Source: Sorangium cellulosum (GTDB lineage: Bacteria > Myxococcota_A > Polyangia > Polyangiales > Polyangiaceae). From it: a stretch of 47,478 bases of DNA. How positions within the stretch are numbered: the stretch's first letter is position 1; each line of letters begins with the position of its first letter. The notes beneath the pieces were generated by a model. The model saw nothing but the letters and a program-made list of their open reading frames with translations. It had not been told where the DNA came from and ran no database searches. Positions 1-47,478 of the stretch are shown here, piece after piece. The stretch spans positions 1-47,478 of the forward strand of contig DYPH01000014.1 in NCBI GenBank assembly GCA_020720045.1. Direction: 5' to 3'. Both the position numbers and the translations under genes were made by a program.

Positions 1-55
1 TTGCTTTGATCACATCCCGTGTAAATTGCAATTCCGAGCAGCTACCTAGGGCCGC

Positions 56-1879
56 TTAGAACTGGAGGCCGGTTCGGCCGACGGCGACCCAGGTCGGGGC
101 GGGGAGGGTTCCGTTGGCGTCGGCGAGGGCGCGGCCCGGGAAGAGGACGCCGGCTTGCGCGCCCCCCTGGAACACGATGCCCGACGGGAGCCGATGGCGG
201 GCCTCGACGCCGAGGTCGAGCTCGACGCCCAGATCGTGGGACCGGGGATCGCCGCCGCGGTAATTCGTGTACTTCCCCTTGGTTGCGACGCCGTAGGGGC
301 TCACGAGATCGGCGGTCGTCTGCGCGAAAAGGGCGCCCGCCTTGAGGTCGAGCCAGGGCTCCGGGCGGAAAATCGCCGTCGGGTTCATGTAGGCGGCCCC
401 GAAGACGCCGCCGTTCGACGGGAGGAGATCGACGCCGGGGGTCGGTCGGGCGCCGTTCGTAAGGAGCGGATCGGCCGCTGCCGTCGCCGCGCGGGCCGTG
501 TGCCAGCGGAGGACCTCGTCGAAGAGCACGAGGCCGACTTTGTGGTTCGGATCGAAGGTGAAGCGGCGCTCGGTTCGGTCGTAGGGGTTCGCGTCGCCGG
601 AGGCGTAACCGACCTCGACCTGCGTCACAAAGCTCCCATACATTTGGGAAATTCGCTTCGGGGTCACGCCGGGCGCGGCGGGTTCCGTCGCGACGTCGTC
701 GACGAGGGTGGTCCCGCCGCGCACAAAGCCGACGCGGGCGGCGAGCGCCTGGGAGGCGATGCGGGTCGGCCAGGCGTCGTTGGCGGTGTCGGCGTCGCGG
801 AGGAGGTTCGTCCGCCCGAAGATCGCCGCCGCCTCGACCTCGCCGAAGGCGAAGCCGGTCCGGTGGCCGGGGAGCGGGAGCGCGCCGTGGGCGGCGACGT
901 CAAGGGCGAGAATTTGCAACCGATCCCGGTACTCGGAGACGCCGGGGACCGAGTCTTTCGTGTTCCGCTGGTCGCGGGCGACGGCGAAGAGGCCGACCTG
1001 GTTCGGCCCCTTTTCGTAGTAGGCGGCGAGGACCCCTTGAAAGGCGACGTCGCCGCGGCTCAGGCGCGCCTGGTTGTCCCGGTAGACGAGGTCGGCGGCG
1101 AGGGCGACGGTGAACGGGCTCTTTTCGCCGAAGGGGCGCGTGCCGAAGAGGACCCGCTCGGCCATCTGGCCGTAACGGTAGTCGCCGAAGAGGTTCGGAT
1201 GATCGCCGTCGTTGGCGAGGATCCCCATGCCCCAGTGGTTCGGCTGCTGGCCGACGCGCAGGAGGCCGACCTTCGTCCGCCAGTCGACGTACAGCCAGCG
1301 CGGGACCAAGTAATTGCCAAGGTTTCCGCCGTTGTCGCGCGGGGCCGAGTCGGCGCCGACGCCGCGGGTCGTGTCTCCGAAGACGAAGCCGGTCGGGAAG
1401 TCGATCTGGCCGGTCACGACGACGTTCGGCCCGATGCGCACGCGGGGCGTCGCCCGGAGCCAGCCGGTCACGAAGGCCTTCTGGCCGAGGCTGCGACCGG
1501 TGAGCTGCGGGTTCTCGCCGAGGTCTTTCGTCGTCGGCTCGAGCAAAAATGCTCGCTGAAACTGGGCGCGGAGCTGGAACTCGCCGTCGAGCTCGAAGCG
1601 GAACGGTTCGTCGGCATCGAGGGGGCGCGGGACGATGCGCCCCGTCGGCTCCCGGAGGGCAACGATGCGATCCCACGGTGTGTTCCGCGGATCTTCCGGC
1701 GGCGTCAGGCGCGCCTGCTGGGCCGGCGTCGACGGAGACAAACGCGCCGGCTCCGGCTCCGGCTCCTCGGCCCACGCGGAAGGCGTGAGGGTGACCAGCG
1801 TCACGAACGCCGAGCAGCCGAACCAGGCACAGCAGGCAGAGAGCGCAATCGGGCGACGTCGTGCAGGATGCAAACGCAT
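56..1879 (-). CDS. putative outer-membrane beta-barrel protein (TIGR04551-like)
   Basis: Encodes about 607 residues. A signal peptide is visible: a basic N-terminus (MRLHPARRR), a hydrophobic stretch and a cleavage site after SAWA. The mature part is rich in alternating polar and aromatic residues (for example WLYVDWRTKVGLLRVG, and repeated GxxF/GxVE strands) and ends in LQF, a terminal aromatic typical of outer-membrane barrels. I chose the second Met (1879) because a GAGGGG ribosome site lies about 9 bases upstream and the signal peptide starts there; an upstream ATG at 1903 adds eight poor residues. It resembles the myxobacterial TIGR04551 family, from memory only. Function is unknown; a porin-like or surface role is inferred. 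It is the last gene of a minus-strand run. Confidence 0.7.
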   Translation of the reverse strand: MRLHPARRRPIALSACCAWFGCSAFVTLVTLTPSAWAEEPEPEPARLSPSTPAQQARLTPPEDPRNTPWDRIVALREPTGRIVPRPLDADEPFRFELDGEFQLRAQFQRAFLLEPTTKDLGENPQLTGRSLGQKAFVTGWLRATPRVRIGPNVVVTGQIDFPTGFVFGDTTRGVGADSAPRDNGGNLGNYLVPRWLYVDWRTKVGLLRVGQQPNHWGMGILANDGDHPNLFGDYRYGQMAERVLFGTRPFGEKSPFTVALAADLVYRDNQARLSRGDVAFQGVLAAYYEKGPNQVGLFAVARDQRNTKDSVPGVSEYRDRLQILALDVAAHGALPLPGHRTGFAFGEVEAAAIFGRTNLLRDADTANDAWPTRIASQALAARVGFVRGGTTLVDDVATEPAAPGVTPKRISQMYGSFVTQVEVGYASGDANPYDRTERRFTFDPNHKVGLVLFDEVLRWHTARAATAAADPLLTNGARPTPGVDLLPSNGGVFGAAYMNPTAIFRPEPWLDLKAGALFAQTTADLVSPYGVATKGKYTNYRGGDPRSHDLGVELDLGVEARHRLPSGIVFQGGAQAGVLFPGRALADANGTLPAPTWVAVGRTGLQF

Positions 1880-1929
1880 AAAAGCGACCCCTCGGTACCA
1901 CATCGCGGGGCGACGGTTTGGGCGAGTCG

Positions 1930-3183
1930 CTACTTCCGCAGGGCGAGCGCCGCTTCCACGCGCCCGTTCGCGCGGGTGACGACGAAGAGGTACGCGTCGC
2001 TGCCTGCGGGCTCGGCCGTCCCGCCGTACACCGTGTCGCTTGTGTGGATCGGGAGGTCGCTCAGGACGAGGTTTCCAATGGGGCCCGTCAAAGGGGGGCC
2101 GGCGGCGTCGCGGGGGTTCGGGCGGGGGGCGCCGTTGGTGGGCGCCCCGATCGCGTAACTGGCGCGGACGGCGGCCGCCCCGGCGGCGCTCTTGGCGCGG
2201 CGCTCGCGGAGACCGCCGACCGGTGCCAGGGCGAGCGTGGTCGTCGTCGTGCCGCGGGCCGCGCGGAAGCAGACGTAGAACCCGCCGTCGGCGACCGGCG
2301 CGTGGAGGGCCGCCAAGATGGGGGCTGCGGAGAGATCGTCGATGAACGCCGCCTCTTCCCCCTTGCGCGCCGTCGCGACGACGAGCGTGTACGGCGTACC
2401 TGGGAGATCCCGGCGGACGAAGGCACCGTGGGCGGTCGTGACGCCGCGCGCTTCGCCGTTCACACAGACGCCGCGCTCGCTGTTCGCCGCTTCGAGGGCA
2501 AAATCGGCGGTGGCAAACACGCCCCCCTCGCTCGTCGCCGGCGGCGCGCAGGTGCCAAGAACGCGCACATTGCTGACGGTCGGGTCGGTCGGCAGGCCGA
2601 AGATGCCGGTCACCGGCGTCGTGGTCACGGCAAAGCCGGCGGTCGCACCAAACCGGACGGTCACTCCGTCGGTGGTGCGCCCGATCCCGGCGGCGAGCCC
2701 TTCCAGGAGGGGGCCGCCTTCGTAGGTGAGGACCGCCCCCCAGCCGGCGCGCTGGGGATCGATCCGGAACCCGCCCGCGGCGGCCGGCGCGATGGGAAGG
2801 AAGAGTTCTTTCGACCCTTTGCGGAGTTCGGCGCGGAAGGCGGCGAGGCCGGCGTCGGTCAGCCCGGCAGCGACCGCCTCCGGGGCCATCGCGCGCGGGG
2901 TCGGGCCGCTCCCCCCTTCCGACGCCGTCGCCGTGCAGCCGGGGAGGAGTGTGAGGCCCGGTGTCTCTTGAAAGGCGAACTTCGCCCCCGGCGCCGGCGC
3001 GTTCGGAGCCCCTAGCGACGCTGCGGTTGGGCCCGACGGGGCCGGTCGGCCCTCCGGTTGCGCGGCGACGGCGCCTCCGTCCGGGCAGACCGGCGTCGGG
3101 GCGGCGGCGGCACAGGCGGTAGCCGCGACCGTGACCGCGACGGAGAGCGTGAAGGGGACAACTGCAGAGCGATTTCGCAACAT
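1930..3183 (-). CDS. secreted protein of unknown function, possible lipoprotein
   Basis: Encodes 417 residues. The N-terminus (MLRNRSAVVPFTLSVAVTVA) is a signal peptide, followed by ATAC, a weak lipobox, so the protein may be lipid-anchored at about Cys24. A Pro/Ala-rich linker runs to about residue 65, and the rest is a soluble Ala/Gly-rich domain that I do not recognise. Two regions look like similar half-domains (ending around VLTYEGGPL and VVATARKGEEAAF), which suggests an internal duplication of a beta-rich fold, but that is a weak impression. It lies 18 bases downstream of the protease gene on the same strand and 50 bases upstream of the barrel gene, so these may be co-transcribed. Confidence 0.6.
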   Translation of the reverse strand: MLRNRSAVVPFTLSVAVTVAATACAAAAPTPVCPDGGAVAAQPEGRPAPSGPTAASLGAPNAPAPGAKFAFQETPGLTLLPGCTATASEGGSGPTPRAMAPEAVAAGLTDAGLAAFRAELRKGSKELFLPIAPAAAGGFRIDPQRAGWGAVLTYEGGPLLEGLAAGIGRTTDGVTVRFGATAGFAVTTTPVTGIFGLPTDPTVSNVRVLGTCAPPATSEGGVFATADFALEAANSERGVCVNGEARGVTTAHGAFVRRDLPGTPYTLVVATARKGEEAAFIDDLSAAPILAALHAPVADGGFYVCFRAARGTTTTTLALAPVGGLRERRAKSAAGAAAVRASYAIGAPTNGAPRPNPRDAAGPPLTGPIGNLVLSDLPIHTSDTVYGGTAEPAGSDAYLFVVTRANGRVEAALALRK

Positions 3184-3201
3184 TTCAAAAGCCTTTCGAG
3201 G

Positions 3202-4134
3202 TCAGTCGGCGAAGGAGCTTGCGGGGAGCTGGCTCCGGAGCCAGGGGCCGATTCCGTTGCCGAGGGCGACGTCGGCGCCCCAGGTCGAGACGTCGGTCGG
3301 CTTGCTCCCCCAGAACCCGAAGGAGTGGACACCGACAATCGCGCCGCGTCCATCGAAGCTTGGCCCGCCGGAGTCGCCGGGGGCGGTTGAGGCCTTCCCG
3401 CCGGCGCCAAGCCCGCGGAAGTAAAAGAGGGAGGGGGCGTCGGCGCCGGTGGCGACGAGCGTGGCGTAGGCGAACTTCCGCATCGCGAGGAGGTCGCCGT
3501 CGTTGCCGTCCATGCCCCCTTGGGAGCCGGCCCCGGCGACGGCGATCGTCGTCCCGTTCGGCACGCGCCGCGTGGAAATCCGCGAGTAGGTCGCGAGCGG
3601 GATCTGCCGAACGCGCACCAGCGCGATATCCCAGGGGCAGGCGGCGAGGACCTGACTCACGCTTCCGGTGGCGGTTCCGGAGCAGCCGCGCCCTTCGAGC
3701 TCGCCGGGCGGGAGCGTCGTCGAAACGACCTGGAGCGCTTGGCTCATCGGCGGTTCGTCGGCGTCGCGCCCTTGCGGGTTCGGGATCCAGGGGAGGAGGT
3801 CGTTGGGGGCGAAGCCGAGCCAGTAGCCGCCGGCCATCCGGTGCCGGAGGGCGCCGTTCGACGCGACGACGCAGTGGGCGGCGGTGAGGAAGGTGTCGAC
3901 GGAGACGCGCGTCGCCGTGCAGTCGGCGTGCCCGGAGCCGGGGAGGTCGACGAAAGCGACGACCGAGGAGAGGAGGTTCCGCGTGTCGGCGAAGCCGCCG
4001 GCGAGCTCATCGCCGGAGCCGGCGGAGGTGTCGTCGACCTCGGTGGTGCAGCCCACAAGCGGTGCCGAGAGCGGCAAAAAGAGGGCAAACGCGAGGGCGA
4101 GGCGGGGGGCACGAGCTTGGGTGTAGGGACGCAT
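3202..4134 (-). CDS. trypsin-like serine protease, lipoprotein (S1 family)
   Basis: Encodes 310 residues of a chymotrypsin-fold peptidase. The signal peptide ends in the lipobox LVGC, so Cys29 should be lipidated and the enzyme tethered to a membrane. The catalytic triad is complete: His87 in TAAHC, Asp169 in DIALVRV and Ser255 in GDSGGP. Cysteines near residues 72 and 88 fit the usual disulfide around the His loop. The residue six before the Ser is a small one (Ser249 region), so specificity cannot be read with confidence. It is likely a secreted protease for predation or for processing surface proteins, which is inference. It is followed 18 bases later by the 417-residue secreted protein gene. 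Confidence 0.88.
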   Translation of the reverse strand: MRPYTQARAPRLALAFALFLPLSAPLVGCTTEVDDTSAGSGDELAGGFADTRNLLSSVVAFVDLPGSGHADCTATRVSVDTFLTAAHCVVASNGALRHRMAGGYWLGFAPNDLLPWIPNPQGRDADEPPMSQALQVVSTTLPPGELEGRGCSGTATGSVSQVLAACPWDIALVRVRQIPLATYSRISTRRVPNGTTIAVAGAGSQGGMDGNDGDLLAMRKFAYATLVATGADAPSLFYFRGLGAGGKASTAPGDSGGPSFDGRGAIVGVHSFGFWGSKPTDVSTWGADVALGNGIGPWLRSQLPASSFAD

Positions 4135-4150
4135 GCCCCCCGGTCGTCCA

Positions 4151-4187
4151 CGGCGCCGGTTTGTTGCGTGGAAAGTGACCGGCGCCG
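4151..4187. repeat. inverted repeat between deacetylase and protease genes
   Basis: Perfect 10-bp arms CGGCGCCGGT and ACCGGCGCCG lie about 17 bases apart in the gap between two minus-strand genes. A run of A follows the arm on the plus strand, so neither direction gives the hairpin-then-T layout of an intrinsic terminator. It could be an operator or an RNA hairpin ahead of the protease gene. No function can be assigned. Confidence 0.5.
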
Positions 4188-4207
4188 AAAAAAGGCCTCG
4201 AGTCGCG

Positions 4208-5389
4208 TCAGTCGCAGCGGGTCGAAGCGTCGCCGCGGACGACGCAGGCGCAGCTCGTCTGCGATTTGCCGTCGTAGTCGACGCAGATCGCGCCGGAGCC
4301 GGTCTTCGACCAGAGGCAGTCGCGGCCGGAAGAGCCGCAGGCGCTCGCGACCGCCGGGCGTGCTTGCGTGCACGGGGTCGACGTCCCGGTCACGAGGCAG
4401 CCGCACGCGACGCTCGCGCCGTCTTTCGCGCAGGTCGCCCCTTTTCCGAAGGACGACCAAATGCAGGCGGTTCCGCCGCTTGCGCCGCAGGTCTGCCCGA
4501 CGGTCGCTCGCGGCGCCGGATCTTCGCAGTCCTGGCAGGTCGGCTTGGCGTCGTTCGGCATCCCCTTGGCGCCAGCGAGCGCCTGCACGGACGGGGAGGC
4601 GGTCGGGAGCGCGAACTTGTAGCCGGCGGTCTTCATCCACGGGACGAGGAGCTTCACCATCTCCACGGTCTGCGACTTCAGGTCGTGCATCAGGATGAAG
4701 CCCCGCTTCGCGCTGCGGAGCATCGCCTGGTAGCCGGTGAGGCAGGTGGCGACCGAGGTGTTCGACGACCAGCAGGCGTAGTCGGCTTTGTAGTTCACGC
4801 CGCCGATCTGCACGTTGTCGCCGGCGCTCCAGTGGATCGGCCCGAGGTAGTCGACCTTGAGGCGGCTGTTGAGCGTCGCCGACGTCGTCGCGTCCCAGCT
4901 CCCGCCCGGCGTCCGAAGGAGGAAGGGGCCCCGCGGCTGGAGGGCGGCGATGTCGCTATGGACGCGCATGACCTCGTCGACCTGCGTGTCAGCGGAGAGC
5001 GACGCGTAGCGAGTGCTGTTGCACGGCGCGGCCGTGGCGCCCGCGTAGCAGTGATTTTCGGTGTGGTTCGCGAGGAGGTGGCCGGCCTTGACGATCGCGC
5101 TCAGCCGCCGCTGGTAGGCGCTGTCGCCCCGGTGGTAGCCGTTGACGAAGAAGGTCGCGGCGATCCCCTGGTCGTGGAGCCAGTTGGCGAGCCCTTCGGT
5201 GACGGCGCTCGGCCCGTCGTCGAAGGTGAGGGCGAAGGTCCCGACGGGGAGATCGAGCCCTTTCAAGTTCGACGGCGACGTGAGTTCGTCCCCCTCGGGG
5301 GAAGCGACCTCTTCGGCCTCTCCGCCGCAGGCAGCGGCCGCCACGAGAAGGGCAAACGGGAGCACGGCGAGGGGGAAGAACTTGCGCAT
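4208..5389 (-). CDS. polysaccharide deacetylase lipoprotein (NodB/CE4) with Cys-rich tail
   Basis: Encodes 393 residues. A signal peptide ends at AAAC (Cys21, lipobox). The NodB-fold catalytic domain spans about residues 50-265: TFDDGPS (Asp57 base, Asp58 metal ligand), NHTENH (His109 and His113 metal ligands), RTPGGSWD (motif 3) and FILMHD (motif 5 His). CE4 enzymes remove N- or O-acetyl groups from chitin, peptidoglycan or other glycans in a metal-dependent reaction. Residues 284-393 form a cysteine-rich tail with two similar modules (about 298-333 and 347-383), each with a C-I/L-W-S...C...C-x-C pattern, which may bind glycan or cell wall. A 42-bp repeat array begins about 50 bases upstream of its start. 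Confidence 0.88.
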   Translation of the reverse strand: MRKFFPLAVLPFALLVAAAACGGEAEEVASPEGDELTSPSNLKGLDLPVGTFALTFDDGPSAVTEGLANWLHDQGIAATFFVNGYHRGDSAYQRRLSAIVKAGHLLANHTENHCYAGATAAPCNSTRYASLSADTQVDEVMRVHSDIAALQPRGPFLLRTPGGSWDATTSATLNSRLKVDYLGPIHWSAGDNVQIGGVNYKADYACWSSNTSVATCLTGYQAMLRSAKRGFILMHDLKSQTVEMVKLLVPWMKTAGYKFALPTASPSVQALAGAKGMPNDAKPTCQDCEDPAPRATVGQTCGASGGTACIWSSFGKGATCAKDGASVACGCLVTGTSTPCTQARPAVASACGSSGRDCLWSKTGSGAICVDYDGKSQTSCACVVRGDASTRCD

Positions 5390-5439
5390 CCCTCCAAGGT
5401 CTCACAGGCGACGGCAACCTTGCAATGCCTGAGGCGGCG

Positions 5440-5760
5440 CCGAGCGAACGAACGCTCCGAAGAGCCCGCGAACAGGCATGTGGGGGCGATCGATCGCTCG
5501 AAAGTGCCCGTCAACAGGCGTTGGGGAGCGATCGATGGCTCGGAGGCGGCTGCGAAGAGGCGTTTGGGAGCGATCAATCGCTCGAAAGAGGCCGCCAACA
5601 GGCACTCGGGAGCGATCGATCGCTCAAAAGTGGCCGCCAACAGGCACTCGGGAGCGATCAATGGCTCGGAGGCGGCTACGAACAGGCGTTCGGGAGCGAT
5701 CGATCGCTCGAAAAAGCCTGCAAACAGGTGTTTAGGAGCGATCGATGGCTCGCTTGGTTG
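5440..5760. repeat. 42-bp tandem palindromic repeat array A (8 units)
   Basis: Eight units recur at an exact 42-bp period, with core starts at 5444, 5486, 5528, 5570, 5612, 5654, 5696 and 5738. The core is GCGATCGATCGC within AGCGATCGATCGCT; some units carry GATCAATC or GATGGC variants, and the first is diverged (GCGAACGAACGC). Spacers alternate between two related forms (GTGGCCGCCAACAGG-like and GGCGGCTGCGAAGAGG-like). The same family forms a second array at 11.5 kb. No gene is apparent in 5390-5899 apart from this array. Because 42 is a multiple of 3, several frames stay open across it; this looks incidental. Confidence 0.93.
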
Positions 5761-5780
5761 GGAATCGCCAGCCTCTGACC

Positions 5781-5827
5781 GCGCGTCCGTACGGTCGCGC
5801 TGAAATCTCTTGTTTCTGTTTTTTTTT
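5781..5827 (+). terminator. possible intrinsic terminator downstream of array A
   Basis: A hairpin GCGCG-TCCG-TACGGT-CGCGC (5781-5800) is followed after about 10 bases by a T-rich tract ending in nine T (5819-5827). The gap between stem and T run is longer than usual, so this is a weak call. If real, it would stop plus-strand transcription coming out of the repeat array, before the lipoprotein gene at 5900. Confidence 0.3.
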
Positions 5828-5899
5828 CGGCACCTTGGGATCGCCTTCGGCGCGGACGGCTTTCGTCCCGACCTCCGACGGCATGCAAGGAGTACCGCC

Positions 5900-6415
5900 A
5901 TGAGATGGTTTTGGATTTGTGTAGGTTTGCCGGCACTTGCCGCGTGTTCCCACGGGGAACCGGGCACGGACGTCGGAAGTCAGTCGCAGGCAGTCGTGGC
6001 CGCCGCGAAGCCGGCGCCGAGTAGCGAAGGCCGGGCGCTGCCGTCCGCGAGCGCTCGTGGCTTCGCGCCCCTGGACCCAGTTCCGGCGGGGCCTGCCGAG
6101 GCGCCGAAGCGTGGCGACGATGGCACGCCACTCCCCACGAAGGTCGTGTCGTTCACGGAGCCAGCTCCCGACCCAGAACGCGATGTGACCGCCGCTCGCC
6201 GCGCCGACAAAGCGCAAGCCTCCCGGGACAAGGGGGAATCGAAAGACGCGACGCAATTGCCTGCGCCAGTGTCGGCGGCGGCGCTCGCAAAGCAACATGC
6301 CTATCTCGCGAAGGCGGCGGAGCGCCTTGCAGCGCGTGGGGGGAAAGAATCTGACGAAGACGGTGCTGCCGAGGCCGCATCGAAAGCCGCCGCTCTCGCA
6401 GGAGGTGCCAAATGA
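5900..6415 (+). CDS. small secreted lipoprotein, first gene of a protease operon
   Basis: Encodes 171 residues. I chose the ATG at 5900 because AAGGAG sits about 7 bases upstream and the signal peptide (MRWFWICVGLPALAAC, lipobox LAAC) starts there. The mature chain is Ala/Pro/Lys-rich and low in complexity, with a predicted charged helical segment near residues 125-160. No family is recognised. Its TGA overlaps the ATG of the next gene (ATGA at 6412), so it is translationally coupled to the metalloprotease and may be an accessory or tethering factor for it. That role is inferred from position only. Confidence 0.75.
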   Translation: MRWFWICVGLPALAACSHGEPGTDVGSQSQAVVAAAKPAPSSEGRALPSASARGFAPLDPVPAGPAEAPKRGDDGTPLPTKVVSFTEPAPDPERDVTAARRADKAQASRDKGESKDATQLPAPVSAAALAKQHAYLAKAAERLAARGGKESDEDGAAEAASKAAALAGGAK

Positions 6416-9261
6416 AAAAGGCTTTTGCAGGTTTGCTTGCGGCCGCCGCGACGCTAGCGGTTACGTCCTCCGCACGTGCCGCCGCGAGCGTCACCGACGG
6501 GACCGCGGGCGCCTTTGCCATTCGATCGGTCTACGTTCCCGCCGGCTGCACGGTGACGGCGATGACGACGGGGCTGTCGGCAGGCGCCGACCCGATCCTC
6601 CACGTTCAGGCACCGAACGGCGCTTTCGTCGCAGGAAACGACGACTACGCCGGGATGGGCACCGGCTCCCGCGTCGACTTTTACCAACCGACGGCCCAGA
6701 CGCTCACCTTCCTCGTGCGTGCCTACGACGCGAGCTACGAGGGCAGCGGGACGCTCTCGGTCCAACAGAGTGGCGCGGCCTGTGGCTCCGCCTACAGTTC
6801 GTCGCTCGTCTTCAAGGCCGGTCTCCGCGTCGACCTGGGCTCGACGGCCTGGAACACGCGGCTTCGAACGGTTCAGCCACCCGGCGGGCTCTACGACACG
6901 GTGATGCTTTACGTCACGACGACCCCCGCTCACGCGCTGAGCTATGATGACGACGCCGGGATGAACTTCAGCTCGAAAATCGACGTCGGCTCGACGCAGG
7001 CATGTGCTTCGGCGTGTTACGCGGTCATCGGTGGCTACGGAGACACGGGCGCCGTTCGGCTCACCCGGGACGATGACGTGCTCTGGAGCGATGCCGATGG
7101 CGACGGTCTCGGTGCTGGGCTTGAGCAGGTGCTCCTCACAAGCGCTTCAAACTCCGACACCGACGGCGATGGCATCTCCGACGGCACGGAGGTGATGGGG
7201 ATCGACGATCTTTACGGTCGTTATCCCTTCTACGGGGCCTCGCCGACGCAACGCGATCTCTTCCTCGAAGACGATTGGCGAAAGTGCGTCCCAGGTGCGC
7301 CATTAGACGGGCCGTGCGTGGACGGTACCGGCAGTGTCAACGTCGATCTGTATCGTTGGGGACCGGCCCAAGTTGCCATCATGGTCGCCAAGTTTACCGA
7401 CGCGAACATTCGTGTTCATGTCGACAACGGCATCACCCCCGTGGGCACGACCACCGACTACGGGAACTGGGGAGGAGCGACTTCCGTCGACGGATCGAAT
7501 CCAGAAGAAGCCTACGTCGGTTGCGACTACCTGACTGCCGGGCGCAACGGTTTTCACGGCCTCTTTTCAAGCGACGGAGCTGGGGGTGTCTCGGGGGTTC
7601 GAGCGCGCTGCTTCCTGTCGGGGCAGGACGCGAGTGCCGGGAGCCATGAATTCGGCCACGCGCTCGGCCTCGACCACCACGGCAAACGCGTAACCACGCC
7701 CTTGAACTGCAAGCCGAACTACCCGTCGTTGATGAACTATGCCTACGACAACGGCAGCAGCGACCGGGTCAACGCGCGTTTTTCGCACGCGACGCGAATG
7801 ACCACTTCCGCGGGCATTCCCGTGACCCTCAATCCGAGCCTCCTCATCGAGTCGGATGGAGTCGGCCCCTACACGACCGACAAGCACAACCTCCTTGCGA
7901 CGAAGCCGTTTGCACTTGACCTTACGGCACAAGGGGTCGACTGGGACCGCGATGGTGTTATTTCCTCGGTCCCGACACGTGCCGCCATCAGCTGGAACGT
8001 GGAATCGAATGCCGATTGTGGTGCAGGGACCTACGCGCTCGACGAGTGGAACAACCGGGGAGAGTCGACGCACATGGCGCTCGGCTGGATGCCGGAAGGG
8101 GGCACGGCGCCCCTGCCACGGCTCTTCTGGGTCAATCGGCGCTTCGTCGACGATCAGCTCATGTACCGGTATGTCGCGAAGCCCAACTCTCTACCCGCAA
8201 ACGGCAAGTGGGAGCTCGCGCGCTCGTGCGGAGAAACGCCGAATGACGACTGCAATACGCAGTGGTACCCGAGCCGGACCAATCTCCCGTTGCCGATCCC
8301 GGTCCCGTTCGCATCGATCCTTCCGACGGCCGTCGTCGGCTACAACGCGCCGGGGTCCAATCAGGCCCATGTCGTCGTCTTCGCAAACCTAAAAGGTCAA
8401 AACCAGATCGCGTACGTCGTCTTCAACGGCACGTCGTGGTCGACCGTGCAGAACTTTCCGGGAGATTTCGCTGCGAGCGGGCCGCCAACCGCGGTTCGTC
8501 AAGGCGATTATCTGTATGTGTACGCGCCGTACAATGGGCGTCTCCGCGAGTGGTATTACAACATCTTGACCAACCAGTGGTCCGGTCCCAACGATCAATA
8601 CGATTCGAACTTTCAATTGCTTCCTGTGGGGAATGCCGGGGCCACCGTCACGGTGGGGTACCTATCGGTCTCGGGTACGACCTTTTTCGGAAAGGTGATC
8701 GCCTACGTCGATACGAACGACGTTCTTCGTACCGCCTACCGCGACGTACTCTGGCAGGCTCTACCGGCGCCCTACTCGAAGCGCACGAGAGGTCTGTTTG
8801 GCGTGTACACGGAGACTCCGTATTCCGTGTTTGAACGTCCGAGTATCAGCTATGTCCCTGCCGGCGCCAATCAGCTCGCTTCCGTGGGACGCTACTACAT
8901 CGCCTGGAACGGCCGCGCACAAACCGACGCAATTGGTCCGGCCTACCTTGTGATGTCTCAGGGGAATGTCGTCGATTCGACGACCGGTTTCCGACAGTAC
9001 AAATGGAACATTCCAAAGACCCGATTCATCAACGCCGAGGCTTCAATGCGAGGAAGCATCGCGACGATCTTCGACCCTGCTTACGACACAAACCTTCACG
9101 CGGCGTGGGCGAGTGCCGGATTTGATGAAGACGCTGCCCCGAAGTTTGCCCCAATCGCCGACGACATCGTCGACGCTCCCATCCGGGATGTGAATGACCT
9201 TTTCATCCTTCACAGCAATATGGCGTGCAGCCTCTATAACCCCGGGGCTTGCCCCCAATGA
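6412..9261 (+). CDS. secreted zinc metalloprotease (metzincin type) with Ca-binding repeats
   Basis: Encodes 949 residues. The signal peptide MKKAFAGLLAAAATLAVTSS ends near ARAAA. Residues 25-220 look like two beta-sandwich (PPC-like) modules. Residues 227-260 hold two acidic calcium-loop repeats (DADGDG and DTDGDG, thrombospondin-3-like). The catalytic motif HEFGHALGLDH gives the full metzincin HExxHxxGxxH pattern (His412, Glu413, His416, His422), and SLMNY near residue 441 fits a Met-turn. Residues 550-949 form a beta-rich, aromatic region (repeats such as AYVVFNGTSW) that resembles propeller or lectin blades. It should be exported and cleave extracellular protein. It is the middle gene of a three-gene operon with ATGA overlaps on both sides. 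Confidence 0.85.
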   Translation: MKKAFAGLLAAAATLAVTSSARAAASVTDGTAGAFAIRSVYVPAGCTVTAMTTGLSAGADPILHVQAPNGAFVAGNDDYAGMGTGSRVDFYQPTAQTLTFLVRAYDASYEGSGTLSVQQSGAACGSAYSSSLVFKAGLRVDLGSTAWNTRLRTVQPPGGLYDTVMLYVTTTPAHALSYDDDAGMNFSSKIDVGSTQACASACYAVIGGYGDTGAVRLTRDDDVLWSDADGDGLGAGLEQVLLTSASNSDTDGDGISDGTEVMGIDDLYGRYPFYGASPTQRDLFLEDDWRKCVPGAPLDGPCVDGTGSVNVDLYRWGPAQVAIMVAKFTDANIRVHVDNGITPVGTTTDYGNWGGATSVDGSNPEEAYVGCDYLTAGRNGFHGLFSSDGAGGVSGVRARCFLSGQDASAGSHEFGHALGLDHHGKRVTTPLNCKPNYPSLMNYAYDNGSSDRVNARFSHATRMTTSAGIPVTLNPSLLIESDGVGPYTTDKHNLLATKPFALDLTAQGVDWDRDGVISSVPTRAAISWNVESNADCGAGTYALDEWNNRGESTHMALGWMPEGGTAPLPRLFWVNRRFVDDQLMYRYVAKPNSLPANGKWELARSCGETPNDDCNTQWYPSRTNLPLPIPVPFASILPTAVVGYNAPGSNQAHVVVFANLKGQNQIAYVVFNGTSWSTVQNFPGDFAASGPPTAVRQGDYLYVYAPYNGRLREWYYNILTNQWSGPNDQYDSNFQLLPVGNAGATVTVGYLSVSGTTFFGKVIAYVDTNDVLRTAYRDVLWQALPAPYSKRTRGLFGVYTETPYSVFERPSISYVPAGANQLASVGRYYIAWNGRAQTDAIGPAYLVMSQGNVVDSTTGFRQYKWNIPKTRFINAEASMRGSIATIFDPAYDTNLHAAWASAGFDEDAAPKFAPIADDIVDAPIRDVNDLFILHSNMACSLYNPGACPQ

Positions 9262-10550
9262 AGGTGGTCAAGCAATTCGTAAGCCTTGCAGCGCTCGTCG
9301 CGTCGATTTCCGGACTCAGCTGTACCTCGTCAAATGGTTCGTCGACGGCAGATGCAGGCGTTCGGAGCGACGCGACCCCGGAGGTCCCCGCGTGCCTCGT
9401 CGATCCTCCGAGCTACACGCCGACCGCACCTTCTGCGCCGCTCGCGGTGACGCCGAAGGTGCTCTGGACGAAGCCGCTGGGGTTCAAGGCGTCGCCGAAG
9501 ACTCCACTATTTGTCACGGCGGACGGCATCGTCGTCGCTTCCGGCGACGGTGTACGGATTTACGACCGAGAGGGGAACGTCAAGCGCTCCTTCTTCTTCC
9601 GCGGGATCGGAGGTTCCAATCGCATCCCGATGGTGGTCGGTCCCGACGATCGCATCTACGTCGGTTCGGACACGCTTCATCGCATTGATCCTGACGGGAC
9701 CGACACGCAATACCGGCTCTCTCTCGGGACGAACATCGTGCGGGGCGGGGAGAGCAAGGCGTGGGTTTCCCAACTCGCGCTCGGCCCGAATGGTGTGCTC
9801 CACGTCCTCGGGAGCGATGGGGCCCTGCACGGTTTTGACCACGACGGTCGCGAAATCTACACACAACAAATCGCGACGGGCGACCTTGTGTATCAGCCGA
9901 GGATGGCAGGGATGGGGGCGACGATCCTCATTTCAGAGACGCTCTTCGATGCCAGAGATGGCAGAAGGCTCGGCCGCTCGCACATCAACGGGGACCGGTG
10001 GGCAATCCAGTTGGGAGCTAACGGCCAGCGGCTGTTGGCAAACACGATGACGCCGACTTTGGAATTCGCCGTCGTAGACGCCTGCGGAAAAACGCTTCGA
10101 GCATTTCCTCGATTTACAGAAACTGCGGTTCCTGTACTCAGTGCTCTTGGAGCATGTTCGATTTGGATGGAGAGCCTCAGCCCAAACAACCGCCTGTTAA
10201 TTCGGACGGATAGCCTTGGGCGAGAAGTAAAGCGCCTTTTCCCCTATTTCGGTCTGCCGAATGTGCTTGGCGCAGACGGTACGCTGTATGCGGTCGGGAA
10301 GCCCGCTGGCGAAAGCCTCCTGGTTGCGCTTTCCGAAGACTTCGAAGAAAAGTGGCGCCTCCCGCTGCCCAGCGGACCGCCGTACTCAAGCTCGGGTCTT
10401 GGGAATGACGGTGTTCTTTACCTCGCCGACGACATCGGCGACACGCTTACCGCCGTTCAGACGGGAAGCCCTGGGCTTGCCAGCGTGCCGAATCCGTTTT
10501 CCCCGCTTGGTTTCCTTGAAAGCCCCACGAACTGGGTCGGCGACAAGTAA
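9258..10550 (+). CDS. beta-propeller lipoprotein (PQQ/NHL-like repeats)
   Basis: Encodes 430 residues. The ATG at 9258 overlaps the upstream TGA (ATGA) and begins a signal peptide ending in the lipobox GLSC. Repeated blocks such as FVTADGIVVASGDGVRIYD, VGPDDRIYVGSD, LGPNGVLHVLGSDG and LGADGTLYAVG have the spacing of PQQ-like or NHL beta-propeller blades, with about six to seven blades over residues 70-420. These propellers usually act as binding scaffolds rather than enzymes. Coupling to the metalloprotease suggests a partner or substrate-presenting role on the cell surface, which is inference. A hairpin terminator follows the stop. Confidence 0.78.
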   Translation: MKVVKQFVSLAALVASISGLSCTSSNGSSTADAGVRSDATPEVPACLVDPPSYTPTAPSAPLAVTPKVLWTKPLGFKASPKTPLFVTADGIVVASGDGVRIYDREGNVKRSFFFRGIGGSNRIPMVVGPDDRIYVGSDTLHRIDPDGTDTQYRLSLGTNIVRGGESKAWVSQLALGPNGVLHVLGSDGALHGFDHDGREIYTQQIATGDLVYQPRMAGMGATILISETLFDARDGRRLGRSHINGDRWAIQLGANGQRLLANTMTPTLEFAVVDACGKTLRAFPRFTETAVPVLSALGACSIWMESLSPNNRLLIRTDSLGREVKRLFPYFGLPNVLGADGTLYAVGKPAGESLLVALSEDFEEKWRLPLPSGPPYSSSGLGNDGVLYLADDIGDTLTAVQTGSPGLASVPNPFSPLGFLESPTNWVGDK

Positions 10551-10576
10551 CCCGTCCGCTCCTCTCGACGATCAAG

Positions 10577-10616
10577 CCCCCGCGTGCCTCCCGGTACGTG
10601 GGGGTTCTCGTTTTTC
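10577..10616 (+). terminator. intrinsic terminator of the metalloprotease operon
   Basis: A 12-bp stem (CCCCCGCGTGCC with GGTACGTGGGGG, two G-T wobbles) with a 4-base loop is followed by TTCTCGTTTTT. It lies 26 bases after the stop of the propeller lipoprotein gene. Confidence 0.75.
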
Positions 10617-10691
10617 AACGACCTCCACAAAAACACCTCGCCCGGTCGAATCCCCTTGAACGAAACTTCGACCTTTGGTGTCGTTTTGCGC

Positions 10692-11492
10692 ATGGCAACC
10701 AAGAAGAAAGCTGCAAACGTTCCCGCGGAAAGTGCTCGTCTTGAGGCGCTTCGACCGGCGCTGGATGCGATGCCGGCCGACGCACTAAAGTCGCCCCTCG
10801 GACCGTTGATGACGATGGTCGTTGGGGCGCTCTCGCTCCTGGAACATGCGCGCGTTCCGACCCGCTTTACGCTGTTGAGTAAGCTGCATCCGGACGTGTT
10901 TGATCCGAACACGCTTCCGCGCCTCGAAGCGACCGCCGCGTTGTTGAGCGAGCTGGCGGTTGCCGCCGAACAGGAGGCGGCCCAGGCGATTTCCGCGAAA
11001 GTAAATGCGGCGACCATCGAAAAAGCGTCGCTCATCAAAGGGCGCCTCCAGCGGGTGCTCGAGTACCAACTGACCGACGAAGTGTCGGTGCGTGAGCTCG
11101 ATGGAATTCGCCCGGGGACGAGCTACAAAGACCTCGCGACCGACCTGGTTCGGCTCGCGGTGCTCGCCGAGAACCACCCGGCGGAAATCGCCGGGGACCG
11201 TCACTTCGTCGCGACCGATCCGGCCGACGCCCGGACCTTTGCGGACGCGATCTTGGCCGACCTTGGGACCTCGCTCGCCGGCCTCGAGACGGAGAGCGAT
11301 GACACGCGCGCCCGCGTGGTGACGTTGCTCATCAATGACTACGCGGAGGTGCTTGCCGCGTTGAATTTCGTCGGTCGCCACGAGCTTCAGGCCGAGAAGG
11401 AGAAGCGGAAGCCGCTGCGCGCCGTCGTCCAGCCGAAGCGGGGCAAGGCCCCCACACCGACCGACCCGAGCACCCCGACCGACCCGACCTGA
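10692..11492 (+). CDS. hypothetical cytosolic helical protein
   Basis: Encodes 266 residues with no signal peptide. The start at 10692 gives MATKKKAANVP, a Lys-rich beginning; the long upstream extension would read through the preceding terminator and is not credible. Most of the protein is predicted helical, with conserved-looking blocks ALRPALDAMPADALKSP and RPGTSYKDLATDLVRLAVL. The last 20 residues are a Pro/Thr/Asp repeat (TPTDPSTPTDPT). I do not recognise the family. The second 42-bp array starts only a few bases after its stop codon. Confidence 0.7.
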   Translation: MATKKKAANVPAESARLEALRPALDAMPADALKSPLGPLMTMVVGALSLLEHARVPTRFTLLSKLHPDVFDPNTLPRLEATAALLSELAVAAEQEAAQAISAKVNAATIEKASLIKGRLQRVLEYQLTDEVSVRELDGIRPGTSYKDLATDLVRLAVLAENHPAEIAGDRHFVATDPADARTFADAILADLGTSLAGLETESDDTRARVVTLLINDYAEVLAALNFVGRHELQAEKEKRKPLRAVVQPKRGKAPTPTDPSTPTDPT

Positions 11493-11499
11493 GTTGCGC

Positions 11500-11820
11500 C
11501 ACGAGCGATCGATCGCTCGAAACTGGCCGCCAACAGGTGTTTTGAAGCGATCGATCGCTCGAAAGAGGCCGGTAACAGGCGTTTGGGGGCGATCAATCGC
11601 TCGGGAGTGCCTGTGAAGCGGCGTCTCGGGGCGATCGATCGCTCGAAAGAGGCTGCGAACAGCCGTTTGGGAGCAATCGATCGCTCGAAAGTGGCTGCCA
11701 ACAGGTGTTTCGGAGCGATCGATCGCTCGGAAGTGGCCGCCAACAGGTGTTTCGGAGCGATCGATCGCTTGGAAGTGGCTGCGAACAGCCGTTCGGGAGC
11801 AATCGATCGCTCAAACGCCC
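11500..11820. repeat. 42-bp tandem palindromic repeat array B (8 units)
   Basis: Eight units at an exact 42-bp period have core starts at 11505, 11547, 11589, 11631, 11673, 11715, 11757 and 11799. Most cores are the perfect palindrome GCGATCGATCGC; single changes (GATCAATC, GCAATC) occur in three. The orientation matches array A. The 120 bases from the array to the next gene hold nothing I recognise except the ribosome site AGGAG before 11942. Confidence 0.94.
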
Positions 11821-11941
11821 CGGGCAGACCACCGCCGCCGCGACAAACGTGACCTTCGCGGCGATCCAGGCGATTCTGATCGATGCCCGTTCGTGGCGCG
11901 CAGGTCGCGCGTCGGTCCGGGGTTGCCCTTAGGAGTCCTCG

Positions 11942-13306
11942 ATGTCGCTTCTCCGCTCCCGTTCGCTCGCTTCTGTCGCGTTCCTCGCCGCTGCGCTGGT
12001 TCCTTCGCTCGCTTCCGCGCAAATCTTTAAAGAGACTTGGGAAAACGGAGGCGCCCGGTGGACGAATAACCCGCCTCTCGTCAGCGACGCTTCGGCCACC
12101 AAGACCTTCCAGCGGGAGACGGTCAACGCCGGTGGCGGTCGCGTCGCCACCGTGCAGCCGATCGCCGTCCAGCCGAGCACCAAATACTGCCTCGCCTCCT
12201 GGATCCGCGGCACCGCGAACGCAGGGACGAGCCCCTTCATCGGCATCCAGACGAACGCCGGCGAGCATTGGCTCCTCGGCGGTACCGTCTTCACCGATGG
12301 TTACGGCGGTCAGGTGACGCCGGTCGTCTCCGATGGCGCGTGGCACTGGTATGCCCGCGAATTTACGACGACCGCCGGCGAGACGAGCCTCCAGATCAAG
12401 GACGAAAAGTACCAAGGCTCCGCCGCCGCCACCGCCGACTTCGACGACATCGAACTCTACCTCGGCGCCTGCCCGGCCGGGCCGCGCAACGTGCCCGGAG
12501 AAAACACCTTCTGCGCCGGCACGAAGCCGCTCGTCGACCTCGCCGCCAACGCCTGCCTCGGCTGCGCCGGTGACAACGGCCAGGCAGGCCAGGCAGGCAC
12601 CTGCGCCGCAGCGACCCCCTTCTGCGCCGCCGACGGGAGCTGCGGGAAGTGCGCCGCCGACGCCGACTGTGCCGGCCACGCGACCGGGAAGTTCTGCAGC
12701 GTCGCCTCCGGCGCCTGCTCGAACTACTGCGAGAAAGACGCCCAGTGCGGCGCCGGAACCTACTGCGATCTCAGCGGCGTCGCTGGTGGCGCCTGCCTGC
12801 CCCAGGCGGCGAACGGCGCCCCGATCCCGGGGAACGTCTGCACGCCGGCCGCGGCGACGAGCGGATGCCTCTCGGGCGTCTGCGACCTCGCCTCGAAGAC
12901 CTGCGGCTCGAAGGCGGGCGGCCCCTGCACGACCGACGCCCAGTGCTCGGAAGGTGTCTGCGACGCCGCGACGAAGGTCTGCAAGCTCCCCGTCGTCGAT
13001 GCCGGGGTGCCCGACGCCGGCAACGATGCGGGTTCCGTCGACGCGGGGCCCGTCGACAGCGGCGTGAAGGACGCCTCCACCGACGCCACCGCGGCCACCG
13101 ACGCTGGAAAAGACAGCGGTTCCTCCACGGACGCCGGCAATACCGACGCGGGCGCAACCGCCGACGCCGGCTCACCGACCGACGGGGATGACGCCGGGGG
13201 AGGCTGCTCCTGCGACGCCGCTTCCGCGGGCGGGACCGGCGGCACGGGGCTTCTCGTCGCCCTCACCGCGATGATCGGCGCCCGCCTCCGCCGCAAGCGC
13301 GCCTGA
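11942..13306 (+). CDS. surface protein with Cys-rich repeats and MYXO-CTERM tail
   Basis: Encodes 454 residues. The signal peptide ends at LASAQ, and AGGAG lies about 7 bases before the ATG. Residues 25-178 form a beta-sandwich carbohydrate-binding-like domain (FKETWENGGARW, ASWIRGTANAG, FDDIELYLG). Residues 180-345 hold cysteine-rich repeats of the type C-x2-D-x-C...C-x2-G-x-C seen in many myxobacterial surface proteins. A long Asp/Ala/Gly linker (residues 350-420) follows. The tail GGCSCDAASAGG, a hydrophobic helix and RLRRKRA match the MYXO-CTERM sorting signal, which is processed and anchored at the cell surface by a dedicated rhombosortase-like system. The role may be adhesion or glycan binding. 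Confidence 0.82.
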   Translation: MSLLRSRSLASVAFLAAALVPSLASAQIFKETWENGGARWTNNPPLVSDASATKTFQRETVNAGGGRVATVQPIAVQPSTKYCLASWIRGTANAGTSPFIGIQTNAGEHWLLGGTVFTDGYGGQVTPVVSDGAWHWYAREFTTTAGETSLQIKDEKYQGSAAATADFDDIELYLGACPAGPRNVPGENTFCAGTKPLVDLAANACLGCAGDNGQAGQAGTCAAATPFCAADGSCGKCAADADCAGHATGKFCSVASGACSNYCEKDAQCGAGTYCDLSGVAGGACLPQAANGAPIPGNVCTPAAATSGCLSGVCDLASKTCGSKAGGPCTTDAQCSEGVCDAATKVCKLPVVDAGVPDAGNDAGSVDAGPVDSGVKDASTDATAATDAGKDSGSSTDAGNTDAGATADAGSPTDGDDAGGGCSCDAASAGGTGGTGLLVALTAMIGARLRRKRA

Positions 13307-13331
13307 GGTGGATGGTACCTGCGCGTACCTG

Positions 13332-13380
13332 CCCAAAAGGAAAGGCGCCCCGCAAAGGGCGCCTTTTTCTTTGGGGTTCT
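13332..13380. terminator. bidirectional palindromic terminator, copy 1
   Basis: A long near-perfect hairpin has inner arms GGCGCCC and GGGCGCC around CGCAAA, extended outward by A-rich and T-rich flanks, so both strands have a T run after the stem. It sits 25 bases after the MYXO-CTERM gene. A nearly identical copy lies at 15350-15400, on the other side of the ATPase/HNH cassette. Confidence 0.8.
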
Positions 13381-13456
13381 TGGCTTGGGTGCCCAAGACT
13401 CGCACACCTCAGGAAGTGGCGTTCACGTCGGTGGTGAAGTGTGAAATAGGTTCCCG

Positions 13457-14761
13457 ATGCTTCGGAGTATGGAATTGGGCGGCATCGGCCCCGCGATGCG
13501 ACTCGGCCCCGTCGAATTTGCGGAACGGCTCAACCTGGTCACCGGCGACAATGGGCTTGGGAAGACGTTTTTGCTCGACATCGGTTGGTGGGCACTGACC
13601 GGCACGTGGGTGGCGCGCGAGCCGTGGCCGCGGAACGAGACGACCCGCGAGGAGCCCCCGTACATTTCTTCAACCGTCGCAGGGAAAACGACCGACGCTC
13701 CCGTCCATAGCGCCTACGACTTTGACGCGCGAAAGTGGTCGTACCCGGCCGGGCGGCCGCCGATGCCGGGCCTCGTTCTCTACTTTCGCGGCGACGGATG
13801 TTTTTCCCTCTGGGACCCGGCGCAGCATTACTGGACGAAATCGGCAGCGGACGAGCGGGTGGACGATGCCTTTCACTTCACCCTCGACTCCGTGTGGGAT
13901 GGAATTATGGGGGTGGGTGGGCAGAGAATCTGTCGTGGCTTGATTGAAGACTGGGTGACCTGGCAGCAGACCGGCGGGCTTGAGTTTCAGCGCTTTCAAA
14001 AGGTGCTTGCGAAGCTCTCGCCGAGCCCGAAGGAACTACTGACGTCGGGAACGCCGCTTGCCGCGCTTGCCCTTGACGCTACCGATCGTCGGCAACACCC
14101 AACGCTTCAGTTCGGTCATGGCACCGTGCCTGCCGTACTCGCGTCGGCCGGCATGAAGCGAATCCTCAGTCTCGCCTACCTCGTTGTATGGGCTTGGCAG
14201 GGGCATGAACTCGCCTCGGCAGCACGAAAGCAAGACCCCGAACAGCGGATGGTGATCCTGTTCGACGAACCGGAGACGCACCTTCATCCCCAGTGGCAAC
14301 GCCGAATTCTGCCGGCGCTATTTGCCGCCCTCGCGGAACTTCGGAATGACTTGCGCGCACAGATCCTCGTAGCGACCCATTCGCCGCTTATTCTTGCGTC
14401 GGTGGAATCGCTGTTTGATGCGGAAAAGGATCGTCTCTTTCATCTCGAAATTTGCAGCGACGAGCCGCCGACCAACGAAATGGAGGAGTTTCTCTTCGAG
14501 GAGCCGCGGGTAGAAATGAGAGAGGTGCCGTTCGCGAAGGAGGGGGACGCCTCCGCATGGCTCTCGTCGGACGTCTTCGGACTTACCCAGGCGCGGTCTC
14601 TCGAAGCCGAACGCGCGATCACCGCCGCCCAGCAATTTCAGCTTGGCAGCGCGGATGGGAACCCGGAAGGGTTGCGGACACGAGGCCAGATCGACGACGA
14701 ACTCAAGAAGGTCCTTGCGGCCGAAGATCCCTTCTGGCCGCGCTGGGTGATCCTCCCGTGA
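13457..14761 (+). CDS. AAA/ABC-type ATPase of a putative two-gene defence cassette
   Basis: Encodes 434 residues. It has the layout of the SMC/RecF-like AAA_21-type ATPases found in defence systems. Walker A is GDNGLGKT (residues 30-37, Lys36), followed by a central insert; a signature-like LASAGMKRILSLAY comes at about 228-241, Walker B is MVILFDEPETHLHP (Asp270, Glu271), and the switch is VATHSP (His308). The C-terminal 110 residues are acidic and may contact the partner. No transmembrane segment is seen. The last bases (GTGA) overlap the start of the HNH-like gene, so the two are coupled as in Septu (PtuA/PtuB). It may sense phage and control the nuclease; that function is inferred from the architecture. 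GC at third codon positions looks lower than in the neighbours. Confidence 0.85.
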   Translation: MLRSMELGGIGPAMRLGPVEFAERLNLVTGDNGLGKTFLLDIGWWALTGTWVAREPWPRNETTREEPPYISSTVAGKTTDAPVHSAYDFDARKWSYPAGRPPMPGLVLYFRGDGCFSLWDPAQHYWTKSAADERVDDAFHFTLDSVWDGIMGVGGQRICRGLIEDWVTWQQTGGLEFQRFQKVLAKLSPSPKELLTSGTPLAALALDATDRRQHPTLQFGHGTVPAVLASAGMKRILSLAYLVVWAWQGHELASAARKQDPEQRMVILFDEPETHLHPQWQRRILPALFAALAELRNDLRAQILVATHSPLILASVESLFDAEKDRLFHLEICSDEPPTNEMEEFLFEEPRVEMREVPFAKEGDASAWLSSDVFGLTQARSLEAERAITAAQQFQLGSADGNPEGLRTRGQIDDELKKVLAAEDPFWPRWVILP

Positions 14762-15330
14762 TCCCCGTTGCACCGGCCCCCGAACCGAAAGACTTCGACG
14801 CCAAGTGTCGGATCCCGGGCAACGCCTGGCTCCAAAGCAACCCGGGCACCGACCCGCATAGGAACGCGCTCTGGACCGCTTTCTCCAAAGAGCTTCGCAA
14901 AGCCTTCAACGACCGCTGCGGGATCCTTGGCATCTACATTCACGAAGGTCACGTCGATCACTGGGTCAGCCTAAGGACCGATCGTACACGCGCCTTTGAA
15001 TGGACGAACTACCGCTATCTCGCCGGCTCGGTGAACACCGCCAAGAAGCCGGCGTGGGACGGGAAACTCCTCGACCCCTTCGACGTCGGCGAGGGCTGGT
15101 TTGAGGTCGATCTTCCGAGCTGTCTGATCCGCTTGACGGACAAAATTCCCACGGAATTTCGGGCTAGGGCCCAATTCACGGCCGACAACATTTTGAATCG
15201 CCCGAAGCCCATCGCGTATCGCGCCGAGTGTCTCACACGTTGGAAGGAGAGGAAGGAAATCGCGGTCGCCGAGCTGCTCGCGCCGCTCGTGGCTGAAGCG
15301 ATTCGGCGGGACCCGAAGTACGGCGCGTGA
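14758..15330 (+). CDS. HNH-like nuclease partner of the ATPase
   Basis: Encodes 190 residues, starting with GTG at 14758 that overlaps the upstream TGA by 4 bases (GTGA). A longer upstream reading of this frame lies inside the ATPase gene and is not credible. The centre has an HNH/His-Me-finger pattern: GHVDHW (Asp67, His68), then EWTNYRYLAGSVNTAKK (Asn84, Asn93, Lys96) and LLDPFD. This is the same order as in PtuB and retron-associated HNH proteins, where V-D/E-H, W-x-N, N-x2-K and D-P-F recur. The usual zinc CxxC before the DH is absent (only Cys54 is present), so it is a metal-finger-less variant. DNA cleavage is likely but unproven. Confidence 0.75.
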   Translation: MIPVAPAPEPKDFDAKCRIPGNAWLQSNPGTDPHRNALWTAFSKELRKAFNDRCGILGIYIHEGHVDHWVSLRTDRTRAFEWTNYRYLAGSVNTAKKPAWDGKLLDPFDVGEGWFEVDLPSCLIRLTDKIPTEFRARAQFTADNILNRPKPIAYRAECLTRWKERKEIAVAELLAPLVAEAIRRDPKYGA

Positions 15331-15349
15331 GCGGGAAGCGTTTGCTCAC

Positions 15350-15400
15350 GGCCCCAAAGGAAAGGCGCCCCGCAAAGGGCGCCTTTTCTTTGGGTTCCTA
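15350..15400. terminator. bidirectional palindromic terminator, copy 2
   Basis: This has the same sequence as the hairpin at 13332-13380 with a few changes: inner arms GGCGCCC/GGGCGCC around CGCAAA, flanked by AAAGG and CCTTTTCTTTGG. It sits 20 bases after the HNH-like gene and would also serve argG-side transcription. Confidence 0.8.
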
Positions 15401-15402
15401 AC

Positions 15403-15573
15403 CTGCGCGTCCGCCCGGAACCGCCGGAGGCGGTGAGGAAACGGCGCGCAGGACTGTAGCTGCGCGTCCGCCCGGAACCGCCGGAGGCGGTGAGGAAACG
15501 GCGCGCAGGACTGTAGCTGCGCGTCCGCCCGGAACCGCCGGAGGCGGTGAGGAAACGGCGCGCAGGATTGGAG
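15403..15573. repeat. three tandem 57-bp repeats
   Basis: Units start at 15403, 15460 and 15517 and are nearly identical; the third diverges after CGCAGGA. Each has inverted ends CTGCGCG and CGCGCAG and an inner hairpin CCGCC-GGA-GGCGG. They fill the gap between the terminator and the argG stop codon. Conserved ends (CGCGTCCG... and ...ACGGCGCG) resemble those of the 45-bp element found at 22.1 kb and 47.4 kb. Confidence 0.9.
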
Positions 15574-15580
15574 AACCAGC

Positions 15581-17614
<2,034 letters not shown>

Positions 17615-17654
17615 TCTTCCTCTTTTTTCGCCCCCGCCAGGAGCCTCGACGCCG

Positions 17655-19589
17655 ATGACGCAGAAGACCTTCGACCTCACCGAGAAATCGATCGCCGCCC
17701 TCGAAGACGAGATCCGCGACCACAACCGGCGCTATTGGGACGACGCCGCCCCGACGATCTCCGACTACGCCTTCGACCGCCTCGTCGAGGAGCTCCGCCG
17801 CCGCGCGCCGACGTCACCGGTCCTCGACGATCTCGGCTCCAAACCGGGCCAGGAACTCGGGAGCCGCGTCGAGCACCCGGTCGCGATGCTCTCCCTCGAC
17901 AAGTGCTACGACGACGAGACGCTCCTCAAGTGGACCCAGGATTTCACCGGCGCCGTCGTCGCGGTGCCGAAGTTCGACGGGATCGCCTGCGCGCTCCGCT
18001 ACGGGGAAGACGGCCGGCTCATTGTCGCAGCGACCCGCGGCGACGGCTCCGTCGGCGACGACATCACCGCCAACGTCCTCGGCATCAACGGCGTCCCCCG
18101 CCGGATCCCGGAAGGGCCCCGGGAGATTCGTGGCGAAATCTACATGAAACTCTCCGTCTTCCAGGCCTTCAAGGAGGCCGGAATGGCGAACCCGCGCAAC
18201 CTCGCCGCCGGCGCCATCAAGCAGAAGGACGCGAAGAAGAGCGCCGATTACAAGCTCTCGTTTGCCGCCTACGACCTCCTCGGCAGCGCGGCGACGACCC
18301 AGGTGGAAGTCTTCGAAAAGCTTGCCGCCTTCGGCTTTGACGCCTTCGAATTCACCGTCCTCGAAAAGGAAGCGGCGCCGGTCGGCTACCAGCAGTTCGC
18401 CGCCCAGCGGAGCGCCCTCGATTTTGAGATCGACGGCGTCGTCTACAAGGCAAACGACCTCGGCGAGCAGCGGCGCCTCGGCTCCACGGCCCACCACCCG
18501 CGCGGCGCCATCGCCTACAAATTCCAAGGGGATTCGGGGACGACGACCCTCAAGGCGGTGGAATGGTCGGTCGCCCGCACCGGAGCGATCACGCCGGTCG
18601 CCATCGTCGCCCCCGTTTCGCTCTCGGGCGTCACCGTCGAGCGCGCGAGCCTCCACAACGCCGGCTACATCGCCAAGTTGAACATCGGCGTCGGTGCCGA
18701 GGTCGTCCTCACCCGGCGCGGCGGCGTCATCCCGAACGTCGAATTCGTCAAGACGCCGGCCCCGGAGCCGCTCTCCCTCCCGATCGCCTGCCCGAGCTGC
18801 CACGGCGCCGTCGTCGCCGTGAAGGACTTTCTCTACTGCGCCGCCCCCCAGAACTGCCCGGCCGCCCTCCGCGGCCAGCTCTCCCATTTCGCGTCGACGA
18901 CGGAGATGCTCGGCTTCGGCGACGTCATCCTGGAGCAGTGCTACCAGCGGGGCCTCCTGCGGCGCCCCTCGGACTTCTACCGGCTCACGGCGAAGGACCT
19001 CGAAGGCCTCGAAAGGAGCGGGAAAAAGCTCGCAGCGAAGCTCGTCACCGAGGTCGACAAGACCCGCACGCAGAAGCTCGCCACCTTCCTCCGCGCCTTG
19101 GGCATCGACGAGCTCGGAAAGAGCGTCTCCGGCCTCCTGGAAGGGCGTTACCGGACCCTCGACGCCGTCCTCGAGGCCTCCGAGGAGGAGCTCGGCGGCA
19201 TGCAGGGGATCGGCCCGGTCATCGCGAAGTCGGTCACCGTCGGCCTCGCCGCCGCCCGCGAAGAAATCGATTTGCTTCGGGCCTTTGTCACCTTTGAGGC
19301 CCCCGTCGAAGAGGCGGGCGGCGAGGCCGGTCCGCTCACCGGTGCGTCGTTTGTATTCACCGGCAAGCTCAACGCCTACTCGCGCGGTGAAGCAGAGACC
19401 CAGGTCAAGAAGCTCGGCGCGAGCGTGCTATCCGGCGTCTCGGCAAAGCTGACCTACCTCGTCTGCGGGGAAGAAAAGGACGGCAAGAAGTCCTCGAAGC
19501 AGAAGGCGGCCGAAAAGGCGATTGAAGCGGGGGCGCCGCTCAAGATCCTCGACGAAGCCGGCTTCTTGGCGCTCCTGCCGAACGGCTAA
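17655..19589 (+). CDS. ligA: NAD-dependent DNA ligase
   Basis: Encodes 644 residues, near the family's usual 670. It seals nicks in duplex DNA using NAD. Domains in order: Ia domain (about residues 5-60, RRYWDDAAPTISDYAFDRL), the nucleotidyltransferase domain with the adenylated lysine in PKFDGIA (Lys106) and later RGDGSVGDDITANV, an OB fold with HPRGAIAYKF, a zinc finger CPSCHG...C...CPA (about 376-400), helix-hairpin-helix repeats, and a C-terminal BRCT domain (about 570-644). The sequence is rather divergent in the Ia region but keeps all motifs. Its stop codon overlaps the stop of the opposing glycosyltransferase gene. Confidence 0.93.
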   Translation: MTQKTFDLTEKSIAALEDEIRDHNRRYWDDAAPTISDYAFDRLVEELRRRAPTSPVLDDLGSKPGQELGSRVEHPVAMLSLDKCYDDETLLKWTQDFTGAVVAVPKFDGIACALRYGEDGRLIVAATRGDGSVGDDITANVLGINGVPRRIPEGPREIRGEIYMKLSVFQAFKEAGMANPRNLAAGAIKQKDAKKSADYKLSFAAYDLLGSAATTQVEVFEKLAAFGFDAFEFTVLEKEAAPVGYQQFAAQRSALDFEIDGVVYKANDLGEQRRLGSTAHHPRGAIAYKFQGDSGTTTLKAVEWSVARTGAITPVAIVAPVSLSGVTVERASLHNAGYIAKLNIGVGAEVVLTRRGGVIPNVEFVKTPAPEPLSLPIACPSCHGAVVAVKDFLYCAAPQNCPAALRGQLSHFASTTEMLGFGDVILEQCYQRGLLRRPSDFYRLTAKDLEGLERSGKKLAAKLVTEVDKTRTQKLATFLRALGIDELGKSVSGLLEGRYRTLDAVLEASEEELGGMQGIGPVIAKSVTVGLAAAREEIDLLRAFVTFEAPVEEAGGEAGPLTGASFVFTGKLNAYSRGEAETQVKKLGASVLSGVSAKLTYLVCGEEKDGKKSSKQKAAEKAIEAGAPLKILDEAGFLALLPNG

Positions 19590-20905
19590 GCTTCGCGCTC
19601 TTCCCGGGCGGGCCCGCGGAAAGCGCCCGCGGCGAAAAACGCAAAGATAGGTAGAAGATGGAGGCCGTACCGCGCCGTCGAGAAGACGACGGCGTGGATG
19701 GCGACCTTCGCAACGACCGCGTACAAGAACGGGATTGTCAGTGGATGTTTCCGCTGGCGGAAGATCCCGACGGCGGCAAGCCCGTAGAGAACGATCGGCA
19801 CCAGAAAGAGGAGCCCCTTCGCCGCAAGTGCGCCGTACTGGCCGCGCGCTTTGTAGGTCCCAAACGCTTCGGCGAGCGGCGGGAAGAACTCCGTATGGCT
19901 CCCGAGGAGCAGGCGAGGGACGTTCTTCACAACGACCTTCGCGTAGTGGCTCGGATGCGTTCGGACCATCGCGACCGCGTCTTTCCGGAGGCAGGCATCA
20001 ATCGCGAAATCGTCCGCTTTCGGCGCGGCTGGGGAAGAGGGCTCTTCATGCTCGCAACGATCCCAGGCGGCGTGGAAGTCGTCGCTCTGGGTGTCGAGGA
20101 GCTGGGGATCGTGGGCGGTGAGCCAAAGCGCGTAGCCGCTCGACGACGACACGCCGACGCGCCGGCCGACGAGGGCGCTGTTGCGCGCCTGCCAGGGGAG
20201 GATCGCCGCGGCGAGGGCGAGCGTGACGGCGACCGTCCCGATAAGGAGCGGCCGATTCGAAAAAATACGAGCAAGGACGGCACGATAGCGGGGGAGCTCG
20301 CTTGTGGTTCCGCGCACGGAGGTAAACGCGGCGAGCGGAACGACCGGCGCCCACAAGAGCAGCTCTGGCTTCGTGATCGCGAGGCCGCCGAGGGCGACGG
20401 CCGCCACACCGAGAAGCGCATTCTTCCGTGCCTGCCCCGCCGAGGAAACCGCGAGCCCGGTCGCCGCGAAAAAGAGCGTCGCGAGGGCGATGACCAGGCA
20501 CTCAGCGTTCATCGTCGACGCGTAAAAAAACAGCGCCGGGTAGCCGGCGACGATCGCCCCCGCGATCCATCCACATCGACGCCCGAACGCCCGCTCCGCG
20601 AGCAGCCCGAGCCCGGCCGCCGCCGCGACGACGAGGAGCGCGTTGGCCAGGTAGCCGACGATCGGATTGTGCCCAAAGATTGCGTAAATCCCTGCAAGAA
20701 AGCCGGGATAGCCGGGCACGTAGTTCGTGATGGGGTGCCCGTCGGCGACGTAGCCCCCCCCATCGGCGAGGTGGGTCGCGAGTTGTTGGTAGCTGTCTGC
20801 GTCCGAGGAGATGATCGGCCGCGGCGCAAGCAGCACCCAGGCAACGTGGAGCGCGGTCGCAACTGCCAACAGGAGGAATCGGTTTCGGCGAGCCGGTGCA
20901 TGCAT
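19586..20905 (-). CDS. membrane glycosyltransferase, GT-C fold (PMT/ArnT-like)
   Basis: Encodes 439 residues with roughly ten hydrophobic membrane segments. The first periplasmic loop carries SDADSYQQLATHLADGGGY, which includes the acidic pair typical of GT-C enzymes that use lipid-linked sugars, followed by PGYPGFLAGIYAIFG. The ATG at 20905 was chosen because the segment upstream is Arg-rich and unlike a membrane protein N-terminus. It probably moves a sugar from a polyprenyl phosphate carrier onto a glycan or protein outside the inner membrane. The GT2 gene that diverges from it would supply such a carrier sugar. Its TAG overlaps the ligA TAA tail to tail. Confidence 0.82.
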   Translation of the reverse strand: MHAPARRNRFLLLAVATALHVAWVLLAPRPIISSDADSYQQLATHLADGGGYVADGHPITNYVPGYPGFLAGIYAIFGHNPIVGYLANALLVVAAAAGLGLLAERAFGRRCGWIAGAIVAGYPALFFYASTMNAECLVIALATLFFAATGLAVSSAGQARKNALLGVAAVALGGLAITKPELLLWAPVVPLAAFTSVRGTTSELPRYRAVLARIFSNRPLLIGTVAVTLALAAAILPWQARNSALVGRRVGVSSSSGYALWLTAHDPQLLDTQSDDFHAAWDRCEHEEPSSPAAPKADDFAIDACLRKDAVAMVRTHPSHYAKVVVKNVPRLLLGSHTEFFPPLAEAFGTYKARGQYGALAAKGLLFLVPIVLYGLAAVGIFRQRKHPLTIPFLYAVVAKVAIHAVVFSTARYGLHLLPIFAFFAAGAFRGPAREEREA

Positions 20906-21075
20906 GGCGTATGGTTCTTGGCGTCGTCGGTGGGGCGCGTTAGAGCTGCGTTCCCGCGCGCCGGGGCCTCGCCGCTTACGGCGGCCCTCCGCTGGCGTAG
21001 CGACGAATACCCGACCGGCATCGCGCAACAAAGCCAAAGACCACGACGATCCACGAAACGCCAAAACCGAACCTC

Positions 21076-21795
21076 ATGGCTGTCTGCATTCTCATGCCCG
21101 CGTTTAACGAAGGGGGGACCCTCGCGTCGACCCTCCTCGGCTTGCGCGCAAATGCAGAGAATTTTGGTCGAATTGACGTGATCGTCGTCGACGACGGAAG
21201 CGACGTCGCCATCCGCGCCGAGCAGCTCCCGCCGCCGAGCCCCCATTTCACCGTCGTCCTCGCGCGGCACACGATCAACCTCGGGCAGGGGGCCGCCCTG
21301 GAGACGGCGCGCCGCATCGCCCTCGGCCGCGGCGACTACGACGCCTACGTAACGATGGACTCCGATGGCCAGCACCGCCTCGAAGAGCTCCCCGCATTGA
21401 TCGCCCCATTGAAGAGCGGCGCCGACGTCACTTTCGGCAACCGTTTCCGCGGCGACTCGAATGTCCCCCCGGTCCGTCGCGCAGTCCTCTTTGCCGCCGG
21501 AATCTTTGAGCGAATCGTGACCGGCCTCGCCCTTCAGGATGCCCACAACGGCTACCGCGCCTTCAATAAAAAGGCGCTGTCGCTTTGCCCGATCCATCAA
21601 TCTCGGATGGCCCACGCGACCGAGATCAAACAGCGGATCGCCGCCGCCCAGCGCCACCACGGCGTGAAGATCTCCGAAGTCGCCGTTTCGATTCGCTACA
21701 CGGAAGAGTCGCTCGGGAAGGGGCAGTCGAGCCTCGGCGCGTTCACGATCCTCCGCGATCTCTTCTTCCGGTACCTGTTTGAGGGGGGCTCGTGA
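21076..21795 (+). CDS. glycosyltransferase family 2 (polyprenyl-phosphate sugar synthase type)
   Basis: Encodes 239 residues of a GT-A fold. It begins VCILMPAFNEGGTLASTL and has VVDDGSD (nucleotide binding, Asp39-Asp40), LGQGAALETARRIA and MDSDGQH (the DxD-type metal motif near residue 95). The absence of a long tail and the GNRFRG/AHNGYRAF blocks resemble DPM1/GtrB-like enzymes, which load a sugar on polyprenyl phosphate. It starts 170 bases from the divergent GT-C gene and overlaps the DUF2304-like gene by 4 bases (GTGA). Confidence 0.88.
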   Translation: MAVCILMPAFNEGGTLASTLLGLRANAENFGRIDVIVVDDGSDVAIRAEQLPPPSPHFTVVLARHTINLGQGAALETARRIALGRGDYDAYVTMDSDGQHRLEELPALIAPLKSGADVTFGNRFRGDSNVPPVRRAVLFAAGIFERIVTGLALQDAHNGYRAFNKKALSLCPIHQSRMAHATEIKQRIAAAQRHHGVKISEVAVSIRYTEESLGKGQSSLGAFTILRDLFFRYLFEGGS

Positions 21796-22202
21796 CACTC
21801 GCATCGATCGGTTTGTTGGCGCTCGTCGCCACGCTGCTTGTGTTCGACTTCGTGGCGCTTCGAAAGGGGGGGACGAAGATCCTTATCCTCGAAGTCGCTG
21901 CCTTCTTTGGCGCGGGAATTCTCATTGTCCGCCCCGAGTTTGCCAACTGGGTCGCCCACAAAGTCGGCATTTGGCGCGGCGTTGACTTTGTCATCTATCC
22001 GCTCGTCGTCTGGCTCTTCCGCGAGTCGCTCCTCTCGCGGCACGCTCGTTGGCGCGAGGCCGATCGCGTCACGCGCCTCGTTCAAGCGCTCGCCGTCCGC
22101 GACGCCGTCGATCTCTCCGCGTCGCCCGCGGCGAAGCGTTTGCTGAGAACTCCACGCCGTCTCCCGCTTCGCGGACGGACGCGCGGCGCCGAATCGGCGT
22201 AA
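21792..22202 (+). CDS. small membrane protein, DUF2304-like
   Basis: Encodes 136 residues with a GTG start that overlaps the GT2 stop. Three hydrophobic segments (about 1-20, 28-48, 62-80) and VDFVIYPLVVWLFRESL resemble DUF2304 proteins, which are commonly encoded beside GT2 enzymes; the family role is unknown. The last ~25 residues (TPRRLPLRGRTRG) come from an embedded repeat at 22147-22184 and do not belong to the family, so the end of this gene seems to have been rewritten by a repeat insertion. Confidence 0.7.
   Translation: MTLASIGLLALVATLLVFDFVALRKGGTKILILEVAAFFGAGILIVRPEFANWVAHKVGIWRGVDFVIYPLVVWLFRESLLSRHARWREADRVTRLVQALAVRDAVDLSASPAAKRLLRTPRRLPLRGRTRGAESA
22147..22184. repeat. single copy of the 45-bp-family element inside a gene
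   Basis: Bases from ACTCCACGCCGTCTCCCGC through GGACGGACGCG match, with one change, the two tandem units at 47.38-47.48 kb. The element holds the inverted core CCGCTTCGCGG. It lies in the 3' end of the DUF2304-like gene, read in a different frame from the 47.4-kb copies. Confidence 0.85.
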
Positions 22203-22241
22203 GTTTTTGCGTTTTTTGATCCGCAGCCTCTCCGAAGAAGA

Positions 22242-23786
22242 ATGAGCGAAGTCATGGGTAACACGCGCGAAGTCTCCGTCCTCTTCGTCGAAATCAATGA
22301 AGCCGAGCGGTACTTTCTCGACAAATTCATCGACGCCGGGATCCTCCCGAATTTCGCGCGAATGAAACGGGAAGGGGCCTTCGTCGTGACGAAGGTCCCC
22401 GGCTGGGAAGACAACGGCCCGCGCGCCTGGCGCGACATCATGCCGTGGGTCATCTGGCCGACGATCTACACGGGTATCCCTGCGAAACAGCACGGAATTC
22501 TCGCCTTCGGTCAGGACACGGCCCCCCTCCAGGGCAAGTGCTTGTGGGACGTCCTCGACGCCAAAGGCCTCTCCGTCGGCGTCTTCGGGAGCCTCCTCTC
22601 GTATCCGCCCCGAGACCGCGGCCACACGCGCTTTTACGTCCCCGAAAACCTCGCCGACGACGCCGCCTGCATCCCCGCCGAGGTGCGCCCCCTGCAAGAG
22701 TTCTGCGTCGCCTCGTCGCGCAACTACTCGGAAGATTTCGTCTCTCAGGCGGTCGAAGGGCTCAAGCAGCTCGCCCAGAGCCCGAAATGCGGCGTCTCTG
22801 CGAAGACGATCGCCCGCGTGCTCCTTCAAATCCCCAAGGAGAAGCTCCTCGGGAAGCAGACGGAAGCGGAGCGCGCGATGCTCCTCAGCTACCTCACCTT
22901 CGACGCCTTCAAGCACCTCTACGCGAAGCACCGCCCCCGCTACGCGAGCATGCACATGAACCACGTCGCCTACATGCAGCACCGCTACTGGCGTGCCGCC
23001 GAGCCGAGCCGGTTCCCCGAGGAGCTCTCCGAGACCGACGCCCGCTTCTTCGCGACGCCGGCCGAGCGCGACGCCTACGAGGCGAAGCTCGCCGACCGCA
23101 TCAAGAGCGCGTTCATCTACACCGATCAGCAACTCGGCGAACTGTTTGAGCTTATTGGAGACGACACCATTGTTGTCGTTGGCACCGCGCTCGGCCAAAC
23201 GCCCGTCGACCCGGTCCGCGACATCCACAACCCGGTCGTCCGCCTCGTCCGCGAATACGCCTTCTTCGACGCCGCCGGCCTCACCGATTACCGGGTTCTC
23301 CACCAGATGAATCCCGATTTGACGATCACCTTGACCGACGACGCCGCCGCCGAAAAAGCGGAAAAGATCGTCGCAGGGTTTTACGTGAATGAAGGGAAGC
23401 CGCTCTTCACGATCGATCGTCGGGCCAATCAGCTCTTCTGCGAATTCAATATGCCGACCGGCCTCTACGGCCGCACCAACGGCGTCTACATCCGCCATAC
23501 CGCCAATCCGGCGTTGAAATTCCTCTTCAAGGACCACGTCAGCCAGCACAACTCGAATGACCAGAGCACCGCCCAGCACCGCGACGACGGCTGGCTCCTC
23601 GCCTGGTCCCGTGGCGCGACGGTCGCCGCCCTCCGCGAACAGGTCGCCGTCACCGAAGTGGCTCCGGCGCTCCTCGGCCTCTACGGCTTCCCGCCGGAAG
23701 CGTGGCAAACACTCGATTCTCCGGCATTTTCTGTGACGCGTTCTCCAGTCCGGCCGCTCGCCGGGCGGAGACAAAAGCGTCGGTGA
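22242..23786 (+). CDS. alkaline-phosphatase-superfamily protein with altered metal site
   Basis: Encodes 514 residues. Residues 10-90 (VLFVEINEAER, PWVIWPTIYTGIPAKQHGI) and 236-251 (MHMNHVAYMQHRYWRA) follow the type I phosphodiesterase/nucleotide pyrophosphatase pattern, in which the Thr of TxYTG is the nucleophile. Expected metal ligands are changed: the first-strand Asp is replaced in VEINEAER, D-x-x-x-H reads N240-H-V-A-Y-M-Q-H247, and SDHG reads VGTALGQ (314-319). No signal peptide is evident. It may be an inactive relative or use a different metal arrangement. GAAGA precedes the ATG, and the stop overlaps the acyltransferase start. Confidence 0.72.
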   Translation: MSEVMGNTREVSVLFVEINEAERYFLDKFIDAGILPNFARMKREGAFVVTKVPGWEDNGPRAWRDIMPWVIWPTIYTGIPAKQHGILAFGQDTAPLQGKCLWDVLDAKGLSVGVFGSLLSYPPRDRGHTRFYVPENLADDAACIPAEVRPLQEFCVASSRNYSEDFVSQAVEGLKQLAQSPKCGVSAKTIARVLLQIPKEKLLGKQTEAERAMLLSYLTFDAFKHLYAKHRPRYASMHMNHVAYMQHRYWRAAEPSRFPEELSETDARFFATPAERDAYEAKLADRIKSAFIYTDQQLGELFELIGDDTIVVVGTALGQTPVDPVRDIHNPVVRLVREYAFFDAAGLTDYRVLHQMNPDLTITLTDDAAAEKAEKIVAGFYVNEGKPLFTIDRRANQLFCEFNMPTGLYGRTNGVYIRHTANPALKFLFKDHVSQHNSNDQSTAQHRDDGWLLAWSRGATVAALREQVAVTEVAPALLGLYGFPPEAWQTLDSPAFSVTRSPVRPLAGRRQKRR

Positions 23787-25012
23787 GTGGCGTGACGCCC
23801 ATGGCCGCTCCGCCCGCGCGGACCACGCCCCTCGACCTCGTCCTCCGCATCCGCGATGCCCTCTTCGGGCGCGAGATCTTCCGTGCCTTGGCGATGCCTG
23901 GGCGCGTCCCTTCCATCGATCTCTTCCGCGGAGTCGCGATCACGACCGTCGTCCTCTACCACGGCGGCGTCCTCCCCTACGGCTACCTCGGCGTCGACGT
24001 CTTCTTCGTCGTTTCCGGGCTCCTCATTGGGAGAATCCTCGTCGCAAAGTGGGATTCTGAGGAGCCGTTTCGGTTCCCCGAATTCTTCCTGGCGCGCGGC
24101 TTCAAGATTTGGCCGAGCTACTATGCGATGCTGTTTATCGGCTCGCTCTTTGCCTTTTTCGCCTATCGGACGGGGCGTCCCAATCTCGTCATCGCGCCCG
24201 AAAACCTCGCGCGCTACGTCTTCTTCTTTCAGAATTACCGAGGGACGCCGCACCCCTCTTTCGACCACGTCTGGTCGCTCTGCGTCGAAGAGCACTTCTA
24301 CATCCTGCTCCCGCTGAGCATGATCGTGCTCCGTCGTTTCTTCGGCCGCTCCGAGAAGGCCCTCTTCGGCCTCGTCTTCGGCGCAATCCTCCTCGGAATT
24401 GCTGCGAAAATGCTGGGCCACCGCCTCGGCCGAGAGACCTACGCCGCCACCCACAACCGCATCGATGCGTTGGCCTGGGGCGTCCTCCTCGCCACCCTCG
24501 TCCGGTTCCGCGGCGCCGCCGTCGCGCGGCTCCCCCGGCTACCGCTCTTTGGCGCCGGCGTTCTCCTGTTTGCCGCCGTCGTCGGCTTCGACGCCTTTGC
24601 CGCCCACCGCGGCCTGGCGATCGCCCATTATTTTCACGGTGTTGTCCTATTTTCCGTCGGCCCGGCAGCCGTCTTTCTGGCGCTCCTCGGTGCCTACCAC
24701 CTCGACCCGTCGCGGGCGCCGGCCCCCTTCCAGGCGCTCTTCGCCCCGCTCCGCTTCGTCGCCTACTACAGCTACAACTGGTACCTCTGGCACCCGGTCA
24801 TCGGGCCGGCGCTCCACGATCACCTCGGCTGGGGGCTCCGCGGCGCGCTCCTCTACGTGGGGATCACCTTCGCCGTCGGCGTCCTCTTCACGGTTCACGT
24901 CGAAGAGCCGGCCCTCGCCCTCCGCGAGCGGCTCCTTCCGAAAGCTACTTCCAAACCGTCCAAGGCCTCCGTCGCCGCCTCTGGCTCCCCGACGGCGACC
25001 CAGGCCCCCTAA
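23783..25012 (+). CDS. acyltransferase 3 family membrane protein (OafA-like)
   Basis: Encodes about 409 residues, with GTG at 23783 overlapping the previous TGA; an ATG at 23801 is an alternative start. It has about ten membrane segments. It contains the family blocks PSIDLFRGVAITTVVLYHGG, GYLGVDVFFVVSGLLIG, RGFKIWPSYYAML and FDHVWSLCVEEHFYILLP, where the WSL-x-V-E-E-x-F-Y pattern is typical. These integral enzymes acetylate or acylate sugars on O-antigens, exopolysaccharides or antibiotics. Here the substrate is probably the glycan built by the neighbouring glycosyltransferases. Confidence 0.88.
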   Translation: MSGVTPMAAPPARTTPLDLVLRIRDALFGREIFRALAMPGRVPSIDLFRGVAITTVVLYHGGVLPYGYLGVDVFFVVSGLLIGRILVAKWDSEEPFRFPEFFLARGFKIWPSYYAMLFIGSLFAFFAYRTGRPNLVIAPENLARYVFFFQNYRGTPHPSFDHVWSLCVEEHFYILLPLSMIVLRRFFGRSEKALFGLVFGAILLGIAAKMLGHRLGRETYAATHNRIDALAWGVLLATLVRFRGAAVARLPRLPLFGAGVLLFAAVVGFDAFAAHRGLAIAHYFHGVVLFSVGPAAVFLALLGAYHLDPSRAPAPFQALFAPLRFVAYYSYNWYLWHPVIGPALHDHLGWGLRGALLYVGITFAVGVLFTVHVEEPALALRERLLPKATSKPSKASVAASGSPTATQAP

Positions 25013-25031
25013 GTGTTAGAAAGGCTCCGCT

Positions 25032-25715
25032 GTGGCCCTCATCGACAAAGACCATCAGGCCGAATACTGGGCAAACAACCCGAATGCGCGTCGCTACGAC
25101 CATCCGGTCGTTCGTGCATTTGCCCGCCAGCGCCTCGACTGGCTTGATGGCATTGTTCCGCTCAAAGATGTGGAACGGGCGCTCGACGTCGGCTGCGGCG
25201 ACGGCTTCGCGACCTACTACATGGATGAGCGCGTAAAATACGTCGAAGCGGGGGACGCGTCTGAGCTCATGCTCAAGATCCATCCGCTCCCTGCGGAGCG
25301 TTTGCACCTTCTGGATGCTGAAAATATGCATCAATTCGCCGACAAGAGCTACGATCTTGTCTACGCGTGGGAAGTCCTCCACCACCTGACGAGCGCGAAA
25401 AAAGCGGTCGCCGAGATGGTGCGTGTTTCGAAGAAGTACGTCGTGATCTTTGAGCCGAATCGGGATCACGCGCTCCAATTTCTCTTCGGGTTGGCCGTCA
25501 AGCACGAGCGAGGAATCCTCCGGAGCACAAAGGAATATCTTACGAGCCTCACCGAGGGGCTACCCGTTCGCATCAAAGCGCTTTCCTACTCCGGTCGGAT
25601 CCCGCCGAACAAGACCCCCGAGAGCTGGCTCCCGTTCCTCCTTTCGGTGCCCTTCGAAGGGGGGCGCTACGACGCCATCAGCGTCGGGATGGTCCTCGAG
25701 CGGACCGACGTCTAA
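25032..25715 (+). CDS. class I SAM-dependent methyltransferase
   Basis: Encodes 227 residues, starting GTG at 25032, 20 bases after the acyltransferase. Motif I is ALDVGCGDGFA (about residues 50-60), the acidic post-I residue is in VEAGDASELM, and YDLVYAWEVLHHL is motif IV-like. It fits Methyltransf_11-type enzymes. It is likely to methylate the product of this glycan or lipid cluster; the substrate cannot be told from sequence. Confidence 0.85.
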   Translation: MALIDKDHQAEYWANNPNARRYDHPVVRAFARQRLDWLDGIVPLKDVERALDVGCGDGFATYYMDERVKYVEAGDASELMLKIHPLPAERLHLLDAENMHQFADKSYDLVYAWEVLHHLTSAKKAVAEMVRVSKKYVVIFEPNRDHALQFLFGLAVKHERGILRSTKEYLTSLTEGLPVRIKALSYSGRIPPNKTPESWLPFLLSVPFEGGRYDAISVGMVLERTDV

Positions 25716-25772
25716 CCGAAAGTGTCTCGGCCCCTTGCGGGCGGCCGGGCGGGTGGTTAACGGCAGCACGCC

Positions 25773-27611
25773 ATGACCACCCATGCCTTTCAAGCCGATG
25801 TATCTCGTGTCCTCGAGCTCGTCGTTCACAGCCTCTACTCGAACCGAGACATCTTCCTCCGCGAGCTGATTTCAAACGGAGCGGATGCCCTCGACAAACT
25901 GCGTTTCGCCGCCCTGGGGAACGATGCCCTTTACGCGGGCGACTCGGACCTCGCGATTCGGATCACCCCGAATGAAGAGGAGAAAACGCTGGTCATCGAG
26001 GACAACGGCGTCGGAATGTCGGCCGAGGAATTGGCGAAGAACCTCGGCACGATCGCCCACTCGGGAACCAAGGAACTGATCGAGCGCCTCACGAAGGAAG
26101 GGAAGAGCGGGAAGCCCGATTTGATCGGCCAGTTCGGCGTCGGCTTCTATTCGGCCTTCCTTGTGGCCGACCGCGTCGTCGTCGAGAGCCGCCCCGCCGG
26201 CGAAGCCGGTGCGAATCGTTGGAGCAGCAACGGTCGTGACGGCTACAGCCTCGAAGCGTGCGAGAAGGAGGGGCGCGGGACGAAGATCACGCTCCACCTC
26301 AAGGACGACGCTGCCGAGTACCTCGACGACTACCGCCTCCGAAACCTCGTCAAGACGTGGTCCGATTTCGTCGCCCACCCGATTCGCCTCGTCACGGAAG
26401 ACGAGAAAGAAGGGGTGAAGCTCGAGCAAATCAATCAGGCGACGGCGCTCTGGACGCGCTCGAAGAGCGACGTCACCGAAGAGCAGTACAAGGCGTTCTA
26501 TCAGAATTTGACGAACGATTACGAAGCGCCGCTCGCGACGCTTCATGCGCGCGTCGAAGGGACCTGGGAGTTCTTGGCGCTCCTTTTCATTCCGAAGAAT
26601 GCCCCGTTCGACCTCTTTGATCCGAACGCCCGTCGCGGCCTTCGCCTCTTTGTTCGTCGCGTCTTCATCATGGACGACGTCGGCGACCTGCTCCCGCCGT
26701 GGCTCCGCTTCGTACGCGGCGTCGTCGACTCCGACGACCTCCCCTTGAACGTCTCCCGCGAGATCCTCCAGGACTCAAAAGCGGTTTCGGCGATCAAGAA
26801 GCAGCTCACGAAGAAGGTGCTCGACCTCCTCGACGACCTCGCCGCCACCAAGCCGGAAGATTTCAAGAGCTTCTTCGCGACCTACGGCGTCGTGCTCAAG
26901 GAAGGGGCGGGGACCGACGCCGACTACCGGGATCGGATCGCCAAACTTCTCCAGTACGCCACGACGGCCGACGTCGGCACGACGTCCCTCGAGGCCTACA
27001 AGGGGCGCATGAAGGAAGGGCAGAAGTCGATCTATTATCTCTACGGCGCCGACCGTACGACGAAAGCCGATTCCCCCTATTTGGAAGCGCTTGTCAAACG
27101 GGGTTACGAAGTTCTCTTGATGAGCGATCCCGTCGACGAATGGGTCGTCGAAGCGCTTGGGAACTTTCAAGGGGCCCCCTTCGAGAATGCCCAGAAGGCA
27201 AAAATCGACGAGGCCGACGAGACCAGCAAAGCGGCGGAAGGGAAGCTCGCTCCGTTGCTGACGCGCGCCAAGGAGGTCCTCGGCGATCGCGTGCGTGAAG
27301 TTCGCGCAAGTGCTCGACTTGTCGACTCGCCGGCCTGCCTCGCGCTCCCCGAGCACGCGGTGCCGGCGTACATGGAAGCGCTCCTCCGTGCGAACGGACG
27401 CCCGGTCCCGAAGACGCCGCGGATTCTCGAATTGAATCCGAACCACCCCCTCGTGGAGAAGCTGCTCGCCCGCGGGGAAGACGGCGCCGCCGACACCGCT
27501 TCTGCCATTGAACTCCTCTATGACGCCGCGAAGCTCGCCGAGGGGAGCTCGATTGATGACCCGTCGGCCTTCGGTCGTCGCCTCGCGGAGGTGCTCGGAA
27601 AAGTGCTTTGA
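25773..27611 (+). CDS. htpG: molecular chaperone HtpG (Hsp90)
   Basis: Encodes 612 residues, near the family's ~625. It is an ATP-dependent cytosolic chaperone. GHKL ATP-site blocks are all present: NRDIFLRELISNGADALDK (Glu31, Asn35), IEDNGVGM, LGTIAHSGTKE and GQFGVGFYSAFLV. The middle domain holds GVVDSDDLPLNVSREILQ. The canonical ISNASDA reads ISNGADA here. The gene stands alone between the methyltransferase and a hairpin terminator. No CIRCE-type operator is visible in the 57 bases upstream. Confidence 0.96.
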   Translation: MTTHAFQADVSRVLELVVHSLYSNRDIFLRELISNGADALDKLRFAALGNDALYAGDSDLAIRITPNEEEKTLVIEDNGVGMSAEELAKNLGTIAHSGTKELIERLTKEGKSGKPDLIGQFGVGFYSAFLVADRVVVESRPAGEAGANRWSSNGRDGYSLEACEKEGRGTKITLHLKDDAAEYLDDYRLRNLVKTWSDFVAHPIRLVTEDEKEGVKLEQINQATALWTRSKSDVTEEQYKAFYQNLTNDYEAPLATLHARVEGTWEFLALLFIPKNAPFDLFDPNARRGLRLFVRRVFIMDDVGDLLPPWLRFVRGVVDSDDLPLNVSREILQDSKAVSAIKKQLTKKVLDLLDDLAATKPEDFKSFFATYGVVLKEGAGTDADYRDRIAKLLQYATTADVGTTSLEAYKGRMKEGQKSIYYLYGADRTTKADSPYLEALVKRGYEVLLMSDPVDEWVVEALGNFQGAPFENAQKAKIDEADETSKAAEGKLAPLLTRAKEVLGDRVREVRASARLVDSPACLALPEHAVPAYMEALLRANGRPVPKTPRILELNPNHPLVEKLLARGEDGAADTASAIELLYDAAKLAEGSSIDDPSAFGRRLAEVLGKVL

Positions 27612-27623
27612 TCCGTTCCGTCG

Positions 27624-27668
27624 CGCGCGGCGGGTAGGCAAAGCGCCTACCTGGCCGCGCGTTTCCTT
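27624..27668 (+). terminator. intrinsic terminator of htpG
   Basis: Nested stems CGCGCGGC/GCCGCGCG and GGTAGGC/GCCTACC are followed by TTTCCTTT, 12 bases after the stop codon. Confidence 0.8.
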
Positions 27669-27748
27669 TGGGCGCTGCCGGCGAGATCAATCGTTGCAAC
27701 TTCGAGACATTCCCTTTAGACTGCTGGCCACCCTTACGGAGGTTTCTC

Positions 27749-28915
27749 ATGCGCCTTTTTCTCACGCTTCCGCTCGTCGCTCTCGCGTTCACCACGGTCG
27801 CTGCTTGCGGTTCGAGCGACACCAAATCCGAGTTTGATGACGGGGGGACCGGCGGAGGTGGCGACGCAACCGTCGATGGATCCGGCGGGGACGGCGGGCT
27901 GACGATCCCGACCGGCGACGGCGGCATCTCCGGCGTTGCGGACGCGGGGCTCGACGAGTGCGCAGATTCGAATGCAAAAGCGGCGCTGACGCCCCTCCAT
28001 TACGTCGTCCTCGTCGACCGTTCCGGCAGCATGTGCTTCAAGCCCGACGGCTACAACGCCGGCTGCGCCGACCCGACGACCCGCTGGCAGCAGGCGCTCC
28101 CGGCGATGAAGACCTTCTTTGAGGCGCCCGCGTCGACGGGGACCTTCGCGTCGCTCATGGTCTATCCGACCGACGAAGCGTGCGCGACCGGCGCCGCCCC
28201 GGTCGGTGCCGAAGAGGCGCTCCCGAACGCGAGCGGGTCGCTCATTGCCGCGCTCACCGCCCGCCGCGCCGACGGCGGCAACACGCCGACCAAAGCTGCC
28301 GTCACCCTGGCGCTCGCCTACGCGAAGCAGCAGCAGGCCCAGCTCAACGACGGCGGGAAGACGGTCCTGATCCTGGTGACCGACGGAAAGCCCGAGCAGT
28401 GCAGCGAAGGGCCCGATCCGGCCGCCATCAGCAACGACGTCAAGGCGATCCTCGCGAACGCGAAGGCGACCGACGGCACTCAGACCTACATCATCGGCCT
28501 CGCCTTCCAAGACGCCGGTCTCAAAGCGAATTTGACGACGATGGCCGCCGGCGCCGGCACCGCCCCGATCTTCGTGACCTCGCCGACCCAGGTCCAGCAG
28601 GAGCTCGCCGCCGCCCTCGCCCAGATCCGCGGCCAGGTCCTCTCCTGCGAGTACGCGATCCCGGCGCCGCCGAACGGCAAGCAGCTCGACCCGAACAAGG
28701 TCAACGTCCAGTACGACGCCGGCGACGGCAGCCCGGTCGCCACCCTCGGAAAGAGCCAAGACTGCACGACGGCGTCCGGTTGGCGCTACGACAACGCAAC
28801 GACGCCGACGAAGGTGATTCTCTGCCCGGATGCCTGCACCGCTGCAAAGGCAAATACGAAGGCAGGCGTGTCTGTGGTCTTCGGCTGCGCGACCATTGAT
28901 GGCGATCCGCGCTGA
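27749..28915 (+). CDS. von Willebrand factor A domain lipoprotein
   Basis: Encodes 388 residues. GGAGG lies 6 bases before the ATG. The signal peptide ends in VAAC (lipobox), followed by a Gly/Asp-rich linker (residues 20-72). The VWA domain spans about 80-300: YVVLVDRSGSM gives the metal-site DxSxS, NTPTKAA the Thr, and LILVTDGKPEQC the second Asp. The last 90 residues carry paired cysteines (SCEYAIPAP, DCTTASGW, LCPDACTAA, FGCATIDG). It is a surface metal-dependent adhesion or binding protein. It is bounded by two terminators, so it is likely monocistronic. Confidence 0.85.
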   Translation: MRLFLTLPLVALAFTTVAACGSSDTKSEFDDGGTGGGGDATVDGSGGDGGLTIPTGDGGISGVADAGLDECADSNAKAALTPLHYVVLVDRSGSMCFKPDGYNAGCADPTTRWQQALPAMKTFFEAPASTGTFASLMVYPTDEACATGAAPVGAEEALPNASGSLIAALTARRADGGNTPTKAAVTLALAYAKQQQAQLNDGGKTVLILVTDGKPEQCSEGPDPAAISNDVKAILANAKATDGTQTYIIGLAFQDAGLKANLTTMAAGAGTAPIFVTSPTQVQQELAAALAQIRGQVLSCEYAIPAPPNGKQLDPNKVNVQYDAGDGSPVATLGKSQDCTTASGWRYDNATTPTKVILCPDACTAAKANTKAGVSVVFGCATIDGDPR

Positions 28916-28935
28916 TCGGAAATGAGACCGTCGGA

Positions 28936-28972
28936 AAAAGGCCCTCAGGAGTTCCTGAGGGCTTTTTTCGTT
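28936..28972. terminator. bidirectional intrinsic terminator
   Basis: The perfect inverted repeat GCCCTCAGGA/TCCTGAGGGC is flanked by AAAAAG on the left and TTTTTT on the right, between two convergent genes. It is the cleanest terminator in the window. Confidence 0.92.
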
Positions 28973-29813
28973 ACGATTCCTGCGGTTGGCGCGCACGCCT
29001 CCCAATACCAAACGTCGCCCGGAGCGCGTAGGACTGTTCGGTAAGCTCGCTCTTGGCGTCGCGCACATACACCGGATCGAGGATGTCGATCGCCGAGTTC
29101 TCTGGGGCATCCTCCGCGCGAACAAACGTGTGAAGCGTAAACAGCGCCCCCTTGCCGGCGCGGGGAATCACATCCCGTTTCGCCCGCGGATGCAGCCCCG
29201 CCGCGCGACCGGCCGCTTCCGTCCGTTCCGGGGTCCGCGCGTCGGCACAAATCACAAACGCGCCCCCGGGGGCGAGGCACGCGGCGGCCGCCAGGCAGTA
29301 GGCCTCCACGCCGCCGCGAAGTTCAATGCGGGCGTGGGCACGTTGGCCGTCGAGCGCTTCCGTCGCCGTCCCCGGCGGCAAGTAGGGGGGCGTGCCGGTC
29401 ACGAGGTCGGCCGTTTCCGCGAAGGGGAGCCGGTCGCGGAGGTCGCCGTGGTGGATCCGCACGCGGTCGGCGAGACCGTTGTTTGCGACGTTCTGGGCGA
29501 GCAGTCGGAAGCTAACCTCCTGCGCCTCGATCGCCTCCATGCGTGCATGCTGCAACTTCCAAGCGACCATCAAGAGCACCGAGCCGATGCCGGTCCCGAG
29601 GTCGATGGCCCGCGCCGCCTGCGGGCGCGCGTGAACCGCCTCCCAGGCGGTCGCAACGTCGTCCAGCGAGTAGCGATGTCCCAGCTTTCGCTGCAGAATT
29701 CGGTAGTCGGCGGTGATGGCATCCGAGGTGATCGGATCTTCAAGATCGGGCAGCACCGAGCCTCTGTACTTCGTGGGCCCCCTTCTCGCAAAGGGCGCTC
29801 CTCGGTGCATCAT
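28971..29813 (-). CDS. N6-adenine-type methyltransferase (TrmN6-like)
   Basis: Encodes about 280 residues if it starts at the ATG at 29813; a GTG near 29765 with AGAGG upstream is an alternative that drops a poorly supported leader. The fold is Rossmann-like: AIDLGTGIGSVLLMVAWK is motif I, and VTGTPPYLPPG is the (N/D/T)PPY catalytic block used by N6-adenine and related amino-methylating enzymes. ITADYRILQRKLGHRYSLDD resembles the N-terminus of TrmN6, which modifies A37 of tRNA1(Val). The exact substrate is uncertain. It diverges from the kinase gene at 29888. Confidence 0.8.
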   Translation of the reverse strand: MMHRGAPFARRGPTKYRGSVLPDLEDPITSDAITADYRILQRKLGHRYSLDDVATAWEAVHARPQAARAIDLGTGIGSVLLMVAWKLQHARMEAIEAQEVSFRLLAQNVANNGLADRVRIHHGDLRDRLPFAETADLVTGTPPYLPPGTATEALDGQRAHARIELRGGVEAYCLAAAACLAPGGAFVICADARTPERTEAAGRAAGLHPRAKRDVIPRAGKGALFTLHTFVRAEDAPENSAIDILDPVYVRDAKSELTEQSYALRATFGIGRRARQPQES

Positions 29814-29887
29814 GCATGAATCCGGGCAACGTGCCGGCGGCGACGGCGGATGACACCCTCGGGCGGTCCGTGTAGGTTCCGCCGCGC

Positions 29888-31678
29888 ATGGCCAGTTCCG
29901 ACCCGCTCCTTGGGGTGCTTCTTGGAGGCACCTACCGCGTTCGACGCCTCCTCGGGCGTGGCGGCATGGGGGCGGTCTACGAGGCCGATCACGAGGCGCT
30001 CGGCCGCAAAGTGGCCGTGAAGGTGCTCTCCCCGGAGCTCTCGATGCGCCAAGAGGCCGTCGAGCGTTTCCGCCGGGAAGCGCTCTCCGCTGCACGCCTT
30101 GGGCATCCAAATATCATTCAAATTCAGGACTTTCGTGCGGAAGAGGGCGCCGCTGCCTTCTTGGTGATGGAGCTCCTCCAAGGGGAGACGCTCGCCCAGC
30201 GCATCGACCGCCTGGGGACGCTTTCCGATGGCGCCCTTCGTGACATCGCCCATCAGGTCCTCGACGCGCTGACCGCCGCCCACGCCGCCGGGATCGTCCA
30301 CCGGGACATCAAGCCGGAAAACCTCTTCCTGACGCCGGTCGGCACCGGGGACGTCGTCAAAGTCCTCGATTTTGGCGTCGCGAAACTTGAATCAGATCAG
30401 CGTATTACTCGCGAGGGGATGCTCGTCGGCTCGCCCCTCTACATGGCACCCGAGCAGGCGTACGGCTCCTCGGTAGACGCCCGCGCCGACCTCTACAGCC
30501 TCGGCGCAACGCTGTATCATGCACGGACTGGTGTCCCCCCTTTCGATGCCGATTCCCTCCCGCGCATCCTCGTGCTCCTCAAAGAAGCGCCATTGATCCC
30601 GGTCACGGTGCGCATTCCCGACGCCGATCCGGCCTTTGCCGCGTGGCTCGAACGTGCGCTCGCCAAGCGCCCCGACGAACGCTTTGCGAGCGCGGCGGCG
30701 ATGCGCGACGCGCTGCTCGCCCTCCCGCCGCTTTCCGGGAACCCGTCGCTCGTCGGGAGTGCCCGTAGCCGCCCGGCCGGTTCGCCCCCTGCAAATTCGC
30801 TGGCGGGAGCCCCCCACGACGATCACGCCTTCGCCGCAACGATGGCGGCCCAGCGCGTTCCGCCGAGCCCCGAGACGCGCCCGGAGGGGCTCGACCGCGC
30901 CGCTGCCGTCGACCCGCGCGCGGGGACGCTCGTCAGCCCGGCGGGTGGCACCGTCCCGATGGCGCCGATCGCTCGGAACCCGCAAATTTCCGTCGTTCAA
31001 CCGGTTTCGGGCCAGGCTTCTTCGTTCACGCCGCCGCCGGTTGTCCCGCCGCCCGCCTCCTCGCTCCCGCAAACGCTCCGGCAAGGGGAGGCGCCGAAGT
31101 CGTCTTCATCGGTGCTTTTCGTGCTCCTGGCGATCCTCCTCGGCGGCGCCGGGACCGCCGGCACCTGGGCCTATTTGCAAAGCTCCGACCACGCTCCACC
31201 GGCCCCATCGTCGTCAACGGCGCCGCAGCCGCTTCGGCCAACAGCTGGGACTTCCACAGGAAAAGTAACGCTGAAGGGGCCCGATGCGCCGCGAAGCGTC
31301 GACGCTGGCGCCCCACGCGATTCTCGCGACGCGGGCGGGATTGTCCTGTCGACGGGCGGCGCGACCGGGAAGGTCGTCTGTCGCTTCAACCAGGCGGAGC
31401 CTGCCTACAAAGACGCGCGCGACGCCGAAGCGACCCTGCAAGCGGCGGCCGGTTCCTTTGGTGCCTGCGCCACGAGCGCCTGCGGGCCCGCAAGCGCGCC
31501 CAAGAGCGCCTTTTACGACCTCCAAATTCGCAGCAAGGGTGTCGTCGGGGCGGTCCAACCCTTCGGAACTCCCTGCCCCGAGTTCGACGCGTGCCTTGCA
31601 ACCCCCTTGAAAGCGCTTACATTTCCGCCGCCGGATAGCCCCGGCCCCGTCCGTATCGTTTGCACGCCGTCGAGCTGA
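29888..31678 (+). CDS. Hanks-type Ser/Thr protein kinase, membrane-anchored
   Basis: Encodes 596 residues. The kinase domain (about residues 15-280) is complete: glycine loop GRGGMGAVY, Lys45 in VAVKV, Glu64, HRDIKPEN (Asp140, Asn145), DFG (Asp161) and MAPEQ. A Pro-rich juxtamembrane linker (280-405) leads to one membrane helix (about 408-430, LFVLLAILLGGAGTAGTWAYL) and an outside domain of about 165 residues with several Cys and the pattern C-x3-C-x-P-A and LKALTFPPP. This end resembles the TonB/AgmX-type C-terminal domain of other myxobacterial proteins. It probably relays a periplasmic signal to cytosolic targets. No cognate phosphatase is seen nearby. Confidence 0.93.
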   Translation: MASSDPLLGVLLGGTYRVRRLLGRGGMGAVYEADHEALGRKVAVKVLSPELSMRQEAVERFRREALSAARLGHPNIIQIQDFRAEEGAAAFLVMELLQGETLAQRIDRLGTLSDGALRDIAHQVLDALTAAHAAGIVHRDIKPENLFLTPVGTGDVVKVLDFGVAKLESDQRITREGMLVGSPLYMAPEQAYGSSVDARADLYSLGATLYHARTGVPPFDADSLPRILVLLKEAPLIPVTVRIPDADPAFAAWLERALAKRPDERFASAAAMRDALLALPPLSGNPSLVGSARSRPAGSPPANSLAGAPHDDHAFAATMAAQRVPPSPETRPEGLDRAAAVDPRAGTLVSPAGGTVPMAPIARNPQISVVQPVSGQASSFTPPPVVPPPASSLPQTLRQGEAPKSSSSVLFVLLAILLGGAGTAGTWAYLQSSDHAPPAPSSSTAPQPLRPTAGTSTGKVTLKGPDAPRSVDAGAPRDSRDAGGIVLSTGGATGKVVCRFNQAEPAYKDARDAEATLQAAAGSFGACATSACGPASAPKSAFYDLQIRSKGVVGAVQPFGTPCPEFDACLATPLKALTFPPPDSPGPVRIVCTPSS

Positions 31679-31756
31679 AGCCCGCGCGCTCGGCCTTGGG
31701 TCGCTCCGTCCAGAGACCTTGACGTTCCTCGGCGAATTCGCCATCCCCTGGCCTCC

Positions 31757-32401
31757 ATGGGCTACGAGATCCTCGCGCTCGCCTTCGCAGCCGCCGTCTT
31801 CGTGGCGGTCGTCGTCGGGTTCGCGGTCATCTACCGGATCGACGCCTCCGATCGCGACGCCCTCGAAGTCCGCTGGGAAGCCTGGGCAAAAAGTGCAGGG
31901 TACACCTATGTGCCTGCCGAAGGGGGCTGGCCGACGAAATCGTCTCCGCAGGTCTTCGTCGCGAGCGACCTCTCCGTCACGCTCGTTCATCATCGCGGGG
32001 CGGCGCACACGAAGGTTCTACTCGCGCCCAAACAAACGCTCCTCGGCAAGCTACTCCTCGCGACGGAGCCGTTTTCCGACCAGACGTTCCTCCGAAAGAC
32101 CGGCGACGCTGGCTTCGACGCGCTCTTCCACCTCGTCGCGAATCCGACGTCGGTCCAAGAACGTGTATTAACCGCGGAACTTCGTCGTCGGCTCCAAGGC
32201 TTCTCTCTCGGGCGCTACCTGCGTTTCGCGTTTGCGCGCGGGAAGATTTCCCTCACTTGGGAGGGGGCAGAGGAGAACTTTTCCCGCATTGAAGAGGCGT
32301 GCGCCATCGCACGCGCCGTAGAAACTGCGCTTTTTGTCCAAGCGCCGCCACACGCCGTTCTACCGGGAACACCCAAAGAGCGTCCCCGACTTGTTCTCTG
32401 A
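31757..32401 (+). CDS. membrane-anchored protein of unknown function
   Basis: Encodes 214 residues. One N-terminal membrane helix (about residues 4-26, ILALAFAAAVFVAVVVGFAVIY) is followed by a soluble domain with ALEVRWEAWAKSAGYTYVP and LVHHRGAAHTKVLL. No signal cleavage site is evident, so a cytosolic or periplasmic anchored domain is likely. It is not recognised. It lies 78 bases after the kinase gene and may be co-transcribed. Confidence 0.7.
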   Translation: MGYEILALAFAAAVFVAVVVGFAVIYRIDASDRDALEVRWEAWAKSAGYTYVPAEGGWPTKSSPQVFVASDLSVTLVHHRGAAHTKVLLAPKQTLLGKLLLATEPFSDQTFLRKTGDAGFDALFHLVANPTSVQERVLTAELRRRLQGFSLGRYLRFAFARGKISLTWEGAEENFSRIEEACAIARAVETALFVQAPPHAVLPGTPKERPRLVL

Positions 32402-32426
32402 GCCAACGTGACGGCCGCCCCGGCAA

Positions 32427-33659
32427 TTAGGTCGTGTACTCGGCGTTCACTTCGACGTAGCGGTAGGAAAGGTCGCTCGTCATCAACATCGCTTCGCCGT
32501 CGCCGTCGCGGAGCGAAAGGTCGAGCGCGACGTCTTCGACGGCCATCGCCTTCGAGAGCGAGCCGGCGTCGAAGGGGCGCGGTTCGCCGCTCCGAAAGAC
32601 CTCAACTCCTTGCAGGGTGCACACAAGTGCCTGCGCGTCGACAACTTCGCGGGCGTTGCCGACCTGGCTGACAAAACGCCCCCAATTCGGGTCGTTGCCG
32701 AAGAGGGCGGTCCGGACGAGGCCGGACGCGGCGACCCGATCGGCAATCGCACGGGCGGCGTCGTCGCTCGTCGCGCCGCGGACGGTGACGGTGGTCACCT
32801 TCGTCGCCCCCTCACCATCGCGGGCGATGAGCCACGCGAGGCGGTTCGACACGGCGACGAGCGCACGTTGCACGGCGGCGATGTTTGCGGACGGTGCCCC
32901 ACCGTTCGCGACCGCCTCGTTGCCGGTGGAAAAGAGGAAAAACGAGTCGTTGGTGCTCGGGTGGGAGTCGACGTGGACCGCGTTGAAGCTCTTCTTGGCG
33001 ACGGCGGGGGCGAGCCACGCGAGCTCGGCGGGGGACAGCGGCGCGTCGGTGCCGACGAAGGCGAGCATCGTCGCCATGTCCGGGTGGATCATGCCGGCCC
33101 CTTTGCAGACGCCAGCGACGCGCACCCCATCAATCGCGTCTCCAGCCTCTTTCGGGTAGGCGTCGGTCGTTTGAATCGCTGTCAAGAAGGCGCGCCCGGC
33201 GTCCGGGCCTGCGGCGAGCGCATCAAAGGCGAGATTGATGCCTTTTTCGATCTTTTCCATCGGGAGGCGATGGCCGATCACGCCGGTCGAAAACACGAGC
33301 ACCTCTTCTACCGGACATCCAAGCTTTTCAGCAACGAGGGCCGCCATCCGACGCGCGTCGGCCTCGCCGGCAGCGCCGGTGCACGCGTTGGCATTTCCGC
33401 TATTGACGACGATCGCCCGAAAGTGCCCACCGCTCTTTGAAAGGTGCTCACGACAGACCCGCACGGGGGCGGCCGCGAAGGCATTCTTTGTGAAGATCCC
33501 GGCACACGCGAGCCGCGAATCGGCCACAAGAAGGGCAACGTCGGGGCGACCGCTCGCTTTGATACCGGCGGCGACGCCGGACGCGCGGACCCCCCGCAAG
33601 TCTCCGAGGGTGAGCGTGGCGGCGGGGAGCGGCGGGAGCGGATGGGGAAACGGGGACAT
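32427..33659 (-). CDS. argJ: bifunctional glutamate N-acetyltransferase / ornithine acetyltransferase
   Basis: Encodes 410 residues. ArgJ moves the acetyl group from N-acetylornithine to glutamate, allowing cyclic arginine synthesis. Family blocks are VVNSGNANACTG, FSTGVIGHRLPM, KGAGMIHPDMATMLAFVGTDA and NDPNWGRFVSQVG. Thr197 in MATML is the autoproteolysis site and nucleophile that splits the chain into alpha and beta subunits. The length is normal. With argG 16 kb away, this genome spreads the arginine pathway. It lies 75 bases downstream of a small lipoprotein gene on the same strand. Confidence 0.95.
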   Translation of the reverse strand: MSPFPHPLPPLPAATLTLGDLRGVRASGVAAGIKASGRPDVALLVADSRLACAGIFTKNAFAAAPVRVCREHLSKSGGHFRAIVVNSGNANACTGAAGEADARRMAALVAEKLGCPVEEVLVFSTGVIGHRLPMEKIEKGINLAFDALAAGPDAGRAFLTAIQTTDAYPKEAGDAIDGVRVAGVCKGAGMIHPDMATMLAFVGTDAPLSPAELAWLAPAVAKKSFNAVHVDSHPSTNDSFFLFSTGNEAVANGGAPSANIAAVQRALVAVSNRLAWLIARDGEGATKVTTVTVRGATSDDAARAIADRVAASGLVRTALFGNDPNWGRFVSQVGNAREVVDAQALVCTLQGVEVFRSGEPRPFDAGSLSKAMAVEDVALDLSLRDGDGEAMLMTSDLSYRYVEVNAEYTT

Positions 33660-33734
33660 CGCGAACGGCGACGTACTCCGGGCGTCGATTTCCTGCAGCG
33701 AGGAAATGCAGGATCGCGGCGGCGGCGCACAGAT

Positions 33735-34274
33735 TTACGGGCGGCCGGCGTCCTCGCCAAGGGGTGCGACCCAAAGCGCTGCGCTATCGACGGGGGCTGG
33801 CGGAAGTGTCGTCGCCACCCCCTCTTTTGCCGGATGGAGACGACGGGCGGCCTCCACGCAGCGGCGCCCGTCGACGGGCGTACGGCACAACAGGGACGGC
33901 GCGTACTGGAGGGCGCCAGCGGCGTCCCTTCGCAATTCCCACGGCGCGAGCGCCTCCCCGTCGTCGAGGACGACGAATCCCCCCTCGCGCCAATGCCACC
34001 CGGCGGTGCTCGCATCGCGCCCCCAATCGCCGTCTACCCACACGGCATGGGCCGGGCGCGCCGGAATGGTCGCCGGCTGCGCGGGCGGCGGTGAGGTAGG
34101 AACCGTTGAAAAATCGACCGCTTCGTGGGGGATCACCGGCGGACGAGGCAGCGTCGCGCAGGCGCTGAGGAGCGCGAGGGCCCCCGCTCCGAGGAATCGT
34201 CGTCGTGGCGTCGAATCGGGTTCACGGTGGCGCCAGCGAGCGGGTAGGCGAGGGGGGCACCATGGGAATCTCAT
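33735..34274 (-). CDS. small lipoprotein with a Tat-like twin-Arg leader
   Basis: Encodes 179 residues if it starts at the ATG at 34274. The leader STPRRRFLGAGALALLSAC has a twin-arginine-like RRRFL and a lipobox LSAC. The mature part is short and rich in Trp (VWVDGDWGRD, GWHWREGGFVVLDDGEAL), like the small W-x-W-repeat proteins seen in myxobacteria. Function is unknown. Its start codon shares the tetramer CATG with the opposing Omp85-like start at 34273, so the two genes are head to head with no space between them. Confidence 0.6.
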   Translation of the reverse strand: MRFPWCPPRLPARWRHREPDSTPRRRFLGAGALALLSACATLPRPPVIPHEAVDFSTVPTSPPPAQPATIPARPAHAVWVDGDWGRDASTAGWHWREGGFVVLDDGEALAPWELRRDAAGALQYAPSLLCRTPVDGRRCVEAARRLHPAKEGVATTLPPAPVDSAALWVAPLGEDAGRP

Positions 34275-36453
34275 GCGAACTCGACCTGCTCCGCTAGCAC
34301 GGCGCCCTTCCGTCGTCCTCCCGGCGGTCGCGGTCCTACTTGCAGGTTGCACCCACGTTCCCGAAGGGCGGCAAGCGGTGCGCGCGCTTCGTGTGGAGGG
34401 CGTTTCGCAGATCGATCGCGATGATTTGTTCGAGCGGCTGGCGACCGCCCCGTCACCAAAGTTTCTCGGACTCTTTCAGCAAGTCGTCTACGAACCGTCC
34501 CTTTTTTCGTCGCTGGTCCTCGCCCGCGATCTCGAGCGGATCGAGCGTTTTTACCGGGCCCGAGGCTTCTTGGACGCCCAGGTACGGGCGGCTCGTGTCG
34601 AAGAGCGGGACGAAACGCACGTCGTTGTGACCATTGAGATTCACGAGGGGCTGCCGACAAATATCGCGACCTCCGTCGTCGAAGAGGGGGCCGCGCTCCT
34701 CGCTACCGCCGATCGCGGAAACCCCGCCCCGACCGACCCGCTCGCCCTTCGACTCGCGCGGACGGTTCGCCGAAGGACGGCGATCGGAGCCCGCTTCGAT
34801 GAAGAAGAGGTCGCGGCGGCCGAGGAAGCGCTCCGTAGAAACCTGGAAGATGCAGGTTTCCCCTACGCGAAGGTCGCGCGACGAACGGTCCTTCGCCCCG
34901 CCGGCGCCGCCGCCAAGGTCGCTGAGGTCCACTTCGAAGTCACGCGGGGGCCGAAGGCGACGCTTGGGGAAATTCTCCTGGAAATAGGGGATACTCGCCC
35001 CGACCACCTCCGCGTCGTGCGCGCCGCGCTTGGCCTTGAAGTCGGTGCGCTCTACACGCGTACGTCCCTCGACGAAGCCCGTCGCGCCCTCCTTGATCTC
35101 GGCCCCTTTGCCACTGTTGACGTCGAGCCGGTGCGCGCGGCGACCGTCCCGACGGAGGCGGAGGTTCGCGTCGCCATTCGCGTGACGGCGCGCCCCTCCA
35201 AGCTGCGTGCGCTCCGCTTCGGAGGTGGCCTTGAACTCGATGTGATTCGGACCGATTTGCACGGATTGATCCGTTGGGAAAACAAAGATTTCTTCGGCGC
35301 CTATCGGACGTTTTCCATCGACACGCGCCCCGGCGTCGTCCTCTACCCGACGCGCCTCCCCGATTTTCAGAAGCCCGAGCGCCTGCTGGTCGAAGCCAAA
35401 GTCCGCGCTTCGCTCGCAAGTCCCGCATTTTTCGAAGGGCGCACCGTCGGGACTGCCCGTGTAGAATACAATGTGTTCCCGGTCCTGTTGTCGTCGACGG
35501 CGAACGCAGCGACCGTTTTGGGCTACCAGGAGCTCCGTGCCAACGTAGGCGTCGAACGCCCCTTTGGACGCCTTTTTTTGGCGCCCGGTTACGGCATTCA
35601 GGCAAATTTTCCATTTGCCTATGTCGGGGCGACCGACCCCGATCTTTCGCCCATTGTTCTTCTTTATCCGACGATCGTCGCCCAGTATGACCTCCGCGAC
35701 AGCAAGGTCTCGCCGCACCGCGGAGCCTTCTTTTCCCTCGATATTCAAGCGGCTGGCCTCCCTGCCGGGAGTGCCCTCGACCTGCGAATCGCCCCCGAGG
35801 CGCGCGGCTACGTCCCCCTCGGGCGCCGGACTACGCTTGCGCTACGCGGCGCCTTTGGGTTTCTCGCGCCATCCAACTACGGCGATACTCTTCGCGAAAA
35901 TGCCAGCGGCTCCGGCCCGCCCGACGGCGTCTCTCGGGCGCGTTGGGTTCGTGACGTCCAGCTCACCTACCTCCGGGGCTTCTTCGGCGGCGGCCCCAAC
36001 TCCAACCGCGGCTATCCGCTTCGCGGCATCGGCCCCCATGGCCTCATCCCCTTTTACAGCCCGGAACAATCGACGACGGCGCTCGAGGCGTCTTGCAGCT
36101 CCGCGGTCACCTACGACGCGGCGAAGTGCGCGCAACCGCTCGGCGGTTTGTCCCTTTGGGAGGCGTCGGCGGAGGTCCGATTTGTCGTCGTCGGGCCGCT
36201 CGGGGGCGCCACTTTCTGCGACGTGGGCGACGTCGGTCCACGCGCATTTTCTCCGCGCTTTGACCGACTCCATCTCTCCTGCGGCTTCGGCGTACGCTAC
36301 GGAACTCCGGTGGGTCCGATCCGCCTCGACATCGGTGCGCGCATTCCTGGCGCCCAGCTCCTCGGCGGGGCGAGTGCCGGCGAGGACGGCGTCCCGGGGA
36401 CGCTCTTCAAGCTGCCGATCGCCATTGCGCTCGGCATCGGGGAAGCATTTTGA
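34273..36453 (+). CDS. tamA: Omp85-family outer-membrane protein (TamA-like), possible lipoprotein
   Basis: Encodes 726 residues from the ATG at 34273; a much longer open frame upstream crosses argJ antisense and is rejected. The N-terminus has a signal peptide ending in LLAGC (lipobox), unusual for an Omp85. Residues 35-330 hold POTRA-like domains (VRALRVEGVSQIDRDDLFER; FYRARGFLDAQVRAARV; ARRALLDLGPFATVDVEPV). Residues 330-726 form the barrel, with GGGPNSNRGYPLRGIGP (the RGY lid block) and a C-terminal Phe. With tamB directly coupled downstream, a role in placing outer-membrane or surface proteins is likely. The ribosome site is poor (GGGAATCTC). Confidence 0.85.
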   Translation: MRTRPAPLARRPSVVLPAVAVLLAGCTHVPEGRQAVRALRVEGVSQIDRDDLFERLATAPSPKFLGLFQQVVYEPSLFSSLVLARDLERIERFYRARGFLDAQVRAARVEERDETHVVVTIEIHEGLPTNIATSVVEEGAALLATADRGNPAPTDPLALRLARTVRRRTAIGARFDEEEVAAAEEALRRNLEDAGFPYAKVARRTVLRPAGAAAKVAEVHFEVTRGPKATLGEILLEIGDTRPDHLRVVRAALGLEVGALYTRTSLDEARRALLDLGPFATVDVEPVRAATVPTEAEVRVAIRVTARPSKLRALRFGGGLELDVIRTDLHGLIRWENKDFFGAYRTFSIDTRPGVVLYPTRLPDFQKPERLLVEAKVRASLASPAFFEGRTVGTARVEYNVFPVLLSSTANAATVLGYQELRANVGVERPFGRLFLAPGYGIQANFPFAYVGATDPDLSPIVLLYPTIVAQYDLRDSKVSPHRGAFFSLDIQAAGLPAGSALDLRIAPEARGYVPLGRRTTLALRGAFGFLAPSNYGDTLRENASGSGPPDGVSRARWVRDVQLTYLRGFFGGGPNSNRGYPLRGIGPHGLIPFYSPEQSTTALEASCSSAVTYDAAKCAQPLGGLSLWEASAEVRFVVVGPLGGATFCDVGDVGPRAFSPRFDRLHLSCGFGVRYGTPVGPIRLDIGARIPGAQLLGGASAGEDGVPGTLFKLPIAIALGIGEAF

Positions 36454-39400
36454 GCGAAACATCGCCTAAAAGCACGAAAAAGTCGTTCCTGAAGACGGTC
36501 GTGCGCCGTGCGACCCAGGGGCTTTTCCTCGTGACCGTCCTCGTTCTCGCGGCGTCGTTCGCCATCGGTAGCGCCCCCGGGCGCCGATTCCTCGCGGGGA
36601 AGATCGTCGACAGTCTTCAATCGACGTTTGCGGGGCATTTTTCTATCGATATTTCGGCGCTTTCTCTGTTCCGTGGCGACGTCACGATCGCCCGCGCGAC
36701 TGCCCAGTCGCCGGACGGACGGGACGTGCTAACCGCGGAAAACGTTGCCGTCCATGTGGCACCGCGTGCGCTTGTTGCCGCGCTAATTACGGGTGATTCG
36801 CTCGATATTCGCGGGCATGCGTCGGTCGGCAACGCAACCGTCGACGCGCGTTCCGGGGGGGGCGCCTCCGCCTTCGCGCCGAAAAATCCGACCGTTTCCC
36901 CGCCAGAAATACCCGCCCCTGTGGCCCCTCCACGACCACCGGCCCGACGTTTTCTTGTCGATGTGCAAGGTGTGAAGGTGACCCACGCCGCAGTCACTCT
37001 TGCGTCCGGCACTGTCACGGTGGATGACCTCGCCCTCGCCGGCACAGTCGCCCCGGAAGGGGGCCGCGCTACACTCGATGCTGCGCGTGTTGAAGCGGCG
37101 CTTTCCGGTCGTCCCGCCGTTTCGGCGACCGCGATCCATAGCGACGGAGAGCTTCCGTTCGCCCAGCTTGCGCGGGCCCGGGCGACGATCGACGCCTCCA
37201 TCGCGACGGTGCCGTCTGCGGGGGAAGGTACGAAAAATATTCATGTTTCCGCGGAGCTCGTCGATGGCGCCGCCGTCTGCATGCGCGCCGGGCCGCTCGC
37301 CGCGACCCTTCAGCCTTGGGTCAAGCTTCCACCGAGCATCGTCGACGCCCAACTCCTCGACGGACCGCTTTCCGTCGACGCGACCGTCGCCCCGTACGCG
37401 GGGCGCCTCCATGCTTCGCTGGGCGACGCGGGGGCCGGCCAAGCGCCGATCACCTTCGACGCCGACGTCACCGGGAGCGGCCCACCTTCATCGGCCTTCG
37501 GCGGGTTTCTTCGTTTGATCGTTCCGAAGCGCTTGATTGTGCAGGCGAAAGACGCGGGGCTCGCCGCCCGTGCCGGCGCCGACATTCGCGTCGCGTTCGT
37601 CGACCTCGACCCAAGAGACGTCGCCTTCAACGGCGAGGGGGCGAACGCGTGGCTCGACGTCGGAAAGGCACATCTGTCCTGCATGGTCTTGGGGAGCGGT
37701 GAGCTTCGCCCGGCGGCCAATGTCGAAGCGATCCCGATTCCCCGCCTCGAGGCGCTCGTCGACCTCACCGGCGGCGCGGCAACCGCCGAAGTCGCGCTCG
37801 CCGACGTCGTTTCCTCGGCCTCCCCGCGCTCCGCGGGGACGCTTTCGCTGACCGCCGGGGCGACGCCGACGTCGCGAACCGTCGACGCGGAGCTGCGAGG
37901 GGCCCTTCCGTTCGCGACCGGCAGCGAATTTGCTGGCAACGGCGCCCTTCCGCGGCTGGCGGTGGCGGGCGTGGTCACGCTGCACGCGACCCAACAGCTT
38001 GGCGCATCCCCTGGCGTAACCGCCGACCTCCACGGGCGCCTTCATGACCTCCGCGCGCCGGGACTCTCCGCCGGGAATGTCGCCGTCGACCTGCGCGGCC
38101 ACGGGACGCTCGAAAGCATGCAGGTGTCTGGATCTGTAGATGTATCGTCGCTTACGCTGCCCGCGGGGGAGGGGATGGAACGCGTGCATCTTGCACTTTC
38201 CGAGGTCGCGCTTGCGCGGGAACTCGGCGAGCAGCTCGCGACGGCAGTCCACGTCTCGGGCACCGGCGCTTCCGTCGCCGCCCTCGACGCCGAAGCGACG
38301 GTCGCCGTCACCCCGGCGACCGGCGCTGTCTCGGTCCGGCGGCTTGCCGTCCGCGGTGCCCGCCACGGAGTTCCGGTCATCCTCGGCGCCCGCGAAGTGA
38401 CCGTTGATGGTTCGACCGTCTCCGCGGAAGATCTTGGTATTACAGGTGGTTTCGGGGATGTCTCCCTCAGTGGACGCCGGTCGGCTGGCGGGGTTGTCCT
38501 CCGCGGCACTGTGAAAAACGGCGACGTGGGTGGGTTCCTCGCGCTCACGGGGCGGGTCCCCGCGCCGCTTGCCGGGAAGGTGAGCGCCGCCTTCGACCTC
38601 CGCGCCGATGGGAACGCCGTGCACGGGGCCGTTGAATTCCATGGCAACGAGCTTGTTAGCCCCCTCCTTCCGACATCTGTGCAACATGCATCGATCGACG
38701 CCATCGTTCGCGCCGAAGGGCGTTCCTTTTCGGGCACCATCGACGGGAAATTGCCGAGCGGCGCCGTCCGGGTCGCCCTCAGCGATGGGCAAGCCGGGCA
38801 TGGCTCGCTCCTCGGCGCCGGCGCCTGGATGGGGGCCGGCGGAAAGCTCACCATCGACGGCGACGTTGCACTTGCGCCTTGGCTCCCCGCGGGGCGCGCG
38901 CAAGGCTCCGTGCATCTTGCAGGCACCGTCGCGCGAGCCGCAGACGCGCCCGAGGGCCTTGCGGTCGACGCAACGGCGCTGGCCGATCATTTCGTGCTGC
39001 GCGCCGCCGACGGAACCCTCATCTACGCGGAACGTGAAGCGAATCCGGCGTCGGTCCGCCTGGTCTCCTCGGGAAATCCGGCCACCGTGCGCGTCGAAGT
39101 GGCCCTCGAAAACCAGCTCCGTGGGACCGTGGAAGGGGCACTCACGGCCGGCGAATGGACGGCGATCACCCAGGGGGACGTTTCGCCGTTTTTGGCGCTT
39201 TCCGAACGGGCGAACTGGTCCCAGCGGTCGTTGACGGCAAAGGTGCAACTTGCACCGACCCCCTTCGGCAGCCTGCCAGCGATCGCCGGGCGAGCCAGTG
39301 AACTCCGAGGGACCTTCGAAGCGGCCATCGCCATGGACGGCCCGCTTAACGTTCCCGAAGTTCTTGGTTCCGTTCGCCTTTTGGGGGTTGCACTCCCCGC

Positions 39401-41294
39401 CGGGACGGCAGCACCGCCACCGGTCGACCTCCGCCTCGACGTTTCCCAGCACGGCGGTACCGGCGAGGCGAGCCTCGCCGTCCGCGGCCCCTGGGGGGCG
39501 AGCCAGACCCGCTACGCCGATGGCAAGGCGCGCTACGAAGTCGCCCTCGAGGCCCTCCTCGCCGGGCGCACGCCGACCTGGGACGCCGACCTCGATGTCG
39601 ACCTCCGTGCCGTACCTCTTGCAATCTTTCAACCTTTTGTGGTCGTTCCCCTGGGGGGCACCGCCGCCGGTCAGCTGCACGCAAAGCGCGTGACGAGTCA
39701 CCCCGAGGGGACACTCACGCTCCACGCCGAGGACGTCCTCGTCGGCGCCGATCGGGTGCCTCAGGTTTCTGTCCGCGCCGGTATCGTGAAGGGGCGGATC
39801 AAGGCTGCCGTCGATATCCAGGAGGCGGCCGACGCCGTCGGTCCCGACACTCCGAAAATTACAATTGCGGTATCGGCCCCCATGATTCGCAAAGAGGCAC
39901 TGGTAGATACCTTGCTTTTTGACGATGGGTTCTCGCTCGCGCTCGATGCCACCCGCTTTCGTCTCGCGCCGCTCGGGCCCTTGCTTGCCCCCTATGGTCG
40001 CGGCTTTGATGGTGTTTTAACTGGGAAAATACGGGCCAGTGGGAGTGTTGCTGAACTCCACGCTGTGCGCGTGGAAGGGGGCCTCGCCCTCCGTCATGGC
40101 GCCTTCGAGCCACTCGCCCTTGGCGAGCCGCTTCGGGAAGTGGGCTTTGATGTTCGCGTGGAAAATGATGGGGATTTCGCTGTTGAAAACCTCGCCGTTT
40201 CCGCCGAAGGGGGGGAACTCCACGGAGCCTTCCGCGGGAAGCTCGCCGGCCTGTCCCCGGTGTCCCTTGAGGGGGCGCTCCAGTTCCCCGAGAGGCACCC
40301 GTTCCCCCTCGTGCTTGACGGCGTCGCCTACGGGGATGTCGCGGGGAACGTCCAGTTAGGCCTCGTGAAAAGTGCGGACAAGTACTCGATTTCCGTGCAG
40401 ATTCCCCGCGCAACCGTGACGCTGCCCGACGTCTCCGGTCGCGCACTCCAGCCCCTCGAACCAGATCCAACGGTCACCGTGCTCGGGGCGGCACGGCCCC
40501 CCCAGGGCGGCGGGGAGGTCGCACCTGTGGCGCCGCCAGGCCCAAGCGCGCCGGCCAGGAAGACGTCGCTGCCGATCGCGCTCGCCGTCAAGCTGGGCGA
40601 TATCCGCGTGAAGCGCGGGAGCGACCTCGACATCCACGCCAACGGCGACCTCGTTGTCGACGCGGGGGTCCGAGGCACGGTTGCCGTCGACCGCGGCTTC
40701 GTCGAGCTTCAAGGGCGCCGCTTCAAGGTCGACCGGGTTGCGGTCTCTTTTGACCCTTCCGTCTCGCCGAGCAACCCCCAGGTCGATGCAAGTGCCTCCT
40801 ACGACGCCGCCGACGGCTACAAGGTCTTTGCCGAATTTCGCGGCAGTGTGGCGACCGGTCATTTGACGCTTCGTGCGGAACCGGCACTCACCTCCAGCGA
40901 AATTCTTCAGCTGATTGTATTCGGCTCCAAAGACGTCGCTGTTTCCCAGAATTCCGGGACGGAGACCTCCACGCTCGCGCGCGCCGCCGGCCTCGGCGGT
41001 GGAGTTGTGACGCAGGGGCTCAACAAAGTGCTTTCTCAGGTGTCACCGATCGAGCTTCAGACGCGGATCGATACGACGAATTCTCAGAGCCCTCGTCCCG
41101 AACTTACCGTGCAAATTTCGCGGGACGTCGCCGCCACGGTGAGCATTCGCGTCGGCCTGCCGTCGCCGGGGCAAGCGCCTGATCGCTCCACCATCCGCCT
41201 GGAATACCGGCTAGGCGGGCGGGTCTCGCTCGAGTCGGCCCTCGGAGACAAAGGAACGAGCACCGTCGACCTCACCTGGGAACGACGGTACTAA
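36450..41294 (+). CDS. tamB: TamB-like translocation and assembly module protein (DUF490)
   Basis: Encodes 1614 residues from TTG at 36450, overlapping the upstream stop (TTGA). One N-terminal membrane helix (about residues 20-42) anchors it to the inner membrane. A long, repetitive beta-rich middle follows, and the conserved DUF490 C-terminus starts near residue 1385 (RGTVAVDRGFVELQGRRF, ASYDAADGYKVFAEFRG, LTSSEILQLIVFGSKD, RLEYRLGGRVSLESALG). In proteobacteria TamA and TamB form a bridge across the periplasm. The length is at the high end of the family (about 1260 in E. coli). Confidence 0.93.
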   Translation: MSETSPKSTKKSFLKTVVRRATQGLFLVTVLVLAASFAIGSAPGRRFLAGKIVDSLQSTFAGHFSIDISALSLFRGDVTIARATAQSPDGRDVLTAENVAVHVAPRALVAALITGDSLDIRGHASVGNATVDARSGGGASAFAPKNPTVSPPEIPAPVAPPRPPARRFLVDVQGVKVTHAAVTLASGTVTVDDLALAGTVAPEGGRATLDAARVEAALSGRPAVSATAIHSDGELPFAQLARARATIDASIATVPSAGEGTKNIHVSAELVDGAAVCMRAGPLAATLQPWVKLPPSIVDAQLLDGPLSVDATVAPYAGRLHASLGDAGAGQAPITFDADVTGSGPPSSAFGGFLRLIVPKRLIVQAKDAGLAARAGADIRVAFVDLDPRDVAFNGEGANAWLDVGKAHLSCMVLGSGELRPAANVEAIPIPRLEALVDLTGGAATAEVALADVVSSASPRSAGTLSLTAGATPTSRTVDAELRGALPFATGSEFAGNGALPRLAVAGVVTLHATQQLGASPGVTADLHGRLHDLRAPGLSAGNVAVDLRGHGTLESMQVSGSVDVSSLTLPAGEGMERVHLALSEVALARELGEQLATAVHVSGTGASVAALDAEATVAVTPATGAVSVRRLAVRGARHGVPVILGAREVTVDGSTVSAEDLGITGGFGDVSLSGRRSAGGVVLRGTVKNGDVGGFLALTGRVPAPLAGKVSAAFDLRADGNAVHGAVEFHGNELVSPLLPTSVQHASIDAIVRAEGRSFSGTIDGKLPSGAVRVALSDGQAGHGSLLGAGAWMGAGGKLTIDGDVALAPWLPAGRAQGSVHLAGTVARAADAPEGLAVDATALADHFVLRAADGTLIYAEREANPASVRLVSSGNPATVRVEVALENQLRGTVEGALTAGEWTAITQGDVSPFLALSERANWSQRSLTAKVQLAPTPFGSLPAIAGRASELRGTFEAAIAMDGPLNVPEVLGSVRLLGVALPAGTAAPPPVDLRLDVSQHGGTGEASLAVRGPWGASQTRYADGKARYEVALEALLAGRTPTWDADLDVDLRAVPLAIFQPFVVVPLGGTAAGQLHAKRVTSHPEGTLTLHAEDVLVGADRVPQVSVRAGIVKGRIKAAVDIQEAADAVGPDTPKITIAVSAPMIRKEALVDTLLFDDGFSLALDATRFRLAPLGPLLAPYGRGFDGVLTGKIRASGSVAELHAVRVEGGLALRHGAFEPLALGEPLREVGFDVRVENDGDFAVENLAVSAEGGELHGAFRGKLAGLSPVSLEGALQFPERHPFPLVLDGVAYGDVAGNVQLGLVKSADKYSISVQIPRATVTLPDVSGRALQPLEPDPTVTVLGAARPPQGGGEVAPVAPPGPSAPARKTSLPIALAVKLGDIRVKRGSDLDIHANGDLVVDAGVRGTVAVDRGFVELQGRRFKVDRVAVSFDPSVSPSNPQVDASASYDAADGYKVFAEFRGSVATGHLTLRAEPALTSSEILQLIVFGSKDVAVSQNSGTETSTLARAAGLGGGVVTQGLNKVLSQVSPIELQTRIDTTNSQSPRPELTVQISRDVAATVSIRVGLPSPGQAPDRSTIRLEYRLGGRVSLESALGDKGTSTVDLTWERRY

Positions 41295-41300
41295 CGAGAA

Positions 41301-41660
41301 CTACGGGAGGACTTTCTTCCCATTGACGTATTTGACGACATCGACGTAAATACGAATTGATGTGTACGTAGGAGGGCTCGGGAATTTCAGTTGTTTGATG
41401 ATTGAAATGGCGCACGCGTCGCCACGAACCGAATCTCCGGCGGCGCGCGCAGCGGTCACCTTGCCATCTTGAGCGAGGGTCACCTCGAAGGTGTTGTCGT
41501 ACTCTTCCGGGTCGGTCGGGACGGCCCTGCGGTGGAGCTCCGCCGTCGAACCACACGTAGCGAAGCGTTGCGTCACGGTTTGTAGGTAGGTCGCGGCGGC
41601 AGGAGATGTCCCCATGCTCACATACGCTTTCGCCCAGAAATCGCCGGGCGAAGCTGGCAT
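41301..41660 (-). CDS. TonB/AgmX-like C-terminal domain, possibly a gene remnant
   Basis: Reads as 119 residues from ATG 41660; the frame is open up to 41813, but there it only shadows the propeller gene. The region ATYLQTVTQRFATCG ... YDNTFEVTLAQDGKVTAARAAG ... CAISIIKQLKFPSP has the arrangement of TonB-type C-terminal domains (one Cys early, one later, and a final FPxP). There is no signal or anchor of its own. It overlaps the 3' end of the propeller gene in another frame. Either it is the tail of a fused or frameshifted gene, or it is a small partial gene. It ends 6 bases from tamB, tail to tail. Confidence 0.5.
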   Translation of the reverse strand: MPASPGDFWAKAYVSMGTSPAAATYLQTVTQRFATCGSTAELHRRAVPTDPEEYDNTFEVTLAQDGKVTAARAAGDSVRGDACAISIIKQLKFPSPPTYTSIRIYVDVVKYVNGKKVLP

Positions 41661-43771
41661 TGGTGCCGCGGTGGGGGGGAGGATTGCGGCTGCCGAAGAG
41701 GCGATTGCGGGGGCGATGGGTTCTTGAAGCCATTTGCGACGGTGACATCGTAGACGAGCAGCCCATTGAAGGTCATGTTCGTGCCGTACTGGCCATTCCC
41801 CCCACCTTCGCAAATCGTCATCGGAAGCGCGAGAAGATTCTTCTGCGGGAAGTAGGTGAACGCAAGGTGGTTCGTAAGCACCTCGCTGGAGGATCCGCGC
41901 GTCCCGATTGACTCTTTATGCAGCAGGCGAAGGTTGGAAAGGTTTGAAATATCAAATATTTGAAGCTGGATGCCGCTGAAATATGCAAAGCTGCCGTGAT
42001 CGTCGGCGTCGTAGCCGATCGTCAAGAGGTGCGTCGCGTCCATCGGGTGAATGTAGGTCGAGAAACCGGGGATTTTTAGTTCGCCGGACAGCCGGGGATG
42101 CGAAGGCTCTTTGAGATCGAACGCGAACAGCGGATCGGTCTTCTTAAACGTCACAACAAACCCGCGATCGCCGTCGAAGCGCACCGAGCGGATGTCTTCG
42201 CCGGGGGCGATATTGCCGATGGAGCCGACGGTTGCGAGCACCGAACCGCGCCGTTCAAGGACCGAGAGCGTCGAGTGGACCGCCGGATCGGGGACCCGTC
42301 CGAGCGTCGTTGCGACCCGGAGGTGCCCCGCGTACTCATCGAGGGCGAAGCTGTTGAGGACCGTTCCGGGGACGATGCCGCTTGCCGTATACGTCGTCGG
42401 CGCGCCGTTGCTTCCAAGGTGGAACGCGTGAACCGTCGTCGCCGCCGCGGCGTTCATCCCGTCGTACCAACCGCACGGCCCGCCGCTGCATGTGTCCGAC
42501 GCAGACTCATTCTGTGCAAGATACACGTTGTCTGCCGACGTGTAGACGAAGCCGGGGCGCCCGACGATCGTCGCCCGGGAGGCGGCGCGGTTGCTGGCGA
42601 GGGAGAACGAGACGACGCTCACGAAGCTATCGCCGGAGGGGCGGGAAGGTTGGTACACCCGGAGCTCGGAGGCGCTCCCCGCGCTGTCAGTAACGGTTGG
42701 AATTCCTGAAGAAATACTCGAAACGGCTGCCTTCGCGCGGGCGGCTGCTGCGTCGATCGTCGCGAAGGCTTCGTCGTAGTCGGCTTGGCTGGTGGCGCAG
42801 CTCGGAACAGACGCGGAGAAGCCGGTCAGAGCCGCGAGACGCGCGTTGAGGGAATCGTCGTGGACCACCAGGTGGACGTCGTCGTCGATGCGGCGTGCCG
42901 CCAGAAGCGATCCGCTCGTCTGAAGGGTGCGGAGGAGGCGCGGCGCGCTACGATTGGTGGTGTCATACACGGAAACGAGCGTCGGGAAGCCGTCGCCCGT
43001 GGGAACGCAGGCGTAGCCGTAGGTGCATTCGGTTCGCGAAGCATCGGCGGGGGCGTCGCTGGAGAACACGACGAGCCGCGTGTCGGTCGCGAGGAGCTTC
43101 CTCGGGGTGCCGCTGCCGGCGATCTTTGCAAGGATCGAGGCGGCATCTCCGGGGAACGCGTCCAGCGATGTGACGACGCCATTTGATGCGATATGCATGT
43201 ACTTGGAGTCATTCTTGAGGAAATCCGCCTCGTCGACGCCTACGACTTGGTTATTCGTCGTCGAGTACTCCTTGGCGCCGCCGTTCTGCCCGCCCGCAGA
43301 ACTGGCGGGCGCGCCCCCGTCGGCGCTGTCGGCGCTGTCGTAGAGGACTTCGTCGCAGGTCGTGTCGCCGAAGAGCGGGAATCCATTGCCGTTGCAGGTG
43401 TCGTTTGCCGTGCAGCGGAGCATGCAGGTCGTTCGCCACTGGACGGTCGCTTTGAGGGCCAGGGCGCGCCGATCGATCGTGGCGAGCGCCGCACGCGTTG
43501 CAGCGGCGCGGAGCGCTTCGTCGCCGTCCCCGGCGATCAGCGAAGGGGCGCCCGCGGGCGGCGGCGTTGCAGCGGGATCCGCCGACGACTGGGCAACAAG
43601 CCGGTCGTCCCAGTCGCATTCCATTCCATTCCAGGAGCCGGGCCCCATCGGGGCGTTCTCCGAGCCGGCCCGATAGAGGGTGCCGGCGTCGCACGCGGCC
43701 AGTGTGGCGAGGGCTGGGAGCGTTGCGAGGAGCGTCGGAAGGAGGCGAAGCGGGCGGGGCAGGTGGCGCAT
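41618..43771 (-). CDS. secreted beta-propeller lipoprotein, 3' end possibly disrupted
   Basis: Encodes 717 residues from ATG 43771 (signal peptide ending LATLAAC, lipobox). Blocks ATNNQVVGVDEADFLKNDSKYMHIASN-like (split as VVGVDEADFLKNDSKYM), LVSVYDTTNRSAPRLLRTL and FNGLLVYDVTVANGF match the secreted propeller family with Pfam-like 'beta propeller' C-terminus. The family normally continues beyond LLVYDV with another ~70 ordered residues, but here the chain turns into Pro/Ser/Arg-rich sequence (about residues 680-717) that looks like another reading frame. This suggests a frameshift or fusion near 41.73 kb. Function is unknown. A palindrome lies 72 bases upstream of the start. Confidence 0.68.
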   Translation of the reverse strand: MRHLPRPLRLLPTLLATLPALATLAACDAGTLYRAGSENAPMGPGSWNGMECDWDDRLVAQSSADPAATPPPAGAPSLIAGDGDEALRAAATRAALATIDRRALALKATVQWRTTCMLRCTANDTCNGNGFPLFGDTTCDEVLYDSADSADGGAPASSAGGQNGGAKEYSTTNNQVVGVDEADFLKNDSKYMHIASNGVVTSLDAFPGDAASILAKIAGSGTPRKLLATDTRLVVFSSDAPADASRTECTYGYACVPTGDGFPTLVSVYDTTNRSAPRLLRTLQTSGSLLAARRIDDDVHLVVHDDSLNARLAALTGFSASVPSCATSQADYDEAFATIDAAAARAKAAVSSISSGIPTVTDSAGSASELRVYQPSRPSGDSFVSVVSFSLASNRAASRATIVGRPGFVYTSADNVYLAQNESASDTCSGGPCGWYDGMNAAAATTVHAFHLGSNGAPTTYTASGIVPGTVLNSFALDEYAGHLRVATTLGRVPDPAVHSTLSVLERRGSVLATVGSIGNIAPGEDIRSVRFDGDRGFVVTFKKTDPLFAFDLKEPSHPRLSGELKIPGFSTYIHPMDATHLLTIGYDADDHGSFAYFSGIQLQIFDISNLSNLRLLHKESIGTRGSSSEVLTNHLAFTYFPQKNLLALPMTICEGGGNGQYGTNMTFNGLLVYDVTVANGFKNPSPPQSPLRQPQSSPPPRHQCQLRPAISGRKRM

Positions 43772-43842
43772 GGCTCCTTCTCCCCACGCGCCGTGCCAGT
43801 CGCACCTTATCGAAAAGAGAAGAAAATTTCCCCAACCGTCCT

Positions 43843-43863
43843 GTGCCAAGTGTGCCAACTTGG
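43843..43863. promoter_or_regulatory. inverted repeat upstream of the propeller gene
   Basis: The perfect 7-bp arms GCCAAGT and ACTTGGC lie around 6 bases in the 109-base gap between the NTF2-like and propeller genes. No T run follows it, so it is a possible operator. There is no other evidence. Confidence 0.35.
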
Positions 43864-43880
43864 CGCGCCGCGCCCCCTGC

Positions 43881-44369
43881 CTAGGCGCCGCGCTTGGCCA
43901 CGAAGGCAAGCAGGCGGGCGCGGACCTTCTTTTGAAAGAAGCGTTGGAAGAAGCCGAAACCGCCGAAGAGCGTACCCGGGAGGCCGAGCGCTTGCTTGAG
44001 CCACGTGTCGAGCGGGAAGGTATCCCTCTGATCGACAATTTTCCCGTCGCGAAGGACGACGCGGCTCTTTACGTGATTGATCACGGGGCGCTTCGTCGCC
44101 GAAAACGTGTACTTCGCCGTCCACGAGGCCTCGCCGCCGGTCGTCCCCTCGGCCTGGAGCGTCTCGCGGAGATCTTTAAATTCAATACGAAAATCGTCGG
44201 ACGCTCCGCTAAGGAGCATCGTCCACATGCCGCGCACTTCGGCCCCTTTCAGGTCGACGAACACCGGGTCGGTGAAGCTTGCGTCGTCGGCGTAGCAAGC
44301 ATTCATGGTTGCAAAGTCCTTCGCGGCAAACGCGCGGAAGAATCGCTCAAGATGGGGGGCGTCGCTCAT
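43881..44369 (-). CDS. nuclear transport factor 2 / SnoaL-like protein
   Basis: Encodes 162 residues from the ATG at 44369; the open frame upstream reads through the tRNA terminator. FRAFAAKDFATMNACYADDASFTDPVF is the hallmark N-terminus of NTF2-fold SnoaL-like proteins, which bind small hydrophobic ligands or serve as isomerases. The C-terminus has a basic aromatic stretch (FFQRFFQKKVRARL). It is cytosolic, with no signal peptide. The ligand is unknown. Confidence 0.82.
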   Translation of the reverse strand: MSDAPHLERFFRAFAAKDFATMNACYADDASFTDPVFVDLKGAEVRGMWTMLLSGASDDFRIEFKDLRETLQAEGTTGGEASWTAKYTFSATKRPVINHVKSRVVLRDGKIVDQRDTFPLDTWLKQALGLPGTLFGGFGFFQRFFQKKVRARLLAFVAKRGA

Positions 44370-44448
44370 GGCGCGCACTCTACCCGGCCAACGCGGAGAC
44401 GTCTCCAAAGGACGCTGGCGCGTGCGCACAAACGAACCGAACAAACGG

Positions 44449-44482
44449 AAAAACCCTCGGTGACCATTGGGTCACGGAGGGC
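44449..44482 (-). terminator. terminator downstream of tRNA-Gly copy 1
   Basis: A stem CCCTCGGTGACC/GGTCACGGAGGG has one G-G mismatch; read on the minus strand it ends in TTTTT. Confidence 0.75.
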
Positions 44483-44489
44483 TATTCGG

Positions 44490-44561
<72 letters not shown>

Positions 44562-44668
44562 AGCGGCGATGACGCGTACCTACCCGCCGCCGACCCGGTC
44601 GTAAAGGGAAAACGAACCAGCCTGAGTTCTTTTTTGCCTGCCCCGATTCGGTGCCGCCGCTGCGTGAC

Positions 44669-44706
44669 AAAACGAGAAACCCCGGCAACCTGAACGGTGA
44701 CCGGGG
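44669..44706 (-). terminator. terminator downstream of tRNA-Gly copy 2
   Basis: On the minus strand CCCCGG...CCGGGG forms a hairpin followed by TTTCTCGTTTT. The two tRNA genes therefore each have their own terminator. Confidence 0.72.
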
Positions 44707-44713
44707 CTCACAT

Positions 44714-44788
<75 letters not shown>

Positions 44789-44839
44789 AACTCGTAGGCG
44801 GAACGTACCCGCAGCCGCCGGCGACGTAAAGAGAAAAGA

Positions 44840-45790
44840 TTAGAGGCGGTACATTTCTTTCAACTTCGTCGCCAACGCGTCGCAAGGAGCGTCCTCTGAG
44901 CCGCCAAGGAAGTGAATTTCGTAAACGCTTCCGCGGTAGAACGAGCGCAGGCCTTGCCGCCCGCCGATGGACAGCGGGGTGTCGGCCGTCACGCGATCGA
45001 TGTCGTTCGGCACCGGCTTCGGGGGGACGGGGGTCCCGTCGAGCGCGAACCGGAGTTCGGTGCCGGTCATCCCGGGGCGAATACGGATGTCGAAGAGGTG
45101 CTTACCCCCGGAAACCTGCGTCTTTTGGACGAACGTAGTGGGGCCAAGGCGCACGCCGACTCCGTCGGGGCCGCCGCTTTGATAGTCGGCGACGAAGTGG
45201 CCAGCGAGCTGGAAGCCGACTCGCTCCGCCGCGCGGGACGTATCTTTCCGAAGGATGTAGGCCCCGAGGCTGTTGTCCAGGTCGCCATCGTTCGCGTTCG
45301 ATTGGTAGTAAAGTGGAGGAAAATCCGCGACCACCAAAGCGCAGTAGTCGCCGCCGAGGACCCCAAGGGAGGTGGTCGCGGCGCCGACGGCCAACACGTC
45401 GGTTTCGCTCCGAAAATTCATGGACGGCGGTTGGCCGGGGATCTTTTGCAGAAACGCCTTACCGACGGCCTTCGTCCCCGATACGGGATCCTGCCACACG
45501 GTGACCTCGCCGACCGTCGGAACCTCGCAGGCGCGGAGGCGAAATACGGTGTTTTTCGCGATCTTGATTTGTTCGGCGGTCCCTTCGCAGCTCGCCTCTT
45601 CGGCGGTCGCATCGCCGGCACTGGCGTCCGGTGGAGACGCGTCGTCGACGGAAGTCTCAGTAGGCGCTGCGTCGGCGATCGGCGCGGCATCCGGCGCGGC
45701 ATCCGACGCCGTGGAGTCGCTCGTGTCGCCCACGCAGGCGACGGCAAGAGGGATCGCAAAGATTGGCGTGAAAGTTCGAAGCGATTTCAT
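44840..45790 (-). CDS. secreted lipoprotein, LamG-like, paralogue of the next gene
   Basis: Encodes 316 residues from ATG 45790. The signal peptide ends in AVAC (lipobox), followed by an Asp/Ala-rich linker (residues 20-70). The rest looks like a concanavalin A/LamG-like beta-sandwich (FRLRACEVPTVGEVTVWQ, DVLAVGAATTSLGVLGGDYCALVVADF, FDIRIRPGMTGTELRFALDG). It matches its upstream neighbour in layout (lipobox Cys-Val-Gly-Asp, linker, Cys-Glu/Gly start of domain), which suggests duplication. Its ATG overlaps that gene's TGA. A surface glycan-binding role is guessed. Confidence 0.72.
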   Translation of the reverse strand: MKSLRTFTPIFAIPLAVACVGDTSDSTASDAAPDAAPIADAAPTETSVDDASPPDASAGDATAEEASCEGTAEQIKIAKNTVFRLRACEVPTVGEVTVWQDPVSGTKAVGKAFLQKIPGQPPSMNFRSETDVLAVGAATTSLGVLGGDYCALVVADFPPLYYQSNANDGDLDNSLGAYILRKDTSRAAERVGFQLAGHFVADYQSGGPDGVGVRLGPTTFVQKTQVSGGKHLFDIRIRPGMTGTELRFALDGTPVPPKPVPNDIDRVTADTPLSIGGRQGLRSFYRGSVYEIHFLGGSEDAPCDALATKLKEMYRL

Positions 45791-46701
45791 TGTTTGACGC
45801 TCATGTGCAGGGTCTCGCATTCTGCTTCGGTTGCCGGGGATGCAATAACGATTGTTCGCACGGAACCGAGAAAATTGCTGTCGTCCGCGTTCCCCATGAA
45901 GCCACTAGGCTCCGGGAGGCGCCCTCCAACGCGGATCGCGGCTCCGCTCGGGGATGCTCCGGCGGCACCAATCGTCACTTCCTTCTTCGGTGCGCCGTTA
46001 AACCACCCTACGCCGCGCGCGCCATCCCGCAACACGGTGACGGTCACTTCTTCCGAGAAAGCGCTCTGGAGCAGCGCGGTTGCGCCGGAACTTTCAAACA
46101 CCGCTCCGACGCCGCTCGGATTGACGCTTCCGGTACTGGCAGTCCTCGTGAACTGCGCTAGGACACGAAGTCCTTTGTCTTCTTTTCCAAAAAGAAAGAG
46201 CGGCGAATTCCAATAGTTCTTATCCTTAAACGAGGCGGGGGTGAGCTGCCCGCGCCAAGATACGCAGTAATGCTCCGGCACTGGGAAGAGCTTCGCCGCG
46301 GTCTCTGGAAGCGCGTTGAAGGAGACGTCGCCCGAATCGAACAGGTAGGCGGCGCCGGGCGTCCCTGCGAGAGTGAGTTTGACCGCTTTCGAACCCTCCA
46401 ACGGCGGCTTCTTCTCCCGAAGGTTAATGGGGGTTTCCGCGCTCTCGCCCGGCTCCGCGCAGCCTCGGATCTCGAGCGTCGTCCCCGCCGGAACGGTGAG
46501 GCCCCCGCCGCAATTCGGAGGGGCGACGACCACACCACCGTCCGCCGTGGAGGCGCCATCGGAGGCGCCATCGGAGGCCACCGCCCCATCTTGCGAACTC
46601 CCCGCGTCGGCCGGCGTAAACGTGTCGTCGCCGACGCAGGCGGACATGGAAAGAACCGTTAGGGAACAAATGAACGGGAGGACCCCGAAGACCGTGCGCA
46701 T
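45787..46701 (-). CDS. secreted lipoprotein, LamG-like, first of the pair
   Basis: Encodes 304 residues from ATG 46701; the open frame upstream crosses the opposing gene. The signal peptide ends in MSAC (lipobox). An Asp/Gly/Ser linker and a beta-sandwich domain (TLEIRGCAEPG, AYLFDSGDVSFNALPET, LFLFGKEDKGLRVLAQFTR) follow. The TGA overlaps the next gene's ATG (ATGA). It diverges from the YkgJ-type gene at 46737 across only 35 bases. Confidence 0.72.
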   Translation of the reverse strand: MRTVFGVLPFICSLTVLSMSACVGDDTFTPADAGSSQDGAVASDGASDGASTADGGVVVAPPNCGGGLTVPAGTTLEIRGCAEPGESAETPINLREKKPPLEGSKAVKLTLAGTPGAAYLFDSGDVSFNALPETAAKLFPVPEHYCVSWRGQLTPASFKDKNYWNSPLFLFGKEDKGLRVLAQFTRTASTGSVNPSGVGAVFESSGATALLQSAFSEEVTVTVLRDGARGVGWFNGAPKKEVTIGAAGASPSGAAIRVGGRLPEPSGFMGNADDSNFLGSVRTIVIASPATEAECETLHMSVKQ

Positions 46702-46736
46702 GGGTCGCAGTAGACCGTAGCTCGACGCGAACGGCA

Positions 46737-47339
46737 ATGCGCATGCGCGCCGCAGCGAGCGACGGCCAGCGGAACTTCGGGACGGACGAGCAGTTGCCGC
46801 GGAACCGCTACGCAGGGTATGGCGGCGACGTGCATTCGCGTCCCCGTCCCGGCGCCTCGGAAGACCTCGCCCATGAGAAGCGTTTGCGCGCGCTCTATGA
46901 GGAGGTCGATGGATTGCTTGCAAATTACACGTGTGGGCGCTCGACGGAGTGCTGCCGTTTTGCGGTCAACAACCGCGAGCCCTACGTCACCTCCCTGGAG
47001 ATGGAGGTCGTCCGCAAGGCGCTTGGCGCCTTGGGGGGCGTGAAAGCGGTGCTCGCTTCGCAAGGAAAAAGCAAGCAACTACCGACATTTGTTGCTCAGG
47101 CTACCCAGGAAGGGCGCTGCCCGCTCCTCGGGGCGGACGACCGTTGTCGCATCTACGCCTCGCGCCCCTTCGGCTGCCGGACGTTCTTCTGTGACCGCAT
47201 CGAAGGGGGCAAACTTCCACGGAAAGAGATCGCCCAGCTCGCTCAGAAGCTCGATGCCTTGGCGCAGGCCCACGACCCCGCTTCCCCAAAGGGGCGTCCG
47301 TTTCGTGGCGCCCTCGCGGCCGTCGAGGCACGCCGATGA
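46737..47339 (+). CDS. YkgJ-family cysteine-cluster protein
   Basis: Encodes 200 residues; ATG at 46737 and another at 46743 are both possible. The core CGRSTECCRF ... CPLLGADDRCRIYASRPFGCRTFFC shows the cysteine pattern of the YkgJ/UPF0153 family, which binds zinc or an iron-sulfur cluster. Function in the family is unclear. Its TGA overlaps the ATG of the gene that runs off the window, so the two are coupled. Confidence 0.85.
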   Translation: MRMRAAASDGQRNFGTDEQLPRNRYAGYGGDVHSRPRPGASEDLAHEKRLRALYEEVDGLLANYTCGRSTECCRFAVNNREPYVTSLEMEVVRKALGALGGVKAVLASQGKSKQLPTFVAQATQEGRCPLLGADDRCRIYASRPFGCRTFFCDRIEGGKLPRKEIAQLAQKLDALAQAHDPASPKGRPFRGALAAVEARR

Positions 47340-47478
47340 CGACGCCGGAACCGACCGAATTACCAACGGATTTGCCGAACGCGTTGGCACCGAACTCCGC
47401 GCCGTCTCCCGCTTCGCGGACGGACGCGTTGGCACCGAACTCCGCGCCGTCTCCCGCTTCGCGGACGGACGCGTTGGC
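47336..47478 (+). CDS. start of a gene with an in-frame 15-residue repeat (partial)
   Basis: The ATG at 47336 overlaps the upstream TGA. The visible 47 codons read MTTPEPTELPTDLPNALAPN and go on with a 15-residue unit (A-L-A-P-N-S-A-P-S-P-A-S-R-T-D) that is repeated at least twice and runs to the window edge. The repeat is the 45-bp DNA element also found at 22.15 kb. What follows is beyond the window, so the product is unknown. Confidence 0.6.
   Translation, partial: MTTPEPTELPTDLPNALAPNSAPSPASRTDALAPNSAPSPASRTDAL
47379..47478. repeat. tandem 45-bp element at window edge
   Basis: Two complete units and the beginning of a third have a 45-bp period. Each carries the inverted core CCGCTTCGCGG and the block GCGCCGTCTCCCGCTTCGCG. 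One almost identical copy lies at 22147-22184. The 45-bp length keeps the host reading frame. Confidence 0.9.

What the first reader, a model, noticed from the sequence alone, without database searches (positions are those of the whole stretch)
13457..15330. Candidate two-gene ATPase plus HNH-like nuclease defence cassette
Seen directly: an AAA-type ATPase (Walker A GDNGLGKT, Walker B ILFDEPETH, switch His308) overlaps by 4 bases a 190-residue protein with a V-D-H...W-x-N...N-x2-K...D-P-F pattern. From knowledge: PtuA/PtuB (Septu) and retron-linked pairs have this same order of ATPase then HNH. Inference: this is a related but distinct system. The nuclease lacks the CxxC zinc pair found in PtuB-type proteins, and the ATPase Walker A reads DNGLGK rather than the common NGxGKS. 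The gene pair is flanked by matching terminators.
Basis: partly seen in the sequence, partly recalled or inferred. Interest (0 to 1): 0.78.

Follow-up and report, generated by a model that had tools for sequence, protein, structure and literature searches.

The report
Ordinary Septu (PtuA–PtuB) anti-phage gene pair
The two genes are a normal, already catalogued type of bacterial anti-phage defence called Septu (an ATPase plus an HNH nuclease), slotted recently between two ordinary genes of the chromosome.

Summary
In detail: ptuA-like 13457-14761 and ptuB-like 14758-15330 overlap by 4 bases and lie between two near-identical terminators. The claim of a "related but distinct system" fails. Both proteins hit PADLOC Septu type I models over their full length (PtuA 4.6e-148; PtuB 6.2e-47). 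The predicted PtuB model (pLDDT 94) superposes along its whole length on E. coli Septu and retron PtuB (Z 12-15); other HNH folds follow at Z 6 or less. The PtuA model's best PDB match is E. coli Septu PtuA. The supposed difference, no CxxC zinc pair, is shared with PtuB of the solved E. coli Septu complex, so it is not diagnostic. Walker A GDNGLGKT is a normal NGxGK[ST] P-loop. Catalytic D67-H68, N84, N93 and K96 are invariant in 19 homologues. The pair is patchy (37 of 318 genomes of the class) and also on plasmids. A congener has the same site empty, with one terminator where this genome has terminator-ptuAB-terminator. Expected function: a PtuA oligomer restrains PtuB until infection, then PtuB cuts nucleic acid (DNA or tRNA; not decidable here). 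New member of a known kind; low interest. Side finding: about nine Septu-like loci in this genome.

The parts
13457..14761 (+). ptuA (ATPase, 434 aa)
   Evidence: PADLOC PtuA PDLC00307 4.6e-148, residues 1-432; Pfam AAA_21; best PDB fold match E. coli Septu PtuA 8eea_D 4.2e-15
14758..15330 (+). ptuB (HNH nuclease, 190 aa, GTG start)
   Evidence: PADLOC PtuB PDLC00348 6.2e-47, residues 1-185; model pLDDT 94; full-length superposition on PtuB chains, Z 12-15
13544..13567 (+). Walker A G30-DNGLGK-T37
   Evidence: G30-K36 invariant in 20 homologues
14252..14281 (+). Walker B region, E271 invariant
14378..14380 (+). switch His308
   Evidence: invariant in 20 homologues
14917..14919 (+). Cys54, the only Cys kept from the retron-type CxxC position
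   Evidence: invariant in 19 homologues; mapping onto CxYC
14956..14961 (+). HNH: Asp67-His68
   Evidence: invariant in 19 homologues; strand 64-68 of the model
15007..15009 (+). HNH: Asn84
   Evidence: invariant; same spacing from the His (16) as H75/N91 shown to be essential in Septu EcB88 (PMC13096335)
15034..15045 (+). HNH: Asn93-x2-Lys96
   Evidence: invariant; helix 90-95 of the model
13331..13374 (+). terminator T1, left direct repeat
   Evidence: its left side matches the empty site
15351..15394 (+). terminator T2, right direct repeat
   Evidence: its right side matches the empty site

Best explanation
The pair is a Septu type I anti-phage system (ptuA-ptuB), acquired recently as a roughly 2-kb cassette between the preceding gene and argG. 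Most likely working: PtuA, a RecF/Rad50-like ABC-type ATPase, assembles into an oligomer that binds PtuB subunits and keeps them inactive in the uninfected cell. Phage infection changes the nucleotide state or gives another trigger, and PtuB, a metal-dependent beta-beta-alpha HNH nuclease (D67-H68, N84, N93/K96), then cuts nucleic acid and stops phage production. Shown here: gene pair, family membership, folds, conserved catalytic residues, co-inheritance, patchy presence and an empty site. Inferred from studied relatives: oligomer, restraint, trigger. Unknown: substrate. Nicked phage DNA is reported for Septu of E. coli ATCC 25922, tRNA-Tyr for Septu EcB88.
For: Full-length PADLOC PtuA and PtuB matches; all 19 PtuB homologues match the same PtuB model. 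Fold matches: PtuB, PtuA. Invariant catalytic residues. The examined PtuB homologues lie directly downstream of ptuA in 19 of 19 loci, most with the 4-bp overlap. Found in 37 of 318 genomes of the class, also on plasmids of Allocoleopsis and Azotobacter. Flanking genes are unrelated between loci. Empty site in a congener. GC3 0.72-0.76 against 0.86-0.93 in the neighbours. Walker A/B and HNH residues are essential in Septu EcB88 (PMC13096335).
Against: PtuB has no Pfam match and only weak sequence similarity to solved PtuB chains (best E 0.0087 with a profile). No function was tested. The window itself is not a defence island: neighbours are argG, ligA and unassigned genes.
Confidence: 0.94

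Rival explanations
1. A distinct ATPase-HNH defence system, separate from Septu, with a zinc-free nuclease.
For: No CxxC pair in any of 19 homologues while retron-type TIGR02646 proteins keep it; only about 14% identity to solved PtuB.
Against: PADLOC's Septu models already cover this cluster. The E. coli Septu PtuB of 8ee7 also lacks CxxC. Whole-chain fold match to PtuB only.
Confidence: 0.03
2. Effector pair of a type I-A retron (Septu type II).
For: Same ATPase-HNH order and folds.
Against: No reverse transcriptase among the adjacent genes; PtuA is 434 aa, against 550 aa for the retron I-A PtuA; the retron model TIGR02646 scores 12 bits against a cut-off of 52.
Confidence: 0.02
3. Housekeeping or DNA-repair pair without a defence role.
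For: Sits near argG and ligA in this genome.
Against: Absent from the same site in the congener, patchy, unrelated neighbours elsewhere, present on plasmids.
Confidence: 0.02

Closest known systems
Septu type I (PtuA-PtuB), e.g. E. coli PtuAB 8EEA/8EE7 and Septu EcB88
   Same: Gene order, ATPase and HNH folds, P-loop, HNH His and Asn at the same spacing of 16 as in EcB88, no CxxC zinc pair in PtuB of 8EE7
   Different: Low sequence identity (about 14-16%); shorter PtuB (190 against 243 aa); belongs to the branch modelled by PDLC00307/PDLC00348
Retron type I-A effectors PtuA-PtuB (Ec78/Eco7, Ec83; Septu type II)
   Same: ATPase plus HNH pair with the same folds
   Different: No reverse transcriptase beside the pair here; retron PtuB keeps CxYC; retron PtuA is about 550 aa
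PARIS AriA / OLD-family ATPases
   Same: AAA_21/AAA_15 ABC-type ATPase
   Different: Far weaker match (AriA 9e-23 against PtuA 4.6e-148); no AriB or TOPRIM partner

Membership tests
Septu type I | PtuA: ABC-type ATPase matching the PtuA models over its full length | tested here: met
   PDLC00307 4.6e-148, residues 1-432; fold top match 8eea_D
Septu type I | PtuB: HNH nuclease matching the PtuB models | tested here: met
   PDLC00348 6.2e-47, residues 1-185; Z 14.4 over 185 residues with 8eea_G
Septu type I | ptuA directly followed by ptuB | tested here: met
   4-bp overlap; same order in 19 of 19 homologous loci examined
Septu type I | Intact ATPase and HNH catalytic residues | tested here: met
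   K36, E271, H308; D67, H68, N84, N93, K96 invariant
Septu type I | PtuA oligomer binding PtuB (6:2 in E. coli) | not testable with these tools
   needs complexes; only single chains were predicted
Septu type I | Protection against phages | not testable with these tools
   no experiment possible
Retron type I-A / Septu type II | Reverse transcriptase (PtuC) beside ptuAB | tested here: not met
   adjacent genes are unassigned proteins, argG and ligA
Retron type I-A / Septu type II | TIGR02646-type PtuB with CxxC | tested here: not met
   12.2 bits against cut-off 52.15; single Cys54

The most novel reading that the evidence does not exclude
This PtuB branch (no zinc knuckle, one invariant Cys54, short chain) is a Septu subtype with its own substrate or trigger, different from the tRNA-Tyr and nicked-DNA cutting reported for E. 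coli systems.
Probability: 0.15. Interest if true: 0.35.

Novelty: new member of a known kind. Interest (0 to 1): 0.15.

Why it matters
Little for the pair itself, which standard defence annotation already names. Two points are useful. The "missing zinc pair" is no marker of a new system, because the E. coli Septu PtuB of known structure lacks it too. And an empty site in a congener documents recent gain or loss of a stand-alone Septu cassette bounded by duplicated terminators.

Tried and rejected
Single-protein scan of genome contigs with PtuB found no relative; the profile was not conserved enough for that scan. The viral-contig scan with the profile found no relative, which is weak evidence because only one pattern was used. 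The idea that duplicated terminators mark Septu cassettes in general was checked at 24 other loci: only L056 and L061 have direct repeats over 30 bp on both sides, so it is not general. The idea that absence of CxxC makes a new system was rejected. Rfam found only two tRNA-Gly in the window, so no known RNA family lies by the pair. The NSMB 2024 Septu structure paper is not held in the library.

Full report
Observation. The named motifs are present. In 20 PtuA homologues G30-D-N-G-L-G-K36, E271 and H308 do not vary; in 19 PtuB homologues C54, D67, H68, W82, N84, R86, N93, K96, D106 and P107 do not vary. The flanking terminators are real hairpins and their shared core occurs only at these two places in the whole genome.

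Identity. PADLOC names the first protein PtuA (PDLC00307, 4.6e-148) and the second PtuB (PDLC00348, 6.2e-47), each over practically its whole length; all 19 PtuB homologues hit the same PtuB model. Pfam gives AAA_21/AAA_15 for PtuA and nothing for PtuB, and plasmid records call the relatives of PtuB "hypothetical protein", which explains why it can look new. The AlphaFold2 model of PtuB (mean pLDDT 94) aligns over 169-185 residues with PtuB chains of retron Ec78/Ec83 and of E. coli Septu at Z 12.1-15.4; the next folds, zinc HNH enzymes, Cap5 and Cas9 HNH domains, are at Z 6.1 or less over about 55-85 residues. The PtuA model (pLDDT 88) has E. coli Septu PtuA 8eea_D as its best match, and the first 47 matches are chains of Septu or retron PtuA complexes.

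The zinc argument. Retron-type TIGR02646 proteins from this and related genomes mostly carry CxYC and a second Cys pair, and the branch of this PtuB keeps only the first Cys. But PtuB of the solved E. coli Septu complex (8ee7_C) reads CCYS at this site and shows no second CxxC in the aligned stretch. Loss of the zinc pair is thus shared with a canonical Septu and cannot define a distinct system. The P-loop GDNGLGKT is NGxGKT, an ordinary form.

Mobility. PtuB homologues occur in 37 of 318 genomes of the class, PtuA homologues in 11 of 59 close relatives, with four copies in one genome. In 19 loci taken with flanks, ptuB lies right after ptuA each time. The neighbouring genes of different loci are unrelated except in one pair of congeners and a few weak matches. 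Some neighbour proteins match other defence models (a second PtuA, a type I specificity subunit, Nsn and mad components), but this window is not a defence island: argG, ligA and unassigned genes. The pair also occurs on plasmids. In the congener G001 the same site is empty: the upstream gene (90% DNA identity), one terminator, then argG to ligA (97.8% identity over 2.1 kb). The left side of T1 and the right side of T2 match the two sides of the single terminator in G001. So the present arrangement is terminator-ptuAB-terminator against one terminator in the relative, by insertion here or loss there. Lower GC3 (0.72-0.76 against 0.86-0.93 in neighbours) favours insertion (inference).

Mechanism. 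From the published systems: E. coli Septu forms a 6:2 PtuA-PtuB complex that degrades phage DNA (review PMC12948488); [quoted passage not shown] retron Eco7 PtuAB depletes tRNA-Tyr while Eco4 likely does not target tRNA (PMC11555353). The His-Asn spacing in EcB88 (75-91) equals that here (68-84). The same scheme, an ATPase oligomer holding an HNH nuclease until infection, is the most likely working of this pair; the substrate cannot be told from sequence.

Side finding. The same genome holds about nine Septu-like loci: C194 (this one), C248 (same branch, 39% identical PtuA), two on C336, one on C122, two on C132, one on C334, and a PtuA near the end of C103. It has the most TIGR02646-type matches (eight) of the genomes searched; its congener has one.

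Verdict. A real, well-conserved gene pair; a member of Septu type I, already covered by public defence models. New member of a known kind, low interest.

Noticed in passing
Genome of the window: C194:13457-15330, C248:11786-13761, C336 (L098) 5080-7188 and 9770-11787, C122 (L099), C132 (L101, L102), C334 (L103), C103 (L100): About nine PtuA/PtuB-type loci of several branches in one 6.3-Mb genome; most TIGR02646 matches (eight) of the 60 genomes searched, the congener has one.
   Followed up: partly
window 15403-15573: Three tandem copies of a 57-nt unit that folds as a long hairpin (z -3.3); its core has 93 matches with up to 3 mismatches in the genome, often in tandem. The stretch is absent from the empty site of the congener. 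Not in Rfam.
   Followed up: partly
window 11461-11857 and about 5482-5714: 42-nt tandem minisatellite with the palindrome GCGATCGATCGC; 16 matches in the genome, 12 of them in this window.
   Followed up: partly
L056 and L061, on both sides of ptuAB: Direct repeats of about 33 and 46 bp flank the pair at these two loci too, possibly insertion scars.
   Followed up: no
L067 (G038) 8344-9585: A PtuA homologue without a detectable PtuB downstream.
   Followed up: no
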